This document shows positions 1 through 34,003 of a stretch of 34,003 nucleotides of DNA, one piece after another. The stretch is from NCBI GenBank assembly GCA_902553945.1, contig CACDMT010000014.1:1-34003 (forward strand), given 5' to 3'. How positions within the stretch are numbered: the first letter of the stretch is position 1; every line of letters starts with the position of its first letter. The stretch is from an uncultured Alphaproteobacteria bacterium. GTDB lineage: Bacteria; Pseudomonadota; Alphaproteobacteria; HIMB59; GCA-002718135. The position numbers were made by a program, and so were the translations under genes. Below the pieces are notes generated by a model. That model did no database searches and was not told the origin of the DNA. It saw only the letters and a program-made list of their open reading frames with translations.

Positions 1-243
1 GACTCCTAAGATCGAAATTACAGTCATTAATAGAATATTTTTTTTATAATATTCTAAATCTTTAATGATTTGAGCATAAGTAAAAGGTAGTAAAATAAGT
101 AATGCAAGTATCCAACGAAAAAAACTTAGTTTAAAAGGAGATAGGTCTGATAAAAATGCTATCTTTCCAGAAAAAAAATTTCCTGACCAAAAAAATGAAG
201 AAGCTATTAATAGAACAATAGCTAAAACTAAGTTTCTTGACAT
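1..243 (-). CDS. EamA/DMT-family transporter, N-terminal part (cut by window edge)
   Basis: This is the first 81 residues of an open frame that runs off the left edge with no stop. It starts at an ATG (243-241) directly abutting the stop codon of the upstream dehydrogenase gene. The N-terminus is a hydrophobic helix containing SSFFWSGNF, followed by a loop and a second helix beginning near LSPFKLSFFRW, then a third hydrophobic stretch at the edge. The early WSGNF-type motif and the FFRW motif after a short loop are typical of EamA (drug/metabolite transporter) inner-membrane proteins, which have ten helices. Substrate cannot be told; family members export amino acids, nucleotides or other metabolites. 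It is the last visible gene of a minus-strand run. The family call is fairly safe, the function is not. Confidence 0.72.
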   Translation of the reverse strand, partial: MSRNLVLAIVLLIASSFFWSGNFFSGKIAFLSDLSPFKLSFFRWILALLILLPFTYAQIIKDLEYYKKNILLMTVISILGV

Positions 244-1116
244 TTACTTATCAACTAAAGTCATAAGTGAAGAAGTGTCAAGCCGATTACCTCCATTTTT
301 TTGGACTTCTTCATAATATTTATCTACAATTTCTGTTACAGGTAATGAAGCTCCATTTTTTTTAGCTTCATTAAAACAAATAGATAAATCTTTACGCATC
401 CAATCAACAGCAAAACCATAATCAAATTTACCATCTAGCATTGTTCTATATCTATTTTCCATTTGCCAAGACTGAGCAGCACCCTTTGAGATAACATTTA
501 ATACTTTTTCCATATCAACTTTTGCCTTTTTACCAAATGCCATTCCCTCTGATAATCCTTGCACTAGACCTGCAATACAAATTTGATTAATCATTTTAGC
601 AATTTGTCCAGAGCCTGAAGGTCCAATTAACTCAATTGCTTTTCCATATGACTCCAAAACTGGCTTTACAACTTCAAAATCTTTTTTTTCACCACCGAGC
701 ATAATTGATAAAACACCATTTTCTGCTCCAGCTTGACCACCTGATACTGGTGCATCTAAAAAAGAAATATTCATTTCTTGAAGTTTTGTAAAATATGTTC
801 TGGCTATTTCCGCAGATGCAGTCGTATGATCAACAATAGTTAATCCACCTTTTGCAGAAGAAAGAATGCCATTGTTTCCTTCCATTACTTCAATAATATC
901 TTCATCACGACCAACACACATAAAAACAATTTCTGCATTTAAACAAGCTTCATTTGGAGTCTTCCCCATCTGACCACCATATTCTTCAACCCATTTTTTT
1001 GCTTTAGACTCAGTACGATTGAAAACAGTAACATTGTATTCATTTTTTTGTAGATGACCTGCCATCGGATATCCCATTACACCTAGACCAACAAATGATA
1101 CATTTTTTATACTCAT
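244..1116 (-). CDS. Beta-hydroxyacid dehydrogenase (3-hydroxyisobutyrate dehydrogenase / tartronate semialdehyde reductase family)
   Basis: A 290-residue cytosolic oxidoreductase of the usual family length. The N-terminal Rossmann fold shows G-L-G-V-M-G at 10-15. The NRT at 33-35 after the second strand usually favours NADP(H). The substrate signature DAPVSGG is at 121-127. The catalytic Lys is in GQIAKMINQ (K174, with N177 as the usual partner). The C-terminal half is the all-helical NAD-binding domain 2. The family oxidises or reduces small beta-hydroxyacids: 3-hydroxyisobutyrate in valine breakdown, tartronate semialdehyde in glyoxylate use, or succinic semialdehyde/glyoxylate (GLYR). I cannot decide among these from sequence alone; the NRT motif leans towards a reductase. 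The start lies one base after the stop of the monophosphatase gene, so the two are probably co-transcribed and followed by the transporter. Confidence 0.88.
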   Translation of the reverse strand: MSIKNVSFVGLGVMGYPMAGHLQKNEYNVTVFNRTESKAKKWVEEYGGQMGKTPNEACLNAEIVFMCVGRDEDIIEVMEGNNGILSSAKGGLTIVDHTTASAEIARTYFTKLQEMNISFLDAPVSGGQAGAENGVLSIMLGGEKKDFEVVKPVLESYGKAIELIGPSGSGQIAKMINQICIAGLVQGLSEGMAFGKKAKVDMEKVLNVISKGAAQSWQMENRYRTMLDGKFDYGFAVDWMRKDLSICFNEAKKNGASLPVTEIVDKYYEEVQKNGGNRLDTSSLMTLVDK

Positions 1117-1117
1117 A

Positions 1118-1918
1118 TTAAACTCCTAATTTATTTAAAATTTGTAAATTAAATTCTTTTGAATTCCCAACAATTAAATTGTTATTTTTTTTTGTAAAAT
1201 TGTATGGCTGGCGATCAAAATCTATGTCTGAGCAACCTGCCTCTCTTACAAATAATATTCCCGGAATATGATCCCATGGAGATAGCTTTGATAAAATAGC
1301 AAAATTTCTTTGACCTAATCCTATATCTACATATTCATATCCTATACATCTATAAGATTTAACTTCGGCAAATTCATTTTTTAAATTTTTTATTTGATCC
1401 CAATATTTTTCAGCCCAATATTTATTACTAATTGATCCTATTGCTTCGCTTAAACTATTTACGCCATTTGTTTTTATTTTCTTATTGTTAATAAATGATC
1501 CTTCATTAAAAATTGCATGAGACATAACATTTGATAAAGGTTTATAGATCCAAGAATATAATATTTGTTCTTTTTTTGTTAAAGCAATCATTATAGCAAA
1601 TTTATCTTTTCCTTTAACGAAGTTTGTTGTTCCATCTATTGGGTCTACAGTCCAACAATAATCATCTTCTTGATATGATTTTAATATATTATGATTAGTT
1701 GAATATTCTTCTTCACCAATAAAACCAGAAGAAGGGATTATCTTTAAAAGATTTTTTTTTAATTCTTTTTCAGCAGCAATATCAGCAGAGGTTACTAGAT
1801 CAGATCCATTCTTATATCTTATATCATCTTCTTTAAGGTTTTGATATTTCGGTAAAATTATATTTTTACTGACATTAAAACAAACATCATGAATGTCTTC
1901 TTGTTTTATATTAACCAT
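1118..1918 (-). CDS. Inositol-monophosphatase family phosphatase (SuhB/HisN/CysQ-like)
   Basis: 266 residues, normal for the FIG superfamily of Mg2+-dependent, Li+-sensitive phosphomonoesterases. Visible metal and catalytic motifs are GEEEY (E69, E70), VDPIDGTTNF (D92, D95, T97) and PWDHIPG (D216) near the C-terminus, followed by REAGC. All metal ligands appear present, so it should be active. Possible substrates are inositol phosphate, histidinol phosphate (HisN) or 3'-phosphoadenosine phosphate (CysQ). The sequence does not let me choose; the WD-H-I-P variant of the usual WDxAA is slightly unusual. The ATG at 1918 overlaps the end of the upstream transaminase gene by 8 bases, suggesting translational coupling. 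In many alphaproteobacteria hfq follows the transaminase gene, so this gene occupies a different slot here. Confidence 0.82.
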   Translation of the reverse strand: MVNIKQEDIHDVCFNVSKNIILPKYQNLKEDDIRYKNGSDLVTSADIAAEKELKKNLLKIIPSSGFIGEEEYSTNHNILKSYQEDDYCWTVDPIDGTTNFVKGKDKFAIMIALTKKEQILYSWIYKPLSNVMSHAIFNEGSFINNKKIKTNGVNSLSEAIGSISNKYWAEKYWDQIKNLKNEFAEVKSYRCIGYEYVDIGLGQRNFAILSKLSPWDHIPGILFVREAGCSDIDFDRQPYNFTKKNNNLIVGNSKEFNLQILNKLGV

Positions 1919-2756
1919 TCATACATGTGTTAGAGTACATTTCTGCAAGTTTCAAAGTAATATTTCCAATTTTTCCATTATTAATTTTCTTATTATCAAT
2001 CTTTAGTATTGGAGTAATAAAACTTCCTGAACTAGTTAAAAAAACCTCGTCAGCATCTAATAATTGCCTATGAGTAAAACTTTTTTCGACTAGTTTAAGA
2101 GAAGTTTTTTTTATAATTTTTAAAATTGAAGTTCTTGTTACACCTTTTAAAATATCTGTATTTGCTGGATGAGTTATCAAATTATTTTTTTTGATTATCC
2201 ATATATTAGATGATGTTCCCTCAGTAACTTTACCATTTTGCAATAAAATTGCTTCGTAAGCTTTCATTTTTTTTGCTTTGTTAGCAGCAATAATATTTGG
2301 AAGAAGATTAACTGTTTTAATATCTCTTCTTTTCCAGCGTAAATCTTCATGGGTTACTGTATTTACACCTTTAAAATTTTTACCTGGAAGATTAAATTTT
2401 TTATTTCGAGTATAGATTATCAAAGTTGGAATTAATTTATTCTCATATTTGTGTTCTCTGTATTGTACACCTCTAGTGACTTGCAAATAAATAATACCAT
2501 TTAAAGTATTGTTTTTATTAATTAATTTTAGAAATATTTTTTTTAAATCTTTTTGATTAAATTTATATTTTATATTAAGCTCTTTAAGAGAATAGCGTAA
2601 TCTTTTTAAATGAAAATCTAAGTCAATTAAGTTACCATTAAGTACTGCAATTACTTCATAAACACTGTCTGCAAACTGTAATCCTCGATCTTCAACATGA
2701 ATTTTAGCATTTCTAAAATTAACAAGTTTATTATTTAAATAAGCAAAGTTTGGCAT
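1911..2756 (-). CDS. dat: D-amino acid aminotransferase-like class IV PLP transaminase
   Basis: A 281-residue fold-type IV PLP enzyme. The Schiff-base lysine is K147 in DIKTVNLLPN, the arrangement seen in D-alanine transaminase. TEGTSSNIWII at 178-188 is the PLP phosphate and ring contact region with the conserved Glu (E179). The N-terminus has the EDRGLQFADSVYE motif (22-34) of the family. It probably interconverts D-Ala/D-Glu with 2-oxoacids for cell-wall precursor supply; a branched-chain or 4-amino-4-deoxychorismate lyase role cannot be fully excluded. The gene follows trkA with a 5-base gap and overlaps the next gene by 8 bases. The ntrY-ntrX-trkA-dat order is conserved in alphaproteobacteria, which supports the dat call. 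Confidence 0.82.
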   Translation of the reverse strand: MPNFAYLNNKLVNFRNAKIHVEDRGLQFADSVYEVIAVLNGNLIDLDFHLKRLRYSLKELNIKYKFNQKDLKKIFLKLINKNNTLNGIIYLQVTRGVQYREHKYENKLIPTLIIYTRNKKFNLPGKNFKGVNTVTHEDLRWKRRDIKTVNLLPNIIAANKAKKMKAYEAILLQNGKVTEGTSSNIWIIKKNNLITHPANTDILKGVTRTSILKIIKKTSLKLVEKSFTHRQLLDADEVFLTSSGSFITPILKIDNKKINNGKIGNITLKLAEMYSNTCMNG

Positions 2757-2761
2757 TTAGT

Positions 2762-4126
2762 TTAAATTTTAGATAAAAGTTTTTCTAATTTTTTTATACA
2801 ATTTGTTTCTGCAAAAAATACTACATCATCATTTTCTTTAAATACAGTCTGACTATTTGGTATAATTACTTTTTTATCTCTTAAAATTGATGCAATTCTA
2901 ATACCTTTTGGAAGATTTAATTCTTTTAAATTTTTGTTACATAGGGATGATTCAGGTTGAATATCTGCTTCAATAATTTCACCAAAACCATCACCAATAG
3001 AATAATCATTTCTAATTTTTACCCCTCTAACTTTTTCTAAAATTTTAGAAATTGTTATAATTTTTGGATCAATAGTAATATCAACACCAATATTATTTAA
3101 TAGAGAAGAATAACTGCTGTTATTAATTAAAGTCATACAAATTGATGCTCCAGCTCTTTTTGCCAAAAGTGATGATAATATATTTACTTCATCATCTTCA
3201 GTTATTGCAATAAAATAACCTGCTTCGGATATACTTACTTCTTCTAGTATCTGACTATCCAAACCATCGCCGTTTATAACAGTTACATTTTGTAAATTAG
3301 ATGCTAGGAACTCAGCTCTTTCTTTATTAGATTCAATTAATTCAGTTTTTATGTAATTTTCAGAATTTTCTATTAATTGTGATAAGGAAAATCCTATATT
3401 ACCTCCACCGATAATTACAGCTTTTTTAGCCTGCAGTTCTTCATGTCCAAATTCCATTAAAACATCACTTAAATTATCAGTTTCAACAACTAAAAAAATT
3501 GAATCATTTTTTTCAATTTTAGTTGAGGAATTTACTATAAATTTCTTATCGCCTCTAAAGATGAACATTATATTAGCTAAATAATTTGGAAATTTTTGAG
3601 ATAGTTCTCTTACTGTTAAGCCTGAATGAGTAAAATTATCTTCACATTTTAAGCCAATCATTTTTAATTTTTTATCAGATAATTCTAACATATCTATAGT
3701 TCCTGGAGATATTAACCTTCTATACAATGCTTTAGCTACTTCTTGTTCTGGTGAGATAATTGCATCAATTGGAAAATTATTATTATTATATAAATTTTGC
3801 CATTCATCCTTAAGATAATCTTGTTGCCTTATCCTGGCTATTTTTTTTGGTATATTAAATAATGAATGTCCTATTTGACATGTTACCATATTAGTTTCAT
3901 CACTTTTAGTAACAGCAATAAGAATTTCACAATCTGCTGCTCCAGCTTTTTCAAGAACTGATGGTAAACTTGGAATACCATTAATAATTTTTACATCTAA
4001 GTTTTCTGAAACTTTTAATAATTTTTCTTCAGACTCATCTATTACTGTAACTTCAAAACTTTCTTTGGATAATTTATCAGCTATACTATAACCAACATCT
4101 CCAGCACCACAAATAATTGTTTTCAT
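2762..4126 (-). CDS. trkA: Trk potassium uptake regulatory subunit TrkA
   Basis: 454 residues, the full length of a tandem RCK protein. Each half has a Rossmann RCK_N domain followed by an RCK_C (TrkA_C) domain. The first nucleotide-binding glycine motif is GAGDVG (7-12), followed by the acidic VIDESEEK strand end; the second half begins near residue 233 with VIIGGGNIG. TrkA is a peripheral inner-membrane protein that binds NAD(H)/ATP and gates the TrkH/TrkG K+ channel. The partner trkH is not in this window. The gene lies between ntrX (11-base gap) and dat (5-base gap), the usual alphaproteobacterial position. No truncation or missing motif was seen. Confidence 0.95.
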   Translation of the reverse strand: MKTIICGAGDVGYSIADKLSKESFEVTVIDESEEKLLKVSENLDVKIINGIPSLPSVLEKAGAADCEILIAVTKSDETNMVTCQIGHSLFNIPKKIARIRQQDYLKDEWQNLYNNNNFPIDAIISPEQEVAKALYRRLISPGTIDMLELSDKKLKMIGLKCEDNFTHSGLTVRELSQKFPNYLANIMFIFRGDKKFIVNSSTKIEKNDSIFLVVETDNLSDVLMEFGHEELQAKKAVIIGGGNIGFSLSQLIENSENYIKTELIESNKERAEFLASNLQNVTVINGDGLDSQILEEVSISEAGYFIAITEDDEVNILSSLLAKRAGASICMTLINNSSYSSLLNNIGVDITIDPKIITISKILEKVRGVKIRNDYSIGDGFGEIIEADIQPESSLCNKNLKELNLPKGIRIASILRDKKVIIPNSQTVFKENDDVVFFAETNCIKKLEKLLSKI

Positions 4127-4137
4127 TTATTTAAGTT

Positions 4138-5472
4138 TTAATCAATTTTTATATTTAAAGATTTTAATTTTCGATAAAGCGCAGTTCTTTCCATACCTGT
4201 AAAATCTGAAACTTTAGATATATTACCATTAAATCGTTTAATTTGCGATATTAAATAATCTTTTTCAAATTCTGACCTAGCGTCTTTTAATGATAAATCT
4301 AGAGATTGATTTGGAGAAATAGTCGCAGTATCATCTCCCATTTGAAGTGCTAAATCATCAACTTCAAGTTCTCTAGATAAATTATTATCCTGATTTAAAA
4401 TTAAACTTTTTTCAACATAATTTATTAATTGTGATACGTTTCCTGGCCAATCGTACATTTGTAATTTTGTTAGCGCAGATGAAGAAAATTTAAATTTATT
4501 TATCCCGCCACTAATTTTATTTAGATAATAATTTAAAATTGGTAGTATGTCGGCTCTTCTATCCGATAGGGGTTTGACTTCAATAACATGTGTTGAAATC
4601 CTTTCGTATAATCTTTTTATAAAATTTCCATTTTCAATTTCATTTTCTAAATTTTTTTCTGTAATACAGATTATTTTTTGATTTAATTTTATATTATAAT
4701 CATCAAATACATTTTTATTCTCTAAAAAAAATAATAATTTTTTTTGAAAAGAAAGAGTTAAGGTTTCTATATTCAATAAAATTAGTGTATTGTTATTAGA
4801 TCTAACAAAAAGATTTTCATTAATATTTTTTTCATCATATAGGAATAAATTTTCAAGAGCTTCATTTGTTAATTTTTTAAAATCAATAGAAACTGGAAGC
4901 TTTTCATTAAAGTTTGATGCTTTGTGAATTATATTTGATAAGTGTTTTTTTCCAGAACCAAATTGTCCAGTGATTAAAAGTCTTGATTTAGAAATCGATT
5001 GATCATTAGCAAATTTTAATAATTTCTTTATAAAATCTGAATCACCAATTAAAGGGACAGATGGTACTAATATTTTTTTTAAATCTTTATTTTCATTTAT
5101 TAACAGAGAACTCTCAATTGCTCTTTTTGAAAGTATTATTAATTTATCACTATTAAAAGGTTTTTCTAAAAAATCATAAGCACCATTTTTTATAGATTTT
5201 ACTGCTAAATCAACAGTGCCATGGCCACTTATTATTATAATAGGAATTTTTGCATCTAGTAATTTAAATTCTTTTAACAATTCAATACCATCCAATTTAC
5301 TATTTGATAACCATACATCAAGTATAATTAAATCAGGCTTATTTTCTTTAAATTTATTAATCGCATCATCAGAATTTAAAGCAATGGATGTATTATATTT
5401 TTCGTCTTTCAATATTTCTGATATTAAAAAACATATATCTTTTTCATCATCTACTATTAAAACTTTATGCAT
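4138..5472 (-). CDS. ntrX: Response regulator NtrX with a degenerate AAA+ domain
   Basis: 444 residues from the ATG at 5472; an upstream TTG at 5481 would add MNK but is less likely, since VLIVDDE then starts properly. The receiver domain (1-120) is intact: acidic D8/D9, phospho-acceptor D52 in LDVW, S82 in ISGHG and K104 in LEKPF. The central AAA+ domain keeps Walker A GQFGSGKK (159-166) and a possible Arg finger in RLYERIS. However, the segment after ENLF (197-200) lacks any GAFTGA sigma54-contact loop, and the Walker B position reads TLILLNIETL instead of a TLFLDEI-type motif. The Fis-type HTH at the C-terminus (GNISKVSDFTGMERTALYRK) is intact. It is expected to be phosphorylated by NtrY, encoded just upstream with an 8-base overlap, but probably regulates without sigma54. 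Confidence 0.93.
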   Translation of the reverse strand: MHKVLIVDDEKDICFLISEILKDEKYNTSIALNSDDAINKFKENKPDLIILDVWLSNSKLDGIELLKEFKLLDAKIPIIIISGHGTVDLAVKSIKNGAYDFLEKPFNSDKLIILSKRAIESSLLINENKDLKKILVPSVPLIGDSDFIKKLLKFANDQSISKSRLLITGQFGSGKKHLSNIIHKASNFNEKLPVSIDFKKLTNEALENLFLYDEKNINENLFVRSNNNTLILLNIETLTLSFQKKLLFFLENKNVFDDYNIKLNQKIICITEKNLENEIENGNFIKRLYERISTHVIEVKPLSDRRADILPILNYYLNKISGGINKFKFSSSALTKLQMYDWPGNVSQLINYVEKSLILNQDNNLSRELEVDDLALQMGDDTATISPNQSLDLSLKDARSEFEKDYLISQIKRFNGNISKVSDFTGMERTALYRKLKSLNIKID

Positions 5473-7609
5473 TTTGTTCAAATATAATTTGTGAAGTTGT
5501 GCCAGCCATATTTTTATTTTTTTCTATTTTAATTTTTCCACCATGATCTTCTATAATTCTTTTTACAATTGATAAGCCCAAACCCGTACCTTTGTTTTTT
5601 GTTGTAAAATATGGTTCAAATATTTTCGTTATCATTTTATCATCTATGCCCACTCCATTATCTTTAATATCAATTAATATATTTTTAGATCTTAAAGATA
5701 ATACTATTTCTATAGATGGATTTGGTATTTTATCAACAGCCTCAATTGCATTTTTAATTAAATTATTAAAACATCTTGATAATTGTAGATTATCAAATGG
5801 AAAAAAAATATCATTATTAGTTTTGATAAAATTAAATTTTATATCTTTTTTTGAATTAAAATATAATAAATAAGAATCCTCAAGACATTTAGTTAAATTA
5901 TCTAATTTAATTTCTGCTTCAGGCATTCTTGCAAAAGACGAAAATTCATCAACTAATTTTCCGATATCATCTACTTGTCTTGAAATTGTTTTAGTTAAAA
6001 GAGAAATTTCTTCTTTATTATATTTATTTTCAAGAAATTTCTTTTCAATTCTTTCTGCCGATAGTTTAATTGGAGTAAGTGGATTTTTAACTTCATGTGC
6101 AATTTTTCTAGCAATATCTGACCAAGCTGCATGTTTTTCAGCCAATATTAATGAGGTTGTATCATCTAAAGCTACAACAAAACCCTCTATCTTGTTATCA
6201 TTTATTTCTTTTATAACTCTGATATTAAAATTTCTTTTATCGTCTAATATAATAAAATCATATTGAAAATTTAACATAATTTTATTTGATACTTTGAAAT
6301 TTTTAAATATATTTTTCCATTCAGGAAACAAATCTAAAAAATTAATATTAATATTAATTTTTTTTGTATTTTTAAAAAGATTTGCAACTGTTTTGTTATA
6401 CAATATAATATTAAAATCTTTATCTAATGATAAAACACCGATAGTCAGTAAACTTAATATTGCTTCAATAAATATTCTTTTCTCTTCGTCCTCGTTACTT
6501 TTTGAAATCAATTGATTTTGTTTATTTTCTATTTCAGAAATCATTTTGTTATATGAAGAAAGTAATACTTTTATTTCTTGAAATTGATCCGTTTCACTAA
6601 CTTTAGCATCAAAATTACCATCTGAAATTTTGTTTGCAGACTGTATTAGATTAGTTATTGGTTTACTTAAATTACTAGCAAGATTAAAACCTATTAATAT
6701 TGAGATTAAAATAAAACAAATTGAAAAAAGAACAAAAATCATTGAGTATGTTATTTGAACACCTGAGCTTTCTTCTTCTTTGATTGTATAAATTCTAAAT
6801 GCCTCTTTTGTTGCTGATATATGATCCCAAATATTTGTATTTAACTCTCTGTTAACCTGCATGTAAACATTATCAAGAAAACTTATTTTTTTAAAAGCTG
6901 CAATAGAATTTTTGTTTAATTGAAATATATATACTCTATTTTGATTTAATATTTCAAATACTTCTTTTGTTGGTTTTAAATAATTTTTATTATCATTATC
7001 TTTTAAGCTTAAATAAACATTACCTTCATTGCTAAAAATATAAATACTTGAAATTGTTCTTAAATTTATAAAATCACTTAAAGCTTTTTCAATTGAATTA
7101 ATATTAACTTCATTATTTTTAGAAGATTGTAGAATTTCTCTAGTTATCAATTGAGTATCAGATATTAATTCAGCTTGAATTTCATTTTCATAATTTTTAG
7201 CTACAATATTTGAATTTACAACTGCATCTCTTACAGCATCACCATACCAAGTTCGTAATTCTAAATTAAAAAATAAAGACGTTATAATAACTAGACCAAT
7301 TGCTGGGCCTAATGCCATTGCTGCAAATAAGTTAACAAACTTTATGTATAATCTTGACTCATCGTAACTTTTTTTTCTTCTAACTAGAATTAAGACAATT
7401 TGACGAATAATTATAGAAATCAATACAATTACAAAAATTACATCGGCTAATAAAAAATATTGAAGTCTTTGAGGATTTTTTACTAGATCGTTATTAGGAA
7501 GCATTAAGTAAAATGTTATTGAAAAGCTTATTAGAATTAAAAAAATTAAGAAATAGAAAGAAACCTTTGTTAAATGAAAGGATTTTAGAATCTTTGATAA
7601 ATCAAACAC
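5465..7609 (-). CDS. ntrY: Membrane sensor histidine kinase NtrY
   Basis: 714 residues, typical for NtrY. Predicted membrane segments are near 16-36, 51-76 and 90-116. A roughly 170-residue extracytoplasmic region follows, then a fourth helix near 288-311. After this come HAMP (to about 362), a PAS domain (about 375-485), the HisKA H-box with H505 in IAHEVKNPLTPIK, and the HATPase with N-box NNLIKNAIEAV (N620), DNGVGID (650-656) and GTGLGLSIVKR. All kinase motifs are intact. The start is a GTG (7609-7607); the frame is closed by a TAA two codons upstream, so no longer start is possible. It pairs with NtrX in nitrogen/redox and envelope-related signalling in alphaproteobacteria. It is the first gene of the minus-strand run and is divergent from ispDF. 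Confidence 0.95.
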   Translation of the reverse strand: MFDLSKILKSFHLTKVSFYFLIFLILISFSITFYLMLPNNDLVKNPQRLQYFLLADVIFVIVLISIIIRQIVLILVRRKKSYDESRLYIKFVNLFAAMALGPAIGLVIITSLFFNLELRTWYGDAVRDAVVNSNIVAKNYENEIQAELISDTQLITREILQSSKNNEVNINSIEKALSDFINLRTISSIYIFSNEGNVYLSLKDNDNKNYLKPTKEVFEILNQNRVYIFQLNKNSIAAFKKISFLDNVYMQVNRELNTNIWDHISATKEAFRIYTIKEEESSGVQITYSMIFVLFSICFILISILIGFNLASNLSKPITNLIQSANKISDGNFDAKVSETDQFQEIKVLLSSYNKMISEIENKQNQLISKSNEDEEKRIFIEAILSLLTIGVLSLDKDFNIILYNKTVANLFKNTKKINININFLDLFPEWKNIFKNFKVSNKIMLNFQYDFIILDDKRNFNIRVIKEINDNKIEGFVVALDDTTSLILAEKHAAWSDIARKIAHEVKNPLTPIKLSAERIEKKFLENKYNKEEISLLTKTISRQVDDIGKLVDEFSSFARMPEAEIKLDNLTKCLEDSYLLYFNSKKDIKFNFIKTNNDIFFPFDNLQLSRCFNNLIKNAIEAVDKIPNPSIEIVLSLRSKNILIDIKDNGVGIDDKMITKIFEPYFTTKNKGTGLGLSIVKRIIEDHGGKIKIEKNKNMAGTTSQIIFEQNA

Positions 7610-7680
7610 TTTTTAGACTTTAGTTATTAAGTAAAAATAATATAAATAAAATAAATTAAATTATTATATAAATTATATTA
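7610..7680. promoter_or_regulatory. Divergent ntrY / ispDF intergenic region
   Basis: This 71-base, almost pure A/T spacer separates the divergent ntrY (GTG start) and ispDF (ATG start) genes, so it must hold the promoters for both runs. Several TATATT/TATAAA-like hexamers occur on both strands, but no convincing -35 box at the right spacing was found. No Shine-Dalgarno sequence is visible before the ispDF ATG. Confidence 0.4.
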
Positions 7681-8814
7681 ATGAAAAATGCACTTGTAAT
7701 TCTAGCAGGAGGAAAAGGTAAGAGATTTGCCCAAAAAACTCCTAAACAATTTTATAATATTGGCAATACCAATATAATGGATTTATTATTATCCAATATA
7801 GATAGTAAGCTCTTTGACATACTTGTAATTTCAATAGATAAAAAATATAGAAATAAATACTTAAATCATTCTATTTTTCAAAAAAATAAAATTTTGTTTA
7901 GTGACCCTGGAATGAATAGGAAAAAATCATCTTATAACGCCCTTATTAAATTAAAGAAATTTAAAATTAAGAATGTTTTAATTCATGATGCTGCAAGACC
8001 ATTTTGTTCAAACAATCTTATAAAAAGAATCATAAATAAATTAAAAAAAAATAATAATGTAATACCTTTTGTTGAATACAATGATAGGCAAATAAGTAAA
8101 GTTAATAAAAAAGATATAAAAGTATTAAATATCCAAACACCTCAAGGGTTTCATTATAATGTTATTTTGGATGCTCACAGAAAGCTACGTAATGAAATTT
8201 TTTCAGATGACTCAGGATTATTACAAAAATTAAATATTAAAATTAATTTTATTAAAGGTGAAAAAACAAATTTAAAAATTACTTATCCAGAAGATTTAAA
8301 ATTTATTCCGCTAATTAAAAAAACAATTTTTAAAAGTGGAATTGGTTACGATATTCACCAATTTGATAAAAAAAATAAAAAAGGTTTAAAATTATGTGGG
8401 GTTAAAATTCCTTTTACTAAATTAAAAGGTCATTCAGATGCTGATGTTGGATTGCATGCAATTTGCGATAGTATATTTGGAGCTCTATCAATGAGAGATA
8501 TTGGTTATCACTTTCCTAATAATGATAAAAAATTTAAAAATATCGACTCATCTAAGTTTATTTATTATTGTAGAGAAAAATTAAATGAAAAAGGATTTTA
8601 TATTATAAATATAGATATAAATATTATTGCTGAGAAGCCAAATATTTCAAAATATGTTTTATCTATGAAAAAAAGAATTTCAAAATTATTAAAAATTCCT
8701 GAAAAAATAATTTCGATTAAAGCTACAACAAATGAAAAGATTGGTTTTATAGGTAATGGTGATGGTATAGCCGCAGAGTCCATAGTGCAAATTTCAAATG
8801 AAAAATATAACTAA
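7681..8814 (+). CDS. ispDF: Bifunctional IspD/IspF (MEP pathway)
   Basis: A 377-residue fusion of two enzymes of isoprenoid precursor synthesis. The IspD half (about 1-213) has the nucleotidyltransferase start LAGGKGKRF (8-16), the KQF after it, HDAARPF (102-108) and QTPQGF (152-157); it makes CDP-methylerythritol from MEP and CTP. The IspF half starts near K218 with GIGYDIH (metal ligands D224 and H226), HSDADVGLHA (251-260), RDIGYHFP and the C-terminal TTNEKIGFIGNGDGIA; it forms 2C-methyl-D-erythritol 2,4-cyclodiphosphate. The fusion is common in alphaproteobacteria. It heads the plus-strand run and overlaps pgpA by 17 bases. Confidence 0.96.
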   Translation: MKNALVILAGGKGKRFAQKTPKQFYNIGNTNIMDLLLSNIDSKLFDILVISIDKKYRNKYLNHSIFQKNKILFSDPGMNRKKSSYNALIKLKKFKIKNVLIHDAARPFCSNNLIKRIINKLKKNNNVIPFVEYNDRQISKVNKKDIKVLNIQTPQGFHYNVILDAHRKLRNEIFSDDSGLLQKLNIKINFIKGEKTNLKITYPEDLKFIPLIKKTIFKSGIGYDIHQFDKKNKKGLKLCGVKIPFTKLKGHSDADVGLHAICDSIFGALSMRDIGYHFPNNDKKFKNIDSSKFIYYCREKLNEKGFYIINIDINIIAEKPNISKYVLSMKKRISKLLKIPEKIISIKATTNEKIGFIGNGDGIAAESIVQISNEKYN

Positions 8815-9271
8815 TATTTTTGTAAGCTTATTTTACTCAGGTTATTTAAAAAAATGGCCAGGAACTTTTGGTTCTATAATGTCTATTTTGATTTTATATC
8901 CAATTGTTGAGTATAAACTAATAGGTACACAATTTTTTATTACAATGTTTATATTATTATTTTTTCTATCTATATTTTTTATTGAATATTATTCTAAATA
9001 TACTGATACTCATGACTCAGGTAAAATAGTTATTGATGAATTTTTGGGGATTTATTTTATATTTCTTTTTTATGATCTAATATATATTTTTAATTCATTT
9101 ATAACAATTTTTCTTATTTTAATTTTTTTTAGAATATTTGATATTTTAAAAATATTTCCTGCAAACATAATTGATAAAAAAATGAAAAATTCATTTGGAG
9201 TAATTCTTGATGACTTGGTTGCATCAATATATACAATATTTATTTTATTTTTAATTAATGTCTTCAGTTAA
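8798..9271 (+). CDS. pgpA: Phosphatidylglycerophosphatase A
   Basis: 157 residues, mostly hydrophobic, with about four membrane helices. The family motif SGYLKKWPGTFGS (14-26) and the acidic motif DSGKIVIDEFLG in the middle match PgpA, which dephosphorylates phosphatidylglycerophosphate to phosphatidylglycerol in the inner membrane. A third conserved patch is FRIFDILKIFPAN. The gene starts at an ATG inside the end of ispDF (17-base overlap) and overlaps cinA by 14 bases, so the three are probably translated from one message. The ispDF-pgpA-cinA order is a known alphaproteobacterial cluster. No odd features. Confidence 0.93.
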   Translation: MKNITNIFVSLFYSGYLKKWPGTFGSIMSILILYPIVEYKLIGTQFFITMFILLFFLSIFFIEYYSKYTDTHDSGKIVIDEFLGIYFIFLFYDLIYIFNSFITIFLILIFFRIFDILKIFPANIIDKKMKNSFGVILDDLVASIYTIFILFLINVFS

Positions 9272-9722
9272 TAAAATTATAACAAAATTAATAAAAAGAA
9301 ATATTTCTATTTCTACAGCTGAATCATGTACTGGAGGATTAATTGCTAATTCAATAATTAAAAATACAGGCGTTTCTAAAATTTTTTCTTTAGGTATTAT
9401 TTGTTATTCAAATAATTCAAAAATAAAATATCTATCTATTTCAAAGAATAATTTAAAAAAATTTGGAGCTGTAAGCTCTAATATAGCTGAAGAAATGATA
9501 AATAAATTATACAATAAAGAAAAAACAAAAATTACAATATCAACTACTGGAATTGCTGGGCCCAAAGGTGGTAGTAGTAAAAAACCTGTAGGATTGGTAT
9601 TTATTGGTATAAAATTTAAAAATAAAAACTATATTTATAAAAAAAATTTTAGTGGATCAAGATTGGACGTACAAAGAAAAACAAAAAACTTTGTTTTTAA
9701 GAAAATTGATGACCTAATCTAA
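9258..9722 (+). CDS. CinA C-terminal domain protein (nicotinamide-nucleotide amidohydrolase, PncC type)
   Basis: A 154-residue stand-alone CinA C-terminal domain without the N-terminal MoCF/COG1058 domain. It shows ISTAESCTGGLIA (18-30) with the nucleophilic Ser region and TGIAGPKGG further on, both characteristic of the NMN deamidase fold. The likely role is recycling NMN to nicotinate mononucleotide in the pyridine nucleotide cycle. It overlaps pgpA by 14 bases at its start. Its stop overlaps that of the convergent coq10-like gene by 9 bases, so there is no room for a terminator between the two. The family call is firm; the precise enzymatic role is inferred from characterised homologues. 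Confidence 0.9.
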   Translation: MSSVNKIITKLIKRNISISTAESCTGGLIANSIIKNTGVSKIFSLGIICYSNNSKIKYLSISKNNLKKFGAVSSNIAEEMINKLYNKEKTKITISTTGIAGPKGGSSKKPVGLVFIGIKFKNKNYIYKKNFSGSRLDVQRKTKNFVFKKIDDLI

Positions 9723-10151
9723 AATTTCATCTGCCCTAATTTTAAATGACTCTATCATTTGATTTTCAATTAAAGGGAAAAAAGCTTCTGCAATTTTTTG
9801 ATGAAAAAATCTTTTAAATTCAAATTCTACATTAAAATTTATTAATGTTTGATTTTTTTTAACTGACTTAAACAACCAATTTGTTTTAAGGTCTTTTAAG
9901 GGCCCTTCTATATATCTAGTTTTGATATTAAGTTTTTCTTTATCAAAAATAACATGGGATCCAAATTTTTGAGGTATAAAATATTTATACCAAACAATCA
10001 TATCTGCATAAATTTCATTATCACTTTTTGAATGTACCTTCATAGCTGAGCACCAAGGTATAAAATAAGGGTAACTCTCAATATCTAAAACAATGTCAAA
10101 AAGTTCTTTGGCATTATGATTAATAATTTCCTCACGATTTGATGACTTCAT
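9714..10151 (-). CDS. COQ10/RatA-family START-like polyketide cyclase (ubiquinone-binding)
   Basis: 145 residues forming one SRPBCC/START-like domain. The opening [19 protein letters not shown] with the following [10 protein letters not shown] is the signature of the COQ10/RatA family (aromatic-rich protein family). In mitochondria and alphaproteobacteria these proteins bind ubiquinone and support respiration; the enterobacterial relative RatA was described as a ribosome-association toxin, and that label should not be transferred here. The ATG overlaps the lipA stop by four bases (ATGA), so it is probably translated from the pdh-lipA message. Its 3' end overlaps the convergent cinA-like gene. 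Confidence 0.87.
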
Positions 10152-11083
10152 TGAATAGAATATAATTTATTTTTTCTATTTTTCTGCATAAGTTTAAAAT
10201 CTTCAGATGCATGGTAACTAGATCTTGTTAAAGGGGAAGAAGCTACCATTAAAAAACCTTTAGCATATGCCATTTGCTTATATTCTTCAAACTCTTTTGG
10301 TGTGATAAATTTTTCTAGTTTAGCATGTTTTGAAGTTGGAGGTAAGTATTGCCCTATTGTAATAAAATCAACATCAGCAGACCTTAAATCATCCATAACT
10401 TGATAAATTTCTTCTTTTGTTTCACCTAATCCAACCATTAATCCAGATTTTGTAAAAATATTAGGATTTTTTTGCTTTATATCATTTAGCAAATTTAAAC
10501 TGATGAAATATCTAGATCCAGGTCTAATTGAAGGATACAATCTTGGAACTGTTTCTAAATTATGATTAAAAACATCAGGTAAATTTTTTGATAAAATATC
10601 AATTGCTTCAGGTTTATTTTTAAAGTCTGGAGTTAAAATTTCTATAGTACATTTCGGATTTAAGTTTTTTATTGAGTCTATAACATTAATAAAATGCAAA
10701 GCACCTCCATCAATTAAGTCATCCCTATCAACACTAGTTATAACAACATGTTCTAATTTTAATTCTTTAACAGACTCAGCAATACGTATAGCCTCACTAT
10801 GATCAATAAAATTTGGTTTGCCAGTTTTTACATTACAAAAAGCACAAGCTCTAGTACAAGTATCGCCTAAAATCATAAATGTAGCATGTTTTTTCTGCCA
10901 GCATTCTGCAATATTAGGGCAGGCAGCTTCTTCACAAACAGTAACTATTTTTTTATCTTTTAATAATTTGTTAGTTACTTTAAAAAACTTAGAAGTGGGA
11001 GCCTTAACCCTTATCCAAGATGGTTTTTTTGGAATAGGATTATCTTTATTTTTAACTTTTTCTGGATGTCTATGATTAGTCAT
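10148..11083 (-). CDS. lipA: Lipoyl synthase
   Basis: A 311-residue radical-SAM enzyme that inserts two sulfurs into protein-bound octanoyl groups. Both iron-sulfur cluster motifs are complete: the auxiliary cluster cysteines C50, C55 and C61 (in [13 protein letters not shown]) and the radical-SAM CxxxCxxC at C76, C80 and C83 (TCTRACAFC). The N-terminal PSWIRVKAP and the C-terminal RSSY motif that ligates the auxiliary cluster (LTRSSYHA) are also present. The gene lies 5 bases after pdhC, whose product carries the lipoyl group, so cofactor and enzyme are co-expressed. In many alphaproteobacteria lpd sits between pdhC and lipA; it is absent here. Confidence 0.97.
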
Positions 11084-11088
11084 TATTT

Positions 11089-12315
11089 CTAAATAACTTC
11101 CATATCAAGGCTATTCAACCATATTTGAAAGGGATCTTCCAATATATCATTAAAATCTTTGAGTAATTTTGCCGCAACTGCACCATCTAATGCCCTATGA
11201 TCGGCAGACAAGGTAGATTTCAATGTATGACCTATTTCTATTATACCATTATTAACCACTGGCTTTTCAATTATTCCTCCAATTGCAATTATACTAGATT
11301 GAGGAGGATTGATAATAGCTTTAAACTCTAATATATTAAACATTCCTAAATTAGAAATAGTTATGGAACCTCCGCTATATTCCTCAGGTAATAATTTGTT
11401 TTGATTAGCTTTAGTTATTAAAGATTTAATTTCTGTTGAAATTTCATTTAATCCTTTTTTATCTGCATTCTTAACAATTGGAGTAATAAGACCTTCTTTT
11501 AAAGCCACGGCAATAGCTATATCGATGTTCTTATATTGATGAATTTTATTATTTATCCATGATATGTTTGTTTCTGGATTTTTTTTCATTGCGATGGCGC
11601 ATGCCTTAACAATAAGATCATTAAAAGATATTTTTATACTATTATTCCTATTAATTTTATTTCTTAAATTTATTAGTCTATCTACTCTTGACTCAATAGT
11701 AAGATAAAAATGAGGAACTTCGTTTTTCGTTTTTGTTGTTCTTTCAGCTATAATTTTTCTAATACTAGAAGGTTCATTAATTGTAACATTGTCGTCAAAT
11801 TGAAGTTTATTTGCTTGATCTAAATCTCTTTTAATTATTCGACCTCCTGGTCCTGTTCCTTTAATTAAATTTAGATCTATAACATTTTCTTTTGAATATT
11901 TTTTTGCATATGGAGATGCTAAAATTTTATTTGGGTTATCTTCAATTTTTAATGACTCGTTGTTAATGAGATTAGAGTCATCTACTATATTTTCAAAATT
12001 ATTTTTTTCTTGATTAATATCTACTTTAATTTCTTCGTTAGAAGATTTATTATAATCTTGAATTTTATCACCTTGATCTCCATCTATTAATGCGATTACA
12101 GAATTAACTTTAATTAATTGATCTGATTTTGACTCTATAATATGTGTAATTTTTCCTTCATCAACAGCTTCAACTTCCATCGTTGCTTTATCTGTTTCTA
12201 TTTCAGCTAAAACATCACCAGCTGATACTTTATCACCTACTTTAACTAACCATTTATTTATTATACCCTCAGACATTGTAGGTGATAATGCTGGCATTAA
12301 AACTTTTATAGCCAT
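11089..12315 (-). CDS. pdhC: Pyruvate dehydrogenase E2 (dihydrolipoamide acetyltransferase)
   Basis: 408 residues with the standard E2 layout. One lipoyl domain (1-80) carries the lipoylated K43 in [11 protein letters not shown]. An Asn/Glu-rich linker leads to the peripheral-subunit-binding domain (about 132-168, LASPYAKKY ... [13 protein letters not shown]). The acetyltransferase domain has the active-site motif SADHRALDG (H373, D377). It accepts the acetyl group from E1 and passes it to CoA. TAG stop. The gene abuts pdhB with no gap and precedes lipA by 5 bases. The pdhA-pdhB neighbourhood makes it pyruvate rather than 2-oxoglutarate specific. Confidence 0.96.
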
Positions 12316-13662
12316 TTATTTTATGTAACTTACTTCTTTAACAGCTTTTACAATATTTTCTACTTGTGGTAAGTATAATTTTTCTAAACTTAGTGAGTAA
12401 GGCATAGGAACATCAGCACTATTTACTTTTATTACTGGTGAGTCCAAATAATCAAATGCTTCTCTTTGAACAATATTAGCAACTTCTGAACCGATACTTC
12501 CAAAAGGCCAAGACTCTTCAACAGTCACTAGTCTATTTGTCTTTTTAACTGAATTAATTATTGTATATGTATCTAGTGGTCTTAATGTTTGAAGATCAAT
12601 TATTTCCACATCTAAATTTAATTCTTCTTTAATTTTTTTTGCCGCCTCTTTAGATTTATGTAACATAATAGAATAAGTAACAATTGTTACATCTTTTCCT
12701 TCCTGTTCAATATTTGCTTTTCCAATTGGAATAGTAAAATCCTTATCATTATTTACTTGTCCTTTAAGTCCATAAAGAATTTCATTTTCTAAAAAAATTA
12801 CAGGATTATTATCTAGAATAGATGATCTTAATAGGCCTTTAGCATTATAGGGTGTCGATGGAGCTATAACCTTCAGTCCAGGACAATGAGAATACCATGA
12901 TGAAAAATCTTGACTGTGTTGAGCTGCTACTTGTGCTGCTGCACCGTTTGGTCCCCTAAAAACAATTGGGCAATTTATTTGACCACCTGACATGTATAAA
13001 GTTTTTGCTGCAGAGTTTATAATTTGATCAATTGCTTGCATAGAAAAATTAAAAGTCATAAACTCAAGTATAGGTCTTAATCCTTTAAACGCAGAACCAA
13101 CAGCGAGACCTGTAAAGCCATGTTCTGATATTGGAGTATCGATAACTCTTTTGTCACCAAATTCATCAAGTAAATTTTGAGTAACTTTATATGCACCTTG
13201 GTACTCAGCTACCTCTTCACCAAGTATATATATATTTTTATCTTTACGCATTTCTTCAGCCATTGTATCTCTTAGAGCTTCACGCATTGTGATAAATTCT
13301 CCATTTTGTTTATTTTCAATAGAAATATCTTTTTTTAAATCTGATTTATTTTCTTTTTTTTCATTCTCATTGATATTGAGTTTTGAATTTGTAGTTTCTT
13401 TTTTAGTTTCTACTTTTTCATCTTTAGTGCCCAATACAGCAATTACTTTATTTACGGGAATATTTAGATCTCCCTCTTTATATAATAGATCTAAAACAAT
13501 ACCTTCATCTACAGCCTCGACTTCCATAGTCGCTTTATCAGTTTCTATTTCAGCTATCAAATCACCAGCTTTAACTTTATCACCTTTTTTAACAAGCCAC
13601 TTAGACAAATTTCCCTCAGTCATTGTAGGTGAAAGGGCTGGCATTAAAATTTCTATACTCAT
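12316..13662 (-). CDS. pdhB: Pyruvate dehydrogenase E1 beta subunit with N-terminal lipoyl domain
   Basis: 448 residues: an N-terminal lipoyl domain (1-80, lipoyl K43), a low-complexity Lys/Asn/Glu linker (about 85-120), and an E1-beta transketolase-like domain starting near ITMREALRD. Supporting motifs are [48 protein letters not shown] and the C-terminal [16 protein letters not shown]. The extra lipoyl domain on E1-beta is a recognised alphaproteobacterial trait. With PdhA it decarboxylates pyruvate and acetylates lipoyl groups. By my count its first 54 residues match those of PdhC at 43 positions. It lies 3 bases after pdhA. Confidence 0.96.
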
Positions 13663-13665
13663 TTT

Positions 13666-14628
13666 TTAAATGTAAACATCCGTATACAATTCGCTATCTT
13701 TTGGAAATTTACTATTTAAAGCAAATTCAGCTGCATTTTTAATTTCATCAAGTATATCTTTATTAATTTTTTCAATTTCTTTTTCTGTAGCAAATTTTTT
13801 CTTTAGTATTTGCTCCTTAACAATATCAATTGGATCTGTTTCTTTATAATTTTCTAATTCTTCTTTAGTTCTATATTTTGCAGGATCTGACATTGAATGC
13901 CCTCTGTATCTATAAGTTTGAACCTCTATTATGTATGGGCCATTACCTTCTCTTACATACTTACCAGCTTTATCTGCTGCTTCAATGACCTTAAAAACAT
14001 TCATGCCGTCTACTTTTTCACCAGGAATACCAAAGGCCTCTCCCCTTTTAAATAAATCTAGTCCAGCTGCCGCTCGATCAACAGAAGTGCCCATTCCATA
14101 TTTATTATTTTCAATTATATAAAGAACAGGTAGTTTCCAGAGAGATGCAATATTGAAAGCTTCAAAAACTTGGCCATTATTCATGGCTCCATCTCCAATA
14201 TAAGTTCTGCAAATATTTTTTTCTTCATTATATTTATGGCTAAAAGCTATACCTGTTCCTATTGGAACTTGTGCACCAACTATTCCATGACCACCATAAA
14301 AATTATTTTCTTTAGAAAACATATGCATAGATCCACCTTTACCAGCTGAATAACCATCTTCTCTACCTGTAAGTTCAGCCATTATTTTTTTTGGATCTAA
14401 CCCTCTTGCTATCATATGACCATGATCTCTATAAGTTGTAACAACTGAGTCATTTTTTTCAATTGTCATTAAGACTCCAACAACAACTGCTTCTTGTCCA
14501 ATATAAAGGTGACAAAATCCACCAATATGACCCATTCCATATAATTGAGAAGCTCTTTCCTCAAACCTTCTAATTTTGAGCATATAATTATATATTTTTA
14601 AATAATCTTGTTTTTTTAATATTTGCAT
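13666..14628 (-). CDS. pdhA: Pyruvate dehydrogenase E1 alpha subunit
   Basis: 320 residues. The thiamine diphosphate motif runs from GDGAMNNG (145-152) to ENNKYGMGT (173-181). Other E1-alpha signatures are RRFEERASQLY (20-30), YRDHGH (66-71), GKGGSMHMF (97-105) and the phosphorylation-loop equivalent YRYRGHSMSDP. The GHSMSDP tail and the linked E1-beta and E2 genes identify it as pyruvate rather than branched-chain specific. It is the first gene of the pdhABC-lipA-coq10 run and has a good promoter candidate just upstream. Confidence 0.97.
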   Translation of the reverse strand: MQILKKQDYLKIYNYMLKIRRFEERASQLYGMGHIGGFCHLYIGQEAVVVGVLMTIEKNDSVVTTYRDHGHMIARGLDPKKIMAELTGREDGYSAGKGGSMHMFSKENNFYGGHGIVGAQVPIGTGIAFSHKYNEEKNICRTYIGDGAMNNGQVFEAFNIASLWKLPVLYIIENNKYGMGTSVDRAAAGLDLFKRGEAFGIPGEKVDGMNVFKVIEAADKAGKYVREGNGPYIIEVQTYRYRGHSMSDPAKYRTKEELENYKETDPIDIVKEQILKKKFATEKEIEKINKDILDEIKNAAEFALNSKFPKDSELYTDVYI

Positions 14629-14645
14629 TTTTGATATTTATATTA

Positions 14646-14672
14646 ATTATAATTAGGTTGATTTTATGTCAA
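14646..14672 (-). promoter_or_regulatory. Candidate promoter for pdhA operon
   Basis: On the minus strand, a perfect TTGACA (14672-14667) is followed after 15 bases by a perfect TATAAT (14651-14646). The spacer is shorter than the usual 16-18. A transcript starting about 7 bases downstream would have a leader of only about 11 bases before the pdhA ATG. The element sits in the 54-base gap after ftsB, one of the larger gaps in this minus-strand run. Confidence 0.5.
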
Positions 14673-14682
14673 ATAAACCAAT

Positions 14683-14994
14683 TTAATCCATAATTATTAC
14701 TATTTCATCATTATTTGAAAAACCAGTTACTTCTCTAAAAATCTCGTCTAAATAGTCTAAATCTATAGTATTTGGCTGTAATCTATTAATTCTATCTAAA
14801 TATTTTTTATTTTTATTATCTAACATTGCATAATTTATCTCATATTGTTTATTTAAGTTTTTAAGACTAAAATATTTAATTATACCTCTTTCTCCATTTA
14901 TTAAAAAATATAAAAGGTAAATAAATAAAAAAAAACTAAACAAAAAAGATAAATAGAAATAAAATTTATTTTTTAATACTAAAGATTTGTTCAT
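14683..14994 (-). CDS. ftsB: Septum formation initiator FtsB/DivIC-like
   Basis: A 103-residue bitopic membrane protein. There is a short basic N-terminus, one membrane helix (about 11-33), then the NGERGIIKY motif and a short coiled-coil region (about 40-72). It ends in LDYLDEIFREVTGFSNNDEIV, which matches the C-terminal (L/D)xDxLDExAR pattern of alphaproteobacterial FtsB-type proteins. It is probably part of the FtsQLB divisome subcomplex. Its place between eno and pdhA is the standard alphaproteobacterial location for this gene. The sequence is short and divergent, so the call leans partly on position. Confidence 0.8.
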   Translation of the reverse strand: MNKSLVLKNKFYFYLSFLFSFFLFIYLLYFLINGERGIIKYFSLKNLNKQYEINYAMLDNKNKKYLDRINRLQPNTIDLDYLDEIFREVTGFSNNDEIVIIMD

Positions 14995-15027
14995 ATTGGT
15001 TAATTAACACATGATAGATCGATATCG

Positions 15028-16308
15028 TCAATTATTTTTTAAAATTGATTTTCCTGCATAAATTGAGTCATTTCCAAGTTTTTCTTCAATTCTTAATAAT
15101 TGGTTATATTTGGCAGTTCTATCAGTACGGGATAGTGATCCTGTTTTAATTTGACCAGCACCGACTCCTACAGATAAATCTGCTATAGTAGTATCTTCAG
15201 TTTCTCCTGAACGATGAGATATAACAGTTGTAAAATTGTTATCTTTAGCTAATTTTATCGACTCTAAAGTTTCTTTAAGAGTTCCTATTTGATTAACTTT
15301 AACAAGAATGGAGTTACCAGCACCTTCATCTATTCCTCTTTGTAATCTCTTTTTATTAGTTACAAATAAATCGTCTCCTACAAGCTGAACTTTATCTCCA
15401 ATAACTGAAGATAAATTAGTCCATCCAGTCCAATCATCTTCAGACATTCCATCTTCTATAGAGTATATTGGGTAATCATCTACTAATTTTTGTAAATATT
15501 GAATCATCTGATCAGAAGTTAATTGTAAGTTTTCACCTTTTAAATCATAGAGATTATTTTTGAAAAACTCAGTTGATGCAACATCTAAAGATAAATAAAT
15601 ATCCTTACCAACTTGAAAGCCTGAATTCTCAACAGCTTTTAAAATTGTTTCAATTACTTCATTAGAGGTATTTATATTAGGTGCAAAACCACCTTCATCA
15701 CCAACATTAGTATTTAAGTTTTTAGATTTAAGTAAAGATTTTAAAGAATGAAATATTTCACACCCATATCTTAAAGCCTCAGAAAAAGAATTAGCTCCAA
15801 TTGGTGCTATCATAAATTCTTGAATGTCTACATTGTTGTCAGCATGAGATCCGCCGTTAATAATATTCATCATAGGAACAGGCATAGATACTTTATTTCC
15901 TTTACTTAAAAAACTATATAGTTCTTTACCTGCTTCTGAAGATAAACATTTAGCAAATGCTAAACTGCATGCTAATGTTGCATTTGCTCCTAAATTTGAT
16001 TTATTTTCCGATCCATCTAAATCTAAAAGAAGTTGATCAAATGAATTAATATCTGAAAAATTTTTATTAATTATATTTTTATGAATTATATCATTTATAT
16101 TGTTAACTGCTTTTTGAACTCCTTTACCATGATATCTTTTTTTATCCTGATCTCTTAACTCAAGAGCTTCATGAATTCCTGTAGAAGCTCCACTAGGTAC
16201 TGAAGCTCTTCCAAAACTATTACTTTCAAATGATAAGTCGCATTCAACAGTTGGGTTACCTCTGCTATCTATAATTTGACGAGCTATAATATCTTTAATT
16301 TTAGGCAT
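15028..16308 (-). CDS. eno: Enolase
   Basis: 426 residues, full length. It converts 2-phosphoglycerate to phosphoenolpyruvate. Visible motifs are [14 protein letters not shown] (9-22), [15 protein letters not shown] (37-51), [30 protein letters not shown] (catalytic E205), the metal ligands in [11 protein letters not shown] and [10 protein letters not shown], and [10 protein letters not shown] with the catalytic Lys, followed by SHRSGETED. The start overlaps the kdsA stop by 8 bases, suggesting coupling. A cytosolic glycolytic enzyme and RNA degradosome partner in some bacteria. No oddities. Confidence 0.98.
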
Positions 16309-17131
16309 TATTTTTTGCTGTTATGTCAAATTCTTTTAATTTTATTAATAGTTTTTTTAAATCTTTAATATTAAGCATATTAGGTCCATCACTCGGGGCA
16401 TTATCAGGATCATTATGTGTTTCAAGAAAAATTCCTGCAACACCAATGGCTATTGCAGCCTTACAAAGTGAAGGAATAAATTTTCTTTTTCCACCACTTT
16501 TATCACCTAAACCTCCAGGTTCTTGAACAGAATGTGTGGCATCAAATATAATTGGATATTTATAGTTTTTCATTATATCTAATGCTCTAAAATCGTTTAC
16601 TAAATTATTATATCCAAAGGAAGTTCCTCTTTCAGTAATTAATATATTATTGTTATTTGTTGATTCTATTTTTTTAAAAATATTTTTTACATCATCAGGT
16701 GCTAAAAATTGGCCCTTTTTTACATTAATAACTTTCCCTGTATTAGCTGCAGCTATTAATAGGTCTGTTTGTCTGCATAAAAATGCTGGTATTTGAAGTA
16801 TATCAATAATGTTTGATTTTGCTAATACCATACATTGCTCTTCTGTATGAACATCTGTAAGAATAGGGCAATTGATTTTTTCTTTAACTTTTTCAAAAAT
16901 AATTAATGATTCTTTTAATGTTTTTCCTCTTTCACTTTCAATACTAGATCTATTTGCTTTATCAAAACTAGATTTAAAAATAAAATTAATACCTAAATCA
17001 ATACATATATTATTAATTTCCTCAGCTATCATTATGGTATGTTCTTGATTTTCAATAACACATGGTCCTGATATTAATACAAAAGGTTCATGATTAGAAA
17101 TCGAAAAATTTTTAAGATTTATTTTTTTCAT
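16301..17131 (-). CDS. kdsA: 3-deoxy-D-manno-octulosonate 8-phosphate synthase
   Basis: It condenses phosphoenolpyruvate with arabinose 5-phosphate to Kdo-8-phosphate for the LPS inner core. I place the start at the ATG at 17131 (MKKINLKNF...), giving 276 residues. An upstream start at 17158 would only add a short hydrophobic tail inside pyrG. Family motifs seen are [79 protein letters not shown] and [17 protein letters not shown]. The gene overlaps pyrG by 20 bases and eno by 8. The Cys in IENQEH-proximal and FLETH regions does not by itself tell the metal class. Confidence 0.95.
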
Positions 17132-18737
17132 TTCTACAATATTTAATAAAAGATACAAAAAGTGGATGAGGTTTTAAAGGTCTTGATTTTAGTTCAGGGT
17201 GAAATTGAACTCCAATAAACCAAGAATGATTAGTACTTTCTAATACTTCTGGTAATAATCCGTCTGGTGACATTCCAGAAAAATAATATCCTTTATTTTG
17301 AAATTTAGATACATATTTTTTATTAACTTCGTACCTATGACGATGTCTTTCAAAAATTTCATTTTTTTTGTATATTGAATAAATTTTAGATTTTTTTGAT
17401 AATATTGCCTTATAGGAACCTAGACGCATTGTGCCTCCTTTATCACTATTTTTATCTCTTTTTTCTATTTTATTTCCTTTAGTCCACTCAGTCATTAGTC
17501 CAATAACTGATTTAGACTTTTGATCAAATTCAGATGAGTTGGCATTTTTAATTTTTAATACATTTCTAGATATTTCAATTACTGCCAATTGCATTCCTAA
17601 ACAAATTCCAAAAAAAGGAATATTATTTTCTCTGGCATATTTTATTGCTGTAATTTTTCCTTTAACTCCTCTTGAACCAAAACCTCCTGGAACAAGAACT
17701 CCATCACATTCTTTTAATTTTGAAATTAAATTATTATTGTTTAATTCTTCTGAGTTAATCCATTTAATTTCTACTTCAACTGAATTTTCAATCCCTCCAT
17801 GAATCAATGCTTCATTAAGAGATTTGTAACTGTCTTTTAAATTTGTATATTTTCCAACAATTCCTATTTTTACTAATTGTTTTTGTTTATCAATTTTTTT
17901 TAATAAATCATTCCAGGGTTTTAAATTTAATTTATGATTTTTTGATTTATAACCTAAATGTTTTAACAATACACTATCTAGACCATACTTAGAATAAAGT
18001 AATGGGACTTCGTAAATTGATTTAGCATTTAATGCTGGAATTACTGATTCTTTTTTTACATTACAAAATAATGATATTTTTGAAATTGAGTCAATATCAA
18101 TTCTTCTTTCAGATCTACACATAATTATATCTGGTTGTATCCCAGCATTTAAAAGTTCTTTTACTGAGTGCTGAGTTGGCTTTGTTTTTAGTTCATCAGC
18201 AGAGCTTAAATATGGTATATAAGTCATATGAATAAGTGCAGATGATATTTTTTTGTTATTTCTTATCTGTCTTATAGCTTCTAAAAAAGGTAAGGACTCT
18301 ATATCACCAACTGTACCTCCAATTTCATAAATTATAATATCTTCATTTTTTATATCACTATTAATAAATGACTTTATCTCATTTGTTACGTGAGGAATTA
18401 CTTGAATTGTAGCTCCAAGGTAATCTCCCTTTCTTTCTTTTGATAATACATTCGAATAAATTTTACCCGATGAAATACTATCTGTTTGTTTTGCTGATTG
18501 ATTTGTAAACCTTTCGTAATGACCGAGATCTAAATCCGTTTCTGCCCCATCATCCGTTACATAAACTTCTCCATGTTGATAGGGGCTCATTGTGCCAGGA
18601 TCGACATTTAAATATGGATCTAGTTTCCTAATCCTAACTCTAAAATTTCTTGATTTTAAAAGAGTGGCAAGTGCAGCAGAGGCTATTCCCTTACCTAAAG
18701 ATGAAGCTACTCCTCCCGTAATAAAAACAAAATGCAT
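17112..18737 (-). CDS. pyrG: CTP synthase
   Basis: 541 residues. The N-terminal amidoligase domain (1-266) has the P-loop ITGGVASSLGKGIASA (K16), KLDPYLNVDPGTMSP (38-52), GTVGDIES and the KTKPTQHSV loop. The C-terminal class I glutamine amidotransferase domain (about 290-535) has PGGFGSRG (oxyanion region), the nucleophile C379 in GICLGMQLA, and the catalytic pair H513/E515 in FHPE. It makes CTP from UTP, ATP and glutamine. The start is the ATG at 18737 with a purine-rich GGG about 12 bases upstream. It precedes kdsA with a 20-base overlap. Confidence 0.98.
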   Translation of the reverse strand: MHFVFITGGVASSLGKGIASAALATLLKSRNFRVRIRKLDPYLNVDPGTMSPYQHGEVYVTDDGAETDLDLGHYERFTNQSAKQTDSISSGKIYSNVLSKERKGDYLGATIQVIPHVTNEIKSFINSDIKNEDIIIYEIGGTVGDIESLPFLEAIRQIRNNKKISSALIHMTYIPYLSSADELKTKPTQHSVKELLNAGIQPDIIMCRSERRIDIDSISKISLFCNVKKESVIPALNAKSIYEVPLLYSKYGLDSVLLKHLGYKSKNHKLNLKPWNDLLKKIDKQKQLVKIGIVGKYTNLKDSYKSLNEALIHGGIENSVEVEIKWINSEELNNNNLISKLKECDGVLVPGGFGSRGVKGKITAIKYARENNIPFFGICLGMQLAVIEISRNVLKIKNANSSEFDQKSKSVIGLMTEWTKGNKIEKRDKNSDKGGTMRLGSYKAILSKKSKIYSIYKKNEIFERHRHRYEVNKKYVSKFQNKGYYFSGMSPDGLLPEVLESTNHSWFIGVQFHPELKSRPLKPHPLFVSFIKYCRNEKNKS

Positions 18738-18770
18738 TACGGAATACCCTGATATATAAATAAAAGCTTA

Positions 18771-18780
18771 TATCAAGATA
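18771..18780 (-). promoter_or_regulatory. TATCTTGATA element upstream of pyrG
   Basis: Read on the minus strand, TATCTTGATA is an inverted repeat (TATC-TT-GATA) that includes a -35-like TTGATA. The identical 10-mer lies upstream of secG at 19123-19132. For pyrG the best downstream -10 candidates (TATATC or TATCAG) are weak or poorly spaced, so promoter function here is uncertain. Confidence 0.3.
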
Positions 18781-18791
18781 ATATTAAATAA

Positions 18792-19094
18792 TTATTCAGG
18801 GATAGATGGCTCTTCTGAAGATTGTTCCTCAGAATTCAAACTTGGCAGAGATTCTAAGACATTTTTGTCAGATCCAATAGAAGCTGTTATTGTAAGAACA
18901 ACACTCATTACCATAAAAAGTGTAGCTGTAATAGCAGTCAATCGAGAAAGTAAGTTAGCTGAACCTCGGGCAGACATCATTCCTCCAAAAGTTCCCCCTC
19001 CTAAACCTAAACCTTCATTATCTGAACCTTGAAGCAAAACAAGTATCACCAAAGCTATTGCCAATATTAGCTGTATGATAATCAATGTAGTCAT
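18792..19094 (-). CDS. secG: Protein translocase subunit SecG
   Basis: A 100-residue inner-membrane protein with two hydrophobic helices (about 3-21 and 52-73). Between them is the conserved segment LLQGSDNEGLGLGGG, leading to the FGGMMSARGSANLLSRLT region that is diagnostic of SecG. The C-terminal tail (about 74-100) is acidic and Ser/Glu/Pro-rich. It is the auxiliary subunit of SecYEG. It lies between tpiA and pyrG, as is usual in alphaproteobacteria. Confidence 0.95.
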   Translation of the reverse strand: MTTLIIIQLILAIALVILVLLQGSDNEGLGLGGGTFGGMMSARGSANLLSRLTAITATLFMVMSVVLTITASIGSDKNVLESLPSLNSEEQSSEEPSIPE

Positions 19095-19100
19095 AAATTG

Positions 19101-19132
19101 CTTATATTTATAACTTAATATTTATCAAGATA
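19101..19132 (-). promoter_or_regulatory. Candidate promoter for secG
   Basis: On the minus strand, TTGATA (19128-19123) lies 16 bases from TATAAG (19106-19101). Only six bases separate this -10 from the secG ATG, and no Shine-Dalgarno is visible, so a transcript from here would be leaderless or nearly so. The -35 is embedded in TATCTTGATA (19132-19123), the 10-mer shared with the pyrG upstream region. Confidence 0.35.
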
Positions 19133-19135
19133 TAA

Positions 19136-19855
19136 TTAGGAAATAATATTGTTGAATTCTTCTATTTTTAATGAAGCTCCTCCAATTAGACAACCATCAA
19201 CACTATCTATTTCATTAATTGCTTTAGAATTTGATGATTTAACTGATCCTCCATAAAGAATTTTGTAATTATTTAAACTATCATCTATTTTTTTTATTTT
19301 TATATGAATTTGATCAATCTCATTTATTGTTGGGGTTAATCCAGTTCCAATTGCCCAAATTGGCTCGTAGGCTATAATTGTGTTTTCATTATTTGAAATT
19401 TTTGGAATACCTTCTTTAATTTGTTTTGTAAGTACTTCGGTGGTTTTATTGTTTTGTTTTTCCTCTAAAGACTCACCAATACATAGAATTGGGATAATAT
19501 TATTATTTATCAAATTACCAATTTTTAATTTTATATTATCATTAGTTTCATTAAAGTTTTGTCTTCTTTCAGAGTGGCCTACTAAACAAAATTTTACATC
19601 CATGTCATTTAACATTTCAGCAGACAACTCACCTGTAAACGCACCACTTATAAATTTTGAAACATCTTGAGCTCCTGCAAAAATATTTTTTTGGTTTTTT
19701 TTAATTTTATCAATATAAATTGATGGTGGACAAACAACAACGCAGTTTTGGCTTTTTGTATTCAATGCATCAAAATAATCATTGATGAAGGCCATATTCC
19801 CATTTAATTTCCAATTAGCGACAAAAAAAGACGAAAAATTACTAAGATTTAACAT
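19136..19855 (-). CDS. tpiA: Triosephosphate isomerase
   Basis: 239 residues. It interconverts dihydroxyacetone phosphate and glyceraldehyde 3-phosphate. The catalytic residues are all present: K16 in VANWKLNG, H94 in LVGHSERR, and E164 in AYEPIWAIGTG. The phosphate-gripping LYGGSV lies near the C-terminus, with LIGGASL after it. It is slightly shorter than the usual 250 residues, in line with a streamlined genome. It is divergent from the ppiD-like gene and is the first gene of the minus run tpiA-secG-pyrG-kdsA-eno. Confidence 0.97.
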   Translation of the reverse strand: MLNLSNFSSFFVANWKLNGNMAFINDYFDALNTKSQNCVVVCPPSIYIDKIKKNQKNIFAGAQDVSKFISGAFTGELSAEMLNDMDVKFCLVGHSERRQNFNETNDNIKLKIGNLINNNIIPILCIGESLEEKQNNKTTEVLTKQIKEGIPKISNNENTIIAYEPIWAIGTGLTPTINEIDQIHIKIKKIDDSLNNYKILYGGSVKSSNSKAINEIDSVDGCLIGGASLKIEEFNNIIS

Positions 19856-19866
19856 AATTACTTTTA

Positions 19867-19894
19867 TTTATAGAAACTAATATTGTAGAAGCAA
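19867..19894 (-). promoter_or_regulatory. Candidate promoter for tpiA
   Basis: On the minus strand, TTGCTT (19894-19889) is followed by a 16-base spacer and TATAAA (19872-19867). The predicted transcript start falls about 5 bases before the tpiA ATG (19855), a very short leader. It lies in the 49-base divergent gap with the ppiD-like gene. No equally good promoter was found for the plus direction. Confidence 0.42.
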
Positions 19895-19904
19895 TAAAAA
19901 TTTT

Positions 19905-21716
19905 ATGAGATCAATTAGAAAATCATGGATTGGAATAGCTTTAGCCATATTATTTGGACTAAGTCTATTTTTTTTTAGAGGTTCTCAAAGATATTCAAAC
20001 CTATTTAATTCAGATAATATAATCGCTTCAGTATCAGGAACAGCAATTTCAACTACTAAATTTATAAGAGCTCTAGATATGAACATATCTCAATTTGGAC
20101 AAATGTTAGGTAAAGAACTTACAGGTGATGAGATTAGGTCTTTTCAAATACATCAACTTGTACTTCAAAATTTAGTAAATAATGCAATATTTGAAAATGA
20201 ATTTGAAGATATTAATTTTATAATTGACGACTCAATTATCGCTAAAAGAACAAAAGAAAGATTCCCAAACTTATATATCAACAATCAGATTAATGAAGAA
20301 GTTTTAAATACATTTCTTAGACAACAAAAACTAAAAATAGAAGATTTGGTTAATATTATTAGTTATGAAACTAAAGCATTAGTTTTTGATGATCTTTTTT
20401 TTGAAAAAAAATATCCTTTAGAAATGCAAAAAAAAATCTCTTTGTCTGAGTCTCAAATTCGAGAATTAGATTTAATTAAAATGAATATAGAAAAAATTAA
20501 ATTAAAAAATTTTAATGAAGAAGAAATCAAAAAAAATAATACAGAACTTATTAAATTTTATAATGATAATAATAATAAATATATGACTGAAGAAAAAAGA
20601 GATATTTTATATATATTAATCAATAAGCAAAAATATGAAACTAATTTTACCCCCTCAGAATACGAAATAAATGAATATTATATAAATAATAAAAAACTAT
20701 TTACTATTCCTGAAAAAAGAAGCTTTATCCAATTTAATTTTAAATCAAAGGATGAAGCTATAGAATTTAGAAAAATAATATTAGGAAAACAAAAAGAAAA
20801 TATTATAAATATTGCAAATGAAAAAAATATCACATTTAATGAATTTGATGACTTGGCTAAATTTCAAGTTCTTGATGATTTAGCCTCATCAATTTTTACA
20901 TTAGATAAAGGTAATATATCTGAAGTAATCGAAACTACTCTAGCAAATCATATAATTTTTTTAGAAAGTATTAATAATGAAAGGGAGCCCAGTATAATTG
21001 AAGTAAAAGAAGAAATTAAAAAAACATTAACAAATGTTCAGTTAGATAATTTCTACGATGAGTTAAAATTAAATATTAGTCAGAAAATATTAGACGGTAA
21101 TTCAATTAAAGATATATCATTAGAAAACTCATTTGAAATTAAAGAAATATTGAAGGCAAAATTTTCTAATGTTGAGAATGATGATATTGAAAGTCAAATA
21201 ATAAATAACTCATTTTCTAGTAATTTAGATTTTACGAGTGATTTATTTGAGTATGATGAAAACAATGCATATGTTTTATTTGTTAATAAAATCTATGAAT
21301 CAGAACCAAAAGAAATGGAAAAAATATTTGAAACAGTAAAAAAAGATTGGATAAATTCGAAAAAAATAAATTTTGCAAAAGAAATTTTTGAAAAAAATAA
21401 TGATATCAATAAAATTAAGTCAATTTTTAATGAAGATTTGACGAATTTAGAAACGACATTAAAAAATAGTGAATTTCCTTTTGATTTAACTAAAAAAATA
21501 TTTGAGAGCAATATTAATGATATAAGTTTTTCTATAGATAAAAATATAATATTTTTTGCAAAAGTTAAAAATATTAAATTTCCAAATCAAATAGATCAAT
21601 CTTCCGAGATAAATGTAAACTCTGATTTAAAGAATGCTTTTGGAAGTGAGATCATAAAAACTAAAAGTATATCACTTAATGATGAATTAATTAATGGTAT
21701 TTTATCTCAGTATTGA
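19905..21716 (+). CDS. ppiD: PpiD/SurA-like membrane-anchored periplasmic chaperone (peptidylprolyl isomerase family)
   Basis: 603 residues, close to the ~620 of PpiD. A basic N-terminus (MRSIRKSWIG) and one membrane helix (about 8-25) anchor it in the inner membrane with the rest in the periplasm. Residues about 36-180 resemble the SurA_N/PpiD chaperone arm, beginning NIIASVSGTAISTTKF. A short region near 265-360 (FTIPEKRSFIQFNF ... LDKGNISEVIETTLANHIIFLE) lines up with a parvulin rotamase domain, but the GGDLG core is missing, so catalysis is doubtful. It likely helps fold newly exported outer-membrane proteins. The divergent position from tpiA and upstream of trpE matches alphaproteobacteria. 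Its TGA stop overlaps the trpE ATG by one base. Confidence 0.85.
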   Translation: MRSIRKSWIGIALAILFGLSLFFFRGSQRYSNLFNSDNIIASVSGTAISTTKFIRALDMNISQFGQMLGKELTGDEIRSFQIHQLVLQNLVNNAIFENEFEDINFIIDDSIIAKRTKERFPNLYINNQINEEVLNTFLRQQKLKIEDLVNIISYETKALVFDDLFFEKKYPLEMQKKISLSESQIRELDLIKMNIEKIKLKNFNEEEIKKNNTELIKFYNDNNNKYMTEEKRDILYILINKQKYETNFTPSEYEINEYYINNKKLFTIPEKRSFIQFNFKSKDEAIEFRKIILGKQKENIINIANEKNITFNEFDDLAKFQVLDDLASSIFTLDKGNISEVIETTLANHIIFLESINNEREPSIIEVKEEIKKTLTNVQLDNFYDELKLNISQKILDGNSIKDISLENSFEIKEILKAKFSNVENDDIESQIINNSFSSNLDFTSDLFEYDENNAYVLFVNKIYESEPKEMEKIFETVKKDWINSKKINFAKEIFEKNNDINKIKSIFNEDLTNLETTLKNSEFPFDLTKKIFESNINDISFSIDKNIIFFAKVKNIKFPNQIDQSSEINVNSDLKNAFGSEIIKTKSISLNDELINGILSQY

Positions 21717-23194
21717 TGAGTATTAATAAAGAAATTTTTATAAGAAATTTCAATAAAGGCATTCCTCAATTATTAAAAAAAAACTTCATAGCTGATATTG
21801 AAACACCATTTTCGTCATTACTAAAAATTAGTAATAATGAAAAATATTCATTCCTCCTAGAATCAGTTCAGGGTGGAAGTAAGAGAGGGAGATATTCTTT
21901 ATTAGGATGTGATCCAGATTTAATCTGGACAGTTAAATCAGGAAAAGCCAAAGTTAAATATTTAGATCACAATTTCAATTATGAACTAAGCAATAAACCA
22001 TTAGATAGTTTGAAAGAATTAGTTAAACTTTCTAAATTTAATAATAATTTAGATGAAGTGCCTTACCCTACTTTGGTGGGATATTTAGGTTATTCAATGA
22101 TAAAATATATGGAAAACATAAAACTTAAAAATGAAGATAATATTAAAATACCTGAAGCAATAATGATAAGGCCAAAAATTGTAGCAGTTTTTGATAATAT
22201 AAAAGACATAATTTCAATAATGATAATTAGTTATCCATCAAAAAAAATTTCTGCTGAAAAAGCATATAGAAATAGTTCACTATTGATGACTAAAACAATA
22301 AAAAAACTTGAAAAAAGTGTAATCAATTCATCAAATAATAAAAGTAAAAAAATTAATAAATTAAATTTTAAATCAAATTTTAAAAAAGAAGAATTTTATA
22401 AAATTGTTAATAAAGCAAAAAATTATATTAAAAAAGGTGATATTTTTCAAGTTGTTCCATCTCAAAGATTTGAAACAAAATATAATCTTAAAGCAATAGA
22501 CTTATATAGAGCACTCAGAAGGCTTAATCCTTCTCCTTATCTAGTAAACCTTAACTTTGATAAAATAGGTCTTGTAGCTTCAAGTCCCGAGTTAATGGTA
22601 CAACTTAGAAATAAAAAAGTAACAATTAGACCAATTGCAGGGACGCGAAGAAGAGGTAAAAATACTAATGAGGATATGCTTTTATCAAAAGATTTATTGA
22701 AGGATGAAAAAGAATTGGCTGAACATTTAATGCTTTTGGATCTAGGAAGAAACGATGTTGGTAGAGTTTCAAAAAAAGGTACAGTAAATGTAACTGAAAA
22801 AATGATAATAGAATATTATTCTCATGTTATGCATATAGTTTCAAATGTAGAAGGTGTAATTGATAATAAACTAGATGCAATTGATGCACTAATTGCAGGA
22901 TTTCCTGCAGGAACGGTTTCAGGTGCGCCAAAAATTCGTGCAATGGAAATAATTGATGAACTAGAAAATCTTAATCGAAGTTTTTATGCTGGTTGTATGG
23001 GTTATTTTGACTCAAATGGTGATATGGATACATGTATTAGTTTACGAACAGGTCTAGTTAAAAATAATAAATTATATATACAAGCTGGAGCAGGTATTGT
23101 TTATGACTCTAAACCTAAAAACGAACACATGGAAATTTTAAATAAAGCAGGAGCTCTGATGGAAGCAGCTAAAGAGTCATACAAGTATAGTTAA
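21716..23194 (+). CDS. trpE: Anthranilate synthase component I
   Basis: 492 residues from the ATG at 21716 (TGATG overlap with the ppiD stop); a TTG one codon upstream is less likely. It converts chorismate and ammonia to anthranilate with TrpG. The N-terminal lobe has LLES (47-50) followed by GGSKRGRYSLLG, the feedback tryptophan-binding site, so it should be Trp-inhibited. The C-terminal chorismate-binding domain has IFQVVPSQRF, PSPYLVNL, IRPIAGTRRRGKN, EHLMLLDLGRNDVGRV, HVMHIVSNVEG and FPAGTVSGAPKIRAMEI. The RR-G and E-L-AEH motifs support trpE over pabB. It is not fused to TrpG, unlike in rhizobia. Confidence 0.97.
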   Translation: MSINKEIFIRNFNKGIPQLLKKNFIADIETPFSSLLKISNNEKYSFLLESVQGGSKRGRYSLLGCDPDLIWTVKSGKAKVKYLDHNFNYELSNKPLDSLKELVKLSKFNNNLDEVPYPTLVGYLGYSMIKYMENIKLKNEDNIKIPEAIMIRPKIVAVFDNIKDIISIMIISYPSKKISAEKAYRNSSLLMTKTIKKLEKSVINSSNNKSKKINKLNFKSNFKKEEFYKIVNKAKNYIKKGDIFQVVPSQRFETKYNLKAIDLYRALRRLNPSPYLVNLNFDKIGLVASSPELMVQLRNKKVTIRPIAGTRRRGKNTNEDMLLSKDLLKDEKELAEHLMLLDLGRNDVGRVSKKGTVNVTEKMIIEYYSHVMHIVSNVEGVIDNKLDAIDALIAGFPAGTVSGAPKIRAMEIIDELENLNRSFYAGCMGYFDSNGDMDTCISLRTGLVKNNKLYIQAGAGIVYDSKPKNEHMEILNKAGALMEAAKESYKYS

Positions 23195-23763
23195 TGATAT
23201 TATTAATTGATAATTATGATAGCTTCACATTCAATGTAAAACATTATTTATTAGAACTAGGCATAAATATTAAAGTTATAAGAAATGATAAAATATCTGT
23301 TAAAAAAATTAATAAATTAAAACCTAAAGCAATTGTATTATCACCAGGTCCCTGCACACCTAATGAAGCAGGAATTTGCTTAGATGCAGTTTCACAACTA
23401 TATAAAAAAATACCAATACTTGGTATATGCTTAGGACATCAAGCTATTGGTCAATCATTTGGTAGCAAGATTATAAAATGTGATGAAATTATGCATGGGA
23501 AAGTTGATAATATATATCATTTTGGTCACTCTATATTTAAAAATATAGAAAGAAAATTTAAAGCAACAAGATATCACTCATTAATTATAGAAAAAAAAAC
23601 TTTATCACCAGATTTTATAATTACTGCTGAAACAAAAAATAAATTAATCATGGGTATAGCACATAAAAAATATCCAGTTTATGGATTACAATTTCATCCA
23701 GAGAGTATTGGAACAAACATGGGTAAAACGATATTTAAAAACTTTTTGAGTTTAGTAAAATAA
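23194..23763 (+). CDS. trpG: Anthranilate synthase component II (glutamine amidotransferase)
   Basis: A 189-residue stand-alone class I amidotransferase that supplies ammonia to TrpE. The catalytic triad is visible: nucleophile C79 in LGICLGHQAIGQ, and H168/E170 in LQFHPESIGT. The N-terminal LLIDNYDSFTFNV and LSPGPCTPNEAG motifs are typical of TrpG/PabA. It may also serve aminodeoxychorismate synthase if no separate pabA exists; that is inference. Start and stop are coupled to its neighbours by TAATG one-base overlaps (trpE stop/trpG start and trpG stop/trpD start). Confidence 0.96.
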   Translation: MILLIDNYDSFTFNVKHYLLELGINIKVIRNDKISVKKINKLKPKAIVLSPGPCTPNEAGICLDAVSQLYKKIPILGICLGHQAIGQSFGSKIIKCDEIMHGKVDNIYHFGHSIFKNIERKFKATRYHSLIIEKKTLSPDFIITAETKNKLIMGIAHKKYPVYGLQFHPESIGTNMGKTIFKNFLSLVK

Positions 23764-24764
23764 TGAATCAGAATTTAATATTTAATAAAATTTACAATAA
23801 AATAAATCTTAGTGTTGAAGAGAGTATGTTTATTTTCAATAGTATAATGAATGGAGAAATAGATGACATAAAAATTACATCTATACTCATTAGCTTAAAA
23901 CTAAAAGGTGAAACAAAAGAAGAGATTATTGGCGCAGCTAAAGTAATGAGAGAAAAATCTCTAAAAATAAATTCTCCACAAAATACAATTGATACATGTG
24001 GAACTGGTGGAGATATGAAAGATACATTAAACATATCAACAAGTGCAGCCATAGTTGCAGCAAGTGCTGGTGTCACTATAGCTAAGCATGGAAATCGTTC
24101 AGTTAGTTCCAAATCAGGTTCTGCAGATATGCTTGAAAAAATAGGTTATAAAATTTCAAATAATGTAAAAGAATTAGAGAATTCACTATCAAATAAAAAT
24201 TTTTGTTTTTTATTTGCTCAAAATCATCACTCTGCAATGAAAAATGTAATTAACGTCCGTAAAAATTTAGCTACACGCACAATTTTTAATTTATTAGGCC
24301 CACTAACAAACCCTGCTAATGCAAGTAAACAACTTTTAGGTGTTTATTCAAAAGATTTAGTTTCTATGCATTGTAATTGCTTAAGAGACCTAGGTTCTGA
24401 AAAAGCTATAGTTGTTCACGGCTTAGATGGTTTAGATGAAATTAGTTTATCTGATAATACTTACATTAATGAATTAAAGGATAATAGAGTTCTGGAATAT
24501 ACTTTTGATCCAAGAGACTACGGATATGATTTAATTAAATTAGAAGATATAAAAGGAGGCGATCCAGAATACAATGCAAGTTGCTTTTATAAAATGATTA
24601 ACGGTGATTATAAAGAATTTCAAAAGATTATTGAAATTAATGCTGGCGCAGCAATATATTTATCCAAAATAACAAAAGATCTAAAAGAGAGTTTTGATTT
24701 AGCAAAAAAAGTTATTGAGGAAGGAATTACAAAAAATTTTGTAAACTCATTAATTGATGAGTAA
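23763..24764 (+). CDS. trpD: Anthranilate phosphoribosyltransferase
   Basis: 333 residues. It transfers phosphoribose from PRPP to anthranilate. The PRPP-binding glycine motif TCGTGGDMKDTLNIST (around 82-97) is complete. AKHGNRSVSSKSGSADMLE follows, binding anthranilate and metal, and RTIFNLLGPLTNPA is the conserved central loop. The C-terminal VVHGLDGLDEIS motif carries the metal-ligand DE pair. An ordinary member of the trp run, with a one-base overlap upstream and an 8-base overlap with trpC. Confidence 0.97.
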   Translation: MNQNLIFNKIYNKINLSVEESMFIFNSIMNGEIDDIKITSILISLKLKGETKEEIIGAAKVMREKSLKINSPQNTIDTCGTGGDMKDTLNISTSAAIVAASAGVTIAKHGNRSVSSKSGSADMLEKIGYKISNNVKELENSLSNKNFCFLFAQNHHSAMKNVINVRKNLATRTIFNLLGPLTNPANASKQLLGVYSKDLVSMHCNCLRDLGSEKAIVVHGLDGLDEISLSDNTYINELKDNRVLEYTFDPRDYGYDLIKLEDIKGGDPEYNASCFYKMINGDYKEFQKIIEINAGAAIYLSKITKDLKESFDLAKKVIEEGITKNFVNSLIDE

Positions 24765-25557
24765 TATACTTCAAAAAATCTGTAAAGATAAATCTAATGA
24801 ATTAGAAGAAACAAAAAAAAGATGTTCTTTTAAAACATTAGAAAAATTAATATCTTCAAAATTAGAAAAACGTAATTTTAAAGAAAAATTAATCTCCGCA
24901 CAAAAGAATAAAAAAAATTTGATTATTGGTGAAATTAAAAAACAAAGTCCAAGTGCAGGTGAAATAATATCAGATTATATTCCAGAAAATATTGCTATTG
25001 AGTATGAAAAGTCAGGTATCGGAGCATTATCTATTTTGACAGAAAGTAAATATTTTTTTGGCAATATTGATCATATATCTCTTGTAAAAAAGAAAACAAA
25101 TCTTCCAATCTTAAGAAAAGATTTTATTATTGATAAATATCAAATTTTAGAGAGCAAAATATACCAAGCTGATTGTATATTATTGATTTTATCAATACTA
25201 TCAGATGAACAGGCAATAGATTTTATTAATTTTGCAAATGAACTAAAATTAGATTGTATTATAGAAGTGCATGATGAAGAAGAGCTTAAAAGAGCAATTA
25301 AATTAGATTACCCAGTAATTGGAATTAATAATAGAAATCTTAAAAGTCTTGAAATAAATTTAAATAATTCTATTAATTTAAATAAAAATTTATCGAATGA
25401 TTATATTTTAATAGCAGAAAGTGGCATAAAAACTTCTTATGATATTAAAAAATTTAATTCATCAGGAATTTATAATTTTTTAATAGGAGAAAGTTTGTTA
25501 AAATCTAAAGATAAAGAAAAAAAAATTGGAGAATTACTTTCATATGAGTCATATTAA
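24757..25557 (+). CDS. trpC: Indole-3-glycerol phosphate synthase
   Basis: 266 residues from the ATG at 24757, overlapping the trpD stop as ATGAGTAA; the TTG just before it is rejected. The TIM-barrel active-site motifs are visible: IGEIKKQSPSAGEI with the catalytic Lys, ILRKDFIID with the second Lys, IIEVHDEEEL, IGINNRNL and IAESGIK. It closes the indole ring from CdRP. It is monofunctional, not fused to TrpF; trpF, trpB and trpA are not in this window and must lie elsewhere, as is usual in alphaproteobacteria. It overlaps moaC by 14 bases. Confidence 0.96.
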   Translation: MSNILQKICKDKSNELEETKKRCSFKTLEKLISSKLEKRNFKEKLISAQKNKKNLIIGEIKKQSPSAGEIISDYIPENIAIEYEKSGIGALSILTESKYFFGNIDHISLVKKKTNLPILRKDFIIDKYQILESKIYQADCILLILSILSDEQAIDFINFANELKLDCIIEVHDEEELKRAIKLDYPVIGINNRNLKSLEINLNNSINLNKNLSNDYILIAESGIKTSYDIKKFNSSGIYNFLIGESLLKSKDKEKKIGELLSYESY

Positions 25558-25999
25558 TAAAAAAGGTAATCCATATATAGTTGATGTATCTAATAAAGAT
25601 ATAACTGAAAGATTAGCAATAGCTTCTGGTGAAATAAAATTTGATAAAGAAACATTCAAAAAGATAAGATCTTTAAAGACTAAAAAAGGAAACCTAGAAA
25701 AAACTGCTATTATTGCTGGAATAATGGGGGCAAAAGAAACATCTAGATTAATACCTCTGTGTCATAATATCCCTATTAATCATATTAATATTGATATTAA
25801 AAAAAATGATAAAAAATTTAGCTTAATTATCGAAAGTACCATAAAAACAAACGCAAATACTGGTGTGGAAATGGAAGCTTTAACGGCTGTTGCAATTAGT
25901 TGTCTTACAATTTATGATATGTGTAAATACTTGAATAAAAAAATCAAAATACAAAACATAAAACTTTTATCAAAATCAGGTGGAAAATCTAATCTTTAA
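25544..25999 (+). CDS. moaC: Cyclic pyranopterin monophosphate synthase (molybdenum cofactor step)
   Basis: 151 residues from the ATG at 25544, with GGAG about 12 bases upstream; a TTG 18 bases earlier would add MENYFH, which is not family-like. MoaC forms cyclic pyranopterin monophosphate from the 3',8-cyclo-GTP made by MoaA. The active site is complete: H74 in PLCHNIP, E109 and E111 in GVEMEAL, D125 and K128 in IYDMCKYL, each three residues below the E. coli numbering I recall. The gene is coupled to trpC by overlap, as in other alphaproteobacteria, but the moeA gene that normally follows is absent. Confidence 0.95.
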   Translation: MSHINKKGNPYIVDVSNKDITERLAIASGEIKFDKETFKKIRSLKTKKGNLEKTAIIAGIMGAKETSRLIPLCHNIPINHINIDIKKNDKKFSLIIESTIKTNANTGVEMEALTAVAISCLTIYDMCKYLNKKIKIQNIKLLSKSGGKSNL

Positions 26000-26032
26000 A
26001 TTATTGATAAATAACAATATTTTTTTTTGTTC

Positions 26033-26061
26033 TTGTTTTGATCGATAAGAACATATATAGA
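26033..26061 (+). promoter_or_regulatory. Candidate lexA promoter
   Basis: TTGTTT (26033-26038) and TATAGA (26056-26061) are 17 bases apart. The -10 overlaps the LexA box, which would give direct promoter occlusion. The predicted transcript start falls at or next to the ATG at 26068, so the message may be leaderless. The -35 matches consensus only partly. Confidence 0.33.
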
Positions 26062-26063
26062 AC
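26049..26063 (+). promoter_or_regulatory. LexA box (SOS operator) upstream of lexA
   Basis: GAACATATATAGAAC is a perfect match to the reverse complement of the alphaproteobacterial LexA box GTTC-N7-GTTC. It ends five bases before the lexA ATG at 26068, as expected for autoregulation. A second imperfect copy, GTTC-N7-GATC, may lie just upstream starting at 26029, overlapping the -35 candidate. Confidence 0.82.
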
Positions 26064-26067
26064 ATAT

Positions 26068-26691
26068 ATGCTTACCAAGAAACAAAAAGAATTATTTGAT
26101 TATCTTAAAGATTATATATCTAATAATCAAATCTCACCTTCATTTGAAGAAATGAAAGAGGCTGTAAATTTAAAATCAAAATCAGGAATTCATAGACTTA
26201 TAACAAGCTTAGAACAAAGAGGATTTATAAAGAGATTGAAACATAAAGCTAGAGCTATGGAAATTATTGATAAATATACTAATTCTCAAGAGATCAATAT
26301 AGAAAGTGTAAATATACCTTTGATCGGCTCAATTGCTGCAGGAGATGCAATTGAGGCAATAGAAAATTCAAATGACTTTATATCTATCCCATCATCTATG
26401 ACATCACCAAACGCTAAATATTTTGGTCTTAAAGTTAAAGGTTTGTCTATGATTGATGAAGGTATATTTGATGGAGATATTGCTGTAATAAAAAAAACCA
26501 ACAATGTTGAAAATGGTAAAATTGCTGCAATATTAACTAATGATAATGAGGTAACCCTTAAAACGATAAAATTTAATAAAGGAAAAGTTATACTAATTCC
26601 AGCAAATCAATCCTTCCAAACAAAAGAATATAAAGCTGGTGAAATTCAAGTACAAGGCACTTTATCTGGAATTATAAGAAAATACATTTAA
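26068..26691 (+). CDS. lexA: LexA repressor
   Basis: 207 residues from the ATG at 26068 (MLTKKQKELFDYL, the typical LexA start). A TTG at 26038 would extend the frame by ten residues but would put the LexA operator inside the gene, so it is rejected. The winged HTH (about 1-65) includes SPSFEEMKEAVNLKSKSGIH. The autocleavage bond is A91-G92 in SIAAGDAIEA, and the catalytic dyad is S127 (KGLSMIDEG) and K165 (VTLKTIKF). It represses SOS genes and cleaves itself when RecA is activated. It follows moaC after a 68-base gap holding its own promoter and operator, and precedes gltX by 18 bases. Confidence 0.96.
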   Translation: MLTKKQKELFDYLKDYISNNQISPSFEEMKEAVNLKSKSGIHRLITSLEQRGFIKRLKHKARAMEIIDKYTNSQEINIESVNIPLIGSIAAGDAIEAIENSNDFISIPSSMTSPNAKYFGLKVKGLSMIDEGIFDGDIAVIKKTNNVENGKIAAILTNDNEVTLKTIKFNKGKVILIPANQSFQTKEYKAGEIQVQGTLSGIIRKYI

Positions 26692-26709
26692 TAGTTATCT
26701 TATTTTAAG

Positions 26710-28110
26710 ATGACAAATATTATAACCAGATTTGCGCCTTCACCAACTGGAAACCTTCATATTGGAAGTGCCAGAACTGCTCTTATTAATTATATAGTTA
26801 GTCAACAAAATCCATCATCAAAATTTTATATTAGAATTGAAGATACTGATAAAGCAAGGTCTAAATCTGAATTCACTACTAATATTCTTGAGGGATTAAA
26901 ATGGCTAGATATCAAATGGGATAGTGAAATACAAATACAATCAGAAAGAGTAAAAAGACACCAAAATGTTGCTTTTGATTTATTGAAAAATAATTTTGCT
27001 TACAAATGTATTTGCTCAGAAGAAAAACTAAATAGTCAAAGAAAATTAATTAAAAAAAATAAAAATATATCAAAAAAAATATGCACTGAATGTAAAAATG
27101 ATAATGAAATTCAAAAATTATCTGATGGATTTGTTGTTAGAATTAAATTGCCTGATCAAGGTGAAGTAAATATTGATGATCAAATTCAGGGAAATATTAT
27201 TGTTAAAAATAAGGAATTAGATGATTTTATCATATTAAGACAAGACATGTCTCCAACTTATATGTTATCAGTTGTTGTTGATGATAATGATCTTAAAGTA
27301 AACTTTATTATCAGAGGTGATGATCATTTAAACAATACATTTAGACAGTATTATATATATAAATATTTAAATTGGAATTTTCCGAAATATGCACATATTC
27401 CTTTAATACATGGAGAAGACGGATCAAAATTATCTAAAAGACATGGTGCAGTTGATATATTAGAATTTAAAAAAAATGGGTATTTAAAAGATGCAATTAT
27501 AAATAATCTTATCTTACTTGGATGGTCACCTGGTAATGAAAGTGAAATAATTGAAATTAATGAAATAATAAAGAATTTTAAAATTTATAAATTATCTAAA
27601 TCATCAAGTATATTTAGTTATAAAAAATTAAATTTTTTTAATAACTACTACCTGAGAAAAGAAAATGGATTAGAAAAATTTATAGATTTTTGCATAAATA
27701 ATGAAAAACTTAAATTTTTTTTTATTAAACATGAAAATAAAATGAAAACAATTTTTCAAGTTTATAAAAAGGAGTTAAATAATTTTAATGAAATATCAGA
27801 TATTGTAAATGTGTATTTTGACAAAGATTATAAATATAATCATAAAGAAAAATTTAGTAAGGATTTTGATATTTTATTTAGTGATTTTAAGAAAAATATA
27901 TCAAATATACAAAGATGGGATAAAGAAATTATTGAAAAAACTATTACAAATTTCATTAAAGAGAAGAAAATTAAATTTCCAATCATAGGAAAACCAATAA
28001 GATTTTTATTAATTAATTCATACCAAGGCCCTTCAATTTCTGATATATTAGTTATTTTAGGCAAAAAAGATTCAATAGATAGATTAAATCAATATATAGA
28101 AAAAGTATAA
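26710..28110 (+). CDS. gltX: Glutamyl-tRNA synthetase
   Basis: A 466-residue class I synthetase. The HIGH-type motif is HIGS (17-20) in [17 protein letters not shown]; the KMSKS-type loop is KLSKR (240-244) in [11 protein letters not shown]. Four cysteines in a zinc-type arrangement, C100/C102 (CICS) and C125/C128 (CTEC), occupy the SWIM-like insertion seen in zinc-binding GluRS proteins. The anticodon-binding C-terminal region is very Lys/Ile/Asn-rich. Alphaproteobacteria often have two GltX paralogues, one of which charges tRNA-Gln for amidation; which type this is cannot be fixed here. It starts 18 bases after lexA and ends 2 bases before gltA. Confidence 0.96.
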
Positions 28111-28112
28111 TT

Positions 28113-29468
28113 ATGGCTGATTACGAAGATAATAAAACAGATAAAATACAATTTACTCTCTTTAATAATGAAACTGGTAAATCATATCAGATTCCAGTTA
28201 TTGAAAGTAAGGAAGGTCCTAATGTTCTTGATATTAGAAAATTATATGAAGAAACTGGTTTATTTACTTTTGATCCAGGATTTACTTCTACTGCTTCTTG
28301 TGAGTCAGGAATTACATACATAGATGGTAATAAAGGAATACTGCGTCACAGAGGATATGATATTCATGATCTTGCTTTAAAAAGTGATTTTCTAGAAGTT
28401 TGTTATTTATTGTTACATGGCGAGCTACCATCTCCAGAAGATAAAAAGAAATTTAATGAGGTTATTACAAACCATACAATGCTTCATGAACAATTAGTTT
28501 ACCTTTATAGAGGATTTAGGCGAGATGCACACCCAATGGCTATTATGGTAGGGGTTGTGGGAGCACTATCTGCTTTTTATCATGATAGCACTGACTTTTC
28601 TGATCTAAATCAAAGAATGATTGCATGTCATAGATTAATTGCAAAAATTCCAACTATTGGTGCCATGGCATATAAATATTCAATAGGGCAACCATTTGTG
28701 TATCCTCGTAATGACCTTTCTTATGCTGAGAATTTTTTATACATGACATTTTCAGTACCAACTGTAGATTTTAAAATTAGCCCAAAGATTGTAAAAGCTA
28801 TGGATAGATTTTTTATGTTACATGCAGATCATGAGCAGAACGCATCAACTTCTACTGTACGTTTGGCCGGATCTTCAGGAGCAAATCCATTTGCATGCAT
28901 AGCAGCAGGTATAGCATCATTATGGGGTCCTGCACATGGCGGTGCAAATGAGGCTGTAATAAAAATGTTAGAGGAGATTGGTGATATTTCGAATATTCAA
29001 AGATTTATAGATAAAGCAAAAGATAAAAATGATCCATTTAGACTTATGGGATTTGGACATAGAGTTTATAAAAATTATGACCCAAGAGCTACAGTTATGA
29101 AAGAAAGTGCTCATGAGGTTTTAGAAGAATTAAATAAGTTAGATGATCCATTATTAAAAATTGCTATAGAGTTAGAAAAAATTGCATTAAAAGATGAATA
29201 CTTCATTGAAAAAAAATTATTTCCAAATGTTGATTTTTACTCTGGAATAATATTAAAAGCACTTGGCTTCCCAACAAGTATGTTTACTGTTTTATTTGCT
29301 ATAGGAAGAACGGTAGGATGGATTTCTCAATGGAAAGAAATGATAGAAGACCCAATAAATAAAATTGGAAGGCCAAGACAACTATATACTGGATATCATT
29401 CTAGAGAATATCAAATTGAAGCATCAAGAGAGAAAAAATCAATTTTTAATTGGCTTTGGAAAAAATAA
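28113..29468 (+). CDS. gltA: Citrate synthase (type I/II, hexameric bacterial form)
   Basis: 451 residues. It condenses acetyl-CoA and oxaloacetate. The catalytic triad is in place: H275 in [10 protein letters not shown]316 in GFGHRVYK and D374 in [17 protein letters not shown] (235-245) is the conserved substrate-binding stretch. An N-terminal beta-domain (about 1-50, with [10 protein letters not shown] and [11 protein letters not shown]) is typical of Gram-negative hexameric, NADH-sensitive enzymes. It is near-coupled to gltX. The stop codon directly abuts that of the convergent lpxB with no spacer. Confidence 0.97.
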
Positions 29469-30590
29469 TTAAATAAGTGATAAAATTCGCTTAACACTAA
29501 CATCATAAGGGCTATATTCAGATTGAACTTTAGATATTGTATTATTGATATTGTCTATTTGTTCGTTTCTTAGTTTTTCATTATTAATTAGATCTTCAAA
29601 AGTATTTATTAATTTTTTATTATTTAAATTAGAATTAACTATTTCTGGTATGATCATTTTTTTACTAATAATATTAAGTAAACATGCATATTTAACCTTA
29701 ACAAAAAATTTCAAGATTAATTCAGTAAAATAATTCAGTTTATATATTACAATTTGAGGAATATTTCTTTTAGCAATTTCTAAACTTGCAGTTCCTGAGC
29801 ATGTAATACTAATAAAAACATTATCATAATATTCATCAAATTTATCAATCTCACATGATATAATAGTTTGAGTTTGCCAGTTACTAGTTTTGTTTCTTAG
29901 TATTTTAACGAGATGTGGTAATGTGGGTATAAATATTATCCATTTAAGATTATTTGAATCAATGTATTTTTCAATTAAATCAAAATATTTAAATAATTTA
30001 TTAATTTCATTTTCCCTACTACCAGGTAAAAAAGATATATATTTATAGTTATTCTTTTGTGTTCTTTTTTTTATGTGAAAAATTGGATGCCCAATGAAAG
30101 TAGAAGAAAAATTTGGAAATTGAAAATATTTTTTTTCAAAATCAAATAAAAGAAATATCTCATTGTATAATTGGGCAAATTTTTTTGCTCTATTTTTTCT
30201 CCAAGCCCATACAGTAGGTGCTACAATCTGAATAATTTTTTTTGTATATTTGTTATTTCTTAAAGATTTTACTAAATTGTAATTAAAATCAGGTGAATCA
30301 ATACAAATTATTAAATCATAATTATTTTGTAAAATTTGATTTTTTAAAAATTTTATCATTTTTATGTATTTTGAAAGAGATAAAATAATTTCGACTATAC
30401 CAATTGATTTAAATTCAGAAATATCATAAAATTTATTATTTATAAATTTCTCAGATTGTTTACCGCACACGCCGTCTATGTTAATATGATCTAAATTTAA
30501 TCTAGATAAAATGTTATAACAAATATTTTCTCCTGACTGCTCTGTACAACAAATAAAAATATTTTTTTTATTCAAATTAAATCCATACAC
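29469..30590 (-). CDS. lpxB: Lipid-A-disaccharide synthase
   Basis: 373 residues from a GTG at 30590. A TTG at 30575 (MNKKNIFICC...) would overlap the lpxI stop as TTGA and fits the usual N-terminus better; the in-frame TAA at 30605-30603 bars a longer form. LpxB joins lipid X to UDP-2,3-diacylglucosamine. Motifs seen are CTEQSGE near the N-terminus (in place of the usual AGEASGD), ICIDSPDFN, APTVWAWRKNRAKK, FIGHPIF, LPGSRENEI and CSGTASLE. Unlike the canonical form, the first motif begins with Cys-Cys. It is the last gene of the lipid A run and its stop touches that of gltA. Confidence 0.93.
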   Translation of the reverse strand: MYGFNLNKKNIFICCTEQSGENICYNILSRLNLDHINIDGVCGKQSEKFINNKFYDISEFKSIGIVEIILSLSKYIKMIKFLKNQILQNNYDLIICIDSPDFNYNLVKSLRNNKYTKKIIQIVAPTVWAWRKNRAKKFAQLYNEIFLLFDFEKKYFQFPNFSSTFIGHPIFHIKKRTQKNNYKYISFLPGSRENEINKLFKYFDLIEKYIDSNNLKWIIFIPTLPHLVKILRNKTSNWQTQTIISCEIDKFDEYYDNVFISITCSGTASLEIAKRNIPQIVIYKLNYFTELILKFFVKVKYACLLNIISKKMIIPEIVNSNLNNKKLINTFEDLINNEKLRNEQIDNINNTISKVQSEYSPYDVSVKRILSLI

Positions 30591-31387
30591 GCTATAAAAA
30601 TTTTATTTTTATTTGCATAGTCTCTTACTTTATCTTTATTTATTATTAGGCACTTATCTTTTTCTAAAAAAATACCTTCATATTTAAATTTTTTAATACT
30701 TTTAATAGTTTCTAAACCTATTAATGGTATGTCAATTAAATTACTCTGATTTTTTTTTGTAAATTTTAACAATATTCCTTTATCACCTTTTCTTTTATAA
30801 TAACTGCATCTTTCTATCAAATTATCTGTTCCTTCTATTCCTTCCAAACCTAAAACAAGTTGATTTTGTATAATAATTGATTGACCAACATCCATATTTT
30901 TATAATATTTATAAATTGACTTAGCTTTTATAAAATTTTTATTTGCATAAATTGATGGCTTATAGGATGTTAAAATATTTTCAGTTGAAAAAAGATCAGA
31001 GCAATATTTAGTCCAATTAAAAAATTTAAAACCTTTATTTTCCAAGTATTTTTTTATAGAAACTAATAAATTATTATCACCCTTATTTTCTAATAATAAT
31101 TCCTTTGCAAGTTTAATTGTTTCTAAATCAAATCCAATATCTTTAATACTAGGTCTTTTAATACTTCCTGCAAAAATAATTTTATCTATTTTATTCTTAT
31201 TCAAAATATTGATAATTTTTTTAATGGAAATTTTATCTATATTAATATATTTTTCTTTTTCATAAATTTTTTTATTTGTAATTGAATTTAGTAGCAAAAA
31301 AGTGATATCAAAATTTTTTTTCATTAATGTCTTACCAATGTATATTGGCAAATTACCATCGCCTGAAATTAAACCTATTTTATTCAT
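30572..31387 (-). CDS. lpxI: UDP-2,3-diacylglucosamine diphosphatase LpxI
   Basis: 271 residues of the LpxI (DUF1009) family, which makes lipid X (2,3-diacylglucosamine 1-phosphate) from UDP-2,3-diacylglucosamine and replaces LpxH in alphaproteobacteria. The N-terminus IGLISGDGNLPIYIG and the C-terminal half (VGQSIIIQNQLVLGLEGIEGTDNLI, here read in two parts around VLGLEG and EGTDNLIER) are diagnostic. Further support comes from GIEGTDNLI followed by KGILLKF. It starts inside the end of lpxA (8-base overlap) and overlaps lpxB. The lpxA-lpxI-lpxB order is the usual one. Confidence 0.93.
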   Translation of the reverse strand: MNKIGLISGDGNLPIYIGKTLMKKNFDITFLLLNSITNKKIYEKEKYINIDKISIKKIINILNKNKIDKIIFAGSIKRPSIKDIGFDLETIKLAKELLLENKGDNNLLVSIKKYLENKGFKFFNWTKYCSDLFSTENILTSYKPSIYANKNFIKAKSIYKYYKNMDVGQSIIIQNQLVLGLEGIEGTDNLIERCSYYKRKGDKGILLKFTKKNQSNLIDIPLIGLETIKSIKKFKYEGIFLEKDKCLIINKDKVRDYANKNKIFIACMDLI

Positions 31388-32165
31388 TATCTAAAATACA
31401 TATTCCTCTTTTTGGATTATCTTTTATAAAGTTTAATATTTCTTTTATTTCTTCTATGGCCATATCATCAGACTTTATATTTGAGATATTATCAAAAATA
31501 GTATTTTTTTTATCAAAAATAATTTTAATGACTTTGTTAATCTTGTTTATAGAGCGTGAATTTAAACCTTTTCTTTTTAACCCAATTAAATTAATACCTT
31601 TTAAATTTTCTCTTATGCCAATATAAAGCCCATAGGGGATAATATCTTTCTCTACTCCACTCATACCCCCTATCATTGCATATTTTCCTATTCTAACAAA
31701 TTGGTGTACTGCTGAGTTACCCCCTAGAATAGCATTTTTATCAATTTCAACATGACCTGCCAATGTTGCATTGTTTGCTAAAATAACATTAGATTTTATT
31801 TTACAATCATGTGCTATATGTGAACCAACCATAAATAAACAATTATCATCTATAATTGTTTCCAATCCTCCACCTTCTGTGCCTGGATTTACTGTAACAT
31901 TTTCTCTAAATGTATTTTTATTTCCAATAATTAAATAAGATTTTTCATTATTAAATTTTAAATCTTGAGGATTAGAACCAATAGAAGAAAATGGATAAAA
32001 AACATTATTATCTGCTATTTTTGTATTACCAGTAATTGAAACATGTGAAATGAAATTATTGTTCTTACCAATAATAACATTTTCACCTACTACACAGTAA
32101 GGACCTATAGTTGTTGTTGAATCAATTTTTGCATTTTTAGAAATAATAGCAGTATGATGAATCAT
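31380..32165 (-). CDS. lpxA: UDP-N-acetylglucosamine acyltransferase
   Basis: 261 residues: a left-handed beta-helix of hexapeptide repeats (about 1-190) with a C-terminal helical domain. The catalytic His is H119 in GSHIAHDC. Supporting motifs are SIGSNPQDLKF (61-71), the RENVTVNPGTEGG loop and HQFVRIGKYAMIGGMSGV. It adds the first 3-hydroxyacyl chain to UDP-GlcNAc, the committed step for lipid A. It follows fabZ after a 55-base A/T-rich spacer that contains a short direct repeat, and overlaps lpxI by 8 bases. Confidence 0.97.
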   Translation of the reverse strand: MIHHTAIISKNAKIDSTTTIGPYCVVGENVIIGKNNNFISHVSITGNTKIADNNVFYPFSSIGSNPQDLKFNNEKSYLIIGNKNTFRENVTVNPGTEGGGLETIIDDNCLFMVGSHIAHDCKIKSNVILANNATLAGHVEIDKNAILGGNSAVHQFVRIGKYAMIGGMSGVEKDIIPYGLYIGIRENLKGINLIGLKRKGLNSRSINKINKVIKIIFDKKNTIFDNISNIKSDDMAIEEIKEILNFIKDNPKRGICILDNE

Positions 32166-32171
32166 AAAAAT

Positions 32172-32213
32172 TTAATAAATTATTAAAATTAATTATAAAT
32201 TAATAAATTATTA
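32172..32213. repeat. Short direct repeat between fabZ and lpxA
   Basis: TTAATAAATTATTA occurs twice, at 32172-32185 and 32200-32213, 28 bases apart start to start. The unit is also nearly self-complementary. In such A/T-rich spacer DNA this could be chance. The spacer is one of the few larger gaps in the lipid A run. Confidence 0.4.
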
Positions 32214-32220
32214 CAAACTA

Positions 32221-32655
32221 TTACTGATGTGTAATCATAGCTGAAAATTCAGCTTCGCTTAATTTTAAATCATTTCTTGATGCTATACCCGAAAATTTAT
32301 ATACGTCTTTTACCTTATTTATAAGTTTAACTTCAAAAAAAACTTTAAAATTTGGAAGAATAGGTCTTCTAAATTTTGCTTTATTAACACTCATAAATAA
32401 AACTGATTTATCTTTCTTAAGCTTTAATTCATTTGAAACAACTATACCTGCTGTTTGAGCCATAGCTTCAACAATTATCACTCCTGGAACAATTGGATTA
32501 TTTGGGAAATGCCCTTCAAAAAAATATTCATTCTCAGAAAATAATTTAAATGATTTACCATGAATGCCTGGTTGAATGATTTCACATTCATCAACAAATA
32601 AAAAAGGATGCCTATGAGGAATTAATTCCTTAATTTTATCAATATTTATTATCAT
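32221..32655 (-). CDS. fabZ: 3-hydroxyacyl-ACP dehydratase FabZ
   Basis: A 144-residue hot-dog-fold enzyme. The catalytic pair is H49 (EGHFPNNPIVPG) and E63 (VIIVEAMAQ), the same numbering as in well-studied FabZ proteins. IPHRHPFLFVD (12-22) is the family's N-terminal motif. It dehydrates 3-hydroxyacyl-ACP in fatty acid synthesis and, next to lpxA and lpxD, competes for the same 3-hydroxyacyl-ACP pool that acylates lipid A. The ATG overlaps the lpxD stop by four bases (ATGA). Confidence 0.97.
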   Translation of the reverse strand: MIINIDKIKELIPHRHPFLFVDECEIIQPGIHGKSFKLFSENEYFFEGHFPNNPIVPGVIIVEAMAQTAGIVVSNELKLKKDKSVLFMSVNKAKFRRPILPNFKVFFEVKLINKVKDVYKFSGIASRNDLKLSEAEFSAMITHQ

Positions 32656-33644
32656 TTAATTTTGTTTATACTGATTATTTCACGTTTCCACTTTTTAATA
32701 TCTTTTGCAGGAAAACCAGCAACAATCATGTTATCAGGAATATTTTTTGTAACTCCACTTTTTGCCGCAATAGTAACATTATTTCCAATTTTTAAATGAC
32801 CTGCAATTCCAGCTTGACCTCCAATTTTAATAAAGTCTCCAATATTTGTACTTCCAGCTATACCTACTTGAGCTGCTATAATTGCATGTTTTCCTATAAT
32901 AACATTATGCGCTATTTGTATTAAATTATCAAGATATGAGTTTGCACCAATATGAGTTGACTCAAAAACAGCTCTATCAATAGTTGTATTTGAACCTATA
33001 TTACAATCATCATCTATAATTACATTTCCATGATGAAATATTTTCCTTTTAGTTTCAGGATCAAAACCAAAACCAGGTCCACCAATTCTACATCCAGATT
33101 GAATAATGCAGTTTTGACCAATAACAGTATTAGATATAGAAGTATTATCTTGAATAGTAGACCCTTTTTTAATTATTACATTTGGACCTATGTTTGTATT
33201 TGAACCTATCGAAACATCTTCTTCAATTATAGCAGTAGAGTCAATAGTAACATTAGGAAATATTTTTACATTTTGATTAATTAATTTAGATTTTTTAAAA
33301 TCAATTTCATTAGACATAATTAAATTGGTATTTTTATCATTATTAAAAATTTCAGAAATACAAGCTAATGCATAGTAAGGATTGCTAACAATTATAGGAG
33401 AACAATTTTTTGGTAAATATTGTGCATATTCTTTTTTTATAAGACAAGCTTTAGCGATTGTTTTGGATAATTGATTTAAATATTTATCATTGGAAAAGAA
33501 TGATAATTCGTTATTATTTGCATTAGAGATACTGTTAATACCTGTAAAATCTTCATTTATATTAACTTGAGATTCTACAATTAAAGAATTGCTTTTTAAT
33601 GACTCAAGAATCTGTGAATATTTAATTTTTTTCAAAGCTATCAA
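32652..33644 (-). CDS. lpxD: UDP-3-O-acylglucosamine N-acyltransferase
   Basis: About 330 residues. The N-terminal uridine-binding domain (1-115) is followed by the left-handed beta-helix (about 120-310). Key features are the catalytic His H246 in LIQIAHNVIIG, GGPGFGFDP (188-196) in the acyl-chain region, and NTTIDRA. It adds the second 3-hydroxyacyl chain. There is no ATG at the 5' end: the only in-frame choices are TTG at 33644 or TTG at 33635 (which gives MKKIKYSQIL, slightly more family-like), and a TAA lies two codons upstream of the former. The gene starts inside the end of skp/ompH. Confidence 0.94.
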   Translation of the reverse strand: MIALKKIKYSQILESLKSNSLIVESQVNINEDFTGINSISNANNNELSFFSNDKYLNQLSKTIAKACLIKKEYAQYLPKNCSPIIVSNPYYALACISEIFNNDKNTNLIMSNEIDFKKSKLINQNVKIFPNVTIDSTAIIEEDVSIGSNTNIGPNVIIKKGSTIQDNTSISNTVIGQNCIIQSGCRIGGPGFGFDPETKRKIFHHGNVIIDDDCNIGSNTTIDRAVFESTHIGANSYLDNLIQIAHNVIIGKHAIIAAQVGIAGSTNIGDFIKIGGQAGIAGHLKIGNNVTIAAKSGVTKNIPDNMIVAGFPAKDIKKWKREIISINKIK

Positions 33645-34003
33645 ATTTTAATTCAAAAATAATTTTATTTAATTCAGTTTCAATATTATTAGTAATATTG
33701 ATATTATTAGATGCCATCAAGTAATTTGTTGAATTTAGTATTAAATCTATCTGATTTGCACTAGCATAATTTTCAATTATTTCAATGATTTCTTCAATAA
33801 TTATATTTCTTATAGATGAAATTTGATTTTGATAATGTAAATTATATTCATTAACATCATTCTCAAAATTTTGAAGTTTGATATTATAATTATCAATCAT
33901 ATTACTAATTTCATTATTACTTAAAATTACTTTTGAGGATTCAATTTCTTTTAATTGATTTTCTAAATTTTTCTCTTCTTGTTTAAGGGTGCTTTTATAT
34001 TTT
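33622..34003 (-). CDS. skp: Skp/OmpH-family periplasmic chaperone, C-terminal part (cut by window edge)
   Basis: The frame stays open from the TAA at 33622 to the right edge, giving at least 126 residues; the ATG at 33900 is internal, since the coding character continues upstream of it. The visible part is a charged coiled coil rich in Lys/Glu/Gln (KQEEKNLENQLKEIE near the edge), then a helical hairpin tip and a return segment IIEEIIEIIENYASANQIDLIL. This matches the OmpH/Skp domain, whose tail normally reads like 'A..(G)YdlVl'. Skp holds unfolded outer-membrane proteins in the periplasm. The signal peptide lies outside the window, and bamA would be expected beyond it. The position upstream of lpxD is canonical. 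Confidence 0.85.
   Translation of the reverse strand, partial: KYKSTLKQEEKNLENQLKEIESSKVILSNNEISNMIDNYNIKLQNFENDVNEYNLHYQNQISSIRNIIIEEIIEIIENYASANQIDLILNSTNYLMASNNINITNNIETELNKIIFELKFDSFEKN

Follow-up and report, generated by a model that had tools for sequence, protein, structure and literature searches.

Degenerate AAA+ motor residues in the NtrX response regulator of a HIMB59-order bacterium and in alphaproteobacterial relatives

The window (the whole stretch of 34,003 nucleotides that was analysed) carries ntrX directly after ntrY, inside an ntrY-ntrX-trkA block. The ntrX frame opens with ATG at position 5472 and runs through 444 codons with no internal stop (Table 1). Pfam matched its product to a receiver (95 bits), Sigma54_activat (69 bits), AAA_lid_14 (51 bits), and HTH_8 (35 bits). 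NtrX was the best of 101 NCBIfam models with 393 bits, below the curated cut-off of 600 for automatic naming, and the nearest solved protein in a phmmer search was Brucella NtrX (5m7n, E 9e-83). A FastTree tree grouped the protein with alphaproteobacterial NtrX, apart from NtrC, its placement within NtrX being uncertain where long branches meet. Synteny and the top NCBIfam profile agree on the identity proposed in the initial annotation, and the protein is the orthologous NtrX of a HIMB59-order bacterium (AEGEAN-169, formerly SAR11 clade V). Related loci, 53–79% identical, came from marine single cells, MarineAlpha5 bins, and a “Pelagibacterales” SAG; a section of PMC10734472 names AG-891-K05 as representative of family GCA-002718135, order HIMB59, which is probably also the family of the window.

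Table 1 Features of the ntrX locus in the window, with residue numbers of NtrX.
Feature	Coordinates	Strand	Description
ntrX	4138..5472	minus	444 aa; receiver / AAA+ / Fis-type HTH
Receiver domain	5137..5463	minus	residues 4-112
AAA+ domain with lid	4348..5052	minus	about residues 141-375
Walker A / P-loop GQFGSGKK	4945..4968	minus	residues 169-176
Loop-1 region without GAFTGA	4789..4848	minus	about residues 209-228
Degenerate Walker B TLILLNIE	4765..4788	minus	residues 229-236; Asp replaced by Leu233, Glu by Asn234
Arg-finger stretch	4600..4620	minus	first position I285 (lost), second R291 (kept)
Sensor-II position	4432..4434	minus	Ser347 instead of Arg
Fis-type HTH	4162..4275	minus	residues 400-437
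ntrY sensor kinase	5465..7609	minus	NtrY_N, HisKA, HATPase_c; 8-base overlap with ntrX
trkA-like K+ uptake regulator	2762..4126	minus	downstream of ntrX in the conserved block

Loci of the window’s family (f1) are laid out as ispDF, then the divergent ntrY-ntrX-trkA block, and beyond it genes for aminotransferase, monophosphatase, and dehydrogenase. Inspection by eye revealed no recognisable operator in the ntrY/ispDF intergenic stretch, which spans 63–108 bp in the loci read. Family f9 (L251) has two bEBP-locus genes and a DusB-like gene between ispDF and ntrY; weak matches to ntrY and ntrX lead us to read the two as putative ntrB and ntrC, and on the plainest reading all three genes were lost in the window’s lineage. 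In L250, ntrY is split over two frames. The window’s own assembly (G000; 1.15 Mb, 62.8% complete) yielded NtrX as its only enhancer-binding-type (NtrC-family) protein, and its second PF00158 match reads as a probable ClpA.

The motor residues were compared among 130 full-length f1 NtrX, 79 of them distinct, and 18 sequences of the sister family f2 (97 sequences for f1 and f2 together). Seven rows were left out of the alignment (L001, a duplicate; L029, L030, and L107, fragments; L031 and L032, sister family; L100, a broken frame), and genus g296 is represented solely by contig-end fragments. The initial annotation described intact receiver and Fis-type HTH domains around a AAA+ domain that keeps Walker A and lacks both GAFTGA and the Walker B acids, and each of these points was borne out. 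Pfam matched both outer domains, and receiver residues D8, D9, D52, and K104 are invariant in 97/97 sequences, as are the P-loop residues G169, G172, G174, and K175 (GxxGxGK). A GAFTGA-like string is absent from the window NtrX, from 79/79 f1, and from 18/18 f2 sequences. The phmmer alignment with Brucella NtrX (5m7n) pairs TLILLNIE with ILYLDEVA ungapped, onward to the invariant Gln243, and both Walker B acids are gone from the window protein. The ungapped alignment gives no cause to assume another register, and a shifted Walker B was rejected.

In the 79 distinct f1 sequences the Asp site reads L in 61, S in 10, F in two, and T, Q, K, E, Y, and D in one each, and the Glu site reads N in 78 and D in one, never Glu. 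Four other genera of the family read KD (G477), DN (G542), YN (G547), and EN (G548), so the Asp site kept changing and the Asn mostly stayed. Residue 236, two past the Glu site, is E in 55, D in 23, and N in one, and no DE pair results. The region after ENLF, initially called shortened, is so only mildly: the segment between LF and the Walker B strand has 2 residues fewer than its counterpart in Brucella NtrX and 6 fewer than that in a GAFTGA-bearing NtrC (L147). A candidate Arg finger had also been noted; the second position, R291, is kept in 79/79 f1 sequences, but at the first, 285, all 79 have I, L, M, or N and none has Arg. Loss of the sensor-II Arg, which had escaped the initial annotation, is general in f1 (S 61, A 14, R 3, H 1; S or A in 75/79). 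The degenerate state is common to many independent assemblies, and 79 distinct sequences from them rule out a chance or sequencing error in a single genome. One f1 genome (L100, on a contig equal in length to G486:C15, L458) has an ntrX broken by an in-frame stop.

Only 12/235 positions of the AAA+ domain (residues 141-375) are invariant in both f1 and f2, and four of these 12 are the P-loop residues. A random draw would give such a share about four times in a million, on a test chosen post hoc and with glycines that may be structural. The f2 proteins (L031, L032, L164, L293-L309) are about 411–415 aa long and have a still more altered AAA+ domain with an invariant P-loop of the form GPxGxGK (18/18); two alignments place their Walker B differently (ND in one), which leaves its register unsure. 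No NtrX-like frame was found in f2 genome G038 (94% complete), nor in some other f2 genomes, and NtrX may be dispensable in part of this family.

An AlphaFold2 model built with 30 sequences (mean pLDDT 77, pTM 0.55) keeps the AAA+ core, with strands at 165-169, 194-197, 228-233, 265-271, and 295-299; its HTH part has low confidence and its domain arrangement is unreliable. The top fold matches were Brucella NtrX with ADP and with ATP (Z 30.7 and 30.5, rmsd 7.9 and 7.8, 371 and 368 residues, respectively). The AAA+ part matched the ATP-bound NtrC1 Walker B mutant with Z 23.9 and rmsd 2.5 over 232 residues.

For the wider class, 285 of 288 sampled genomes matched the NtrX model, some solely through other response regulators. 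We read NtrX from 146 genomes, one each (the top 30 scorers, 16 more high scorers, and middle and low scorers); fragments in G066, G218, and G260 and most other high scorers of the sample were left out. Gene order, checked in a few genomes, agreed with orthology in G126, G342, and G067, but in G268 no ntrY or trkA adjoins. The initial remark that some alphaproteobacterial NtrX lack GAFTGA turned out to be general: 0/146 carry it in loop 1, so its absence is not special to the window genome. A loose text search returned one GAFTGA-type string outside loop 1, in one protein (L200). GAFTGA absence is already in print for some alphaproteobacterial NtrX, as in Caulobacter, in part of PMC10274813. 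A literature search, mostly without subscription papers, found no published report of Walker B loss in NtrX.

The Walker B pair is DE in 105 of the 146 NtrX and otherwise in 41 (DN 7, NE 5, DD 4, DH 4, KN 3, EE 3, KE 3, EN 2, DQ 2, and eight single types); 41/146 is no class rate because the 146 are a non-random draw. In family f89, whose ntrX has 25–27% GC, the pair reads DQ, DH, or DN. Several related groups lost the same motor parts separately: Walker B changed at least 15–16 times on the 146-NtrX tree, the fewest changes being 16, or 15 with acid-for-acid swaps allowed. A 195-row tree holding more of the window’s order, which omits 12/18 f2 rows, 13 rows of a sequence set, and 14/18 paralogue rows, gave 14 changes with DD counted as intact. 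These counts depend on FastTree trees whose long branches come together, and some inferred Asn-to-Glu back-changes look unlikely. On a 162-row tree, 13 changes away from Glu were inferred at the Glu site, five of them to Asn, against 4.3% of changes to Asn at 12 other Glu-majority AAA+ columns (binomial p 1.4e-4, Fisher p 4e-4, the tree being uncertain).

As a control, paralogues carrying GAFTGA or one of its close variants (GSFTGA, GAFSGA, GAFPGA, GAYTGA) keep the Walker B DE in 46/46 cases (35 plus 11 further distinct sequences). Among the class proteins read, Walker B change is therefore confined to those without GAFTGA. GAFTGA-less NtrC-like paralogues keep DE in 8/10 cases, the other two reading NY and NG. 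Genome-wide loosening is ruled out, since a GAFTGA-bearing paralogue keeps DE in nine genomes with a degenerate NtrX (G067, G081, G085, G115, G119, G186, G263, G275, and G309). The 20 best NtrX-like matches in other Pseudomonadota, which are putative orthologues, include one exact GAFTGA and five GAFPGA. Six of these 20 carry Ala or Ser in place of the Glu and lack GAFTGA (L336, L340, L341, L343, L345, and L346), and Walker B erosion may extend beyond the alphaproteobacteria. The P-loop Lys is replaced by Q, R, C, or A in 8/146 class NtrX (L188, L194, L236, L239, L240, L242, L272, and L274), and nucleotide binding may be gone in some of these lineages. A search with HTH_8 for NtrX devoid of AAA+ gave matches in 6/23 genomes (three of the order and 20 of the class), and no NtrX-like frame was found in the stretches read for G266 and G092.

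The initial annotation linked the degenerate motor to a genome without rpoN. By profile search, no sigma54 DNA-binding domain was found in G000 (62.8% complete), and rpoN was likewise not found in the near-complete order members G203 (96%, same genus), G037 (99%), and G038 (94%); the same search gave matches in 221/288 class genomes and 4/14 control genomes. The expected absence thus stood, but as an explanation of Walker B loss it is not supported. The pair is not DE in 17/46 class genomes without rpoN versus 24/100 with rpoN (Fisher p 0.12; if acid swaps count as intact, 15/46 versus 18/100, p 0.058), and no association appeared over independent tree pairs (median p 1, few informative pairs). 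Loss of rpoN is thus neither needed nor enough for Walker B loss, and we reject it as the cause of the degeneration. Six NtrC-like proteins without GAFTGA but with DE intact (L379-L384) occur in genomes without detected rpoN (G099, G084, G200, G080, G285, and G197). GAFTGA-bearing, DE-intact paralogues also occur in such genomes (L376, L377, L378, L392, L393, and L394), where assembly gaps are the likeliest explanation of the missing rpoN.

These features are best read, with a probability of roughly 0.65, as those of a phosphorylation-controlled DNA-binding switch that works with sigma70 and whose AAA+ domain is a non-hydrolysing scaffold, most likely still nucleotide-bound. NtrY would phosphorylate D52, which would alter NtrX pairing and DNA binding, and NtrX would act through contact or occlusion at promoters of the ordinary sigma70 type, without remodelling sigma54 polymerase. 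The AAA+ domain would no longer hydrolyse ATP and would persist between receiver and HTH, its P-loop holding nucleotide as a static or sensing ligand. No sigma54 remodeller is expected because GAFTGA, the Walker B acids, and a detectable rpoN are all lacking, and a phosphorylation-dependent switch at sigma70 promoters is suggested because the NtrY kinase domains, the phospho-site, and the HTH are present. Judged from these residues, the window NtrX very likely does not hydrolyse ATP; a sigma70 partnership is likely, and nucleotide binding by the AAA+ domain is also likely. Binding without hydrolysis, as the initial annotation suggested, would fit the sequence, and the best argument for a bound nucleotide is the invariant P-loop in a fast-changing domain. 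Points against this are that P-loop invariance may be structural and that, with the Walker B Asp gone, Mg-nucleotide should be bound less tightly. The missing operator upstream of ntrY and the poor modelling of the HTH and domain arrangement also weigh against the overall reading. The conserved acid at 236 (78/79 f1) might partly stand in for the lost ones.

A plain phospho-switch whose AAA+ domain binds no nucleotide at all and keeps its P-loop for structural reasons is a minority prospect. The Asp that would hold Mg-ATP is lost in 78/79 f1 sequences and the sensor-II Arg in 76/79, the eight class NtrX noted above have lost the P-loop Lys, and VpsR is described as functioning in the absence of ATP (PMC10274813, in part). 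Against it, Lys175 and the three P-loop glycines stay invariant in 97/97 sequences though most of the domain varies. Slow ATP turnover, with residue 236 or another residue replacing the lost acids, seems improbable: residue 236 is acidic in 78/79 f1 sequences and R291 is kept throughout, but no gap interrupts the alignment on either side of Walker B, residue 236 lies two past the Glu site, and the losses also include the Asp, one Arg finger, and the sensor-II Arg.

That ntrX is a decaying gene on its way to loss, with a functionless AAA+ domain, is very improbable; this domain is the least conserved in f1, and f2 has shorter proteins (about 415 aa) and genomes in which NtrX was not found, such as G038, but 130 full-length f1 frames, conserved order with ntrY and trkA, and low dN/dS argue against it. 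Median dN/dS was 0.034 for the receiver, 0.081 for AAA+, and 0.036 for the HTH (1,091 overlapping pairs at a whole-gene dS of 0.1–1, drawn from 54 copies of the gene without gaps), so the AAA+ domain is under purifying selection, less constrained than its neighbours. Median AAA+/receiver distance ratios, taken over overlapping pairs at receiver distance 0.3–0.6, were 0.85 for GAFTGA-bearing paralogues (35), 1.42 for DE-intact NtrX, 2.05 for degenerate NtrX elsewhere, 2.56 for f1, and 1.77 for f2. Disjoint nearest pairs gave medians of 1.58 (62, intact), 2.11 (20, degenerate elsewhere, p 8e-6), and 3.93 (25, f1, p 3e-11). In 27 genomes with both proteins read, the AAA+ distance in NtrX exceeded that in the GAFTGA-bearing paralogue by a median factor of 2.25 (351 overlapping pairs).

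The repeated Walker B erosion across the class is more interesting than the window case. We tentatively suggest, as a broader view that we hold to be possible though not probable, that class NtrX is a lineage that gave up its motor: GAFTGA went, the ATPase residues were freed and were lost many times, with convergent change from Glu to Asn, and the HIMB59 order would hold a natural Walker-B trap, a nucleotide-bound, non-hydrolysing phospho-switch that possibly reports the ATP/ADP ratio to transcription. GAFTGA paralogues (46/46 DE) and NtrX (41/146 read non-DE) together form a natural experiment on the passage from AAA+ motor to scaffold, and the same contrast makes the role of ATP binding without hydrolysis testable. 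HIMB59-order bacteria are streamlined marine plankton, and NtrX is the sole NtrC-family regulator found in the incomplete G000; if, as expected, it is no sigma54 motor, a different set of promoters is open to its control and its targets need to be looked for in another way. NtrY/NtrX is present in strain HTCC1062 according to a passage of PMC13198564. In R. sphaeroides, a part of PMC7240162 describes NtrX as activating several envelope and division operons and possibly repressing another gene.

Among known systems, the window NtrX differs from sigma54 enhancer-binding proteins in lacking GAFTGA in loop 1, the Walker B Asp-Glu, and an rpoN found in the genome. Its top match in both sequence and fold is Brucella abortus NtrX (5m7n, 5m7o, 5m7p), which has the same domain order and also lacks GAFTGA; unlike the window protein, it keeps the Walker B DE, both Arg fingers, and the sensor-II Arg. 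By the titles of its PDB entries, crystals were obtained with ATP and with ADP; the Brucella NtrX paper is Fernandez 2017.

The Walker B Glu is described as a gamma-phosphate sensor in part of PMC7175178. It is replaced in PspF E108Q (4qnm, 4qnr, 4qos) and in the NtrC1 Walker B mutant (3m0e), which are ATP/ADP-bound by their titles and match the AAA+ fold with Z 23–24 and rmsd 2.5–3.0 over 231–234 residues. Those are single laboratory changes, whereas the state in the window is natural, is family-fixed, and includes loss of the Asp. NtrC of Caulobacter has no GAFTGA but still needs its Walker A and Walker B residues, including the Walker B Asp in vivo (PMC10274813, in part), so the absence of GAFTGA alone does not mean that hydrolysis is absent. 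VpsR of Vibrio cholerae is a GAFTGA-less family member that acts at sigma70 promoters and does not need ATP, as stated in the same part of PMC10274813. Its structures 7v2b and 7v2v are among the fold matches of the NtrX model, but it is not an NtrX and, by PDB title, binds c-di-GMP. Rhodobacter capsulatus NtrC is a different paralogue (NtrC) and likewise an NtrC-family regulator without GAFTGA; the part of PMC10274813 that covers it describes it as sigma70-dependent, with ATP binding needed and hydrolysis not. The window NtrX shares with this type the lack of GAFTGA, the retained P-loop, and the retained phospho-acceptor Asp.
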